From Linnemannia elongata (lineage: Eukaryota > Mortierellomycota > Mortierellomycetes > Mortierellales > Mortierellaceae): a DNA stretch of 64,000 nucleotides. The notes below the pieces were generated by a model. It saw nothing but the letters and a program-made list of their open reading frames with translations. It did not search any database and was not told where the DNA came from. Position 1 is the stretch's first letter, and every line of letters begins with the position of its first letter. The position numbers and the translations under genes were made by a program. The stretch lies in the NCBI GenBank assembly GCA_036320915.1, contig JAXBDG010000008.1:310001-374000 (forward strand), given 5' to 3'. Below, in pieces: positions 1-64,000 of this stretch.

Positions 1-445
1 GTTGCCTCTCTCTTTATGCCCTCTTAGAAAGCGATTGCTGTCGGTCTGACGAACAAACACCGCCGCATTTACTGCGATCACTTGGCACCAATCAATCAAC
101 AACCTTCCTCGATGCTCGCTGACACGGATCAATTGCTACTCTTTACAACACTTCTCTATGTTGTCGCTGACATCCCTCCTTCTTCTTCTTCCGTCTTCTT
201 TCACTCTCTTGCCTTCTTCTTTGACGCTCCTGTCTTCTTTGTCTTCCCCACAGACTCTCTGTCTGTGTTCTTTTTACTACTTCTTTCCTCTCTCCTCTGT
301 TGCACGTTAAACAAACCATGCAAACAAAATACGAAAAAAACCGTCCCCTGCATGAAAATTTTGGTGGAGCTGTTGAAATAAATAAGTCAAAGTTGAAGCA
401 ACATCCATCGCACAAGAACTCATTCACAAACACCCAGGAACGACC

Positions 446-643
446 ATGTCGACCCCTTCGACCACCAGCAGGAGAAGCAACCAGAACTTGGAGGTCAACA
501 ACAACAATGACGTCTCTGACACGCCAATGACTATTCTCCAGGATGACCATCTTGACTCTTTCGACCAATCCAATCCAGCTCTGCCACCTCCTTCGTTCTT
601 GAGTGATGATGTCCCCATCATGGTTGGGTTATTTCCACGCTGA
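446..643 (+). CDS. Small hypothetical protein (65 aa) or first exon
   Basis: An ATG in a good context (cgaccATG) follows a CA-rich, leader-like stretch and opens a 65-codon frame rich in Ser, Asn, Asp and Pro. No domain, signal peptide or membrane segment is visible. The frame stops at 643, and a T-rich, AT-rich stretch follows near 710. A splice from about 620 to an acceptor near 700 could lengthen the C-terminus, but the donor would be weak (GTTGGG). I do not recognise the protein. It could be one of the tiny acidic or Ser-rich proteins typical of this window, or chance. Confidence 0.35.
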   Translation: MSTPSTTSRRSNQNLEVNNNNDVSDTPMTILQDDHLDSFDQSNPALPPPSFLSDDVPIMVGLFPR

Positions 644-1918
644 CCAAAATTGGTCAGAAACACCTAGAGACATAATTTGGGTCGCATGTGCTTTCTACAG
701 ATCATCGGTGATTTTTTATTATTGTCATCTGAACCAACTATCGTGATGAGAGAGGTCAAGCATGGAACTACCGAGAAAGGGTGTGAGTAGAGTAGAGACT
801 TTCCTCCTCGCACCCACCCCCTTCAAGAACGGGTAGTGAGGGGAGACACAAAACCCCTCGCCCTCATACCCCTCCCTAAAGCTTAAAGCTCCGTTCGCTG
901 GTTCAGCGACATCTGGTAAGATAAATACTTCATTTTCCTTTCCCCCCTCCATTCCCCTTCAAGCAACACGAAAAGAAAAGAGCGTGCGTGTGCATGTCGT
1001 TGTTATCTCTTCCTCTCCCTTTTTTCAGTCTTCGCCCTTTTCTTTGCTTTTCTTGTGCGAAGTACGCGTCAGCTTTGTTGCTGCTTCGCTCCCTTCCATT
1101 TCCGTCCCCTCCCTTCCTCACACTCTGGTTTATCACACTTTCCCGCCTTCTTCGTCTTAACTGATCGTCATTGATTGCATCATTTCATGCTGATCATTGA
1201 TCAATTATTAGGAACACTTGAACACAATTTTAGTAGCGCAAACGTTTTTACTTGAGATTTCTTGTCGTCTTATCATCTTGTGACAAGGGCTGCCGATCTG
1301 CGGCCAAGAGGAGTCATGACCCCCCCTCCTCCTCATACTTAAGTGTCCACAAGCCTAGTTTGGCACGGTTGGGCCTTGTGCTTGGCCATGTCAACGGAGT
1401 GGGTTGCGCCGGCGTGGTGGTCGGTTGTCACGGAGATACCCTAGGGGCAAGTGGACACTCCTTGCAAGAAAGTAGTCTCATTTTGCACACTACTGCATAC
1501 ACCTTCTCATCATACACATCCTCACTGCTCTTGTCTCATTTTCGTAGTCCAAACCACATTCTATTTCGACTTTTTCTCTCCTACTTTTAACAAATACAAA
1601 AAAAAAAACCTCAGCTCTCTTCTTAGACATCCACATGCACGTCGCTTTCTTTTTGCTGGCCTCTCCTTCGATTCCAACGATCGATAATAAACCACAAAAC
1701 GAGGACGAAAGCAGATGAGATCGAAGTATCGATTTATTCAAGGTATGTTATGTTGTACAGATAGTAATTTGTTGTTTTTTACAGAAACCCAAGTCTTTTA
1801 TTCACAAAGAAAAAAATGAACTGGGTCGGATAAGGGTCAAGATAAGGTCATCAACTGAAGGAGATCCAGTGCGCCATTTCAGATCCTAATCCCGAAAAGG
1901 GAGGGTGCTTGAGATGCT
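644..1918. other. Intergenic, no gene seen
   Basis: This stretch has pyrimidine-rich runs and short frames without family features. The distal part (about 1740-1918) is probably the 3' UTR of the minus-strand ribosomal protein gene. I see no RNA gene. Confidence 0.5.
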
Positions 1919-2726
1919 TTAGTAGAAGTAACCCAAGACCTTTCCTCCGGTGTGGCGACGACGAGCCTCCTCGTGGTCCATGATTCCGGCAGAGGTGGTG
2001 AGGATGATGTAACCGAACTGGCGCGAGGGCAAGAGACGGGCAATCCACTTCTCAATCTCGTTCAACTTGATGTTGAAACGGGGGGAGATAACTCCGGTCT
2101 TGTTGATACGGCCGATCAATTGGACGACGATCTTGCCCGAGCGGTGGTCATCGATCTCCTCGAACTCGCCAATGTAGCCTACAATCACAGCAAATAATGA
2201 ATTGAGAAGGTCAATTAGTATTTCGTGTCATTGCAGATATGCTTTCGAATGCATGAAGGAAAGAGTAGGGAAGAGGGAGGAAGGGAAAGGGAAGGGGATG
2301 TCTCCACTATATAAAGGCTAGAGGCCACAAAAGAGTGCCAGAAGCTTGTAAGTAGTGTAATTTCGTTCTTCCGAAGCATTAAAAGATAAGTGTTGGATAT
2401 GTGTGCAAATCTCGTTTCACGCCTTCGTTCGAGTAAACAAACTAACAACGGTAATAAAGACAGCGCAACACCAATCCAGTTATAACTTCGGTGGGGTATG
2501 TGTTGTATTATGTATGTGGTCAAAGAAAGAGAAGTCAGGGGAGGGAGTGTGAGGTGTAGGTGGCGAGAATAAAGAGGTGAGGGGAAGACGTACCGTGCTT
2601 CTGCATCAAGGACAAGAACTTAACGATGACCTTGGACGAAGGGCGGATCAAGACCTGGCGCTTGCCACGCTTCTCGGCGTTGTTGATGTTGTTGAGGCAG
2701 TCGTTCAAGACGGAGATGCGGACCAT
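1919..2726 (-). CDS. RPS22: 40S ribosomal protein S22 / uS8 (RPS15A type)
   Basis: This is a cytosolic small-subunit protein that binds 18S rRNA in the platform/body region. Two exons, 2726-2594 and 2178-1919, join in phase 1 across a GTACGT...TGTAG intron of 415 bp. The product is 130 aa, exactly the eukaryotic uS8 length. It begins MVRISVLND, has the conserved block [16 protein letters not shown] and the invariant [18 protein letters not shown] and [10 protein letters not shown] segments, and ends GKVLGYFY. The intron is unusually long for a 130-aa gene. In yeast, a uS8 paralogue's intron hosts a snoRNA; I saw no confident C/D or H/ACA signature here. The gene lies in the same orientation as the GlcN6P deaminase, with about 1 kb between them. 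Identification is secure. Confidence 0.97.
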
Positions 2727-3772
2727 TTTTGATGATGCTTCTGATTTGATTATAAAGAGAAAAAAAAGAAACCAAAATTGGTGGCAAAAAAAGGGGGAAA
2801 GAGGAGTGAATACCAGAGTTTCTCATATGAGTGTCACATCCGTATTATCGCAGGTTTGTCTTCTTTATCTTTTTAAAAAGACTAGGAAGGTACAAGAGTT
2901 GCGACAAGTGACGAAGGGATTCATAAAGAAGACACAGTCGGCCCAAAGGTTCAAAGACCTGCAACGTATCACTAATATCCGCGAACCAAAACCCACGCAG
3001 ACTTCAACTCACTCTTCGTTACATGAAGAGTGGGTGAGAAGTGCAGAGTAGGGCAGATATTATGTTGTGAGAGCAGTTCTGACCATAGCAAAGTTGGGCA
3101 TAGAAGAAAGTGTGGGAGGTGGCACGGAGTGAGCGACGACAGGGCATGATGGGTGGAGAAAGGGAGGATAGGGGAGTGGTGGCGTATGTTTGCTGATCCA
3201 AAAATATATGCCGCTGCCCTGAGATCAAGATCTCTCTTTTATGTCGATGATACCAATGGTTGATGTTCCAGACCCAATATTTTGTTTCCTGATCAATTGG
3301 ACATTGTTGGATTACTGAAGAGTATGGAGGATGGTGTTGGATGGGTGGTATATCATGACGGATGGATGGTTGCTGGATTGATGGATGACGGATAGACAGC
3401 ACGCATTGCTGAATGGATATTTACTCTGGAGAAGAAGGAGGAAAAGAGAAGGAGCAAGAACACCGCGATCGATTCGCTCTTTTATTGATTAATTGGGACA
3501 GGCGCACGTGATTACTCTTCCAGCACCTGCATTTTTCTCTCTCTTCACTCGTGGAAAACCATCTAACAGTCCGGCAGAAGAGTGAAAGAGACAAAGGTCA
3601 GGTTGGCGTTATGGATGGTGTTCTAGATGGTATGTTTATTGCAGCGCATATTTTCTCTTCTTTCCATCACCACTTTTCAGAGTCTCCAACCGAACGCTTC
3701 GATCACAACTCCCTCTCTTCTTCACCCTTTCCCCTTCTCCGTCTTGTTCATGCCCTCCTCCTCTTCGCAATT
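2727..3772. other. RPS22 promoter region and 3' flank of the GlcN6P deaminase gene
   Basis: There is no supported coding gene. Around 3300-3420 lies a degenerate run of short ATGGATGG/GGATGGTTG-type repeats. The upstream part must hold the RPS22 promoter, but no clear TATA box was identified. Confidence 0.45.
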
Positions 3773-5752
3773 TTATTGATGATAGGTAGCTTCAACACCG
3801 CGCCACGACCGGACACCTCCCTGCAAACCTACGTTGTCAGATCCAATCAGCTGCTCGTGCACCTTCTCAATCGACTTGAAGTAGTTGACCGTCTTGACAT
3901 GGAGCTCCAGCGTCGCGTCCTCGTCACAGACAACCATTCCACGCGGATGCAATTGGATCGCAGAGACCGTCCACATGTGGTTGACACCTTCCTCGATACA
4001 TTTCGCCAACGCCAGAGCCTTGTGCGCGCCTGTAATAATCACGCATACTTCTCTAGCGTCCATCACCGTGCTGTTGAGTAAAGGGTTGGAGAGAAGGTGA
4101 AAGATAGGGTGAATTAGTTGGTGGAGTTGCTTGGATACCATACGACGCTTTGCATGCTCTATTTTCTTTTTTCATCCTGTAGCTGAAAAGCGCCAATCGG
4201 TGAAGGCGAATTCTAGTATTGGGGATTGTACCACCACGACCCATTCTTTTGTCCATGGACTGCAATAAAAGAAGAGGGCTCTCTTTCAGTCACACTTTCT
4301 GTGGTGGTTGTTGTTGTGCTTCCCCTGCCGACTGTCTATTCTTCTCCTTTCTTGTACTTCTCTCCAGTGTCAAACGTGCAATAAGACAAGAGAGGGTTCC
4401 CTTTCGTTCATCCCTGCAGTCATTATTGTTGTGTTGACCAAAAGCGTTCTTGTCGTCTGTCTTCTCGTCGCCTTTTCCCCTGTACCAAAACCTCCCCGCT
4501 TCATCGTCTCAGCTGTTGTCATCATACTGTTTGTCGGAGAAAATAAAGAGACGAAATAACAAATAAGCGCTATCGATAATGGAACTTTCATATTTCTCCT
4601 TTCCAGATAAGCGCTCTTCCTTCCAGCTCTTCCCTCGTCCTTGGTCCTGTCACCTCACCCACTATACAGTACAGCTGTCAGAAGGTTCCTGAAAGAAAAG
4701 GAGACAAAGGCTTACCCAACACCGACGGTCAATGCCAAGTTAGGCACCTTCGTAATATCGTTATCAAAGAACCTCGCATTCGCAACAATGGTTTCATAAG
4801 CCAACGTCTTGACACGAGTCCTCGAGTTCAAGGACGATCCGGGCTCATTAAACGCAATATGTCCATCAGGTCCAATTCCGCCCAGGAACAATTCGATACC
4901 GCCGACGGCATCAATCTTTTCCTCAAACCGGTGGCATTCCAGATCCAGGTCCTTTGCGTTCCCGTCGAGGATGTGGACGTTCTCAGGCAAGATGTCGACG
5001 TGCTTGAAGAGGTGCTTCCACATGAAGGAGTGGTATGATTCTGGGTGGTCTCTATTGGAGTTAAAGGTTAAAGGGCGGCGGTAAGAAAATGGTGCAATAG
5101 AAGAGTTGTTGTTTTGGTCTCCCGTAGGTACTTTTTGCTTTGTTGTACAAATTGAGCAAAAAATATGTCCCGTCGCTCTCCTGTTCAATGATCACTTTTG
5201 CAGGAGTGCAAAAAAGAAGCAAAAAATACATTGCCCAATCCAATTTTTTCCCACCGTCCATTCGCCCCCTTCTCTGGCTCGTAATCACGCCTTGCTCCTG
5301 TAAACACGAGGAACTCGACAACGTTCTTTACCAAAAACCACTCCTTATTCCTCTATCTCTCTCTCTTTCTCATATGTTCACCTTCAAGTAAGTTACCTTG
5401 GAAGGCCGACATACTCGTCCATGTTGAAGGTAACGATATGTTTGAAGGAGAGTTCACCGTTCTGATGGAACTTGACCAGATTCCTGTAGACGCCCACGGG
5501 GGATGATCCTGTTGGGAGACCCAGTACGAAGGGGTTGTTGGCCGTTGGGGCGAACTCCTTGATCCTCTCCTTCACGTACTTTGCTGTTTTTCGGCATTGA
5601 ATGTGAAAGTGAGGATGAGGATTATGGTTAGTTGGTGGGTACTTGACAAGGGCTGGCAGGAACCATGGGAGTGAATACAGATGAAGAGTAGGAGGTAACT
5701 TACCAACATGGTAAGATACGGCATCGTAGTCCTGGCGAATAACTAATCTCAT
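3773..5752 (-). CDS. NAG1: Glucosamine-6-phosphate deaminase/isomerase
   Basis: The enzyme converts glucosamine-6-phosphate and water to fructose-6-phosphate and ammonia in the cytosol, the last committed step of amino-sugar (chitin/GlcNAc) catabolism. Four exons, 5752-5704, 5583-5397, 5051-4716 and 4070-3773, give 289 aa, the length of animal GNPDA1. The start [10 protein letters not shown] is family-typical. The catalytic residues fall at the same numbers as in E. coli NagB: Asp72 in NMDEYVG, and Asp141, His143 and Glu148 in [22 protein letters not shown] forms the phosphate-binding loop, and GAHKALAL and [12 protein letters not shown] are conserved. The last intron is long (645 bp). I see no neighbouring GlcNAc kinase or deacetylase, so there is no cluster of the kind found in Candida. 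Identification is secure. Confidence 0.97.
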
Positions 5753-6399
5753 TGTGTCCTTATGGGTGGTGTATGTATGTAGTTGGTTGGTGAGTTGTTT
5801 TTGTTGAAGAAGGTTATGAAGAGTGGAGAGAAAAGGATGAAAGAAAGATGTTGAAAAAGTAAAAAAAAAAACGAGAACGTTCTTATGTTTGTGTTTTTGT
5901 ATGTGCGTGCGAGCACTAGCCAAAGAGTATGTATTGCTCCGATCACGAAATGACAGTCCCCCCTCCTTCCTTCGCTCCAACTTACTTTTTCGCTCTCCAA
6001 TTGTCAATCCATCGATGAGTGCTCTCGTTATCGTCCACATCTCGGTGTCCACGATCAGCCGCCTTGATTGAACGCCTAATCCTTCATATCTCTCTTTCTC
6101 CTCCTACTCCCTCACTGCCTCATCCTCCTCTCCCTTGCATCGCCATCCGCGCTTGCTCACACACCCTTTCTCTCGGCAAACAACGCACATACATGCACTT
6201 CGTTATCCGTGGGATTGGGAGATAGCAGAATGTAGTGTGATGAGAGATCCCTGCTCTCTGTCTCTTTGGATCACAAGAAATGAAAGGAAACGCGCCCTGC
6301 TACCAATGCTCCATCTCTTGCCCCAAAAATCGACGGAGAAAAAACAAGCCCACATTCGACATCCAACGTCCAACGTCCAACATCCAAGAGCCCTCATTC

Positions 6400-6464
<65 letters not shown>

Positions 6465-6602
6465 CATTAATCTCCTTGACCAACACACAGACACGAAGGC
6501 ACTCCAATCTCAATGACACACACATACCATCTCGCAAAAGATAGTGTAACACCGTGGCGTTGGTATGTCATTGTTGTTTATTTCCTTCCCTTCTCCCTCT
6601 TC

Positions 6603-6633
<31 letters not shown>

Positions 6634-7233
6634 GCTCCGTCTCTCCTTCCTCTTTTTCTCCTTGCCATTTGTCATTGTTTGTGGATGATATCTTTCTCTC
6701 TCTCCTTCTCGGAAATTAGTTTCCAGATTATCGCTCCTCAACTCCTACGCAAAATGCTTAATTTCTTTTCATTTTTTTTTTTGTGGGGTGAAAAAAAAAA
6801 AAGGATCAAAGGATCTAAAGGTACTTGGTCGGATCTACCATATCAACTTTCTTCCTCTATTCTCTAGGCTCTTGCTCTCTAAGGGTTCTGAAACCTGGAT
6901 ATGGGGGGAGGGAGGGAGGGTGTGAGGGAGGAGGGGAGAGATATAGTAGCGATGATGCAAGATGACTATGATGGATATGCTGGTTTGTTTATTGTGTACA
7001 TGTACAGTACATGCAAACTACGATCGGGGAATGTAAAAAGGGTCGTTTATGAAAGGATAAGATTAAGAGATATGAAAAATGCAAGAAAAAAAATATGAGA
7101 TGAGGTGGAGGGGGTATTGAGGGTAAAGCTTTTTTTGTCCTTCCCGATGGAAAAACTGAACGTAGAGAATTTGAGGGTGAGATTCTCGAGCTAGTTCTTT
7201 TGAACCTGATGGATGGCGGGTTGTCTGGCTGGC
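5753..7233. other. Intergenic, no gene seen apart from microsatellites
   Basis: This holds the promoter of the deaminase gene, the CT microsatellites, and an A/T-rich stretch with homopolymers near 6770-6802. No protein family or RNA gene is recognisable. Confidence 0.5.
6407..6460. repeat. (CT)27 microsatellite
   Basis: A 54-bp uninterrupted CT run. A second, interrupted CT-rich tract lies at about 6607-6642. Both are upstream of the deaminase gene in noncoding sequence, and the apparent reading frames across them are artefacts. Confidence 0.95.
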
Positions 7234-7446
7234 TTAGACGAAGAAGCTATTACGGCCGCCGTGCATGGCGGGGGCGATGAGGTCGTGAAGAGACGGTTCG
7301 ACCTTGCGGCTACCTTGCTCCTGTTGCTTGTGGTCACCGGCCATGGTAGAGGGGCGTTGCTCATGCAGGGAGGTACGCGGGGTTTGGGAGGGGCTGGGAG
7401 TGGCCGAGGCGATCTGGTTCTTGGACGACTTGTTGAAGAAATGCAT
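7234..7446 (-). CDS. Micro-protein with a PSQTPRTS motif (70 aa), copy 1
   Basis: This is a 70-residue frame with its own TATA box about 120 bp upstream. It opens MHFFNKSSKN and carries ASATPSPSQTPRTS at roughly residues 13-26, then a polar, disordered, Gln/Lys/Glu-rich middle. It shares the N-terminal layout (short hydrophobic-basic start, Ser/Lys/Asn linker, Ala-Ser-Ala, PSQTPRTS) with the plus-strand micro-gene at 9440-9652. This supports both being real and paralogous. No domain, signal peptide or membrane helix is present. Function is unknown; a stress- or growth-induced disordered protein is only a guess. Confidence 0.6.
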   Translation of the reverse strand: MHFFNKSSKNQIASATPSPSQTPRTSLHEQRPSTMAGDHKQQEQGSRKVEPSLHDLIAPAMHGGRNSFFV

Positions 7447-7564
7447 GGTTTGTGGTTTGGTTTGGTTTAGATTGTGTGGAAAGGGTGGAGAGAAAGGCGA
7501 GAGAGAAGTATTTGCGGAGAGTGTTGATGAGGAATATGAGGGGAGTAAGCAAGAGTAGGGCGGC

Positions 7565-7571
7565 TTTTATA
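7565..7571 (-). promoter_or_regulatory. TATA box of micro-gene copy 1
   Basis: TATAAAA reads on the minus strand about 120 bp before the ATG at 7446, at a spacing similar to the other micro-genes in this window. Confidence 0.55.
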
Positions 7572-8517
7572 AGGGCTTCTGGCATACCTGGGATGGACCA
7601 AAAAGGGATTGGGTGTTGGATACCAATACCGTCCATCCATCGGCATAGACATTCCAAAGAAACCATGGAACGAAACATAAACTAACACTCGGTCAGCGGA
7701 GATCATGCAGGGAATCGTGTCTGTGTTGGTACTGCGTTTGGGCACAGACAGACAGACAAAAGCGTCGATGGAAGGCACAGACTTCTTGGAAGACTGAACT
7801 CTGCTATTTTTTACTTTCTTCTAGGCATGGAGGGATGTAGGTTCTACTCCAGGTGTTTTGAGTTTTTTGGAGGGAGGGGAAATCTTTGGAAGGCTGGCAT
7901 GGAAAATCGAGAACAATCGCGGTGCATAGGTGGGTCTTAAGACATATAGACACGGTCAGGAACTGAGCCGGTCGGGGAACTAAAAGAGGTCGTTGCCTCT
8001 CTTTTCGTCAGCTCCCTCACCTCCCTGCTTCTATTTTTCAGCCACCTTTCGTCTCCCTATAACTTCTATCCTTCTCTGACCAACGATTAGTCTATGATGG
8101 CGCCCTTGGTTGTAGATGGAGACGCGACGCTGGCTAGAGAATAGACGTTGAAAGACTCCTTTGCTCAGCCAATCGGTAAAACTACCAGAGCTAATTACTT
8201 TCTTTCAAAGCCGCCAAAATGCCTCGTTTACCCACTCAGTCATTGTACTTCCCCCACTCCTCTCCCCGTACACCCTTTTCCCATACCACTCCACACCATC
8301 AAAGAGAAAACGTTCAAATGACCCTTGTGAAAATACAGACCCATGAACGAAAATAATCAAAGCCAGCCCCGTCCAGTCAACTCAACTCGCAGAGGAATGT
8401 GCGTCTGGGAGGGCTCAAATAAGAAAAAGAGGAATAAGAAAAGCATTTCAAGACAAAAAGCATAATTTGTGGTTCATCTCCGCCTGAAAAAAAACTCCTT
8501 CCCAGGAGAAAAAGGCC

Positions 8518-8871
8518 TCAACGGAATCCATTCCCTTCGTTTTGACCACCGAAGTTCTTTAATGCAACGTTAACGGCGCCTAGTCTATCATGGTTCCCAG
8601 AAGGAGGTTTCATCATAGAAAAGGTAACTTGTTGGATGTGGACATTGTTTGGGAGGTTAGAGTCACCGCCAAAAGATGGAAAACAGTAACTATGCGCATT
8701 TCTTGAGGTGAGCAGGGGTCCAAAGTAAACGGGAATAACACACGCTGGGCCAGAGATCAAAGGGAGTGAACAGTTGGCAGGCCCACTGGGATATGTCCAA
8801 TTGAACATGCAGGGACCCGGTGCAAGGACGTTGGTGGTCCGACCAGCCCCCTTTTTACCCGAATATCAAAG
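8518..8871 (-). pseudogene. Orphan coding fragment, secreted-protein-like
   Basis: A minus-strand frame stays open from a stop near 8872 to 8518. Its composition looks like real protein (Cys, Trp, Tyr, Asn-Gly, Pro), including APGPCMFNWTYPSGPANC and a C-terminal GGQNEGNGFR. The in-frame Met at 8808 gives 96 aa, but good-looking sequence continues upstream of it without a convincing start or acceptor. It may be the 3' exon of an unrecognised gene, a decayed copy, or chance. I do not recognise the family. Confidence 0.3.
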
Positions 8872-9249
8872 TCAATAGCTATTTTTGAATGGCTCAACGT
8901 TCACTTTGCCTGGCTCTTGCACATCCTACCAACTCCTCATCCTCCTCCTCATGGGTGCCTTGTCTATCCCCCACTACACCGCCTTTTGCTCTTCAGCACC
9001 GGATATTTCTTTTCTCATTTCAATTTTACAAGAGCCGCACAGGTCAAGCTTTTTGTCCTAGAGCTGGATGTGAAATTGTTGTAACATCCATTGGTGCCTT
9101 TTGAGATAATTCGCTCAGTGCAATTATTTCGGCGTTTAATTCTCCTGGAAACAAAACTTTCTATACACTCTAATTGCCCTTTGCACCATTACCATCCCAT
9201 ATCACCATCGAGGAGGACCCCATCAACAATGAAAAAAAAGAGGATATGG

Positions 9250-9257
9250 TATAAAAA
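9250..9257 (+). promoter_or_regulatory. TATA box of micro-gene copy 2
   Basis: TATAAAAA lies 183 bp before the ATG at 9440. The interval has the CA-rich leader composition seen before several genes here. Confidence 0.55.
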
Positions 9258-9370
9258 GCAACTGGTCAGTTCCTCAAACCTCTCACCACCACCACAACAA
9301 CAACAGACACTCCTCAACCACGCCTATTAATCAACACAACTCTCCCTCTCCATCCTCACTCCAACATCCA

Positions 9371-9373
<3 letters not shown>

Positions 9374-9427
<54 letters not shown>
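9374..9427. repeat. (AC)27 microsatellite in the presumed 5' leader of the 9440 gene
   Basis: A 54-bp uninterrupted AC run ends 12 bp before the start codon at 9440, downstream of the TATA box. It is therefore probably transcribed in the 5' UTR. Confidence 0.9.
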
Positions 9428-9429
<2 letters not shown>

Positions 9430-9439
9430 ACTACGAAAG

Positions 9440-9652
9440 ATGCCTCTCTTCAAGATGAACAACACCTCTTCCTCCAAGAAGAACAAGACCGCTTCGGCCG
9501 CGAGCACTCCCTCCCAGACACCCCGCACCTCCTTCGACGGCAAGGTTCCTACTACCATCTCGACTCGTACCTCTGCTCAGTCCAACCAGGCCGCCGTTAC
9601 TACGGGCGCACACCTCGGAAACATACATGCCATGATCCTCTCCCGCGTCTAG
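9440..9652 (+). CDS. Micro-protein with a PSQTPRTS motif (70 aa), copy 2
   Basis: This 70-aa frame opens MPLFKMNNTSSSKKNK, followed by TASAASTPSQTPRTS at about residues 17-31. It is the plus-strand paralogue of the gene at 7234-7446, in a head-to-head arrangement. The remainder is Thr/Ser/Gln-rich and ends HAMILSRV. There is a TATA box at 9250 and an AC microsatellite directly before the ATG. The coding part is predicted to be disordered, with no known domain. Two independent copies conserving PSQTPRTS at the same place argue for a real, small, probably lineage-restricted family of unknown function. Confidence 0.65.
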   Translation: MPLFKMNNTSSSKKNKTASAASTPSQTPRTSFDGKVPTTISTRTSAQSNQAAVTTGAHLGNIHAMILSRV

Positions 9653-9833
9653 AAGCACTACTCTACCCCTTACCTCGCAAGCATTTATCTCATAGCCCTT
9701 CCTCAGACAACACCCTCCTGCCATAAGCAGCCTTGCATCACATACACACTTCCAAAATACCCCACAAATAAAAACTGTGCATCATCTCTATAATTCAACA
9801 TCCGGTTTATTTCTATTGTAGATGAGAGACGTA

Positions 9834-12800
9834 CTAGTTCTCGAGACTGGTCATTTGGAAGGTACGGGCCTGCTTGCTACGACTGCGACTTGTACCCGAC
9901 CGACCAGTATTGGTAGTGCCAGTAGTTGAAGAAGCCGACGACGATGAGGATGATGAAGAAGACTTCCTGCTAGAACGAGACTTGTGGATTTGCACAATTG
10001 CAGGGACAGGGTCGCTGACCGCCGATAACGTAGCAGTCGACAGCAACGTGGGTGACACCACTGAAGAAGACGAAGACGAAGATACAACAGTGTGATTAAG
10101 ACCAAGTCCAGGGATCTGCGAGAACTGAGAGCCCTCATTCATGGGCGACTGGGCGGTCATCGATGGCGTAAACACAATCCTGGGAGATGGCAGATTTGCT
10201 GTAGTGGAGGACGAAGAGGCTGCTCTTTGTGTAGTAGAACTACTGGTCTTGACGGCCACCTCGCCATTGTCTTGGAAGCTGTACTCGGACACGTTACTGA
10301 TACTGTTCCTGTGACGAGTAGATTGACCGCCTGCTGCTCCTGAAGGAGAGCTTGAAGAGTTGGCACGTCTTAATGGAGGTGGCGGTGCATAGCTCTGTGC
10401 ACTTAGTCCTGAACGAGTTCCGGTCTTGGAATGAACAGTCGTCGTAGAGATAGGCACCTCCATCGACGATCTTCTTTGAGACTGCAGCCCCGCCGAATGC
10501 TTCTCACGAGTCTCAACACCAAGAGTTGACGCATCATCCGACATTGTCGAAGGCGCCAACCCACTGGCTGCATCGAGGCTAGAGTTGTCAGCCATGGGAG
10601 CCATGGGAGTCATTGCAGGCCGATCCGGATTGACAGGCGCGCTTGGTGTGGCTGGCGAAGAGTTGGACCGGCCAATGCTACCAAAGCAAACCGAAGCCGA
10701 ACCTCTCATGGTAGCATTAGCGCTACTAGAGGTCGTGGGCATAGATGGTGGTGCCTGATGGAATACGCAGTTTCCTGCTGTCTGCTTTGATGTAGTAGCT
10801 GGTGGTCTGTAAGCCTCCAGGCGACGCAACCGCAAGCGGTAAAGAATATCATCCAGACAATGCTCAATGCTGCAATGGTTCTTGATGATCGAGATTTCTA
10901 TTGCAGAAGTTGATGCAGAGCGCAGAAGAGTTTTAGTTAGGCTTTACAGTCCCCTTGCAATCCTTAGTTGCAACCTCAAACACAAATGAGCAAAACGATG
11001 CTCGTGCGACTTACTTGGCCAGGTTGCACGCTCGCCCTTGAGCGTGGCGTTGACAAGGAACTCGACCGTTGGGTTGCTCACAATGTTCAGGTAATCGTCC
11101 ACTCCAAGGTCAGGCACAATAGTGATATCGCCATAGTACCGCTGTGCCATAATCGCCTGAACCTTCTGCATTAGTCCTGGCATAACTCCCAATATCGACA
11201 ACTAGATTATTTGAGCAGCGGAAACGGGACGTCGTTAGTATCCTGTTTAGTCACGACTGTACTTGTGATTGTTCAAAAAGTCTACATTGTTGAGTAACTC
11301 ATCAGCGTGACGCACCTGGTTCATGCGATGCTGGAGCTCAGATCTCGCTTGATACAGTATCCAGCCAAGGACGCGATTTGTTGGAGATCGTGCCAGAGAG
11401 TTGTGCAAGAATGGCACGATGTAAGGGTTGACCTGGCAGACGATGAAATGGTTCACGTTGAACAGCTCCGAAAGCTTGTTCATAGGGAGATCACTAAAAT
11501 GTACATAATGAGGAAATATTAGTCCCTTGTGGCGCATTGTTTCCGCGAAAGAAAGGGCTACGAGGCTCCAACTTACTTGTCAACAGATCCGTCGATCCAG
11601 TGGTAGCCTAAGAGAGGGGTGAGAAAAGGAAGAGGCTTGGTCAAGAAGCTGCTCGACTCTCAAGCGCCATATCAATATGTAACAGCGAAAATGGAAGGGG
11701 ACTTACGGGAGGGGTTCCACTGAACCTCGTCTCCGTTCTTGTCCTTGGCCATAAGTGGCGCCGAGTTGTAAATGAATGGAGCGGCGGATGATGTCGCACT
11801 AAAACAAGAGATGTTCGTTAGTTATTTGTAGCAGAGTAGAGTGGATGCATGTGCTTGAAAATGGTTTAACTTGGGGATATCACTTACACCGCTGACCAGA
11901 TGAGGACGTTGGGGGCAGTCAGGTAATTCAAAAGTCGAGGCATCTCAAACGTAGCAGAGGTACTGACGGTGATGTTGAGAATTCTGCGCGTGCGGTTGTA
12001 TGCCTCCTGGAAGGTGACATTTCCGATGTTGTCCTTCAGTGCAGCCTTCAGCACTTGGGCGTCAAAAAGAGCACCTAAACAACCCAAAAGAAATACTCAA
12101 AGTTAGATTTTGTCAGCTTCATGCCCACATCGTTCAGAGAGTCCAAGATCAATCGCTCTTTTGCATACCATTCTTCAAAAAGTGAATGAGTCGTGCTAAG
12201 ACATCTCCTTTTTCCTCCACTGTGTGGAAGACGGTCTAATTTATTTAAAAGAAAGATAGGATGCCAATGGTTAGTGAACTGGAAAAAAAAAAAAAAAAAG
12301 GACCAAGCACCATTGCGCCTTTGACCGAGACTTACAAAATTAAACTTGTCAAACTGGAACATTTCGGAAATCTCCTCATCCGTGCGTGTGCAGAGTATGC
12401 CCGCAATGATCGATCCGCACGACGATCCCGAGATAATCCGTGGCAGCAGTTGGTTGTAGTACAACGTCTTGATCACTCCAATGTGCATCAAACCTAAGAG
12501 GGATAAGTACGCCACCAAAATAATAATTAGGATCTAGATTCGAAATCATCAACTGAACCAGTGACCAAAATCCACTCTTGACTTACCCATGGTTGCGCCA
12601 CCACTGAGAAGAAGGGCTGTACGACCAAACGCCTGGCGGGTATGTGTGAAAAACTCCAGTTTGGCTGCCATAGAAAAGTCGTCGCTCTCAGTGTCACAAA
12701 TCATGTTGAGCTGTCGAATAACCTCCGCATTGTACTCCTCGATCAGCCGCTTGGTACCGATAATAGTGTTTGCATACAACTAGAGCAAGGAGAAAAAGAA

Positions 12801-15388
12801 ACAATACGTTAGCTGGCTTGTCCCCGTCCCTATTTTGCACCTGAAGTAACATTGGCATGAAACAACGTATTTCGGCAGGGTTTTACCTGTGGCCGACCGA
12901 CATTGCCGAGGTTACGCGAGAGGGAGGTTCGAAGTAGATAGATCATCAATCCGAGATCACCAGACTCCCTGGCCGCACTCAGTTGTGAGAGACGCTCCTG
13001 CAACATTTCATAGTCGTAATGGGGTGATCTTGGGTCGTTCTTCCACTTGTCCTTACCCTGGAGTCGATCGAGGACGGCGGCTGCCTCTGCCCATTGCTCG
13101 TAGTTGGTTGCTGCGCTGAGAAGATGAGTGTAGTATGCCTTGGGGTCCCTTGAGGCGAGCAAGGACTCATAGATTTTCTGTAATTAAGGTTCACAAGGAA
13201 AATATATTAGGTGATGGTGATGACACAACATGGTGAGGGTGACATGTGGGGATGTGTGAGAGCAATTAAATCATGAGCGTCCTCGCCGAGGACGGCGGTC
13301 GACTCGCTGATTGGGAGCGTGCTGGCCGCGCGGGCCAGGTTCTCGGTGATGGGCGCGGCGTTGGCCTTCAGGCTGCTGGTGATCGCCATGCCGCTATGGC
13401 GGTCCCTGTTGGTCGTGGAGATCTGGTGGAGACCACCGCCTGTCACGTCTACGAAAACACGGCCGCCTAGAACTCGTAGGCCTCCACCTCGGCGAGGTAC
13501 CGGGCCCGCCGTTCCTCGTCGTCCTCCAGGAAGGAGGCGAGGAAGGAGTTGCGGGCCAGTTTGCGCATGCAGTCTTCGGTCAAGCCGAGTGTCTTGCGCA
13601 CGGCCTCGAAGTTGTCGTCGGCGTAACCGCCAAAGTACGCTGGATCGTCGGAATTGACGGTGCAGAGTAGGCCGGCGTCCAGCATCGCGGGGAGCGGGTA
13701 ATCGGCGAGCGTGTCGACCACGCGCAGGCGGACGTTGGAGAGGGGACACAGGGTCAACGGGATGCACTCGCGCACCAACCGCTCCACCAGCGCCGTGTCC
13801 TCCATGCATCTAAGCCCGTGGTCGACGCGCTCGACTCCGAGCACGTCTAGGGCCTCGACGACGTACTCTGGTGGCCCCTCCTCGCCTACGTGCGCGACGC
13901 GGTGCAGGCCCAGCGCGGCGGCGGCGTCGTACACTTCGCGAAACTTCGCCGGTGGGTGCCCGACCTCAGCCGAGTCGAGGCCGACGCCAGTGATCCGGTC
14001 CAGGTACGGCTTCGCGGCCTCCAGCGTCTTCAGGGCAGATCCGGCGGACTCGTCGCGCAAGAAGCAAAGGATGAGCCTGGTCGAGATGCCGTGGTTGCGC
14101 TCACTGCTCCCCAGCGCCCGCCACAGCCCCTCGATGACTGTGCCCATGTCGACACCCCGCGCGATGTGCGCCTGCGGGTCGAAGAAGATCTCTGCGTGCC
14201 GCACGCCTTGCGCGGCGGCGCGGGCGAGGTAGGCGTCGGCGAGGTCCTCGAAGTCCCGTTCGGTACGCAGGACAGCCATGAGCTCGTAGTACAGGTTCAG
14301 GAAGGACTGGAGGTCCTCGAAGTCGTACGCCTTGCGCAGCTCGTCCACGTCGACGTACGGAAGCTCAACTCCGTTGCGGGCGGCCAGGTCGAAGGCAAGC
14401 TCCGGCTCCAGGGTGCCTTCGATGTGAAGGTGCAGTTCTGCTTTAGGGATGGGCATCGCAGCATTGTACCGGTGTTTTACCGGCGTTTCGCAACCGGGAC
14501 CCGAAGCAGGTCGTGCGCCACCGTCAGCTCGCCCTCGAAGCCGGCCGCCCGGCCCTGCCAGAAACGATGGGGATTGAGGCAGAGAGACAGAGGGAGAGAG
14601 AATGATCGATGTGCATGATGTGTACAGGAAGATCAGTTGTTAATGCTGGTTTCAATCATTACCTTGGACCAATGCTTGCCGACCGCATAGGCGACAGAGG
14701 TGGCAGAGGAGGTCACTGTCTGGATGATGCCCGTTAGTCCGGTCTGGCTGTCCTGCGTTTTATCTTTATGTGCATCCTCCTCCTCGTATTCTTCTTCGTG
14801 CCAGCCCTCGTTAGAGTCGAAGGAGTATGAATGTCGACTGTAGTAGGGTCGCGCCTTTGGGGTCGAAGCAATTGGCGTTTGAAGGGTATCATAGTTGTTG
14901 TTGCTATTGTTGTGGATGCTCTCCAGGCGAGAGTGCAGCTGATCAGAGAGATCGTTCAGCTGTTTCTGTTTCGCATTTCGAGATCTAGATGAAGAAGGCG
15001 CACCTTTTTCGGCTTTGGGCGTAACCAAGGAGGCTGAAAGATGTCCATGGCCATGACCATGACCATTGGCATGGAGTCCAAAGGTCAACGCGGGGTCGCT
15101 GTCGCTGTCTCCTTCGAGAAGCAGCTCCTTGGTCTCTACCAATGTATCATCCTCATCCACGCCTCCCTCGAATTCCTCTTCCTCCTCCTCGTCTTCGTCC
15201 AATGCTCCATCGAAATAGCCTGCTTCCTCGTCTTCTTCGTCATAGTCCTCTGCAACGTCAAACTCGTAGAGACTGGGTGGTCCGGTGCTGCAGTGGTCGG
15301 AGTAAGGGAAGGGAAGGTTGGTTTCAGAGATGCACAGGTCAAAGTCCTCGTCGATAATAGGAGCGACCTGTGGCGACGAACGACTCAT
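9834..15388 (-). CDS. Patatin-like triacylglycerol lipase (DUF3336; yeast Tgl3/4/5 type)
   Basis: This is a predicted lipid-droplet lipase/phospholipase. The eleven exons are 15388-14663, 13177-12887, 12779-12587, 12493-12336, 12235-12169, 12074-11888, 11798-11707, 11607-11577, 11493-11316, 11201-11015 and 10897-9834, giving 1057 aa. Residues 1-242 are acidic and low-complexity, with a short hydrophobic end. About 243-400 is the DUF3336 region (WKNDPRSPHYDYE, ESGDLGLMIYLLRTSL, RNLGNVGRPQ). The patatin core follows: LLLSGGATMG oxyanion loop, GSSCG nucleophile elbow (Ser428) and DGSVDNDLP (Asp577) as the dyad. The last 330 residues are Ser-rich and disordered. The family hydrolyses triacylglycerol and can also act as a lysophospholipid acyltransferase. 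Intron 1 is 1485 bp because it contains foreign GC-rich DNA; without it the intron would be about 180 bp. The gene is divergent from pacC. Confidence 0.92.
13268..13463. other. Partial open frame beyond the deaminase, cut at the segment edge
   Basis: Both strands are open and GC3-rich here. The minus-strand reading continues the deaminase direction as a hydrophilic Ala/Ser/Thr-rich protein. The plus-strand reading gives a hydrophobic, membrane-like peptide. I cannot tell which strand is coding. Either way the frame is interrupted at the fungal boundary near 13268. Confidence 0.35.
13467..14456 (-). CDS. Bacterial-type adenine/adenosine deaminase (329 aa, intronless)
   Basis: This is a zinc-dependent purine deaminase of the ADA/Aah1 amidohydrolase family, producing hypoxanthine from adenine (or inosine from adenosine) and ammonia. 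All family motifs are present. HLHIEGT at residues 9-15 gives the HxH metal pair. HVGEEG carries the conserved His and catalytic Glu. DHG follows, then the CPLSN turn and NSDDPAYFGG with the metal/catalytic Asp pair. NSDDPAYFGGY rather than NTDDP favours adenine over adenosine as substrate; this is inference. The full frame has no introns, strongly GC-biased third positions and bacterial length. It is a typical actinobacterial gene, unlike its fungal surroundings. It sits in the sense orientation inside the lipase intron. Expression in the fungus is doubtful, because no fungal promoter or polyadenylation signal is evident. Confidence 0.93.
   Translation of the reverse strand: MPIPKAELHLHIEGTLEPELAFDLAARNGVELPYVDVDELRKAYDFEDLQSFLNLYYELMAVLRTERDFEDLADAYLARAAAQGVRHAEIFFDPQAHIARGVDMGTVIEGLWRALGSSERNHGISTRLILCFLRDESAGSALKTLEAAKPYLDRITGVGLDSAEVGHPPAKFREVYDAAAALGLHRVAHVGEEGPPEYVVEALDVLGVERVDHGLRCMEDTALVERLVRECIPLTLCPLSNVRLRVVDTLADYPLPAMLDAGLLCTVNSDDPAYFGGYADDNFEAVRKTLGLTEDCMRKLARNSFLASFLEDDEERRARYLAEVEAYEF
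14463..14468 (-). promoter_or_regulatory. Bacterial -10-like element of the deaminase gene (leaderless start)
   Basis: On the minus strand TACAAT ends 6 nt before the ATG. Actinobacterial leaderless genes characteristically have a TANNNT -10 element about 7 nt upstream of the start codon, so transcription would begin at or next to the A of ATG. No Shine-Dalgarno sequence is seen, which fits. This is a short motif and could be chance. Confidence 0.4.
14477..14570 (-). pseudogene. C-terminal tail of an upstream bacterial gene
   Basis: A minus-strand frame rich in GC-ending codons ends in TAA at 14479-14477, 20 bp before the deaminase ATG. The last residues read GELTVAHDLLRVPVAKRR. It is cut off at the segment boundary near 14570. 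Its protein family is not recognised. The tail-to-head spacing is what an intact bacterial gene pair would show. Confidence 0.55.
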
Positions 15389-16673
15389 TTTGTTTGTTGT
15401 AAAAGGAGCTGGTATCAGTTTTGTTGTATTTGTCGCGTGTGAGGAGGTGAAAGGAAGGTACGAAGTACTGGTTATAAAGGGTTCAAGGAGTGTAAAGGTG
15501 CGTGAAGTATGTGTGTGAAGGTGTGAGAAGCGGGATAAAGAGTGGGGAAGGAGAGGGTGAAGGAATGAAGTGAATGCTAGTGGTTGTGTTGTATGTTGAG
15601 TGAATGAGAGGAAGAGGAGGGAATGAGCTGATCAGAAGGAAGGAAGTAAAGAGGAGAAAGGGAGAATGGTTTAAGAAAAGGAATGAAAGAAAGAGAGGAA
15701 GGGACACAACGAAAAAGAAACGAAGAGGAAGAAGGGAGGAAGGGAGGTGTGACAGAACACTGAACACGAAGGGAGGCAGGGAAGAAATGTTCTCAGATCT
15801 CGCATGTGACAATAGTCAACCAAAAACGAAATATATCGTAGGTGGAAGTACTGTACATCTGTCAATGTTCCTCTTTCCCTCACTTCCCACTTGTACCCTT
15901 TTGTCAAGTGTGAGACTCCTAGGTTATGTTGTTGCCCCAACGAACACTATTGAACTACGCATGCTCCCCTTCTCTCTCTCTCTCTCTCTCTCTCGCTCCT
16001 ATCCTTCTCTTATTAACCCCACACTACCCCAATTGAACTCACAAACAACCTTCCTCACACTACATACAACATGTGGCACAAAAGTATAGAATACATACCC
16101 TCCGTTATTTTTGGCAGAACGAGGAAGCGTGGATGAACAAACAACAAACAGGGTTCATATGCTCAAATGGCGAGTGGGATAACGTGGCTTTCTCTTTCGA
16201 ACCCTTTGCAGGAATAGCTCCATTCTCTCGCAGCAAAGACAACCTTTGTTGTTTTTGTTTTGAGTAACCTTGAACAACGACAGACGGTATGCGACCCAAG
16301 AATAGCAAAAAGCAACGAGTGAAGGCGAGAATGCCAAGAACTCGTTTCAACCAGTCACAAGGTCGCCGTCGATTTTTTTTCCCTTCGTCTGATAATGCAT
16401 TTAGTCGATGATTCGTTCCCTTCTCACTCTTCCTTCCACTCACTCCTCCTCCTCCTTCACTCACTTTCTCTTTTCAGCTCTCACCGCAGCCAGCCCTTGC
16501 CTTTTATCTCTACTCGTTCTCTACGCCACCCACTCTCTCTTTTCACACTTTCTCTTTATCAACGCCACCACTTACTAACCAAATACCACCGCCTCCTCCT
16601 CCTCCTCACCACCGCCACTAATAAAAACAAGCAACGACCCATTCATTCTCACCCAACAATAACGACGACAAAG
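15389..16673. other. Divergent promoter region, lipase / pacC
   Basis: About 1.3 kb between two divergently transcribed genes, purine-rich on the lipase side and pyrimidine/CA-rich just before pacC. A CT dinucleotide run lies at about 15970-15994. No gene is supported. I did not identify convincing PacC-type GCCARG sites with certainty. Confidence 0.5.
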
Positions 16674-19600
16674 ATGGACATTCCATCACCACAAGAGTTC
16701 ATATTCTCGGACGAGTACACCTGCCAGTGGAACCAATGCCACAAAAACTTTGACGACGCCGAGACACTCTATCAGCATCTCAGAGACGACCACGTCGGAC
16801 GCAAAGCACACCACAACCTCTGTCTGACCTGCCACTGGGACAAGTGCACCGTCCAGACCTTTGCCAAACGAGACCACATCACCTCTCACTTGCGTGTCCA
16901 TGTCGCTTCTAAACCCCACCAGTGCAGGGTATGCTCTCTTATAGCAACTCGGTTGCGTAACTTTCACCCTGTGAGCAAATTCAGTTCGACCACACATACA
17001 ATACACTTGACCTAACTCACACCTCACTCTCTCTCGCTCGCTCTCTTGACCGAGAATAGCACTGCAAGAAAGGATTCAAACGTCCACAGGATTTGAAGAA
17101 GCACGAAAAGACCCACGATAACCACAACCACCATACCCTTGCAGACGATGATAACTCTGACACCGATACCAAAAACGACACAACAGTTGCATCAACATCC
17201 GCTTCGTCCTCTTCAGCCCATCTACAGCCCACCAAGGACCCAGCACTCCCACTCACCCCACTCACTCCCCTCGATCGCTCCCCCTCTGTCGCTTCGACCC
17301 TCACCGGTTCTTCTATCTCTCCTTACTCGATGCCCCTCTCTCCTGCCGATACTCTAGAATCTTGGAACCCTGGGCTTTGTATGTTCTTTCCTCAGCCTTT
17401 TGTTTGTTTCCTGTTGTTGTTTTTCTGAACGAACGACTCCTTTTTTGCCACGTTGCATCACTGTCTCGTTGTTGCCTGGGAAATTTACTCGTCACTCACC
17501 TCCAATTGTGACCCTCTTTGTCCTTCCACAAAACGCTTTAGCTTCGCCATCATACTCGACCAGCTCCGACCTGTTTAGCTCCCCAAGCGCCACCGATTTG
17601 GAATTGGACTTGATGAATGCGCCCTTTGGGCAGCCTAGCATCGATGATGCTTTCTATGGAGCTTTCCCTTCAACCAACTCCTATGACAGTATGGTCATGC
17701 CCTCAACTAGCAAGCGACCCCGCGACAGCGTCGATGAAGTCCTGACAGACACACTCGGTGCTTTCGCCCTCGAGGCAAAGAAGAAACGATTCGACCCTTC
17801 ATACAACGAAGGTATAATACCCGGCGATGATATGAATGATAAATTGATGCTATAATCGACAATCCTTAAACAAGTCCTAACAAGCAAACTTGCTTGACAT
17901 CATCAACGTTATTTTAGACATGAAAGGTCGCCTTGACGCACTATCGGCCATCTTGGAAGAGAATCCATTAACACCGGATCGCCTGTTGACTTCGCTCCCT
18001 GACGTCAGTGACTGGAATCAGTTCAACCAGTTCAATCAATACTGCTCTACACTTTTTGAGGATCTCAGCGGAGAGACGTTTGAGCCGCAGACGTACGACA
18101 CGCCACTGTTCCCAGAGTACGATCAAAAGCAGACTCCTATCGCACTGGACGGAGACTACATCTCCGGTCTCAATGGACTCTCGACCTATGATACCACTGG
18201 CACCTCTTTTACAACTGCACAAATGGACCCGATGTACAGCTCTGCCGCCCCAGCCTTTGATCTCACTTCGGCTTCAACCATGAACCTCCCCTACGGCACG
18301 GCCGACCTACCATGGGACGTTACGCCGCCAATAGTGACACCAGGCGTCATGCGGAATGCCATTCCGAAGCAGACACTTCAATCTAACCGCTTCACCAATC
18401 CTCAGTATGTGTCACTACCGGCACTGCAACAGAGTCCGGACCTTGTCAAGATCGAGCCAAAGGAGGAGCCAATCGAACCCCAATTGGCGTCCCAGTCCGC
18501 GCGAAAATATGCTGACATGGGCACACAGACAAACGACAATAAGGGTCAAGCTGTTTCCGTCGGTGGCGGCCAGATGATGTTGCTTAGGATGCATGCAGAC
18601 CTCCCGCCGTTGGAGAACAAGAAGAGCAAGAAAACGAAGCCGCTGGATCCAGAGGAGGCAGAGGCACTTTTGGAGACCGCGCCAAAGGTACCTACGAACC
18701 CTTTGCCCGAGATCGAGGTTACTCAGGATGATTCTCCTTCCGTTAGCGTTGCAGGCGTTGGTCAAGATCAGACCAAGGAACGGGAGTTGCAGAAGGAACA
18801 AGAGCAGGAGCAAGAGAAACAGAAGCCGGATTCGCCAACATCAGATCATACAGATGGAAAGGAGGCTACTGAGTCAATCGACAGTGCAGCAACATCTCCC
18901 GGTCAACAGGGTGTATCGAGGTTTAGCAGCTACCTTCAGAAAGCACGCGCTCGCACTGCCGCCGCCGCTGCTGCAGCCGCGGCCAATGCCGCCAACCCCA
19001 CAACCACTGCTGTTCCAGTCGTTACTACTAGTCCAACCCTTGCTGCATCTGAGGCTCTCAGCCCGGTCGATGCTATGACTCGCCAACTCGCACAGGTTCG
19101 TCTGGACGGAAATGCCAAGCCTGCCTTGAAGCCAGCAACCACGCGACCCATTACTGCAGAAGGAGATATTGAGCGACAGCTGAAGGCGGCCAAGGCACGA
19201 TCTCTTTGCATGGATGACCCAGTCCGCCGACAGCACGCCGAGGTGGTCTTGGGACTTCTCAAGAGCATCGATGCCCTAATGGTGGATCATCGCCAAAAGG
19301 TTGCACAGTACAAGACAGTACTGGCGGCACAGGCGGCTCAGGCAGGCAAGATAAATGGATCGACTTCGGCAGGATACCCTCGACCTGGTGGAAGCGGAGT
19401 TCATGTTCACCAACAAGGCGCTATCCGGACGGTGTCTTCGCTCTTGCCACGGAGAGGCGCACCATCAACTGCAGGGTCTACCCCGCGACAGCCATCGCCA
19501 TTGCATTATCGACAAGGGTCGGACTACAGCCAGTTGCGATCTGCTCTGAAGGATGGGACTTCTACGTCTCCAGTGTTGACATCTCCGGTATTGTCGTCCC

Positions 19601-19914
19601 CCGTGTCTCCTCGCCAACAGAGCCAACAGCCTCAACATCCTCAGTCGGACCAGCCTCTACAACAGGAGCGGAACCAGCAACAGCAGGAATCTGATTTGTC
19701 AAGCGCCTCTGCTTCTGAGAAGGAGGAGAAGGAGGAAGAGGAAGATAATGAGGAAGAGGACGACTCGCCTGTGTTGTACCCAACCTCGGATCTCCACCAC
19801 GCCTCGATCGTTCCCTTCCACCTGTCGGAAGAAGAACGTCGGTTCATTGAGGAGGACAATGCCAAGACTGCCGAGGCTGCTGCTGCTCGCAACCGGATGA
19901 CCGCCCATGTATAA
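16674..19914 (+). CDS. pacC: pH-responsive C2H2 transcription factor PacC/Rim101
   Basis: PacC/Rim101 is the zinc-finger effector of ambient-pH signalling (Pal/Rim pathway); in ascomycetes it is proteolytically activated at alkaline pH. The four exons, 16674-16928, 17060-17378, 17542-17811 and 17918-19914, give 946 aa. Three adjoining fingers span about residues 17-106: [10 protein letters not shown]...[25 protein letters not shown] and [21 protein letters not shown]. The HVGRK linker and [17 protein letters not shown] signatures are PacC hallmarks. Finger 3 is split by intron 1 just after its first Cys-Arg. Intron 3 contains CTAAC 34 nt before its AG. The remainder is disordered: an Ala/Ser/Thr segment, an acidic/Gln stretch, a poly-Ala run and a very acidic C-terminus. 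Identification of the finger module is secure; the boundary of the processed form is unknown. Confidence 0.95.
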
Positions 19915-20414
19915 TTGTTCCTTTTCTCTAGTCTAAAATAGCTTCTCTTTTTTTTTTTTTTTTTAGTTCTTGCATACTTTGTACCAACTTTTTCACCTTG
20001 TATTACATCCACCTCTTTTTTTTTTTTTTTTTTTGCCTTTGCTATCTATGAATACTTTTTGTTGTTGTATGAACAGAATAAAAAACCACCACGAAGAAGA
20101 AAACGCTATGGTTGGTTCCGAATTATGTTTATTGGATGACAGAGGGTAAAAAGATGAGAGGTAACGGGTAGTTAAAAGTACAAAAAAGTGTGAAAATGAT
20201 TAGGGATATGGATATGGGGGTAGTTGGGTTTGAGGTACAAATTGAAAAAACGGATGAAGGTTAATGAAAAATGAGCGAATTGAATTAAAAAAAAAAAAAA
20301 TGATATGCAATAACTTGGGGAGGGGTGCCACTTTTTGGCTTGCAGTTATGGTTAAAGCTGACTGTCCCGGATGTGTATGTTGTTTTTTGTGAATTGGGTG
20401 AAAATGGACTTCCT
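19915..20414. other. Convergent 3' UTR region, pacC / FPK1
   Basis: Two T-runs (about 19948-19964 and 20017-20034), an AATAAA-like motif near 20078 and A-rich tracts lie between the convergent genes. No coding gene is seen. Confidence 0.5.
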
Positions 20415-20501
20415 TCAGATATCATCATCGCCATCGTGCAGAAGTGTGACTAAATGAGAAAGAAAAAAAGAAAAACAAACCAAACCAAAGTCATCATTGT
20501 T

Positions 20502-20547
<46 letters not shown>

Positions 20548-22832
20548 AATCGCTCATGCAATTAATTCCAGCGCGCAAAAAACAACTTTTGAATAAAATA
20601 ATGGCCCCCAAGTTTTACCTGAACTGAACTTTGCAAAAGGGTTCTTACCCCCAGCCCCACTCCCATACCCTCCTCCAAACTCCATCTTCTGATGCACCAA
20701 CTCCTCACCCTCAATGTCCAAACTAACACTCTCCGTCATTTGCCTAAAGTTCACCGCATCCGCACCAAAACTCTGCTGCGGGATAATCGGCGGAGGTAAA
20801 TGTCTCAACAGTGCCCAATTGATGTTCTTGAAGAACGCATGTTGCTTCACATCACTTGCACCTGCTCTCGACCCTAGGCGGACTTGATCATCTTTAACGA
20901 GTAGTTCGCAGATGACGGCTTTGCAGGCCGGGGTGATGTTTTGTGGGGATGCTGTTCCGGTGTAGCTGTTGGAGTGGTTAGGGTTGGAGGAGGAAGGGGT
21001 GGAAGAGGAGGTGGATGGGGTGGGGAAGATGACTTCTCTTTCGAGGATGGCAGAGAAGGTTGCGTTGCGGTCGCGGCCTTTGAAGGGTGTGGAAGAGAAG
21101 AGCATTTCGTAGATCAAAATTCCTAACGTCCACCAGTCGACGGCGGAAGTGTGACCGTTGCCCTTGATCACCTCTGGGGCAATGTATTCTGTTCACCCGT
21201 CGATGTTATGACAAAGGAGAAGGAGCAAATTAATTAGCATCTGTGGAACCATGACTGGACAGTGTCTTTGTTTACAATCAAAACTCCTGTCCAATTGATC
21301 TATAAGTGAAAAAAAGCATGTGGCCGTGGGCATTTACCTTCGGTCCCAACAAAACTGTTTGTCCGGAGATGGGCAATACACGACTTTGTATCAATAGCAG
21401 GAGGCATGGACGGTAGAGCGTGCTTGACGATGGTCGGTTCGCCCGCTGGGTACGACTGTTTCGAAAGATCAAAATCCGTGAGCATGATGTGTCCCGTCTG
21501 ATGCAGCAAAATGTCTATCCATGTCGGTGGTAATAAAAAAAACCAGTTAGGCGGCCATTTGCTTCTTACGACTGACAAAAAACGGCAATTCGAACTGACA
21601 TTGTGAAAAAAGGGAACATACTCTCGGGCTTCAGATCACGGTAGATAAAGCCCATGAGATGCAAGTACTCCAGTGCTGCAATGACCTCCGCCGCATAGAA
21701 CTTGGCATCTTCCTCCAGTAAGTGCTTCCCAGGTCGCATTTGCAGAGCTATCATAAAAAAAAAGAAGCACCAAAAGACTGTTAGATTTCGAATCATACAA
21801 GTCCCAACGTGTTAAGCGGAGTAGATAAGCATGATCACGAACAGCATTGTCGTTCCATACCTCGAAAGAACTCCCCGCCCATACAGTACTCCATGCAGAG
21901 ATAAAGATACTCCTCAGACTGGAAAGAGTGGTAGAGGGTGACGATGAAGGGATGGTTGGACGTAGCCAAGATCTCCTGTTCTGCAAATGCGCGCTTGATC
22001 TTGTTGCGTCGGATCATCTCCTTCTTTGACAGCACTACATAAGAAGAGATTGCGATCCGTGCAGAAGGCAAAAGTGTGGGGAGAAGGAGGGAGAGAAGGA
22101 AGGGCAAGAAAATAATCATGCATTAGTTTGAGCTGTTTAAGATAGGAAGGGAAGGAAGGAAAATAAAGAACGACTGGACGCCAAAGCAACAGGACTAGCC
22201 CAGGTCCTTTTGATGACATGTCATGACGATAACAAAGGTTTCCCCTTCTTTGTCCGATTAATCCATCAAACAATGCAGTGGCACCCCAAAGTACCTTTCA
22301 TGGCATAAAGACGCTCAGTATCCTTCTGCCGAACAAGGTACACTTTGCCAACATCACCCTTCCCGAGGAGCCGGATTTTGACAAAACTACTAGGCGTCAC
22401 CTCCACTGACTTTTTCTTGATTGAATTCGAAGAATACGTCCTGCGGAACGTCCCAACGCGCCTCAGATCCAATGCCGATGCTCCTCCTGGTCCTGATCCT
22501 AGAGCTCCATTAGGGCTCTTGGGTATGTTGAGTTTCAACCCGCTCAGCTTCGATACACTAGCACTATATTTCGTAGTGACGGTGGCGGTGGAGGAAGTGG
22601 TCATGGTGGAACTGAGGGTGGTGTTGGATTTTGCGGCGGGTGAGGATGGGTCGTAGCCACCGACGCCTAAGTGCCCATGGGCGGTGTTGTTCTTGTGCTT
22701 GTGTGCCTCTTCTGCAGCGAGGATGGCGGCTTTGTTGTTTGGGGTTGAGGCTACTCTTCTGAGGAACTGTGAAGGCGCCAATGAATCGGATAGTGTTAGC
22801 ATAGGGGGATTTTCAGGGTGTTGCTTTTTCAA
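20415..22832 (-). CDS. FPK1: AGC-family flippase kinase Fpk1 / NRC-2 homologue
   Basis: Fpk1 is a serine/threonine kinase of the AGC class related to plant phototropin/D6 kinases. In yeast, Fpk1 activates phospholipid flippases; in Neurospora, NRC-2 restrains conidiation. Six exons, 22832-22295, 22034-21861, 21747-21622, 21514-21338, 21188-20619 and 20449-20415, give 539 aa. The N-terminus (1-150) is Ser/Thr-rich and contains [10 protein letters not shown]. The kinase domain has [13 protein letters not shown], catalytic Lys179 (AMK), [27 protein letters not shown] (DFD in place of DFG, typical of this subfamily) and [14 protein letters not shown] Ser/Asn-rich insert follows ILEREV. The last exon encodes only 11 residues ending HDGDDDI, a family-typical tail. 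It follows an intron that carries a 42-nt homopolymer. Confidence 0.95.
20505..20546. repeat. 42-nt poly(A) tract (poly-T in the last FPK1 intron)
   Basis: Pure A on the plus strand, which is pure T in the sense strand of the final FPK1 intron, about 55 nt upstream of its acceptor. Exact length is likely to be unstable. Confidence 0.9.
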
Positions 22833-23651
22833 AGTATGACCGTTGTGAGAGGAATTGGTGGTGGTGATAGTGGTAGTGGTAGCAAGGGATGATATGAGGA
22901 TATGGGGTATTTGGGTTTGTCAAGGCAAGATGGGAATTTAACGTGCTAAAAGTAAACGACCGAATTCAAATAAGCGGCGTTGTCGTTTGGTTGGTGAGAG
23001 GGGAACCGGTTTTGAGGCGAACGGGCCAGATTAGCAGAATGAGTGAAGTTGATTCTTGTCAGAACGGAATGGGATGAAGTTGAGTGAAGTGAATGAGAAG
23101 TGAAGGGAAGAGGAAGCAGGGAAGAAAGGGTACAAAAACAAACTGTCGTTGGCACGGACGACGGCCAGGCGGTGGAAGGGGCGTGTGGGAATGGAATTGT
23201 GATATCGGAAAAGGAAGAGAAATAACAAGGAGTTGGTACAAGGGAAGAAAGCAATTGACCTCAACGGTTTTGTTCCTTCTTTTCCCTCCCTCCTTGCTTG
23301 CCTGCCTATCTCGAGGGGACCACGACTCAAAGGACAGGATAAAACTAACAGTATAGTGCATGGAGGCGTACAGAACTGAATGCAGCGTAAAGAAAGAAAA
23401 GAATGGTGCCCCGGTTCCCCTTCCGTGGATCCCTCCTCAAAGCGAGAGGGGCACTCCCTCCCTCCGTGCTAAGGAATTGAATTGAGCAAAAGGGGGTCCG
23501 TGGGTTCTAAAGGTGGTCCCCGCTTCGGACAGGAGTCAAAGGAAGGAGGCACGTCTGAGCGTAAAAAAAGTACTTCCAGAACCATACTTTAACAACACAC
23601 AGCACACATCTTTGAGTTTAAGATGTGCTGTAAGTGTGTTGTGGAAGAGGG
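22833..23651. other. Intergenic, no gene seen
   Basis: Upstream region of FPK1. It has GTGGTGGTG-like simple sequence near 22860-22885 and pyrimidine-rich blocks. No supported coding gene. Confidence 0.45.
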
Positions 23652-24094
23652 TCAACAATCGCTCTCTCGCACATAAACATAAACATAAGCATAAACCAAA
23701 GCACGGGTACCACCGTCGTTGTCGTTTGTTGAGTCTGATCTTCTCATCCTGGTTTTTGGGCTCCCTGCATTGCGATCTGTCGTCAAGCATCCTGCCAGTG
23801 TTTCAGCCTGCTCCTGTGCGCAAAGGTGCAGTTGAAAAAAAAAACACCAAAAATGTAGGAAACAACAAAGACTACACCTACCGAAGTCTTGTTATCAGCC
23901 GCTGTTGGGTAGGTTGGAGGTTGCGAACAGTCGTTGTTTGTGGTGTTGTACCGCTTCACGCCACCGAACTTGAAGAAGGACTTTAGTTTGGAGGGGAGGT
24001 GGGTCGAGACGTAGGAGGGTGCTGGTGAGGCGATGATGGTGAGGGATGAGGATGAACTTGGCGAGTATGAATGATATTCTGTGGATGTGGACAT
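23652..24094 (-). CDS. Hypothetical small protein (about 124 aa, two exons)
   Basis: The ATG at 24094 opens a 71-codon exon beginning MSTSTEYHSYSPSSSSS and including PSKLKSFFKFGGVKRYN. It ends at a GTAGGT donor (after 23882). A compatible phase-0 acceptor before 23813 gives a second exon ending at 23652, for about 124 aa. Exon 2 contains a Tyr/Val run caused by CATAAA repeats, so its reality is less certain. No known domain is visible. Exon 1 composition and context look genuine. Confidence 0.4.
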
Positions 24095-25812
24095 TACGAA
24101 AAGAGAAGGTGGAATATTGGGAGAACAGAATGGAAGGCGGGACGGGAGTGTTGGTAACTGTTTGAAGTGTACTACTGCTCCTGATGTTGGCGTGCTTTGG
24201 TCTGTGTATGAATCGTGGTGTTTGAAAGGAGGATGGTAAGGATCGGTGTCAGAAGTGAGTAGGGTACAAAGTGAAAGAGAGAATATGGTGCAAGTGTAGT
24301 GAGAAGTGAGACGAAAGAGAGAAAGTAGGATGGAAGGCGTCGTTAAAGCGAGAAGGGACTGGGCTGAGGTTGGCAGGTGGACAGAAGCAATAAAGAAAAC
24401 AATGCGACCGTGATGATAGGATGGAAATACAACAAAAGGAAGAGACAGTGTGGGTCGTATATGAGGCTGTGTGATAAGGAGAGAATGAGTGTGTTGGATT
24501 GATGGTATAAAGAGATTAATGAGAAAGAAGAAGAAGAAGACAATGTAAAAAGTGAAAGAAAAAGAAGAAAAGGTTACCAAGAAAAGACCAAACAACAGTG
24601 CAGGAACAATAACACCCTCAACGACTGTCCTTATGCATTTGTTTATGGTTGGTTTTTTTTTTTTATTAGAAAGGGGCACCATGCTAATTCTGTTACAAAA
24701 GAGACATAAAAAACAAGGGGCTGACCCCAGCGTATCATCACCGTCTCTTTATTCTTGTTCTTTCCATACCCTTTCTTTCTGTTGTTGCAAACGGCGGTGT
24801 GCTATTTTCTCTCCTCATTTTGTCCCTCCTTCGTCACTTTTGTGACACGCCGACTATTGTTCATGTACCTGGGATCCCTTTTATCCTTCATTTGTTTGTG
24901 TCTACTCTTGGCCTCGTGTGTATCGTCCCACACAGACATTCGATACCCAACTACCGTCTCATGCTATTATTAACGAGGGGGGTACTTGGTGAATATTCAC
25001 CGTGATTATGAAAGGAAGCCGTTGAACACCCTCCTTCTTCTCCTCCACTTCTCCCTATTCTGTTTTATCTAGGTTGTCATGCAAGGCTTACGCTCCGAAG
25101 GAGATCGATCTGAACCCTCCTCAAGTCACAAACTGCACTTTCAGAGAATAGGTGCAGGCACTCCCTCTTTTTTTTCTGCCACTCACCGACACTCAGAGAC
25201 CGAAAATAACGTACGAGTATGTGTTAAACAAAATAAAGGAGATCATAGGGAGAGGTTTGAGGTTAGAGAGAAGAGAAAAGAGGGAGGCATAAAAAAAAGG
25301 AAGAGGAAGGAATGAGTATGAATCTAAAAAGAAGGGACGAAAGGGGCAAAGAGAGGGAGGGAGAGGAGGGTGGCGAGTCGAACAGAAATAAATAAGCATT
25401 GTCAGCATGAGCAACCAGATTGGAGGTGGCGAGGGGAAGGGGTAAAAGAGGAGCAAGAGGACAAGCTATAAACACGGGCGGAGGGGGAAACTGACCCAGT
25501 ACCTTTTCAATGTCGAAGATCCTCTTTGTTTGCTTTGACCTTCGGACTTTGTTTGCTTTGACCTTCGGACTAGTTTCATATTAATCAGAGAAGCGCGACT
25601 TTCAAAAACAGGGACAGTGCAACGGCTTGTACTGATCATCGGCTCACAGAGCTTGAATTCTCAAGGCGTCTTTAACGCGCCCATCAAGAGGCAACGGGAG
25701 TGTGGTAGCTTGTGGTATTGCTCCTGTTTATTTGCGCTATGCTTCGTCTTTGTTGTAGATCGATAAAATCAACACTTTCCACAAACTTCAATATCCAGCC
25801 AAGGCTTGCTAT
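24095..25812. other. Intergenic, low-complexity sequence and a short tandem duplication
   Basis: Purine- and pyrimidine-rich blocks generate several hydrophobic or Lys/Arg-rich frames without family features. The only clear structure is an exact 23-bp tandem duplication at 25525-25570. Confidence 0.45.
25525..25570. repeat. Exact 23-bp tandem duplication
   Basis: Two adjacent identical 23-bp units (25525-25547 and 25548-25570) that contain CTTTGACCTTCGGAC. Confidence 0.9.
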
Positions 25813-26099
25813 ATGGCTTCAATACTGGAAAAAAGGCGTCTCTTCTATGAATTGATCGCGGCAGTTGCCCGATTCACAGGCATTGTTGGCAATCACTTAA
25901 ATAGACCAGCGTACCGTTACATTATGCTTCCTTCCCCCTCTACCTTCCATCCTTCCGCCTTCCCCTCTATCCATCTACCATCAACACCCTACCCATCCAT
26001 TGTCACACCCATCCATCAGCATTTTTCACATCCATTCATCTTTTCTCTCCCACGCACAATCCTATCCATCAAAACAACAGCCCATCCACTTTAACCTTG

Positions 26100-27204
26100 T
26101 TTTGCCACTGGTGCTCGAAGCCCTATAAGAGCATGAAGATTTTGAAAAAGCATTTGGAAAGGCATCACAACAGGATAGCCTCTGCCGCTAAGAGAATGAC
26201 GAAGAAGCAGGAGAGCTCCGCCGATGTCAATATTAACAGCGACAAAAATGCCATGGATGAGAGTGGTGAGTATGAGGAAAGCAACGGCGATGATTCGGAG
26301 ATCTACGAGGACCAAGATGAGAATGTCGCAACCGGGGAGATCTGGCGCTCGACTCGCCTGGCGCACAAGAATGTCATTGGCATCGGTGAGTTGTCCAGTG
26401 TTCTTTTTCACGTTGCCACACTTTGATTTTTTCCATTTGGGCAGGATTAGCATCTCTTGTTTGAGGTTCATCTGATACTTCGTCTCATATTTTGGCCTTG
26501 CATTCAATTCGTTTTAGCATACACGGTCGGCGTCGTCCATGCCGCCAATCCGTTCAAGAGCTTGTCTGAGTATACAGATGAGGTCGACATCCTCTTTCCT
26601 ACGGATACGATTTTGGCCAACCACGTCCTCAAGGTAAAGTACCTGATCTATCTCCTTCGACCTTTTTCTATAAATGTCCATCACTATTTGTTATCCTCGT
26701 CTCTGTGAACCGCTTTCAGCCCTCTGGCTGCGTTCATCACCTTCCACTGAAAAGCACAGTCATCACTCATCGACGCCATCGTCAGCTTGGGACCCATCTT
26801 ATTTACATCATTGTCTACTCTCAATACCACCTTTGATACAATTGCAATCGTCCCCACCAAAATACTCTAACACATCGTTGTCTTCTCTCTGTTTTTTTTT
26901 TCGTCCCTTCTATCAGACCCCGGACGGCCGCAGAAGAGCTGAACCCACCCACTGGGTCGACAGCACCCACAAAATCACCCCCTTCAACAAGTACCAACTC
27001 CGAAACTACAAGATCCTCATCGACCACCGGCTCCGACTCAACTCGCCCTTCCCAAACAGGGTCTGTGCCACTGAAGGTTGTGGGACAGCTATCACTTGGA
27101 GAACTGCCGGTGTCTTCAGGAAGAAGTTTAACGCGAACAAGTCGGATCAGACGATGGCTTATTTGAAGTCTGTCACGTACTGTTTAAAGTGCAGTGACTT
27201 GTAA
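26100..27204 (+). CDS. Unrecognised protein with an N-terminal C2H2-like finger; 5' end unresolved
   Basis: Three exons join cleanly: an exon read from about 26100 to 26383, 26518-26633, and 26917-27204. The donors are GTGAGT and GTAAAG, and the acceptors TTTTAG and ATCAG. The product starts near CHWCSKPYKSMKILKKHLERHHN, a CX2C...HX3H-type finger. It passes through an acidic segment and an ANPFKSLSEYTDEVDILFPTD block. It ends in a Cys-containing region, VCATEGCGTAITWRTAG...YCLKCSDL, which might bind a second metal. No ATG lies in frame ahead of the finger; the frame with ATG 25813 could supply a spliced first exon, but I found no decisive junction. The protein family is not recognised. Confidence 0.6.
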
Positions 27205-28729
27205 GAGTGCAGGAGAAAGGACCCAATTCAGGCCGAGTAAGGAGGGAGTGATGGAGTGGTAATTTTCTTTTCTTGTTGGAGACTGATTCCCGGTGCGCAT
27301 GCATGGTCACAGGGGGAGCATGGTGTCGGGATCAGGACAAAAAGTTAAAGGTCGAGTGAGGATTTGGATTCGTCTCTGTTCTTCCTATCTTTCCAACCAC
27401 TGCTCAGAACCCCTCTCCCCAAAAAAAAGACAAATAAAACTGCTGTTTTGTGTTTTGTATTCGTTTCTCCATGTCGTTTTTCTATGCACGTTATGAACTG
27501 AGCAAAGCAAAAAAAAAAAAAAAAAGGAGGTTAAAAGTTGTCGCACGATACGACCCTTTCTTCAATATCCAAATGGACCGGGTCCATTATTACCCTGCGC
27601 ATTCTCTGTGGAAAAACTACCCTCTGCGAGGGTCGATCTATAATTCCATGTACTCTACTGTGGCCCGAGAAGTCGGCGCAGTCCAAGGCGCCAACGAAAC
27701 AAGAGAAGCAGAATGAGCCTTCAAAATCCACATATCCTCAATGAGGTTTAATATGAGAAAAAGGGGGTTGAGTATGTGTCTGTGAATAAAGCCAGACAAG
27801 AGTTGTATGGTCATTTGTCAGCATTGTCTTTTTATCACCTACTAAAAGGGCGTAAAGGAAATAGTCAAACGTGGCCAACTGAGATATTGTCTTTTATAAA
27901 CCTGAATGCCAGGTCGGCCATCCAATGCGGCGTCTTCAGTACTGTATTCGCGTCGATCTCAGTCCAATCGAAACCTCTTTGACAAGTGGTGGTGAGATCC
28001 TCGGCAGAACTGCAGATGTGTCAGAGACCTGATCCCATGAAATCTGAAAGTAGAAGGAAAGAGCAGATCTGAACATGTTTGAGGACCACTTTCATCGCTC
28101 AAGAAGTAACACCAAATAAAAAGAAAGCGCTTGGCATTGGTTGCTCTCTTTTTCTACTACTTCGGTTTGGTGGCAATAAATCTCTAGTGCGAGTGAACTT
28201 TATTTTCTATGCTTCTCTTTCGAATTGGATGGTTGGTTGTATATGTCCGATTGAAGAAAGGAAGAAGGAAGAGAGTGGGAGGCAAGTGTGTTGGACAGTG
28301 ATCCAGATATGGAAAGCAAAACACCAAGTTACCTCGTCTTTCATCGTTCGCTTACAATTGAGCATGGCCCCTTGTACTCGCTTTCCCCTCTCCTCGGAGC
28401 TAATTTTATTGCCAAGCGCGCATTGAGACTTGACACTTGGCGGTGGAAGGCACAAATTGAAAATGCCAAGATCGACTTTTGCGATTAGCGAGCGAGACTG
28501 CTTTTCCTTCACCGCCTTCACATACACACATATTTTAACAATGCAAGAAGCATTCGTGCCCAGTGCCTGGCATAGCTCTGAACAAGACCTGTTCAGCAAG
28601 ACACTGTCAACTTCAAGCTTTCGATATTTCGGAAAGGATAACCGCACGGCGCTAGAAACCTTACATCGTTACTCGATATGGCTCAATACATCAGCGCGTT
28701 CAAGACAAGGTAGGAGGCGTCAATTGCTT
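27205..28729. other. Intergenic, no gene seen
   Basis: A/T-rich sequence with an A-run near 27511-27525. Short frames show no family traits, and no RNA gene was identified. Confidence 0.45.
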
Positions 28730-28736
28730 TATAAAG
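28730..28736 (+). promoter_or_regulatory. TATA box of the 28885 micro-gene
   Basis: TATAAAG lies 155 bp before the ATG. A CA-rich presumptive leader follows. Confidence 0.55.
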
Positions 28737-28884
28737 GACGAGCATTCGCTCACATTTGGATCATTATCACAACTCAAGTCGTCTTCTCTTCAGCACTCAA
28801 ACCATCAACCAAACCACAGCCCAGCGATCAATCTCAACTACTTTCGAACCACCCTCCTTCTCAAAAACAAACGCACATACCACC

Positions 28885-29097
28885 ATGTTGTCCTGCTGTA
28901 ACTCAGATCGCAAGTACAAGAAAGTCGTGTCAGAAGAGGATCAACAGCAGCAGCGCAAGAAAGACCAAACTACAGCCGAACAAGCCCATCTGGACCGGAT
29001 TGAGTTGGAAGAATACATGAACAAGCGACTGGCCGGCCCCCCTCGATCCAACTTGGTCCTCTCTTCCGGTCTCCGTAACAACTACTACCTCCGATAA
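28885..29097 (+). CDS. Micro-protein with an N-terminal di-cysteine (70 aa)
   Basis: An ATG in strong context (accaccATG) opens a 70-codon frame beginning MLSCCNSDRKYKKVV, with a basic patch directly after the di-Cys. A Gln/Lys-rich charged helix, an EQAHLDRIELEEYMNKRLAG segment and an Arg/Tyr-rich end follow. Cys4-Cys5 plus adjacent Lys/Arg resembles palmitoylated, membrane-tethered small proteins, but this is inference. A TATA box lies at 28730. No known family was recognised. Confidence 0.6.
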   Translation: MLSCCNSDRKYKKVVSEEDQQQQRKKDQTTAEQAHLDRIELEEYMNKRLAGPPRSNLVLSSGLRNNYYLR

Positions 29098-29707
29098 AGA
29101 ATGCGTTTCGAGCATCCGCTAGACCTAAAGAGTCTTTTGTCTCGTCTTCCTCGCCCTTCTTCTATGACCACACAACCCAACCCTTGCATAGCACTTTGTA
29201 CAACTACAGCACACACATACAGGCACCTTAATTAAAACGCAATGACCTTTTTTCATGAGCATTAAGGGAATATGATATCAAACGACCACCCCTGTTTGAT
29301 CAAAGGACGAGTGTAAGGATAATCATAGTACTAAGCGTCAACGAAGCATGAAAAGGTGTGTTGATACCAGTTCTGATTGGCAGGTACAAGCTATTTCTTT
29401 CTCGTGTCGCATGGACAGAAGTGAGCACCTCCAGTTGTGTCAATAGTGACAAGCAGACGTAAATGACAGCCAAAGAAGGATAGCAATCTTTAATCTAATT
29501 TTGAGCACAGAGACATGAACAAATAAATGAATGCTCAAGGAGGGAGTGTTTACAAAGAGTAGTCAAGATGGAGGTCCATCGCATGCTAAATGACAAGCCC
29601 CCTCCCCCAAATCAAAAAACTTGGACACCCCTCACATTTGCGATTTTGGTACAAGGGGTGACCGCAGCCACATTGAACGTCCAGCCACACAGCACATTGG
29701 AAAAAGA

Positions 29708-29885
29708 ACGCCACCAAGTAGTTCGATCAGTCATTCCGAACCTTCGCCAAAAGTAGTTTAATCACCTATATCTAGCCTTCGCCACCAGGTTGTTTGTTCA
29801 CTCATTCCCAGTCCTCGCCACGACCAAGTAGTTTGATCAATCATCCAGCCTTCGCCACCAGGTAGTTTGATCAACCATATCCAAC
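29708..29885. repeat. Degenerate minisatellite (4-5 units)
   Basis: Successive units share an AAGTAGTTTGATCA...CCTTCGCCACCAGG pattern with substitutions and small indels. No conserved reading frame runs through the units. Confidence 0.7.
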
Positions 29886-31261
29886 CCCTTGTAACGCTGT
29901 AACTATATCATTTCCAAACATCCAACGGAAAAAGCAATCGTCTCACATGCCACCATACTTCCTTACCAACTGATCCAATGCCATTCAACGAACCCTCCTC
30001 TTGCACTTTGCCCCAAGACTTTGCTTTGGGATAACTGAGGACAGAAATGGGATCGAAAAAGCAAGTGGAAAGAGTCAGCCCTAAGTGTTAGGCAGGCATA
30101 GGGTTAAATATATTGAGCCACGTTATTTTTTTTGGTTTTTTTTGGGAGAGTGGCATCCATGTTTTCCATGCAGGGTCTTTTACATTTTAGTTGTGCCATG
30201 CTGTTCCACTTTATGTTTTTTTGAGCGCAAAATCGAAAGAGAAAAGGGTGGGGGAGGTTGTTGATTCTATTAGGGGGACGAGGCAAGGGAAGGAGGATAC
30301 CCTTTGCCTATCAAGTTTTGATACGAAAAATTACCTCCCCCGATCCGTTTCTTTTCTACGAAAAGGCGAGAGAAAAGTGGAGATGGATGACACACTTTTC
30401 ATCGATGAACAAGAACAAAAAAAGAAACGGTTACCCTCTTTTCTCAGCCTATCCTCCCATACCCTATTTTCTCCTGTCTTTTCGTCTTAATCTCTTGCAT
30501 CAAGAAAAAAAAAAAAAAATGGTTCAAGAGGGAGGGCAGGGTAGAGCTGGGCAGACAAACAAAGAAGCACAAGCAAGAGTGAGCTGGGTTGTACAAAAAC
30601 AAAAAAAAAAAAAGAGTGCGTTGATTATTTTTTGGTTATGGCCAAATCGGGATTGGCTCATGGACAAAACTCAGCCAATGGCAAGCAATGGATCCACAAC
30701 GTGAACAATTTGGTGGCCATTCTTTGGCTTGAGGATGGGCTAGGTTGGGGAAGGAAGGGAAGGGAGCACAACGTCTGGGAAGAAGATGAATGAACAAGGT
30801 CAGCAGTGCAGGTTACATATACTTACATACAGGACAAGACATTGACAGGGGTTTATCGGACTGAATGAATGAGAGGTCCAGGCCAGAGATTTGTCAATAG
30901 GTTATTACTGGTGCATCATACACATTGTCGTAAAGGTTCCTACCTATGGTCAATGGTCAAGGTGCAGTGCGTTCGTTGGTTTCTCTCTCCCAAAGCAGCG
31001 ATCAAATTGGAGCACAGATCGAAACACATATGAACTGAATGAATCATTTGCTCTAGGGAAGAAATGAATCCGACGGGTTGGGGTAGAGAAGGAACAATAA
31101 AAAGCAAAGTGCGGAAGCTGAATGTGATCAGACAATTTCTTTTTTTTTTTTTCCTTTTTGTTGTCGCTGCTGGCTGCGACTGCGATGAGAGTTTGATCTG
31201 AATGAAGGGCGTAGAGTCGTTAATTGGGGTGGAGGTGACAGGACGAGTCGGAGGAAGAAAA

Positions 31262-31298
<37 letters not shown>

Positions 31299-32353
31299 GC
31301 TCCTTCACTTCTCGTGAAAAAGAACAACCAAAGCGACAGGGGTAATTTCACACAGGGTTGAAGTAAGGGCCGAGGAGAGAACAGAATGGCAGACCCAGGG
31401 GACAGACGGGCACACTGACAGAAGGTGAACAATTGTTTGTCGGCTGTCATTGTTCGTCTCTTCCGTCATTTTGGCCACTTTTTTTTTCTGTACTCCCAGT
31501 CCCCAAGTGCACTCTTTTCTTTTTTCCCTTTTCTTGTTTCCTTTCCTTCTCAACTCACACTCTCCTCCTCGTACTTTGCCTTTCCTTTCCGAGTCCTATT
31601 GACGTTCTACTCCTTCCTTCTAGTGCGCTTTTCTCTTTTTATTGTTCTTTCATATCCAAGAGAAGTCTTGAATCCCTCGTGGACCCTGCTGCCCTCCTTC
31701 GTCATTGATTTACACTTCCCAACCTACACCTTGTTTTTTTTTGTTTTTGTTTGCACCCCTTGTTTTCTTTTGTGAGAGACAGTTAGAGTGAACGAAATAA
31801 TCGATCTCCATCAACAAAAAGGTATGTCTCCACCTTCAAGGACAGGAACTGGAGTTGATGAATAGCAACAACAACAAGGAACAGCAACAAGTGCAACAGA
31901 AAAAGGAGCAATACTCGGTTAGTCGAGCAATTTGTGTCTGTGGTATAGGTGACAACTGAGCTACATGTTCAAGTCAAGGAACGGAGGGAAGGGTCGAGAG
32001 AGAAGCAAAGGAAGCGAGGGAAAGGCGCAATTGTGTGCCAGGCCCTCCCTCCCTCCCTCTTTCTATTCTTTTTTTTTTTTTTTTTTTTTCATTCGCAGTG
32101 TGCAGACTGTGAGTGGACTGGTTTCATCCCACTACCTTCGACCACCACCAACCCACACACTCCTTGCATGCTTATTTTTTTTATTTTATTTTTTTAGGCT
32201 GTACAATCTGTCAGCCTCAATCGATAGAAGACTCGTTTTTCTCCCCCTTCTTCTTTTACTTCTTGTCTTTCTAACAACCAAACAACCCCACTCCTCTTCC
32301 TCTTCCACTCCTCACCCTTTGGTAAACAGAGACTACGCTTTCCCATTCCACAG

Positions 32354-32572
32354 TTGTCCCTGATCACTCCAAGGGCATCCTCAATCTCATCGATTCACTC
32401 ACGCCCTCAAGGCTTCACACTCTCGCAATTCACACTCTACTCTGACAACAACAACAGCAGCAGCAAGAACAACTCAGTCACTCGCTCACCCACACCCAAC
32501 ATCAACAACAACCATTCACAACCAGTCGTCTCATCAACCTCCAAGGCGAACCCTACAAACAACAACAATTAG
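32354..32572 (+). other. Possible upstream ORF in the bHLH leader
   Basis: This 72-codon Ser/Asn-rich frame ends 300 bp before the main start. It could tune translation if it is in the mature leader. There is no evidence for a functional peptide. Confidence 0.2.
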
Positions 32573-32871
32573 CAGGGTCACTTCGGACAAGTCAAGTACC
32601 TACTCCTCCTCTTGGTTCCCGTCGTCCTCCAGGTCTCCCTCTCGCCCTTTTGACCCGACTGCCCTGACGCCTCGTCGTATACCCCTTCTGTTTCCTTTAT
32701 CAACGGTCCCTTTAAGCAAATACACAGGAAGCCGGTCAATCGATTCGGCCTTTGGGAAGAGTATTTGACGATACTGTGACCGAGCAATCGACGCTACTCT
32801 CGGTCAGTTCATTGGAACTGAAAGTTACCAACATACCCACGAACGCAACAACAGACAGCGCACAAGGAACA

Positions 32872-33476
32872 ATGGCCTTCAATTTTGACGACACATTCAG
32901 CCTGGATCAGCCCAGCCTGGAACTCTCGTTGAACGACTTTTCGTTCGATCCCAGCCAGCCTAACCTCCAACAACACCAGCAGCAACTTCAGCTTCAGCAA
33001 CAACAGCAGGACCAACACCGAGAGCTACACAACATGCTGCTCCAGGACAATGGCAACAACAGTAATAACAACAGCACTACTATCAGCAATGGTATGCAGC
33101 CTGGGTCGATCGGCACCGTCCCTGTATCCTCGGGAGCATTTGATTTTCATCCATCCGCACTGTCGTCAGATATGATGGTTCCCGCCTCCGCATCAACCAC
33201 TCCCCTTTTGCAGACAAACCCAGACAAGATCGCCCAGTCATTACAGCAGCAGTTGCAGCAGCAGCAACAACAACAACAACAACAACAATTGTTCTTGCAC
33301 CAACAGCAACAGCAGCAACTTCACCAACAGCAGCAACAACAGCAACAACAGCTTCAACAACAGTTGCAACAACAACAGCAACAACAGCCACCAACACAAC
33401 AACAGCAACAGCAGCAGCGCCAACAACAACAGCAGCATTTCAATTCTCCACATCACCACCATATCCAACATCAACA

Positions 33477-33509
<33 letters not shown>

Positions 33510-36500
33510 AGCACAAATGGTCCACTCTATACCAACCAGCCAGCAGGAGCAACTGCTCACCCCTGGCTCCAACGACTTTTACAGTACGGATTACACCCAG
33601 TACATGTCGCCTCTTGGAATCGCACCCGCACCGGATACAACTGATGCAGCAGCCATGGTGATTACTGACCAGTTTGACGACGACGAGGTAAAACAGAAGA
33701 AGATTCGGAGAGCTTTGTCATATGTTTGTGCATCTCTTCCCGACAGAAGAACATACCATGGAGCGAGTACCAGGATGGGATCCACTGTACAACTGTCCAG
33801 CTGTCCAGGATTGCGCTTTTTTTTTTCACCCCGCCCGAAGCATATGAGCAAAAAAGGACGAAAATGGATAGCAGGATCGATTGGAGAGGCATGGACCAAT
33901 CTCAGCTCGACCCGCAACAAAGGAAAACCAAACTGCAACCTTTTCTAACATACTTTCCTTAATTGGTTCTATGCTCTAGGTATTCTTTACGCCTTTGATC
34001 TCCCCCGCGATGACTCCGTCCCACCCGTACTCAAATCTCCCGCACGCCCTGTCGACAGCCAACGAGATCTTTTCACCGCTCACCTCTCCAGCACTGCAGC
34101 CTCACCGGACGTCCGCTATCGATTATCTGTCCTTTTCCGGCCAGAGTTTTAGCCCGTTGCCTATGCAGCTCCACCAGGCTCAATCGGCCCAGCAGCAACT
34201 CCAACAACAACTCCAGCAACTTCAATCTCAGCCGCAGCCGGATTTGTCGCAGCAACAGCACCAGAACCAACAGAACCAACAACAGCTCCAGTTTCAGCAA
34301 CACCAAAACCAGGTCTCTCAAGCTTCTGGCAGCAAGGCACCTCGTGTCGATGTGCGGAGTCCAGCGCTCAACGCTCAGCAACAGCGCCCACCTATGAAGC
34401 GGAAAACGACCGTTGAGCGTGTCACCAATGGGCTGGCCCCTACTGTGCCTCGATCGACAGGTCCTGTCAGAGTGGCTCTCTCCAAGAACTCGCCTGCAAT
34501 GCGCCCCATCGCCAGCCCAATGTCTCCAGCAACTCTTCGGAAACAGCAAGCAAGTCGGCCGCGGTCCTCACCAATCGCACCAGCATCACCCCTTATCATG
34601 CACTTTCCTACCAACCGGCCAAGTCCGTCACCTCTCCTCATATCGACAGCTCACCCAACCAGTCAAGCATCGCAGGCATCCCCTTCGCCTCGTCTGGTGA
34701 CTAATATGCACCAGCTGTCAATGGTGCCGTCATCTCCCTTGGGTTTTGTTAACCCATCGAATGGTCCCCTCAGCCCGGCTCTTTTCGCTCTGCCTGCCTC
34801 GTCCATGATGCCTCCACCACGGTCACCGATGATTCTGCCCTCAGCATCGCAGAACCAGGCTTTGAATACCCAGAGGCAACTCAGCTTGGTTCAACCCCAG
34901 CATGTCACCGCGCAGAACCAGCATCAACTCTCGATACATCAACCCGTTTCTGCCCCCCAACCATCGCCAGCGTTGAAACCGATTGCAGAAAACGGAACGG
35001 CCAACAAGAGTCCCGGCAGCACTGCTGCCGAGGCCAACTCTACAACTGGAACAGCAGCAGCATCCGTATCGATAGCACCAAAGTCCGCTCTCGCACCCGT
35101 CACCCCCGCATCGCTCATGAACTTGGGAGCAGGATCTGGGTCTGAATCAACCCCAACCTCCTCTCCCAAATTTGGAGTTCACGCCAAGGCTAAAACAGGA
35201 TCTAACCACTCTTCCGCACCTGCCTCTGCCTCTGGAGATGCCACTTCCAATGCTGCTGCTGCCGGCACAGCCGCGGCAGAGTCCAATTCGACAAAATCCG
35301 CATCCCCGTCCAGTGCTTCAACCTCAACAAGTTCCTCGGCACAAAAAAGGGGGACCAAACGCCAGGCAAACGGGGATGCTATCGGATCTGGCATCTTGGC
35401 TCCCTCTACGCCCCGCCAAGTGCCCCTTACGCCTGGATCTTCCATGATCTCGCCTATGCCCCCACCAGCCAACGGATTCTCTTTGATTTCCCCTGCCCTC
35501 AAGCCTACACTCATGACCCACCGCGGCAGTACTTCGGTGATGGCCTCTCCCCGTATGCAGCCTTTGCTCGTCTCTCCCAGTCTGAAGCCTTGGTTGCCCG
35601 GAGGTATATTCATGTTATTTTTGTTTTCTTGCAGCTGAAGATGTTGGCTACTCTTACTCTACAATGCTGACTGGACCGGATATATTCATTGTCAACCTAC
35701 GCATAATAGTATCACCCAGCGAAGCTATGGCCAGGCTAGCATCCAAATCCAACTACCAGAACATTCTAGACGGCGACCACACGTAAGTTATCGTTTAATT
35801 GGCCACTTCATACCTTGTTTGTAATGTCGATTGCAAACTGCTTGCTTATTGGCGTCTGGCAATTAATTATTGTTTTTCTCCGCTACATCCTTAACCCTTT
35901 TGGATCTTTATAGCGCACTGGGCTTATCGTACAATACCGATCTCCACTCTGGTATCGAGCTCCGCAGGACATCCCACAAGGCCGCGGAGCAGAAGCGACG
36001 AGACTCGCTCAAGAACTGTTTCGATGACCTGCGACAGATGATCCCCAATATCCAGGAGAAATCCCCCTCCAAAGTCTTCTTGTTGAAGAAGTCATTTGAT
36101 TATATTTGTAACCTCAAGGCGGAGGTTGCAAATCGGGATTTGGAGTTGGCGCGTGTCAGGGCGGAGCATGAGTTTATGAAGAACGCGATGCAGGCTTGGA
36201 TGGCGAACTTGCCCGACGATAGCCCTTACAAATCGGTGGCTGTGACCTCGCCTGTGACCAACAAGGACGCAGGAGGAGAGACGAAGGCGGAGGATACCAA
36301 GAAGGTTGGATTGCTGGAGTCTTGGACGATTCCCGAGGAGGAGCTGAAGAAAGCAATCAGCAAGGAGACCGATGCCGCAGCCCGTGCTGCAGAAGTTGCT
36401 GAGATGAGTGCTTTGGCCGTTGAGGCTGCTCGAACCCAGCCTGGAGGTCAGAGTAAGGGAGGCAAGGATAGTCAGGGCGATGGCGAGGACAGCGACGAGG

Positions 36501-36880
36501 ATGGATCTGCGACACCCAAGGCTAAGAAACCTGCCAACAACAAGTCTGGCTCGGGATCCAAAGGCGGTAGCGGTGCCAGTAGTGCTGCTAACAAAAAGTC
36601 GGCTAAAGGCGGACCAAGCTCTACTCCTGCTTCGGCACTGTCATCCTCAACCCCGGCTGCCGCTGCGCCCGCTGAGTCTGTAAATGGAGTGTCATCGAAT
36701 CAGAGCAAGGACAGCGATACAATCATGGAGCCATTACCCCCAGCCGCTCTACCCCTGGCTACCAAGAAGTCCCAGCCTAATGGAACTAAGGCAAAGGGCG
36801 GGAAGACTGACGAGGATGATGATGATGATGACGATGATGGTGAGGAGAGCGAGGACCAGGAGATGGTGGATGCTTCATAG
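32872..36880 (+). CDS. Large Gln-rich bHLH transcription factor
   Basis: A nuclear DNA-binding regulator. Four exons, 32872-33687, 33980-35603, 35635-35782 and 35914-36880, give 1184 aa. Residues 1-272 are dominated by long CAG/CAA-encoded Gln runs. Exon 2 opens FFTPLISPAMTPS and includes FSPLTSPAL and many Ser-Pro dipeptides (possible kinase sites). The bHLH (about 880-935) reads RRTSHKAAEQKRRDSLKNC for the basic region and helix 1, then a loop with EKSPSKVFLL and helix 2. A leucine-zipper-like segment follows (EVANRDLELARVRAEHEF). The tail is Lys/Ser/Ala-rich and ends in a poly-Asp acidic stretch. RRTSHK.AEQ and the FSPLTSPAL block recall Pho4/NUC-1-type fungal factors, so an E-box (CACGTG) target is plausible. 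Orthology is not established. Confidence 0.88.
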
Positions 36881-38554
36881 AGATACAACATACACACACT
36901 CAACACACATTTTTTAGATATCACTCACACACCCACACACTTGCTACATTGCAACAACCAGCACACCCGTTACTTTTAGATCTTTTTTGTTAATAATGCA
37001 TTCCCACTTTTTTTTTTCTTGTAACAAACTCTTGTGTCGATGCTTGGGTCTTGTTGGTTTTTATATATATATTGCTGTTGTTGTCAATACAACCTGGTTT
37101 GTGGTTTGTGGTTTGAAAAGGTAATTAGAAAAGGGCTATTTCGTCCTTTCTTGTCCTCTTCCTTTTTTCTTTTTTTTTTATGTTTGCACGGTATGGACTA
37201 GAGAGAATTTTGAGATATGCAAGAATTGATGACAATAAGAAAAAAAAAATGCAGGAAAAAAGGGCAACAATTTCATACGAGCACACAAACAGCTTTTTTA
37301 TTCAATTACTTTATTGAATTTTTTTTTTTTTTTTTGCCAACAGACACCGAATAGAGATGTGCTTGGCCCTCTTTTTTTCAGACCAAAACATTTCGGAGAG
37401 TGGCGATCGATGTTGGAGAGGCATTGTGCTTTGTGCCGCGATCGAGCAATAGACGTCGACTCGTTTCCTTTTGCAGAGCTAAATGTCTCTACTGATCAAA
37501 CTTATTCAACAATTTACACCTCAGAAAAACAAGGGTCGCTTCGCGTTTATTTTATAATCAGACATCGGCAGACAACAAAGGATGACAGACGACGCGTAAA
37601 TGCATTTGCAAGTATATTCTTCTTCACCAAATGTGGCAGGCGATAAATTTGACGTGAGGCAGATAACAGAAATGAGGATTGCACACGATCAGATTAGCAA
37701 CTGCTCGATGCAATCGAAGGGAACGCTAGATGAACCGTAATGGCTCACCTTTAAGAAAAAAAGGCTCCATTGATCATCACTGGAGAAAATGCGCGCACTT
37801 TGATGATACCATCATTCTTTACTCAATAGGCTCAACGGTCAACATTCAAGTCCCTCTCGCACAGCCACTAATAAAAGGCTAAAGAGGACAAGGTTCAAGC
37901 AGAGAACGATATGGTCATCGAAACGTGGGTAAAAAAGCGAGTCTTGGGTGGAGGAATGGAAGGATTGAAGCAGCTCCCAAGGCTCAGTCCGATGGACATT
38001 GGGAAAGGAAATATTTGGAGTGTCTGCTCAAGGTGGTTCAGTGTGTGACGCGCTCAGGTCTTGGTTCCGTCTCTGGAGCTTTGGACATTTGTCTGGCATA
38101 TTCTGAAATAAATCCTGATGCAAGTTCGCTTTCCTCTGTTTCTAAACATAGCAAGAGTTTCCTGTCGACCATTTTAAAGTGTTTGTGGTGCCGGGAAGTG
38201 ACAGATGGAGAGAGTGAGTGCGGGAGACGATGAAAACGACAGATGGTACCTGAGCAGCTCGACAAGCATGGGAAGATGTGTGGTTTTTTGCCAGGCAGTG
38301 GATAGCGAACGATGGATGGGTGAAGCAGAGGAGAGTCACTTTGGTGACGAGAGGAGTACCCCAAGTAAAAGGAACATCTGAGGAACCGATGTACTTGTTT
38401 GACCAGAGGCAGAGGCAACCTCGGAGCAGAATCGTTGGAAAGGAGCAGGAGTGGAGCCTGTGTTTGACATGAAAAATAAAAATTGAAAGAGAACTGTTTA
38501 CTTACGATCCAATCGACTATTCCTTGTGTGCTTTGATGTGCTTGTCTATGCTCA
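36881..38554. other. Intergenic, 3' flanks of the bHLH and channel genes
   Basis: T-runs near 37009-37018, 37168-37180 and 37319-37335 probably mark 3' UTR sequence of the bHLH gene. No family-bearing frame or RNA gene was found. Confidence 0.5.
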
Positions 38555-39285
38555 CTATTGTCCCACACGCTCCTTTAAAAGTGCTAACTCCTTCCTCAAG
38601 TCAGCAGCTGCCTGCCTTTGCTCCTCATGGGCAAGCCTCAACTCCTCATAAACCCTTTGCTGCTCCTCCCTCGCCAGCCTCTGATCCTCCCTTGCCTGCC
38701 TCTGCTCCTCCCTCGCTTGCCTCTGATCCTCCTGGAACTGCTCCAACAACGCTAACATCGCCGCATCTCCCGCACTCGTACCGCCACTCTCACTTTCTTG
38801 TTTCTGCTGCTGTTGCTGAGAATGCTGCTGTTGCCAGTCCTGGATCCCGCCACCTTCACCAGTACCACCATTGTTTCTGCCAACAGGCTGTTGGACCTTG
38901 AATTCTGCGGCGCTGGTAAGGTCGGCGGAGGTGACTTTGTCGTCCAAGATGCTTTGTGTCTTTTTCTTATATTGGCGCACTTGGAGGGATGTTGCGGTGT
39001 AGTAGATCGTTTCTGGGAAGTAGTCGAACACCGTCCTGAATTCTACGTCAATCAATCACAGGAATACAACATGTTAAGAAGGTGAGCATTAGATTGTTAG
39101 CAATTGTCGCTGCTTCAAAACCAGAATCGGAAAGAAGGAAGCGAGAAAGGAAAAGAGATTAAAAGGTACCTGGAAAGTTGTGGGCTAAGCTCTCGGCGTT
39201 TTCAATATACCGCATCCGGTTTTGCAACCAGTCCAGTTCCCAGGTCCTGTCTCCGTCGTCGATGGCGTGGTTGATCAAAGCTAGC

Positions 39286-39326
<41 letters not shown>

Positions 39327-42300
39327 CGTAATTAGGGGTCAACGAGTATAAGTGTACTAAAAAAGTTAGAGATCGAAAGCAAAAGAAAAGGTTGTCTGGC
39401 TTACCAATGAGAACGTTCAACATGAGGACGACAGTGAAAAAGAAGAACACCATCATCATGATATGGAACCCGACGTCATTGTTGCTGAAGCCATTGCTGA
39501 CCGGATCATACATGCCGCCCTATGAATTGGCCATCGAAACAGTAGAGCGTACCATCATATTTCAGTAATCAGCTATGGAAATTAAAATAGAACGACAGGC
39601 CAGCAACTTTCGTATCATGAGGCACTCATTTACCATCATAAAGTAGGTCATAGAAATAACACGGAAGAACCCAAATGAGAAGCCATCGGTGTACGACGGG
39701 CAGTCTTCAGAATTAGTACACGTATGAAGGAGGTGCATGATCGCGACGGAAAAGGCAAGAATTCCTCCTGCAAATATAAAGAAAAACACGCGGATTGAGG
39801 CGATCGCATAGATGATGATAGACACGAACTTGCAGACACTTCGTGTCACTCGCAGCTCAAACAACTAATAGGGTATGACAAGAATTGTGCAATCATTGGT
39901 CAGTGGCTGGTTGGCGGTCGGGGTTGGCAAGGCAAAAAAGATAGGGCAACGGGTACTTACGAAGTGCAAGAATATGAAGAGGACGAAGAAGCTGAAGAGC
40001 GAGTTCTGTATATTGGGATCGGATCGAACGATTTGCAGGATACTTCCTGCCATTGGGAACACGAACGCGAGTAGGTCGACATAATTGTATACGGATCTAT
40101 TATGAGAATGCGGCGTTTTAAAAACGTTACTTTGGATTAGACTTCGATTCAAAAGGTGGCAAACACATGTGACGAAAAAGAAGCAGCCCATTCATTGGCA
40201 CGCTTACCGGACGTATCGCTTCATATCTGTGATGGCTTGCAATAGCTCGATGTACACTAAGTAGAACGACATGACAATGATGGAGATGAAGATGCCGTTC
40301 AGGGTTGCTATGTTGTCGTAGCGGTTAATCTGAAAGATGACGCCAACGAGGACGAGCACATAGTAGACACATTGCGTCAGGAAGCGGAACAGCCAGAACG
40401 GTAGCCCAATCGTGTTCCTATTAATTAAGCCATAATAGCGTTAGGATGGGTTCGACGGAGAAATGCACTTGCTTTGTCAGACCAGCGGTAAAAGAATAAA
40501 CAAACTTACCATTTGTACTCTACAAGGGCGGCGATGGCAGGGCTGTCGAGGGTTTCGATCTCAAAAGGGTGGCACTCGACCTTTGGATTGCCAGTAACCA
40601 GCCATGTTATCATCCTCGAGCCAAAAGACAGATATAAATAACAGCACCTGAGAATAAACACCCATGGATACGAGAGAGTAGGCGTCCAGAAATACAAGCC
40701 CCTTCCCTCGCTGCTCTTCTCTGGATCTTCTAAACGCCATGGGTCGGAGCCAGACTTGAGCCAGAGCATGTCGAAAGTGGCTAGGTAGATGTCACGCGAG
40801 AAGTTATACTTGGGAGGGTCGGCCGTAGGCGTCGAAGTGACTTGTAAGACCTGGTCCTGATATTGGTGGAGTCCCCTCGGTTTGTTCTTCCAGAACCGCC
40901 AATGGAACTTGTATGGGTATGCAATCTTGTGGTGATCAACAATATAGTCGCGGTCGCGCACCGGTATATAGGCAAGTTCTCGGAATAGATCCAGCGTGAC
41001 CTCCGAGTAAGGCGTCTTGGGATCCGTGAGCTCTTTTATACATTGCCTGATTGGGAGTAGGAAATGCGGGTCTTTTTCCAGTTTGTATTGGCGGATGCAG
41101 TAATCGATAAAGACCTCGGCGAGCTCAAAAGCCTTGGGTTGCTCAGAAGTCTTGGAGAGGAGGCACCAAATGGGGTTGTTGTTCCTGACCATGTCGTGCC
41201 TTGGGATCCAGCGGCTGGTTGGGTGAGCGAGCAGCGCTTTCCAGAGTCGGACGGTCGAACTGTGAGTCCCAATCGCCCAATGATGGCAAACATACTGCAC
41301 AATGTTGCTGTCGCATTCGGTTCCTGGGATGTAGAGGTTGATGTACTTCCCAATGTATTGTATGATATCCTCTTGAACGTCCTTGCCGGCGCTCTGGAAA
41401 ATCTCGGACAGGAAGCCGGCTCCGCCCAGGAAATCAGCCTCGGTACCACGGATAGGGTCATGGAGACTCTTGGTGAAATCGACGGTCTCGTAGTAGGGCA
41501 GGAGTCCATAGAGCTGTCCATGGATACATACCTCCCAGTCCGTCCTGAGGCTGTAAGTGTGGACTAGGCGAAGAGTAAACTTGTCTTCAGGGGTTGTCGG
41601 GGTGCTCCAGATCAACACCAGGCCATCGAGCGACAGGACCAAGTGCGAGCAGTTGCCAATGAAGTTGACACGGTGGATGGTGAAGTCCAGGTCCTTGGGT
41701 AGCGGGATAGGCATCTTTAGGAAAGGTATCATGTTCTGATCGGAGACGGTCACGGTGACATACGGCTGGTATGCCCGGCGGCCATTAATGAGCACAGGGA
41801 CCATCGATTTTTCCGCCTTGAAGGTGAGACCGGTGGGTGCGAGTGTCTCTGCGTAGCCATAGATATAGGAATCATAAGCAAAGCAAGACTCCTGACAAAG
41901 TCTCTTCCGGATGGAGGGTGATTGGAAGATGCGGTCCTCGATGTTGAAGAGAGACACTTGGGAGAGACCTACACAGATGGTTTGCGGGCTGACCAAGTCA
42001 TCGGACGACGTCTCGAAGTTGTCGTGTCCGTCGACGACGTATTGCTCCAACAGAGACATGTTGTCGACACTGAAGACACATCCGTGATTTCTTTGACAGA
42101 ACGGCGCGCAGGACTTGAAGTCGACCATGATCTGGGTGTCATTGCGGATGAACCGGACGGAGCCGATCGAAGGGTCATGCTTCATATCGTGGACGGTGTA
42201 ACTGGCAGCTCGGGTCCAGGTTGCGGTCCAAAAGATGTCGACATGGTGCTTCCCAGGGATCGCGATCAGTCTCCCATCCTTGGACATGGCCGTAGAGAAG

Positions 42301-44938
42301 CGAACCGCCTCGAACTGGTCGTATGTAAGATCCATGTAAGACGAGAGGCGGATGCCTTGCTCAATGTCCCATGTCGAGACTTCATACGTGTCCGGGTGTC
42401 CAATGACTACATAGGCACCGTGGAGCTGCTTGAGCTGAGCGCCAAAGACGGTGACGGCAAACCTTGGCTCGTTCCAAGCTCGATCCATTGCGATCGATCG
42501 AAGGTGAGCCCAGTCCCCAAAGGCGCTATAAATCTCGATTGTCACGCCGTCGCATGTCACGAACAGCTCGTCCTTGACATCCTGCTCCTGAGTGGCGACA
42601 ATGTGAAAGGCGGCTTTGGCAAAGAAACCATCGAGTCCAGGACACTGCTCCGTAACGTCGAACTTCCTGAATCCTGAGCCAGCAATCGCTCTTGGAGGGG
42701 CTTGGGTATGGTTGGAGACCACCCTGTAGAAGTCGTTCTTGCCTATGGGCTCAGCGGGCCTGGTATCATTCTGGCGGCTAAGTTTTTCGCTCACGGGTTC
42801 CTCCTCCGTGTTCGAGCCTGCATCGACACGATCCAAGTCGATGTAGACAAACTGTGAGCCATCCCAGGAAAGACAAAGTGCGTATGTACTTTCTTCGGCC
42901 ATCGGTAGCTGCATCCAAGCCACAAGCTGCGGTTGGAAAGAATGGGTTGGAGACGATTCAGCAGACCGAGTAGATTGCTGTGAGGAAGTGGATGACTGCT
43001 TGGATTGCCGTATCTCTGTTGGCGGTAGTGACTCCCTGAAGTTCCAAAGCTGAAGTAGTCGATGCTCTTCTGCAAGGACCGTGATCAAGATGTGTGATCC
43101 GTCTCCCGACATCGTGTAGCCAGCAATCGTCTTGGGCTCTTGTAGTTCAATATCAAGTTGAGGATGTCCCGTCCTGTTGACATCGACTGAACTGAAGAAT
43201 GGCCTATGCTCTCTGTACATTGGATCTATACAAATACAATCGGTAAATAATTAGTTGAAACGCGTATGGCGGGTCGTAGAGATATGTGATATAATTATCA
43301 ACAGCTTGCTTACCATCCTTGTAGTAGGCGCTGGAGTCGGTGAGGATGTTCGTGTAATGGAGTTCAATTGACCCATAGTCATCCGGTTCACCCTGCCAGG
43401 TCTTGACATCCATCACAAGAAGAGTCGGTTCAACTTCCTCGCCAAGCAGTACCAACTTCTCGTGTAGCTTCCATCGAAAACACACCTCGTCGTCTTTTCC
43501 CGCGGAGAAACATAGCCTCTTGATTTCCTGATACGTTATGACCTATGGTGGCAAAAAACAAAACAATTGCAAAAAGAAAAAAAGAAAAAAATCAATCGGG
43601 TATGAGTAAACAAAGCGTGTGGGATAGGCGATGCAATGCATTGGACACATTAGTTGATCCAGCTGGATAAACTAACTCTATCGGGGATTAGGTAAAGTAT
43701 TTTTCGTGTTACTGCTAACCTCAGACTTGACAGCCAACGAGCCAGGGAGGCTATGGTGGATGGTAACGACTATGGCCTCGACCGCGTCCATGTCCATGTT
43801 CTTGGTCGATATTCCCAACACAATGTCATAATGGGTGTTTTTCACACGCGGTGGTGAGGGGATGGTCCACTGTTTAGTTCAAAAGGGTCAACGGTGTACA
43901 CGAATCAGTTGTGTGCGAATCACTAATCAATTGCAAAACAGTGCAATGAGAAGAAAAAATAAATTAAAATGGCAGAGCCTTTTTTGTACCTTGAGGTATT
44001 CGGTTATCGCTTTGAAGGCGATGGGTGGTTGTGTCCTGCTTGAATGAATCACGAAGAGATGATTCAGAGTTCTAGTGATGGAAGAAATGAAAAGGAGAAA
44101 GAGGTGCCGTTAGTGAGACTTTTAAGCGCCGTCCAGTCATATTGTAGTACAAGAAACACGAATTGATTATCAATCAGAACACCCAAAAAAAAGGTACGAT
44201 CAACCCGGGTAACGAAACTTACTCCTCCACAGGTCGCAGTATCAGTTCATGCGCCAACACGTCTTCTTCTTGGACCTCAAAGTATGACCGATACCCTAAA
44301 CAGCATTTGTGCAATGCATATTTTTACTCGCCAAGCGCTATTCCATCTGCATCACTTATACACCAATCATGCGCATGCCAATTCACAGATCAAATACACC
44401 CACAAAGTTATACAAATTGAATATATTTCTGGCGCATCATGAAGTTGAAAGAGACTTTGAGCACGCCTCAATGATACCCTCCAATCCAGCTTTGGCATCC
44501 TCGCGATTGAACGACATGGCTTTCAATCGCGGCACCATTTTCACCCGTGCACTGACCCGATTCTGTGTCAGAAACGGGTTCCGAGAATGGTACCGACGGG
44601 ATCCAGTGTCGACGAGGTAGAGATGCTCGACGGGCTTGGTCGTCGGCTGGCTCCCAGTCTTGCACTACTGCTTCTTCTTCCTCTTTTTCCGCCTCGAGAG
44701 TTGATGCTGTGGTTGTCGCCAATGTTATCGACTGATCGTCTTGTCTGGCAAGAGTATCATCCGACCAGTTCAACTCCAAATTCGCCGCCAAAACATGTGC
44801 TCTCGCTATCTTCAAGAACCGCAACACCCTCAAATCTTGAACCCTCCCAAACAAGATCTTGAACAGCTTCATGCTATCAGCTACATCCAGCGTCAAATTC
44901 CAGATATACCAACGTATCCAGACACCCAAAAGCGGCAT
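38555..44938 (-). CDS. TRP-like cation channel with a propeller-like N-terminus and coiled-coil tail
   Basis: A predicted membrane ion channel. The twelve exons are 44938-44557 (tentative first), 44295-44223, 44071-43990, 43869-43720, 43542-43314, 43225-40510, 40417-40208, 40096-39961, 39864-39634, 39519-39405, 39280-39170 and 39042-38555, totalling about 1640 aa. Residues to about 1210 are soluble, with repeated WD/propeller-like strands (GYTMSGDGSHILITVL, LCLSWDGSQFVYIDLD). Residues 1211-1450 hold about six hydrophobic helices of an ion-transport domain. It ends FFTVVLMLNVLIALINHAI, like the S6 NVLIAL segment of TRPV channels, then DDGDRTWELDW as a TRP-box-like helix. The cytosolic tail has a Gln-rich part and a coiled coil of REEQRQAREDQ-type repeats. 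Exon 1 donor choice (GTCAGT or a nearby GTGAAA) and the start are uncertain. Confidence 0.85.
39287..39325. repeat. 39-nt homopolymer acting as polypyrimidine tract in a channel-gene intron
   Basis: Pure A on plus, hence pure T in the transcript, ending a few bases before the GGCTAG acceptor of the exon at 39280. Confidence 0.9.
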
Positions 44939-45509
44939 CCTCAGGAAAGGATCCTTCTCGCGTTGTCGTTCCTAGAGCATACTAGGCATGCTTGTTAGTA
45001 GCCTTACAATTGCTACTGAAGGCGAATGGTGCGCCGATTAATACTGAATCATATTTTTTGTTCATTGAAAGCTATGCATGTTTTTTATTCATTGCGGTGT
45101 GACAGTGTGGTTGATAGTGGTTGTAAGATACGTTTTGATGCAAGGAGCAAAAAAGAACAGCATTATACTTTGAGGCACCATCCGAGCTCCGCGCCCTCCC
45201 CCTGTCAATCTCATTCACGCCATCGCGATAATACGGATACGTTTCGTTCACCTCCTCACTTTTATTCATTAAAACGGGCCAATCTGGACCGCGGGCTACT
45301 TCAACAGTTCTCCCAGCATCATCACAAAATTCGCTTCTTCACCCTTTGTCTGGATCTTATCGATGCTAGTACTATCCTCGGAGAGGAGGAGGGTATGATG
45401 CACCTTGCCTCGGTCCCGTGGCCAAGTCGCCTACGTATGCGGCACCATGGGGTTTACGTATATATATGAATCTTCTGTATGTTTCCGGGATAGTCTAGGT
45501 GATAGTCTA

Positions 45510-46110
45510 TCTGCTAGACATCCCAAAGTTGAGGTACATGACGGTGTACGGGTAAAGGTCTAAGTCTAACATTGTGCAACTTGAGAGCAACGGCCTTAAC
45601 AAACTACATCCTTGGGTCTGGCGCGTGAGATCTGTACGCCCAGAAGGTCTTGGTACTGCGACTCACACAACTTGTGCTTCTTAGACAAACTGATCCAAAG
45701 CTGCAATCCATGTGTACATGTTTGAGACTGAAGCTGCATTTCAGAGTGAACAATACCACGACCGGCAGTCATCCACTGCAAGTCGCCAGGTCCGATGGTT
45801 CCCTTGTGTCCTGTAGAGTCCTCGTGCTGACGCTGTCCCTCAAGCATGTAGGTCACAGTTTCGAACCCGCGGTGGAGGTGGTCAGGAAAGTCGCCGTTCT
45901 TGTCAACGTTGAACTCGTCAAACATGAGGAAAGGGTCGTGGTTGCGGAGTTCAGGACGTCCGATGGATCAACGGACACGGGCACCGACACCCTCCGACTG
46001 TTCCCTGGAGATGATGGACTTTGTGAGAGATCTAGAGATGGGGATTGAAGCAGCAGCCCTTTCGGGTTGTTGTCTTGTTGCAAAAAGAGAAATATGTGAT
46101 TGAATGACGG
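45510..46110 (-). pseudogene. Pirin-family protein, decayed
   Basis: Intact pirins are bicupin Fe-binding nuclear proteins or quercetinase-like enzymes. Here the N-terminal cupin is readable: REQSEGVGARVR, then SIGRPELRNHDPFLMFDEFN, DHLHRGFETVTYMLEG and GTIGPGDLQWMTAGRGIVHSEM. An in-frame TGA at 45970-45968 replaces the Arg expected between GARVR and SIG (a CGA-to-TGA change would do it). The frame also stops at 45598-45596, soon after the first cupin. Remnants of the second half (TVMYLNFGM) are visible near 45520-45560, followed by another stop. No start codon was found in frame upstream. A 109-aa product from Met at 45925 is conceivable but would lack the second cupin. Pseudogene is the best call. 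Confidence 0.78.
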
Positions 46111-46295
46111 TGAGAATGAAGAAAACTGTTGTAGACCGAAGATGCGACGTTGCTTACTACTTTTATTTGGGTTTTACAAGGTTTTACATATTGTACAAGG
46201 AGAGAGAACAAAGCGATGAAATAAAATGATGTTTAAGCAATGGTAGCCAGCAATGAAAATAAAATGGGACACGGAATAGGTGTGGGTACAGATAG

Positions 46296-48501
46296 TTAGT
46301 TGGCATCCTCGACCTTATCAGCAACCTTCGCCTTCTTGTTCGATTTGGAAGGCGTGAACAAGATGTAAGGATCCAGACGCTTGTGCTGTTGAGGTGGGGT
46401 AGATGGCAGAGGCCCATGGTCGATCAAGGCAAACGCATCTATGACAGCCACGGAAAACTTTCGCATGTGCTCCTATTGTCAGGTTGTGTGCAACGATTAG
46501 TGAGAAGAAAACAAAGCGTGTCAAATTCAGCACTGACTCCACGCGACTCACTTACCGCAAATGCGAGTAACATATGAAGAGAGTCCGATCTGAGGAACTG
46601 CTTGAGCTGCACTTCATGCGATGGCAACCAGACTCGAGACAAGGTGGAGCGCCCTGCTCCCAGCACATCATCATACCTACGCAAGGTGTAAAAATCTAGC
46701 GCCAAGCCCCGGCCTTCTGCTATGATAGGATAGTTGCTGCTGATGTTGACCCCTCGCTGCTCCAAATCCAGAAGAATGGCACCATTTAGCCGGACAGACT
46801 TATGCTGTTGATGACGGCAGACGGCATCGGACGCATTGGAAGACTTGAACTCGTACACCGCAATCTCGCTCTGCCAGGTGTGATCGGCATACACCCTTAC
46901 GCTCAAGTCAACCTTTCTACCACAGATATACTTGTTTGTCAGGCCAAACTCTTCTTCCACCATGACCCTGGAGTCTTTGGCGGCGGCAGAGGCTAGCTCT
47001 CCCCTATGTATTTTAAGGGTGAATGAGTTAGTATCTTATTCGATGCTATCATTGTGCTGGTACACTGTCGACGTACTCGTTGTGCTAGTAGACTTTCAAG
47101 TTTAACCTACGGTATGACTCGGACAAGACTGCCTTGAAAAAGTGCGTTCATAATATTGCTCCAAGCCGAAACAAAAACATGTTCCGAGTGAGGGGGTTCG
47201 AGCTGCCTATTCTCCAAAAGTGCGCATATCTGATTCATAACCTTTAGTAATGTTGTGGCCGCTTTCTCTTCCTTGTTCTTGGTACCACCATCTCTTGCTG
47301 ACTTGGCGAGCAGCTCCCAAACCTTCGTCTGCAAACCCACCAGCGTTGCCTCCGCTTGCGAATCGTTATCCAGATCGGGACAAAGTGCGGTCAACAGCTC
47401 CGCCAGCAGGGCCTCGATTTTTGGGAGTTTTGACGATAGTGACGGCACCAATGACTCTGCCTTGATCATGGGATATAGCGTGAACTCTTGTGCTGCAGGT
47501 GAGATTGTGTTTATGATTCCAGATAAAACAGTGCTATAGATGCAAAAGCTTTCATTAGCCAGCCGCAACGGCTTTGATGAGGCGAATACAACACAGGCAG
47601 TCGAAAATTGGAGAGATGATACTTACAGCGTGTCCTTGCTCAACTCGTTGGTTATGTCCAGGTCGGCTCGAACGCGCATAAACATCTCCCGATGGCTGGA
47701 GGATGAAAATGACTGTGGAATCTCAGGCAGTGCTACTGCTTCTCCTCGCGTCTATATATTCATAAGATATTAATTAATATCTTGGTGGAAGTATGGGCCC
47801 CTGGCCTTATGTATAGCGAAAAACAAGACCACACTTCACAAACCTTTTTGAATATGTACTCGATGAGACCATAGAAAGGGGTGGCTTGTGCTCGTGTGAG
47901 ATCCTCCTCTGAGACCTGTATGCCTTGTCCTTGAGAGTCGTTACTGACATGTGTACCTATGACAAAACATAAATCGCATAAACACTAAGAATATGTTGAA
48001 ACAACAAGTAACAACCAGTGCAATCATGAAAACTTGGAAAGTCATACCTGCCACCTCGGTTGTGCTGGATCCGCCACTATCGCTCCTCTCACCTTCACTG
48101 GCGTCCACGTCGTCGCCTACGTCCAAGCGCTGTATATTTTGTTGCCGCTGCAGTACTTTCGACATGTTCCGGTCAATGGACTCACTTGCAAACGGCTCCG
48201 AACCCTCCACTAGCTTGGCCGCCATTCTCATTGCTGAATTGTGTGTACGCCGGTCTAACCAGAATTGAGGCGCCTTATTGATCTTCCAAGTGTCGAAATC
48301 ACTCCGAAGCCTCCTCATACAGTCCAGACAAAAGTCGCCTTTATCCAAGAGACGAGAATACCGCTGGTGTTCTTCCGAACTGAGGTGACCGCTCGATCTG
48401 AACTTTTCAAAGTAGAGTTCCGGAGAGATCTCTTCCCCACTGCGGATCCAACTTGATTCCTCATCGGAAAATATAATTCGAGGGCTCGTTTTCCGTGACA
48501 T
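46296..48501 (-). CDS. Unrecognised 579-aa protein with a possible PD-(D/E)XK nuclease-like core
   Basis: Six exons, 48501-48048, 47956-47844, 47751-47627, 47533-47111, 47003-46556 and 46472-46296, join in consistent phases. The N-terminal half is charged, with a CLDCMRRLRSDFD segment and a Ser/Asp-rich linker. The C-terminal half contains GRKVDLSVRV followed 19 residues later by IAVYEFKSS. An Asp (about 404) and a Glu-x-Lys (about 423-425) sit on adjacent predicted strands, the arrangement of PD-(D/E)XK nucleases. NGAILLDLEQRG and AEGRGLALDFYTL follow. The end is basic (KSNKKAKVADK), possibly a nuclear signal. The nuclease idea is inference from motif spacing alone. Upstream sequence is duplicated and the downstream neighbour is a dead pirin, so this is a rearranged neighbourhood. 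Confidence 0.75.
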
Positions 48502-48593
48502 TTTATCTACAACAAGGATAAGGTACAGGCAAATTATCACAGTGAACAATCAAACTATATATATTCCACAGAGCATAACGACAACTGAGATGC

Positions 48594-48919
48594 CAGCTAG
48601 CACACAAGAGCCAAGAGAGTGAATTCAACTTTGAGCAGCCACCCATTAGCCAAAATGAGTAGGACAAGGAAGAAACACGTCAAAGGCTGGAGTGGTTTTT
48701 ACAAGATGCCTCCATGATAATACATCACAGTGGTACGGAGTGCTGTACATAAGACAAGGCAGCTAGCTCACAAGAGCCGAGAGAGTGATTTCAACTTCGA
48801 GCAGCTACCTCATTAAACAAAATGAGTAGGCCAAGGAGGAAACGCATCAAAAGGCCGGAGTGGTTTTTACAAGATGCCTCCATGACAAAACATCATGGTG
48901 GCACGGAGTGCTGCACATG
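48594..48919. repeat. Tandem duplication, two copies of about 160 bp
   Basis: Copy 1 (48594-48750) and copy 2 (48760-48919) align over their whole length with scattered differences. Both begin CAGCTAG..CACAAGAGCC and contain GGAGTGGTTTTTACAAGATG and GGAGTGCTG.ACAT. They lie just upstream of the 579-aa gene and may include promoter DNA. Confidence 0.85.
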
Positions 48920-49162
48920 TCTAGTAGCGTCATGTGGATGAGCCAAGAGAATTCTCAGCTAATTGGAATGGATCGATAGTATACTACCTTCTTGAGCAGA
49001 TCGAGTGTAAGAATAAATTTGCAAAAGAAGAGCAATGCTCGCGAGAGACAGCAAGGCAAGACGATAATGAAAAGAGGAGCAAGTAAGGAAAGACAACGAA
49101 CTTGATAGAAGCGATGAAAGGAGGTGAATATATAGCCGACACCCCACGAATTCTCGCTTCGA

Positions 49163-49170
49163 TGACGTCA
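49163..49170. promoter_or_regulatory. CRE-like palindrome TGACGTCA
   Basis: A perfect bZIP/CREB-type palindrome between the duplication and the tRNA gene. No adjacent start codon was assigned, so its role is unknown. Confidence 0.3.
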
Positions 49171-49320
49171 CCATATGTTCAAGGACGCCTTGAATCGGAC
49201 TACGATTAGCTAAAAAAGGAAGCGCCACCAAGTTTGTTTCCCAATAAGTTAACAAACAACCAACCTGGCACCGTTCTCTCCCTCCAAAACAAAAAGAAGG
49301 AATGAGCACAAGCTCTTAGT

Positions 49321-49391
49321 GATCTACGCAGGGGTCGAACCTGCAATCTCCTGATTCGTAGTCAGACGCCTTTCCATTGGGCCAGCAGACC
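49321..49391 (-). tRNA. tRNA-Arg (anticodon ACG)
   Basis: A 71-nt cloverleaf on the minus strand. The acceptor GGTCTGC pairs with GTAGATC (two G-U pairs). The D-arm is GCC/GGC. The anticodon stem CTGA/TCAG holds loop CTACGAA, anticodon ACG (reads CGU/CGC after inosine modification). The T-arm is GCAGG-TTCGACC-CCTGC. No intron. The B box GGTTCGACCCC is canonical. The gene sits 129 bp from the first retroelement-associated 15-mer. Confidence 0.95.
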
Positions 49392-49443
49392 GCTCTTTTC
49401 CTTGATGGTGACTTTGAATTTAGGAACTATAAGTACTTAATAC

Positions 49444-49480
49444 ACGCCACCAATTTAATAGTAGCTATATTTGGTGGCGT
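49444..49480. repeat. Perfect 10-bp inverted repeat
   Basis: ACGCCACCAA (49444-49453) is exactly complementary to TTGGTGGCGT (49471-49480), with a 17-nt A/T-rich loop. It lies between the tRNA gene and the retroelement cluster. Confidence 0.7.
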
Positions 49481-49534
49481 CTTAAAAATGTGTGCAAAAA
49501 TATACGAGGCCCCCGTGGCGACTGGTCCCCCACA

Positions 49535-49984
49535 GGGCGGGCGAGCCCACCATAATGGTAAAGCTTCCCCCTCTCAGCGCGAGGGTCGTGGGTTCAGACC
49601 TACGAAGACACGCTCAATTAGGATTTGACGGTATTGCGCTAGCCTCCCCCTGTCCAGGAGGCCTGAGATGAAATAATTCTCAGACGCACAAAGTGCATGG
49701 ACAGAGTGAGTATGCCCACTATATGGCTACGTTAACCTGGTGATGAGCCAGTCTGAATGCCGTGTGGAGCCAGCCAAATCGGCGGACCGCTTAGACAAAC
49801 CTTTCAGTGTTCTAGTACATTCTGTCGGGTAACCGGCTTCCTGCACAAGCATACTAAAAATGCTTCTGTGCAAAGTACGCGCACCTAGTTTAGACATTAG
49901 ATAACAAATATCGTGTACTGCACAAGATAGGCCAATTGTCAGAGGCAATTCTAGGAATAAAAAAAAAAAAAAAAAAAAAAAAAA
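49535..49984 (+). mobile_element. SINE-like element: tRNA-like head, poly(A) tail
   Basis: About 450 bp without coding potential. The head contains a tRNA-like stem-loop series: CCCTC-TCAGCGC-GAGGG resembling an anticodon arm, then CGTGG-GTTCAGA-CCTACG resembling a T-arm with a B-box-like GGTTCAGACC. No acceptor stem can be formed, so it is not a functional tRNA. It ends in 26 A. It is preceded and followed by the same 15-mer, GACTGGTCCCCCACA (49520-49534 and 49985-49999), as expected of a target-site duplication. Confidence 0.6.
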
Positions 49985-50000
49985 GACTGGTCCCCCACAC
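49985..50000 (+). repeat. Second copy of the 15-mer GACTGGTCCCCCACA
   Basis: It follows the 26-A tail of the SINE-like element and precedes the first LINE fragment. Identical copies lie at 49520-49534 and 50883-50897. The latter two are also followed by C. Confidence 0.9.
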
Positions 50001-50882
50001 GATCTGGAAGGAGGCTATGGGCAAGATCGACGATTGGGGTGTACAGGCGACAAACAACTACAATGCAGCCAGGAAGCGAGAACACCAACGCGCGGTGGAT
50101 AACGGTCGTCAAGCCCCGCGACCAGTACTCATACACTGGCGACCCCCCCGAGATGCAGATCATGTGCGGGGATTCTCCTCTATCGGTGGAGCTCGAGCCG
50201 TGCACAGCGGTAGTCCTGCTCCCGATCGCGATGAGAACCCCAAGTGGAACGTATCGGACCTACTCCGCGGCATCACCCCAAAGAGCATGTTGACCGAATG
50301 GTGCGCGGTCTTCAGAACCCCACAGTCCATCGCCAAGACGGTCCTCCACAAATTTGTTGGCTACCTGGAGACGCAGGCCTCAGAGCGGATCTGGAAACCC
50401 CGATGCTCCGCGACTATCGAGTGGGAGCAGACCCAGGGCATCTCTGTGAAGGACAAGACATCCAAATACACAGGTCCTCGTGGTGACTGGAGTCAAGGAT
50501 ATGGTTACATCACGCACGATGGTTTCTGCCCGTGTGGCGCTTCGCTAGCCACACATGAGGATCGGACATGCCCTGGAGCGACCAAGAATCCACGAGCAGC
50601 TGATGAACGGCTGTTAGACAGCTTGTTGGGAAGGAGGAGGTTAACATTGATGGAGAGGATGGGAAGAATCCCTTTCATTCGTATCTAGTTTTATTTTCTT
50701 CCGTTATTGCTGTGAGGAGCAGCGACAATTGTTGCGCAGAGCCAGGTCCCGGACCGGACTGTGACTGACGGATGGTTCAGTGAAGAGTTTGGTCTGTAGT
50801 CCCCTTTACTTCCAAATGCCTCCTTTGTTCTGTTTGTCAGAGAAATAAAATTGTGTACGAAAAAAAAAAAAAAAAAAAAAAA
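50001..50882 (+). mobile_element. 5'-truncated LINE (non-LTR retrotransposon), copy 1
   Basis: An open C-terminal frame (to 50688) reads WKEAMGKIDDWGVQ and continues to PRCSATIEWEQTQG, a CPCGASLATHEDRTC zinc-knuckle-like motif (C-x-C-x6-H-x4-C) and RMGRIPFIRI, followed by stop. This layout matches the region after the reverse transcriptase in non-LTR elements. The RT domain itself is missing. A 3' UTR of about 170 bp contains an AATAAAA-like signal and ends in 23 A. Copy 1 is therefore a dead 3' fragment. No protein is reconstructed here. Confidence 0.75.
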
Positions 50883-50898
50883 GACTGGTCCCCCACAC

Positions 50899-51201
50899 AT
50901 GAGGATCGGACATGCCCTGGAGCGACCAAGAATCCACGAGCAGCTGATGAACGGCTGTTAGACAGCTTGTTGGGAAGGAGGAAATTGTCATTGATGGAGA
51001 GGATGGGAAGAATCCCCTTCATTCGTATCTAGTTTTATTTTCTTCCGTTATTGCTGTGAAGAGCAGCGACAATTGTTGCGCAGAGCCAGGTCCCGAACCG
51101 GACTGTGACTGACGGATGGTTCACTGAAGAGTTTGGTCTGTAGCCCCCTTTACTTCCAAATGCCTCCTTTGTTCCATTTGTCAGAGAAACAATTGTGTAC
51201 G

Positions 51202-51239
<38 letters not shown>
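50899..51239 (+). mobile_element. 5'-truncated LINE, copy 2
   Basis: Nearly identical to the last 330 bp of copy 1, from the zinc-knuckle codons (ATGAGGATCGGACATG) to the 3' UTR, with scattered substitutions and a short deletion near the end. It finishes in a 38-nt A tract. It is joined to the 15-mer at 50883 through a CCACAC overlap that occurs both in the 15-mer and at the matching point of copy 1. Confidence 0.85.
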
Positions 51240-51242
<3 letters not shown>

Positions 51243-51442
51243 AAGGACACCGGCAAAATTGAGAAAACTGGAGCTGGCATTGTAGCACCGTTTTGGCGTT
51301 CCTTGTGACAGACTGAACCATATTATGGTATGTCCCTTTCTTCTTTCTGATGGCAACGGCTACAGTCATTGAAACTCCTTCTCATTGTCTGGATAGCACC
51401 ATAGGTAGCCTCTAATGCCTTGCACCAAATCGTTTTATTTTT

Positions 51443-53897
51443 TTACGCTGGGAAAGCAGGTGTAGGTACGTGAGGACGATTACGTTTACGCTTGATCTTG
51501 CGCCACTCACCCGTCTCGAAGTTCATCTCAATGAGGATCAACTCGTACATCGTCTTTCCTGTTGCATCCTGCACCTGCTCCTGGTTCATCACAATCTGGT
51601 ACGACGTGTCATTTCCATTTGGACGAATAACTATTTCGATACGCGGAGGAAGAACAGCCAAGTCGTGTTAGTTCTTAGCTCTGGCTAAACGAGAATCAAT
51701 AACTACGCATATCCTTGTAACGTATGAGTAAGTGAATCTACGATTGTTACCTGGGTGGCCCTCCATAAAGGCGGTGATGTATGCGCGATCGTCAGCAGTC
51801 AAAAGGTTAGTGTCCTGGAACAGCGTAGGATGGTCGCTGGCTGCTCCTCCAGGCGGTGGCGGTGGTTGTTGATGCTGCTGCACCTGTTGCTGCTGCTGTA
51901 GAGGTTGCTGATGGCTGTTTGGAGGAAAGTAAGAGTCCGCATTGATACTTGTTTCTGCTGCTGGTGTATACTCCATAGCAATGGGACCGCCCTCATCATG
52001 TAGGCTCTGTGACGAATATCTGGATGTGAGGGATGGAGTCATCGGGCTTAAAGGTTCTGCTGCGTGACCCAACTGCGCTCCATCATAGTCATCGTCATCC
52101 AAGGATCCGCGTCGTGAGGAGCTAGTTCGAGACTTTTTCCTGGCAGGTTGAGTGGTAGGTGCTTTAGGTTCCTCTTCATCGTCCTCATCATCATCCGGCG
52201 CTGGCCTTGTCTCCCTAACCGAGATTTGTTGTTGTTCCTTCTCCTGCTTCTCACGCGCCAGCTGCTCATCCCGCTCTTGTTTTTGACGCTCCTTCAGTTT
52301 TTTGGCATCTTCCCTCTCCTTCTTCTTTTCCTCCTTTTCCCTAAGTGCCGCCGCCTTCTTTTCCGCGTCTTGTGCTCGCTTGGCTTCAATTTCCTGCGCC
52401 CTTTGTTCTCTCTTCAACTCCTTCTCTCGTTGTTCAGCTATCAACATCAATGAAAATAAGTCATATCTGATTAGGTTCTGAAGCAATGAGATGTGTCCAG
52501 CCTGGTGATTCGAAAAGCGATGAATACCTTGCTCGAGCTTGGCTTTGGCGTCGTTCATGGACTGCATAATCTCGTTTCCTTGTTGAATGTCCAGAATCTG
52601 AATACGACTCGCCTTTTGAATCAAGCGTGGAGTAGTTGGCTGGTCGACTCTCGGCGAGCGGAGAGGAAGGGATGTGGCAGAAGGATCTTTGTGTGCCAAG
52701 ATTGAAAAGAAGAGATTAGTACTGGGCTAACAAAGTAACTTGCACGGTTCTTATACCAAGAGATAGCGCGGATAAAGACTTACTCCGAGGAAGGGCCATT
52801 GGTCTTGGTGCGTTGGTTCGCAAAAATGAACCTCCAGATTGTTTGCGGACAAAGAGTCCGGACGAAGTCGCCTTTGCAGGACGTGGTGGTCCTCCGATTC
52901 CTGATGCGCCTGAGGCCGCAGCTGCACCTGCAGAGCCAACTCCTGGTCCCAAAGCTGAGGCTGAAGAGGATCCTGGCCCAGCAGGTCCCGATGACAATCC
53001 TGTACTGCCTGATGATAAGCTGCTGGCAGTCGAAGGAATGATGGGCGATGCCTGCTCGGCCATCTTTCTCAATCTCTCTGCGCGGCTGGTGTGAATGGCA
53101 ACATGTGAATCCTTGAGTTTGAAATGTTGTTGTATTGATGGTCCTGCAAGTGGTGGGTATGCCTTTGTATTTGGGTCCTTTCCTTGTCCCTCCTTGCAAA
53201 CGGACTTGTTCAAGAAAGCAAACTCCATAGGGTGGAACTTGATTCCATCCCGGTTGACTATTTAGCAAACACAACGACGAAAAATGGAATGTTAGTATGC
53301 ATGTATGTGATGGTCGCGTGCATGCGTGCGTGCGTGCATTTTTCAATAACAATGCACTGGACAACACGCACAAAAAAAAACAATAAACAAACAATCAACG
53401 TACTATGATGGGTCAGGTTCTCCAAAAGTGATCCCATGTGTGCTTGGTCAACAAACTCTTCAACGTTGAATCGCAGAGTTCCTTCTGAAGGATAATCCTT
53501 GAGCATCCTTCCTACAAGCCTCACCCACTCATCCGGGTCCTGGCAGGCGTGGTCAATAAGCTAAGAATGTAAAGAAAGAAAAGGTTGGTGTTAGTTTGGC
53601 GTGTCTCGAGTTATAAGACACTTATTAAGTGTGGCAACAGTCCCGGTACGTGCTTGTTTCGACAGGACGTACCCGTTGACAGGTGCCCTTGAGTTGCAGT
53701 TGCTGAGCCTTTTTGAGACTGATGATCGAGAAGAGGACGCCAAGTTGAACGGAAGGGCCGAGGTGAGTCCAACGATCGTGGATGTTTGAAATGATTTCGT
53801 TTCCGAGTTCTGAAGCGACAGTCTGGTGTCCGTGCCATGGTGAGGTGAGGTGTTGGCTGAGCCAGTCCTGTACTCCTTCACCCTTTAGTCGTTCCAT
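51443..53897 (-). CDS. NELFA: NELF-A-like negative elongation factor subunit
   Basis: In animals NELF-A is the subunit through which NELF contacts and pauses RNA polymerase II. Six exons, 53897-53673, 53560-53404, 53257-52757, 52686-52528, 52437-51751 and 51630-51443, give about 638 aa. An alternative exon-3 donor after 52784 gives 629. The match to metazoan NELF-A covers three separated blocks. The N-terminal helical domain includes LGPSVQLGVLFSIISLKK, DPDEWVRLVGRMLKDYP and PMEFAFLNKSV...AGPSIQQHFKLK. A middle block is RLIQKASRIQILDI. The C-terminal block has ITAFMEGHPG and IEMNFETGEWRKIKRKR. Between them are a charged coiled coil (EKKKEREDAKKLKERQ) and a Gln/Pro tract. The start at 53897 (MERLKGEGVQDWL) is the first Met before the conserved domain. 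Confidence 0.88.
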
Positions 53898-54016
53898 GGT
53901 TGATTGTAGGCTGTTGACTGTGGGTGTGTGTTGGGCGAATGGGCGAGTGAATGAATCGAGAAAGGCGTAAAAGAAGAGAAAAGGCCTCGTTCCACTATTT
54001 ATGCGAAAGAAAGTGA

Positions 54017-54048
54017 GAGCGGGCTCGCTGCCCGCTCGGGTGACGTCA
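54017..54048. promoter_or_regulatory. Inverted repeat plus CRE palindrome upstream of NELF-A
   Basis: GAGCGGGC (54017-54024) and GCCCGCTC (54030-54037) form a perfect 8-bp inverted repeat. Three bases further is TGACGTCA (54041-54048). The pair lies 120-150 bp upstream of the NELF-A start and could also serve the divergent micro-gene at 54468. Confidence 0.4.
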
Positions 54049-54278
54049 AAGGTCACAAAATTAACAATTCACAAAAGTCGACCGAGAGACAGGCAAAACT
54101 AAAAGGCTGTTCTTTTCGTTCAATTTGCTTTTTCTCTCTCTCTTCTCCACTTTCCACTCTCACACCTGCCCTCCTCCTCCCCTTTTCCTCCTCGGGCTTT
54201 TCATTCTTTGTCTTTTTGTCTTTTGCCATAGTACCTGTTGCCTTGGCCAAAGCCCTTTTCTCTTCTTTCCTATCCGAA

Positions 54279-54285
54279 TATAAAA
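54279..54285 (+). promoter_or_regulatory. TATA box of the 54468 micro-gene
   Basis: TATAAAA lies 189 bp before the ATG. A pyrimidine/CA-rich leader-like stretch fills the gap. Confidence 0.55.
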
Positions 54286-54467
54286 CGGCCGCTTCTCTCG
54301 CCCACGTCCCACACTTCTTTCTTTCCTTTTTCGCACACTCCACCACCCCTCTTCTACCACGCTACATCACCTTAACCTAATTTCATAGATACCCCTTCAC
54401 CCCTCCACTTCTTCCACCTTTCCTTCTCCCTTACACAAACCCCTACAACAACAATCAACAACCAGCA

Positions 54468-54665
54468 ATGGACGCTTCATCTTCAACATCCGCATACCAG
54501 ACTGCCGCATACGCCCGAGCCAGACCCATGGTCCAAAAACACCGCCACTTTGCCGCATCTTCCACAATCGTTTATGGCTCTCAGGAAGGGCCCCGGGAAG
54601 TCGATCATCCTTGCTGTGTCCTTGCCAAACTCTGCTGGCAAGCTCTCACTGGCGTTCGTCGTTGA
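54468..54665 (+). CDS. Hypothetical micro-protein (65 aa)
   Basis: An ATG in good context (cagcaATGGAC) after a TATA box and leader-like sequence. The 65-aa frame starts MDASSSTSAYQTAAYARARP, has HFAASSTIVYGSQ in the middle and a Cys-containing end (HPCCVLAKLCW). No family was recognised. It could also be a first exon, since a splice within the Cys-rich end cannot be excluded. Confidence 0.45.
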   Translation: MDASSSTSAYQTAAYARARPMVQKHRHFAASSTIVYGSQEGPREVDHPCCVLAKLCWQALTGVRR

Positions 54666-56220
54666 AAGTCGATCCCACTTCTTTTACATTTCCTTCCTCC
54701 TTGCCACAAGGAGTTTAAGAACCACAGTATAACGTCTTAGGATGATTTTTTCTCTTTTCGATCTTCGAGGTCTCCACTCCCCCGTCTTGTTTCCGATCGA
54801 TCAAGAACCGACCAAAGCGTCTGTCCGTCCATCTGTCTGTCCACTAGTCCGTCCAATTGAAGAATAGGGAACAGCACCCAGTGCCCTGTGTCGCATTACC
54901 GACTCATCCCCTCCCCAGCCTGGCCGGAGTAAAACTTCGCCCACTTCTGGGTCTTCAATTGGCCGATGAGCTTTCCCGGGTGAAACAATTCACCGTCTGC
55001 AGCTTTCGATAAGGGGATCTGGCTGGTTGTTGCTCTGCTAGGTCTTTCATCTGCGCACTGCGCGACACACTATCACAGAATCTTTTTGCCGATATCCCGT
55101 TCCATCCGGGCGTAGCAACCCCCCTCCAATGTAATAAATTGCCTCTGTTGATCGTCGTGGACGCCCTTTCGATCCTCTCTTGCTGTGCTTCTCTTGGGGG
55201 TCGTTCCAGATCTTAAGGGCAGCCCAGAAACGCTTGCACAGTCTGGATTCCTGAGAACCACTCGTATGGCACTTCTTTTTAAAACAACGCTTGTTTTTTT
55301 TTGGCGACCCTTGATCGCAGCGTAGCAGCAAGTCGCCTCTCGTTTTCTTGTCTTGGAACCAACACCATTTACTACTCATAGCGGTCTGGCAGATGGGGTT
55401 TATTAAACCAGTCCTCTGCTCTTAAAAAATGTTCTGGTTCTCAGCTCTCTCACGACCCATTTTTAAGAGTTGTGCCGACGAGTTGAGGAGCAGCTTTCAA
55501 GGACTGCCTGTCGTTTAGATTGCTGCAACAGTGACAAGCCATTAAGCTGTTCAAAGTGCAGTCTGTGTCCATCAGATCTAGAAAAACCCCCTTTGTCTTT
55601 GTCTTTCGTTTCACTGACATTGGGCGGGGTATGTGTCTCAGCGCAGGATCCCGATAACACAACAAACAATCAACCTTGACTTTATTTTCTCCCATGCCTT
55701 CCTCTCTTCCTCTACCCCTTCCCTTTTGCTCTTTTTTTTTGGGGCTGTGTCAACAGTCAACAGGCATGCCTGTCATCAAGCCATGTCCGTTGGGTTGCTC
55801 TTCTTCTCCTTCCTTCCCTCCTCGGGTTAGTTAAAACAGTAATGGTCAGGCTGCGCTGCATGCACAAAAAAAACCAACTTTTCCTGTCCTCCCTCTCTTT
55901 GCTACAGCCACTATTGCCAAGCACCCTAGTCGCGCCTTGACCCCTTTTTTTTTAGGTCATTTGTTTATTGTTATAGTTGAAGAAATCGCCCAGCGATTGA
56001 TAGGATTTTTATTACTTTTTGAATGTTGTTCGTTCGAGGGGGTGATCATACCCTTTGAACGAGAATATATGAAGAGAAAGGAAGTGTGTGTGTGTGTGTG
56101 AACCAGCACTTTTAAGATTATCTAACAGCCCTGAGCTGAAAATGAAGAGTGGGGAAAAAGAAAAGGAAGGAAAGCCTCCAAAAAAGGCAAACACAAACTT
56201 CTACGATGCTTTTTTTTTTT
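54666..56220. other. Intergenic, no gene seen
   Basis: Mixed sequence with a short run of GTCCGTCCATCTGTC-type repeats near 54818-54860, a TG run at 56085-56100 and T/A homopolymers. The short frames on both strands lack family features. The part next to 56221 is probably the 3' UTR of the chitinase. Confidence 0.45.
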
Positions 56221-58130
56221 TTAGCAAGCAACACCCTGCTTCCAGACACCCCAAGCAGCGGCAGAGGGAGTCTCACCTTGAGTCCACCACTGGTTGGTAT
56301 ACAAGTAACCACCATAGGTAACCTTAGTACCAGCGGTAGCATAGACCGTAGCACTGTTCCAAGCCGCAATACCAACACAAGGTCCACCAGGGAGCGAGGT
56401 CGTGGTCGAAGGAGGAGTGGTTGTCGAAGGAGGAGTTGTAACAGTGGGTGTCACAGTAATCGTAGTCGTAACCACGGTCGTCGCGGAGGTCGAAGCCGAA
56501 GCAGTCGACGTGGGAGTGGGGCCACGGACCTGGTTGAGAACATTAATCAACTCTCCGTTGAAATCGTACGACGCGTCCCAGAGCATGACACCCTTCAATC
56601 CAAGACTCTTGACATGGTTCACCTTAACAGTCAACGATTGAACATCATCATACGAGATGTAAGTCTTGGTAGAAGGCTGGAACAACCAAGGGGTTTGAGT
56701 CTGGTTATCCCAATGACGCGTCCACCCAGCAGCGGGGGAGTTAGGGCCCGCAGCAAGGGGACCACCACGGAGCTCCTTCCATTTCCATTGTCCACTCCAG
56801 CCGGATCCCTCGTTACAGTAGAAGTTGACCTCCTGGGAATCGCCGGGTCCACCCTTGGGGACGGTGGGGGAGAAGGGAACGTATTGAGTGATGGGGTTCT
56901 GGGTGTCCATGTTGACGTTTGCGGTGAGGGAGCGACCATAGAAGGCAGTGCCCATGACCAGCTTCTCGGCGGGCCAACCGGCGTTGCGCCATGAGTTGAT
57001 CGCTTGGACGAATCCGAAGGGGTCGCCAGGCGATGGAGGGGTGCCGAAAGGCGCGTTGGGGCCAGTCACTGAGCTCCACGATCCCATAATATCGTAGGCC
57101 ATAACAGCTATTAGTGTTAGGTAACAGAAAACAACCTTAGTTAGCCATGGCTACAATGAAGCTCTAACCATCGCATTGTTTTTCACACTTTACGAGTGAT
57201 GGATGGTTATCTTACAGATGAAGTCAAAGTAGGGGACATAGGCGGCAACGTTGCTCATGGGCGAGCCACCAGGACCGTCAAAAGGCTGGACACGGACAGC
57301 TGCAGTGATGAGCTTGTGCTTGGTAGGGAACTCGGCGTCCAAAGCAGCGCGCAATTCCTTCAACAGCTGCAAGTAGTTGGCAGAGTCCTGAGGCGAGAAC
57401 ACATTGCATGGGGCTCCCTCGCGTCCAGGGTACTCCCTATCATCATCAACGCCAAAAAGGACTGTTAGGGAAAAAAAACGATGCAATAGGAATACCAGCG
57501 TATTTTCACAAAAGCAAAAAAAGACGATGAAGGAAAAAAAAGAGAACATACCAGTCGATATCGATACCGTCCATACCCCATCCGTTAGGGTTCTCGGCAT
57601 CATTACCGTTGGTGTTCTGGCGAACAAAGACCAAGGCGTTGTTGATCCACGTCTTGCGGTAGGCAGCAGAGGCAGCAACAGTCGAGAAGGTCTGGGAACC
57701 AGTCCAGCCTCCGATCGAGATCAGGATAGGCACACCAGCGGCGTTACCGCGGGTAACCAGCTGCTGAATGTTGTCACCGTCGTAGTAGCGGTCGATCGTG
57801 ATCGTAGTTGGCGCAGCGGCACCCTTCCACATCACACCGAAACCGCTAAAGAAAAGAAAAAAAAGGGAAGGATATTAAGTATGTTAGTGCTCGTTGCCAG
57901 TAATTAGACGCATGAAAAAAGGTGTAATTGTACTAGGAAAAGAAGTGGGAAAGTGAGACTTACTAGTTGATGTGAGTGTACTTGCTCATGTCGAGGGCAG
58001 AGACTGGAACATCACCCCAGGGGACCCAGTATCCGACGACGGCATTGGTGCTGGCATCGCGCTTTGTCAAAGGGGCAGCCGTTGCAATCGCGACAACTGC
58101 TGCGGCAACAGAGAGGATGGAGAATTTCAT
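56221..58130 (-). CDS. Secreted GH18 chitinase with a C-terminal chitin-binding module (CBM5/12)
   Basis: A secreted enzyme that hydrolyses chitin beta-1,4 links, acting in wall remodelling or on foreign chitin. Four exons, 58130-57964, 57845-57552, 57436-57216 and 57107-56221, give 522 aa. A signal peptide (MKFSILSVAAAVVAIATAA) is followed by a Lys-Arg kexin-like site at 23-24. The GH18 barrel has ILISIGGWTGS, the catalytic DGIDIDWEYPG with Glu155 as proton donor (split by intron 2 within the Trp codon), VMAYDIMGSWS and GVMLWDASYD. A Thr/Ser/Pro linker of about 50 residues (probably O-mannosylated) leads to a module with AWNSATVYATAGTKVTYGG and TNQWWTQGETPS, the aromatic signature of CBM5/12. 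Clear assignment. Confidence 0.96.
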
Positions 58131-59113
58131 CGAAGGGAGAGAGGAAAGGAGGAGTGTGTTTGGCGGTTGAGGAAGTGAGAGAGAACTATAGAACGAGGAG
58201 AGAAAAATAGGGGGAGAGGGCTCCCTTTTTATTCATGCTATGAAGTGAACTAGGTCCTGCTCGGTTCAAATATTTGAACCGTGGTTGTCCAGGCAGGAGA
58301 TAAACTAACTCCCATGCCGACAAAAATGAAAGTAGCCATAAGAGTAATCCCCATCGCAAAAAAAAAAAGATATGGTTCAGGGGAAGGTCAGAGGAAAGGC
58401 AAACTATCTGCCTCTGTTCGCTGTTAACCGTGTTTACATTGTACTTTGTCCTTCTGTCCAATGTTAACAGCATGCGAGCACGATTTCCCATCGCCACTAA
58501 TCCGTGATATAATTTGTGATCAAGAGAGCTGATTGTCACACCCTAAATTACGTCGCACAGGAGGCAAGACGTTATCAGTCTCTCATCGTGCCCCACGTCC
58601 ACTCTTACTCCCTTTCTCCCTGTTCCGTGTCCGATGCGAGCGATTGAGATGTATTTGGATTGTCGCATGGACCCATTATTTTCGCGCTCTCCTTCCCTCC
58701 CTCCCCCTTCTGCCCTAACAGCAAACCATCCAATCCGGGTCATGCTCGGTGTGTAATTCAAGATGTTTATCTAATGTAGCATGCGAAAACACAATAAGGG
58801 TTCACCCAATGTCGTGTGTGCATCTGTAAAAATGCTCCACGGACGAGTAAAAAGAATGCGAGTTCCAGCAAAGAATGCATGATTTCTTCATTCTGGGTGA
58901 AAAAACTCTGCTGCCTGAAAAGTTGATCCTCATAGCATACTGATCTTGACCTTGCTCTGTGCCAACAGCCGAACAGCATCGGCATTCCTTTCCGTTTCCC
59001 TGACCTCATGTACAACAAAACAAAATAAAACCAGCCTCATTATCCCCGGCAGCTCATTCCTCCAGCCCAAGACGAGTGTAAACAAATACAACAAAAAACA
59101 ATGCCATCACTGA

Positions 59114-59164
<51 letters not shown>

Positions 59165-59946
59165 ACTCTTTTATTCACTCTTACTCGCCTCCCTTAAGAG
59201 CACCTTTTTTCTGTACCAAGGGAACAAGGGGCAAGATCGATTAAAAATAACAAACATCCGGATCAAGCAAGATAAAGAACAAAGGACCATTTGACATTCT
59301 CCAATTGGACCAAAGAGCATCAGATGCATGCAGGTAGATGATGCTATTTTATCCGAATTCAACTACGTTACCCAACAAGGATATAATCGCGCTCCGTGTG
59401 AACAGGGTCCAGCTTACACTTTAGGTTATCACTTCCTCCGCCTCCTCCACCACCTCCTCCCTCTCCTGCATCCAAATAAATCCATTCCAATCAACGATTG
59501 CGCTTGAGATGAATACGAACCGAGAGGGATATAGGGTGGGGTTGTAGGGTGGGGTTGTAGGGTTGGACAATCGTGTCCATAGATGATCTAGATTATGCAC
59601 GGCTTTGGACAAACATTACACCCCGCGCCAACTTTTTACTTCCTTTAACGCATCACATCGCACAGTTCTCGTAGTTAGGCAAGCTCACTGAGAGATATTA
59701 TTTTCCACGAACCCCCTCTTTCTTTATCTCATCAAGACATGTCACTAAACGGAAAGGGAGATGGAAGGATTGTGTACAGAGAGTCGCGCCAGATATTCAT
59801 TCAACGATGAAATAACAACACGAAGTCTACATCATAGTTCAAACCCGCTTTATCATTTCTACACGCAGCCCCCCACGCTCTAACTGTAGTGCACAGACAC
59901 ATGAGAAAGAGACTTATATTTTGTTTCGGGAATATAAGTAAGACCT
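58131..59946. other. Intergenic, no gene seen; long poly(A) tract
   Basis: Promoter side of the chitinase and 3' side of the hydrolase gene. It contains a 45-nt pure A tract at 59119-59163 and a tandem GTAGGGTGGGGTT-type repeat near 59535-59560. No supported coding gene. Confidence 0.5.
59119..59163. repeat. 45-nt poly(A) tract
   Basis: The longest homopolymer in the window. No retroelement-like sequence or target duplication was recognised beside it. Confidence 0.9.
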
Positions 59947-60955
59947 CTACTTGTTCCGTTGCTCAGAGACCTCAACAACCTTGCCACAGTAACCCGCAAT
60001 AATGTCAATCGTCTCAAGCGCGGCCTTGAACTGGTCCGGGTCGCTCCAGTCGCCACGGCCACCACAGAAGCCATGGTGCATGCTATCGAACCGCTTGTGG
60101 ACCGACTCGACCGCAAAATTCTTGTGCTTCACCGATTCCACCACCGGGATCTAAAACATTAGAATAACAAACAAATGGGGTTTAGTTCCGCTGTCTTGAA
60201 GCAATTTAGTCTACTCCTCTCTTTCCTCGTTTTTCTTCACTTTCCCACGTTTCGTTCATTCTTTTTCGGAAAAAAAAACATACCATGTCGTCTTCATCCT
60301 TCGTGGCAACAATAACCAACGGACACCTCACATCCTTAACAGTCTCAATCGTAGTCCTGCTAGGATGAGGTCCACCCACCGCCAAAAATACCGAATCCTC
60401 CTCCGAAGCAGCCTGGACAGCAATCCAAGTCCCCCAACACTGTCCAATGATCGAGAAGCTGGTACAACCGTCCGCACGGAGATCCTGCACGGCTGCTCGA
60501 ATGAGGGCGTCGAGGTGTGAGTTTTTGTAGTCGCCGTGTTGGGAGACCCATTCCATGAGTGCGGTGCGGTTGCCCATAAGTTCTGCGGCGGGGGAAGGTT
60601 TTTTGAACATATGAGGAACTGAGACCTGGAATCCTCCCTTTGCCAACGCCAATCTCTATATTGTTGTAAAGACAATCAAGACATAGTTTGATTAGTACTC
60701 CCTACAGAGAAAGGAACAAGCACTACACCGCATTAAAATAGAAATTGCTATTACGTCGAAGAATTGATATGTGGTGGGGTGGAATCCAAAGATATCATAG
60801 ACGCCGATGATGCCATGCTTGGAGTCCTTGGGTCCGGTGCGGTAGGTCAATCTGTCCTCGCCGTTGACTTTTGTTAGAAGGACCTTGTCGACGCCCTTGT
60901 TGACCCATTCGGCGTTGGTGGGTGGGGTGTTGCAGCAGGCTTCGACGAATGCCAT
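59947..60955 (-). CDS. Dienelactone hydrolase family protein
   Basis: An alpha/beta hydrolase with a cysteine nucleophile; cytosolic, small ester or lactone substrates, physiological substrate unknown. Three exons, 60955-60755, 60655-60284 and 60150-59947, all in phase 0, give 258 aa, the usual DLH length. The triad candidates are Cys140 in IIGQCWG, an Asp in the ATKDEDD turn at the end of exon 2, and the His of MHHGF (about 217). GVYDIFGFHP in exon 1 corresponds to the conserved GIVVxxDIFG loop. No signal peptide is present. The gene is divergent from the PITH-domain gene. Confidence 0.94.
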
Positions 60956-61866
60956 CTTTGTTTCTTGTTGTTTGTTGTGGATGAGGAAGGAATGGGCGTT
61001 TGGAAGATGAAGAAAGAAAGAAAGAAAGAAAAGAAGGAAAGTAAATGAAGCTTGTTACTTATGCTACTGGTGGGAATCTTTTCCGGATAAATGTTTCTTA
61101 AAAAGTAGAAAAGCGCCTGTTGGACTTGTTGTTGGTCTGCGGTCAATCATTGCGGGAAGGAAATAGAAAAACGGGCCTGGAACGTCGTCCTCCTTTGTCC
61201 CCGCATAATACGCTTTTGTTCATCATCACCACCACTATCCCTGACTCTTTGAATGCACAAGAACGACAAGAACGACCGCAATGCGGAATACAATGGATGC
61301 ACATCAGCCGGATACAAGTTTCGCCGGCGACAATTAGCATATCTATTTGGCACATCTTTATTCGTTCTTCTTTTCAAGACCAGTTTTCAATTGCATAGCT
61401 GCGCACGTCAATGAAAGGTGACCATAGCCAAGGCATCGTAACCTGTCCTCCGGGTCAATTGTTATCGAATGCCCTGTTCGAGGTACAGTTTGGACAACGA
61501 CGTTCAAAGATCCAATGAAATCCGATCCACACGTCCCGGATAAACCATCAGAAATACCCGCTACTTCTTTATGACATTCGCCTTCATAACCTATCTTGCT
61601 TCTCTAGTCGTCATAGTCGTATTTTACCTTCCTTCCTTGCCTCTCTTTTTGCCTAGCTATGGCGACCATGTGCTCAATGCAGCCTCTCCCTCCATAGGAC
61701 TCTTTTCGCTGCACTTTATCCGTAGACAACGTCGCGCGAAGATTGATGTTCTCTGATTCACAGTCACGTTCTTTTTTTCTTTCTCGGCACCAAGGGTTCA
61801 AAAAGTCTAACTTGGACTCCAGCGCCTCCTTCACCCACAACCAACCTTCAACAACAGACATTCACA

Positions 61867-63304
61867 ATGAGCCACCACTGCCACGACGAAGCACACGCCC
61901 ACGGACACGGACACTCACACGGCCATGGCCACGATGACCACGACCACGACCATGACGAATCGCCCGATTCCGGACTGGTCCACGAATCTCTCTACCAACG
62001 CATCGACCACGACAACGTCACCTGTCTCAACGAGGCCGAGCCCAACTCTGGGCGGAGTGTTCTCAAACCTTGGCATGAGAAGATGGACGATACCAAGGTA
62101 CCGTTTTTTTTGGGATCCTTTTCTATGGTTCTCCGTTGAAATTGACGGAGGTTTGATCATTGGATAACTTTGTGAGAATTCTGCCTCGTTGTACTGACAG
62201 TGTGCTTCTTTTCTTCTTTTTGTATATGAGCTGCTGGTAGTTTGTGGAGAGTGACGCGGATGAACAACTCATTTTCAGAATCCCGTACGTGAACAACTCA
62301 TGATATGAAGACACTTCCATAATTAAAGAAGAAGCAAAAGCAAGGCAGTTCTTTATTCATGGACGTCCTTGTTCAATCGGACTCAATGCACAATAACTAA
62401 ATTGACAACCCCATCCTCTCGTTACCGATCCATTAGATTCACAGGGCTGGTGAAGCTGAAGTCAATTACACTCAGGAATGACTCTGGAGAGACCGCACCC
62501 CGCAAGATGAAAGCGTATGTATATTGCCCAAGCATCGACACCCTGCCACGGCCTTAATCGCCTCCCACAACTCTCCCTGGGCAAATTATTACGTCATTTT
62601 CAAGTCAGGATCATGATAAAGGGGTCAACTTGCGCTAAAAGGAACGTGTCAAGGCTAACACTCTAACACATATTGGATCACGTTCCCTTTTTTTTTTGTT
62701 TCGACGGACTAGTTTCATAAACAAGGACGATTTGGATTTCGATAATGCAGAGTCAACCGTTCCGACTCAGGAATGGGATCTTGTCGAGGATACTCATGGA
62801 CAAGTCGCAGAGTACTCCACAAGGTACTTTTTTCCCCTTTCCTTACTTGGAGTGATATCATACGACAAGGGCCATTATCAACTGGCACTCGTACTCACAC
62901 CCATAACTGACAATTGGGCCTATTTTGGGCGGAACAAAATAACAATTAATAGGGTGGCAAAGTTCGCGAGCATCCGCAGCTTGACACTGTTCTTTAGTGA
63001 AAACTTTGGAGGTGATACCACCAAGATCAGCTTTATTGGACTTAAGGGCGAATTCTCCGAGGTAAGTTCCTCCTACTTTTCTATTAGCCTCACTGGCATC
63101 CTACGGAGGAAAAGAAACGAACCCATACAGTGCTTCAGGGACAGTAGAAACTAATCAAAGTTGTAATTATTTAACCTACTATATGAAAAAAAAATACCAT
63201 AGTTGAAGCGCGATCCGATTATTACGGTCTACGAGTTGCAGGCCAACCCCGCAGACCACAAGGTTCCAGGCATCAATGACGCCCTTCACCCCGAGTTTGA
63301 ATAA
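61867..63304 (+). CDS. PITHD1: PITH-domain protein (PITHD1/C1orf128 type) with a His-rich N-terminus
   Basis: The PITH domain is a small beta-sandwich that binds the proteasome in thioredoxin-like proteins; the stand-alone PITHD1 is linked to proteasome and transcription roles in animals. Six exons, 61867-62097, 62241-62284, 62437-62514, 62713-62823, 62953-63061 and 63203-63304, give 224 aa. Residues 1-32 alternate His with Gly/Asp (HGHGHSHGHGHDDHDHDHD), a likely metal-binding tail. The PITH core reads LNEAEPNSGRSVLKPW, FVESDADEQLIFRIPFTG, LKSITLRND, WDLVEDTHGQVAEYSTRV, SLTLFFSENFGGD, ISFIGLKGEF and ITVYELQANPADHK. This order and spacing match the family throughout. Confidence 0.95.
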
Positions 63305-63691
63305 GCCCCTTTCCCGCCCTTCCTCCACCTTACTCCAGTTTTTCAGGCCACGGACGTGGCTAGCTTGTCTCCCCCCAAGGTTATGGGGATGACAAACAAC
63401 GAATAGAGGAAAGGAGGACATTGCTCATTGACTTGAATAAAACACGAACGAACACAAGTTTTTGTGGGGTTGGGAGAACATGCAAAGGGGCTTACTCGAC
63501 GAAATAATTCGAAATTGATGTGAACAAAAAGGACGAGATGTGGCGGAGTTTGAGAGCAAAAAAAAAAAAAAAAATGTGTCTTTTACTGGCGAGTATAGTT
63601 TTGGTAATAATGAAAAAAAAATGCTTTTATGTGTATGTGCGTGTGAGAAAGATGGAATAATACTAGAAAGAAAAACGAACAAGAGTTACTT

Positions 63692-64000
63692 CTACTTGGC
63701 GGCGGCGGTGGCAAGTTTGAAGCGGTCAGAGTTCGAATCCAACCACGAAGAAACCCGCTCATAGACCGCAAACGTAACAGCCTGTCCAGGAGCAACACGC
63801 AACACACGAGGTGTAACACCCTTATAGAACGCCCTCCATCCCTCATTCTTCAAAATCGATCCGTTAACATCCTTGAACCTAGCCCAGCCGCTCAAACCCT
63901 CAGGGTTGGGCGTCTTTTGAATACGGGTCTTGACAATATCAATAGGGTTGTTCACAAGGGGTCCCATAGCTCCGGAAATAAGTCCAATGGTCGCCGACTG
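63692..64000 (-). CDS. Mitochondrial carrier, probably succinate/fumarate (Sfc1 type), C-terminal part
   Basis: The frame is open to the window edge and ends at 63692, so only the last repeat of the carrier (about 102 residues) is present. It has the third-repeat signature PxD/E-x2-K (NPIDIVKTRIQK), then EGWRAFYKGVTPRVLRVAPGQAVTFAVYE, ending with a short tail. ITPR(V)(M/L)RVAPGQAVTF is characteristic of Sfc1/Acr1-like carriers, which exchange cytosolic succinate for mitochondrial fumarate. The carrier type is inferred from this segment only. The 5' exons are outside the window. Confidence 0.85.
   Translation of the reverse strand, partial: QSATIGLISGAMGPLVNNPIDIVKTRIQKTPNPEGLSGWARFKDVNGSILKNEGWRAFYKGVTPRVLRVAPGQAVTFAVYERVSSWLDSNSDRFKLATAAAK

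Follow-up and report, generated by a model that had tools for sequence, protein, structure and literature searches.

A Streptomyces-type deaminase gene within the first intron of a fungal lipase gene, probably an old and domesticated interdomain transfer

The window analysed here, a 64-kb stretch within a 2.7-Mb contig, carries on its minus strand a fungal gene with DUF3336 and patatin domains, identified by profile search and called the lipase gene below. Its exon 1 (14663..15388, minus strand) is an open reading frame of 242 codons with low complexity, and exon 2 (12889..13177, minus strand) holds the start of DUF3336 (PF11815, 89 bits in the ORF 12830-13162). The end of DUF3336 and the start of the patatin domain were matched (PF11815, PF01734) in two further reading frames with later exons (12075..12779, minus strand, limits approximate). 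Intron 1 (13178..14662, minus strand), predicted from the splice sites in the sequence and from domain continuity, spans 1485 bases, of which 103 + 99 = 202 remain without the insert that it houses. The last codon of exon 1, AAG at 14663, is followed by GTAATG as the predicted donor, the intron ends with ...TTAATTACAG at 13178, exon 2 opens with KIYESLL at 13177, and the predicted junction is in phase 0. The intron flanks carrying donor and acceptor are single copy. Paralogues of the lipase gene on C27 and C9 are both matched by exon 2. For the final 60 residues encoded by exon 1, no convincing match was found within the 3.4-kb loci of these paralogues, which therefore do not serve for an empty-site comparison.

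The insert (13277..14559, no strand assigned) consists of Streptomyces-type DNA. Its limits are the edges of blastn homology to 80 loci kept from a genome search, all of them from Streptomyces; the E-value against Streptomyces genomes is 0, and chance similarity is no issue. Two 500-base intervals lie inside the segment (13501-14500), with GC contents of 0.67 and 0.65, against 0.35 to 0.58 in the remaining 126 intervals of the 64-kb stretch. Three parts follow one another in the Streptomyces order: the terminal piece of an MBL-hydrolase gene, a deaminase gene complete with its 329 codons, and the tail of an MFS gene in convergent orientation. The same order occurs in S. panaciradicis, whose 3.5-kb MBL-ada-MFS region found the insert as its sole genomic match, and in L024, where the deaminase gene has the same neighbours on both sides; in the insert, both neighbours are truncated. 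The upstream scrap (14457..14559, minus strand), recognised from the gene order in L024 and by alignment, comprises the last ~25 codons and the stop of the MBL-fold hydrolase gene with a spacer of ~20 bases. The downstream scrap (13277..13466, plus strand) is the C-terminal end of the MFS transporter gene, decayed as judged from its substitutions; its alignment contains one 24-base and one 1-base gap, and homology reaches 13277 in L024, L023, L020 and L029 among the matches listed. The insert is single copy, with one match in its own 51-Mb genome, and at assembly level both junctions lie within one intron, 1.28 kb apart. Judged by sequence, the donor is of Streptomyces type. The first-pass annotation had described a GC-rich segment at 13268..14575 with an intact 329-codon intronless deaminase gene of actinobacterial character, located in the first intron of a fungal lipase gene whose splice donor and acceptor were preserved in phase 0. 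This description holds, with blastn edges 9 and 16 bases inside those limits, and is refined by the Streptomyces type of the donor and by the remnants of the two flanking bacterial genes. No evidence of a target-site duplication was found at the junctions, where the best candidate agrees at 6 of 8 bases (CATCGTTT/CATGATTT). The search for a plasmid or phage vehicle matched seven plasmid records and one phage record, all at 60-80% identity and none reaching 80% query coverage (six of the seven plasmid rows being listed), and a single 34-base exact probe matched nothing in viral contigs.

The deaminase gene (13467..14456, minus strand) is intact and encodes a member of the ADA/AAH1 family: its product matches PF00962 with 295 bits (cut-off 27) over positions 1-322 of the 330 of the profile, and NF006850, named adenosine deaminase in NCBIfam, with 506 bits. 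HxH, HxGE and SDDP are the catalytic motifs of ADA/AAH1 deaminases, and alignment with 3rys, 3ou8 and 1a4l reveals HLH, HVGEE and SDDP in the insert enzyme. All motifs named in the earlier annotation (HxH, HxGE, CPLSN and SDDP) are present, HxGE reading HVGE and not HAGE. This replacement, A190V, lies within a catalytic motif; together with H253Y, elsewhere in the protein, it affects positions invariant in 101 Streptomyces sequences. Changes at otherwise invariant positions thus number two in the insert deaminase, against an average of 0.32 per Streptomyces row, with L081 and L080 having 5 and 3. The closest solved structures are 3rys (410 bits), which we take to be an Arthrobacter enzyme, and 3ou8/3pan (359 bits), presumably Pseudomonas PA0148; mouse ADA follows with 130 bits. 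The motifs HxHxEGTL(E/Q)PE, CPLSN and SDDPAYFGGY are common to these AAH1-type structures and the insert enzyme, which differs from them in having HVGEE instead of HAGEE, whereas mouse ADA reads HVHLDG at the place of HxHxEG. The PDB label of 3rys and 3ou8/3pan is adenosine deaminase; Goble and colleagues reportedly found in 2011 that these enzymes act on adenine, not adenosine. With these substrates as reference, the deaminase is nearer in sequence to AAH1-like adenine deaminases than to adenosine deaminases, and it most likely deaminates adenine, giving hypoxanthine as AAH1 does, rather than adenosine. Profile searches found no second ADA/AAH1-type gene in the fungal genome, the other PF00962 and TIGR01430 matches being AMP deaminase exons on C12 and C14, and the insert gene is the only ADA/AAH1-type deaminase found there.

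The Streptomyces comparison set comprised 101 sequences, with 392 genomes drawn out of a larger group; a second draw of the genus gave the same genomes except for the centre. The nearest sequence, from S. guryensis (L006), has 86% nucleotide identity to the insert gene, and the protein is up to 89% identical to its Streptomyces homologues, at equal length. In a tree built solely from the insert gene and its Streptomyces homologues, the insert gene stands beside L099, L006 and L096 on a long tip branch (0.125), the nearest nodes having 58-61% support. GC content at fourfold sites is 85.0% in the insert deaminase, compared with a minimum of 90.7% and a median of 96.5% in the 101 Streptomyces sequences, and with 54% and 52% in two host exons. 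Bases absent from all 101 number 28 in the insert gene, and all are GC-to-AT. A codon model favoured an AT-biased segment on the insert branch (2dlnL 75-92 over six settings), amounting to about 0.14 neutral substitutions per site; on the 101 Streptomyces control tips the same model gave a maximum of 29.9 and a median of 2.4, and an AT segment exceeding 7.8 in 16 of the 101. The insert is ameliorated, an AT-biased phase having evolved on its branch, and this phase was presumably spent within the present intron. Since the best identity is 86%, fourfold GC is low and an AT-biased phase is present, the insert is not raw contamination, and it did not arrive very recently; the interdomain insertion proposed by the first-pass annotation stands, its very recent date is not supported. 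Sampling may have missed the actual donor lineage, and part of the divergence would therefore be bacterial.

The deaminase gene and the MFS scrap differ in what they retained during this phase. The ada alignment is gap-free against 108 of 111 loci and contains no stop in 987 bases. Among its 28 private bases 21 are synonymous, against 12.4-12.7 expected when 28 changes are randomly placed on three living relatives (P 0.0003-0.0017). In the AT phase omega is 0.18-0.24, omega=1 being worse by 18-28, and since this value of about 0.2 exceeds the 0.07-0.08 of Streptomyces, constraint on the deaminase is relaxed. This test does not single out life in a fungus: AT segments occur in Streptomyces controls too, and in the strongest of these (L041, L069 and L057) omega=1 is likewise rejected, by 14-18. 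At ada positions 1+2, 17 AT-ward changes were counted versus 37 expected (P=2e-4), whereas the MFS scrap has 9 versus 8.96 expected if neutral. Similarly, rare changes are 36 synonymous and 16 nonsynonymous in ada (16/52) versus 2 and 10 in the MFS scrap (10/12; P=0.002). Decay of the scrap was judged by these substitutions because its frameshift alone proves nothing: the position of the MFS stop varies within Streptomyces itself, between -2 and +101 codons with L024 as reference, across 75 matching locus rows that include duplicates of one genome, and the insert has +55. In the AT phase, the deaminase is under constraint and the neighbouring MFS scrap is not.

This pattern of mutations suggests that the insert has long been resident and that its gene is still maintained. 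We consider it probable that the insert is an old, domesticated interdomain transfer whose deaminase was kept working, probably as an adenine deaminase. In another scenario the insertion is just as old and the gene was never functional in the fungus, its constraint being inherited from an unsampled, lower-GC Streptomyces-like donor and its reading frame open by luck. Indeed, when the 28 private changes are placed neutrally, about half of the placements yield no stop codon, A190V and H253Y fall at invariant positions, the translation start context is poor, smaller AT segments with low omega occur in some Streptomyces controls, and donor sampling is incomplete. This scenario is nevertheless unlikely, since none of the 101 Streptomyces sequences reaches the composition or the AT-phase signal of the insert, omega=1 is rejected, and the MFS scrap, on the same molecule, took up changes at the neutral rate, most of them nonsynonymous, which is unexpected under a constrained bacterial donor. 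It is also improbable that a once-useful gene, held by selection for a while after transfer, lost this protection recently and is now decaying: the alignment without gaps or stops and the synonymous share of private changes speak against it, and individual Streptomyces rows reach or exceed its number of changes at otherwise invariant positions, although the raised omega, the valine next to the catalytic His and the count of two such changes would fit. Misjoining of Streptomyces DNA into the fungal contig, the chimera that the first-pass annotation had offered as its other option, is very hard to credit despite the abrupt GC step and the abrupt limits of homology, given two junctions so close together in a 2.7-Mb contig, single-copy intron flanks with donor and acceptor, no close sampled Streptomyces, a composition outside that of the 101 homologues, an MFS scrap decayed beside an intact deaminase, and the failure of two probes to find further Streptomyces DNA in the assembly (the WhiB family, and 3.5 kb of Streptomyces DNA that matched the insert only).

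Under the preferred reading of an old transfer with a maintained gene, a piece of Streptomyces chromosome 1.28 kb long, with the MBL-hydrolase end, all of ada and the MFS end, would have entered the fungal nuclear genome and been joined into lipase intron 1, probably through ordinary break repair. The insertion would have done little harm because, with its splice sites kept, the intron can still be removed. The whole piece would since then have drifted towards fungal base composition, with purifying selection acting on the deaminase gene while the transporter scrap decayed, and for this reason the deaminase is most likely expressed, as a nested gene on the same strand. It would supply the sole ADA/AAH1-type deaminase found in the genome, and it may benefit the fungus.

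The closest known counterpart is the Streptomyces gene itself (NF006850 / PRK09358.1-6) in its MBL-ada-MFS neighbourhood; the insert copy differs in its place in a fungal nuclear intron, its truncated neighbours, its partial amelioration and its two replacements. Nested intronic genes of eukaryotes are complete genes within an intron of another gene, and the present one differs in being bacterial in origin with the donor fragment still recognisable. For most bacterial genes claimed in fungi, to our knowledge, arrival lies so far back that the transferred piece of DNA is no longer readable. The present insert still bears a legible scar of its arrival, in donor genus, both neighbour genes and break points, and the MFS scrap provides a built-in neutral yardstick beside a still-constrained gene. 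Because scar and yardstick are both present, the steps of domestication (intron integration, composition drift and gain of expression) are directly testable in one locus, which also suggests introns as safe landing sites for foreign genes. For early-diverging fungi, the main text of PMC11291939 reports 829 xenologs in 44 fungi, with bacterial genes often intronless and Actinobacteria among the named donors. The insert resembles these transfers in its intronless gene and actinobacterial donor and is set apart by its location, within the intron of a gene already resident in the fungus, and by the remnants of its two bacterial neighbours, which can still be read; the words 'deaminase' and 'streptomyces' have 0 occurrences in the main text of that paper. 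A literature search on adenine deaminase, horizontal gene transfer and fungi gave no such case by title or abstract start among the matches listed, and one on bacterial genes inserted within an intron by horizontal transfer found none.

A bolder version, which we hold only tentatively, is that the fungus has as its only AAH1-type (adenine) deaminase an intron-resident bacterial gene that never left its landing intron, with the bacterial scrap still serving as leader or promoter and expression tied to the lipase gene. If true, a random fragment of bacterial DNA turned into a working nested eukaryotic gene where it landed. A leader or promoter could reside in the ~200 bases of intron together with the bacterial upstream scrap. 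The scrap has 2 rare AT-ward changes against 7.5 expected if neutral (P=0.02), a low number that may be read as constraint, yet is a misfit to uniform neutral drift; its private bases are three, including two C>G, and it does not follow the AT drift. The upstream scrap could possibly have been kept as leader or promoter. Both A190V and an out-of-frame ATG in good context (ACAATG; 14462..14464, minus strand), located 8 bases upstream of the deaminase start and opening a 55-codon reading frame that overlaps it, argue for caution on function. Fusion of lipase exon 1 to the deaminase by alternative splicing was discarded, as none of three acceptor AGs (14640-14457) is in frame and the most plausible of them, before 14554, leads to a stop after 25 residues. 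A scan with a bacterial promoter model, applied here to a fungal host, gave one weak match on the minus strand.

On its minus strand the window carries a fungal gene encoding DUF3336 and patatin domains, as identified by domain profile search, with exon 1 of this lipase at 15388-14663 and exon 2 starting at 13177. The intervening intron is 1485 bases long, begins with GTAATG and ends with TTAATTACAG; without the insert it measures 202 bases, and each of the flanking intron halves has one match in the genome. The Streptomyces-type DNA lies inside this intron at 13277-14559, limits set by blastn homology, with one edge at 14559 and the other at 13277, where the MFS end aligns (45 of 123 matches listed). 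It carries one entire gene, the deaminase (ORF 14456-13467), between the ends of two others, an MBL-fold hydrolase gene and a convergent MFS gene, in the same order and orientation as in S. panaciradicis. The host lipase has paralogues, namely two more DUF3336 genes on other contigs (C27:2373744 and C9:1085331).

All of the 80 loci from the genome scan, the best 80 of at least 573 confirmed relatives, bear Streptomyces in their title. For the phylogeny, three gapped loci out of 111 were dropped and seven duplicates were removed from the 108 extracted, leaving 101 distinct sequences, all from Streptomyces and without an outgroup from another genus. In the tree the window's deaminase has S. guryensis and two further loci (L099 and L096) as neighbours. 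The nodes closest to it are weakly supported (58-61%), and its own tip branch measures 0.125. Its best nucleotide identity to Streptomyces is 86.2%; of 392 Streptomyces-group genomes sampled evenly out of a larger set, 377 match, the top identity is again 86% among the matches listed, and no close donor was found.

The window, positions 310001-374000 of a 2.74-Mb contig, belongs to a 51.1-Mb genome in 32 contigs, where neither the actinobacterial WhiB family (0 matches) nor a 3.5-kb Streptomyces probe spanning all three genes, whose sole match is the insert, revealed a contaminant; the deaminase likewise has one match in this genome. The chitin synthase family gives 25 matches, four of them above 800 bits, which fits a fungus, although the same search also finds matches in 4 of 14 control genomes. 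One chitin synthase match (C6:1159055-1160302) contains four in-frame stops, three TGA and one TAG, and is possibly a pseudogene or a reading through introns.

The base composition of the insert argues against contamination. All 28 private bases of the deaminase, absent from the 101 Streptomyces, are GC-to-AT changes (30/30 in an earlier count against 77 Streptomyces, three of 80 loci being dropped), while private bases across the 101 Streptomyces are mixed (175/271). Its fourfold-site GC is 85.0% versus a Streptomyces minimum of 90.7% and median of 96.5%; host exons have 57/106 and 25/48. In a codon likelihood model, splitting the window's branch into a bacterial and an AT-biased part improved the fit by a 2dlnL of 92.1 with 14 relatives and of 75.2-89.9 under five more settings (8 to 20 relatives, equilibrium GC 35-55%). 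All these values are approximate, as optimiser iterations were limited throughout and, for the five settings and the controls, background branch lengths were fixed in the second step. The 101 Streptomyces tips, handled like the setting of 8 relatives and 45%, gave a median of 2.4 and a maximum of 29.9, with 16 above 7.8. The length of the AT-biased part corresponds to some 0.43 neutral substitutions per codon (range 0.37-0.51 under the five further settings), or about 0.14 per site, against a largest control value of 0.28. Such a phase on the window's branch disfavours both contamination and the "very recent" insertion that the first-pass annotation offered as one alternative.

The estimate of omega for the AT-biased part is 0.18-0.24, and fixing it at 1 lowers the fit by a 2dlnL of 18-28. 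Rejection of omega = 1 is also seen in the Streptomyces controls with the strongest signal (L041, 18.3; L069, 17.4; L057, 14.1), so this test alone is no proof of selection in the fungus. Of the 28 private changes, 21 are synonymous, compared with 12-13 under random placement on three living relatives (P 0.0003-0.0017). With neutral AT drift calibrated on deaminase third positions, the insert supplies its own control: the MFS scrap (13277-13466, plus strand) has 9 AT-ward changes in 117 sites versus 8.96 expected (61 Streptomyces rows), and deaminase positions 1 and 2 have 17 versus 37 expected (P 0.0002). Counting rare changes, those present in at most 5% of Streptomyces, the deaminase has 36/52 synonymous and the MFS scrap 2/12 (P 0.002 by Fisher's test), MFS codons being read in the S. 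panaciradicis frame. In the Streptomyces rows (37 ungapped rows of 62 matches), 37/70 are synonymous in the same MFS stretch (P 0.028 versus the window) and 689/1395 in ada; when gapped rows are included, 9/10 rare changes of the scrap are nonsynonymous. The 103 upstream bases (14457-14559, minus strand) show 2 AT-ward changes versus 7.5 expected (P 0.02) and three private bases, two of them C>G. The low count hints that this stretch may be retained as a leader or promoter, but it also fits poorly with uniform drift.

As a sign of decay, the loss of a single base from the MFS scrap is uninformative, because the MFS end is highly variable in Streptomyces. Just downstream of ada in the Streptomyces loci (L002-L121, e.g. 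L024:4987), the reading frame of the convergent MFS gene often seems to run on into ada, on the opposite strand, before it stops. With S. panaciradicis as reference, the position of this stop varies between -2 and +101 codons in 75 locus rows, which would give tail-to-tail overlaps of differing length between the two genes.

The database name of the protein is adenosine deaminase. Among solved structures it is nearest to 3rys (410 bits) and to the 3ou8/3pan/3pao/3pbm group (359 bits), both scoring far above mouse ADA (130 bits). The former share HxHxEG and SDDPAYFGGY with it, whereas mouse ADA has HVHLDG and NTDDPLIF at these motifs. These two reference enzymes are Arthrobacter AAur1117 and Pseudomonas PA0148, which reportedly deaminate adenine but not adenosine, and we therefore expect the deaminase of the insert to be an adenine deaminase by analogy. 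No second ADA/AAH1-type gene was found by exon-by-exon search of the genome with PF00962 and TIGR01430, which matched otherwise only AMP deaminase exons of two genes (C12:3347736-3348044 and C14:409922-410227); this search might overlook a heavily broken gene, yet it detected these distant relatives.

The deaminase is likely functional in the fungus, as predicted from its sequence. Against this stand private changes at invariant sites, an upstream ATG and an omega above that of bacteria (0.07-0.08). Of its eight private residues, two fall where all 101 Streptomyces are invariant: A190V, which lies within the HxGE motif, and H253Y. Streptomyces rows have on average 1.8 private residues (maximum 15), and 0.3 (maximum 5) at sites that do not otherwise vary. 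An out-of-frame ATG in good context lies 8 bases upstream of the start codon, and none of the acceptor AGs examined upstream of that start would join lipase exon 1 to the deaminase in frame.

The insert was probably joined into the intron by break repair, because its ends look random, both neighbour genes being cut, with no clear target-site duplication at the junctions and no vehicle among plasmid and phage records and viral contigs. Nested genes are known. A limited search gave no precedent, among the literature matches listed, for a readable bacterial fragment as a nested intronic gene. Bacterial genes in fungi are already known, PMC11291939 giving 829 xenologs, not all of them bacterial, in 44 early-diverging fungi. 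At the left junction (14554-14590), a pyrimidine tract followed by GGCAG before 14554 forms a strong-looking splice acceptor, which, if used, would extend lipase exon 1 by 25 codons of MBL origin followed by a stop.
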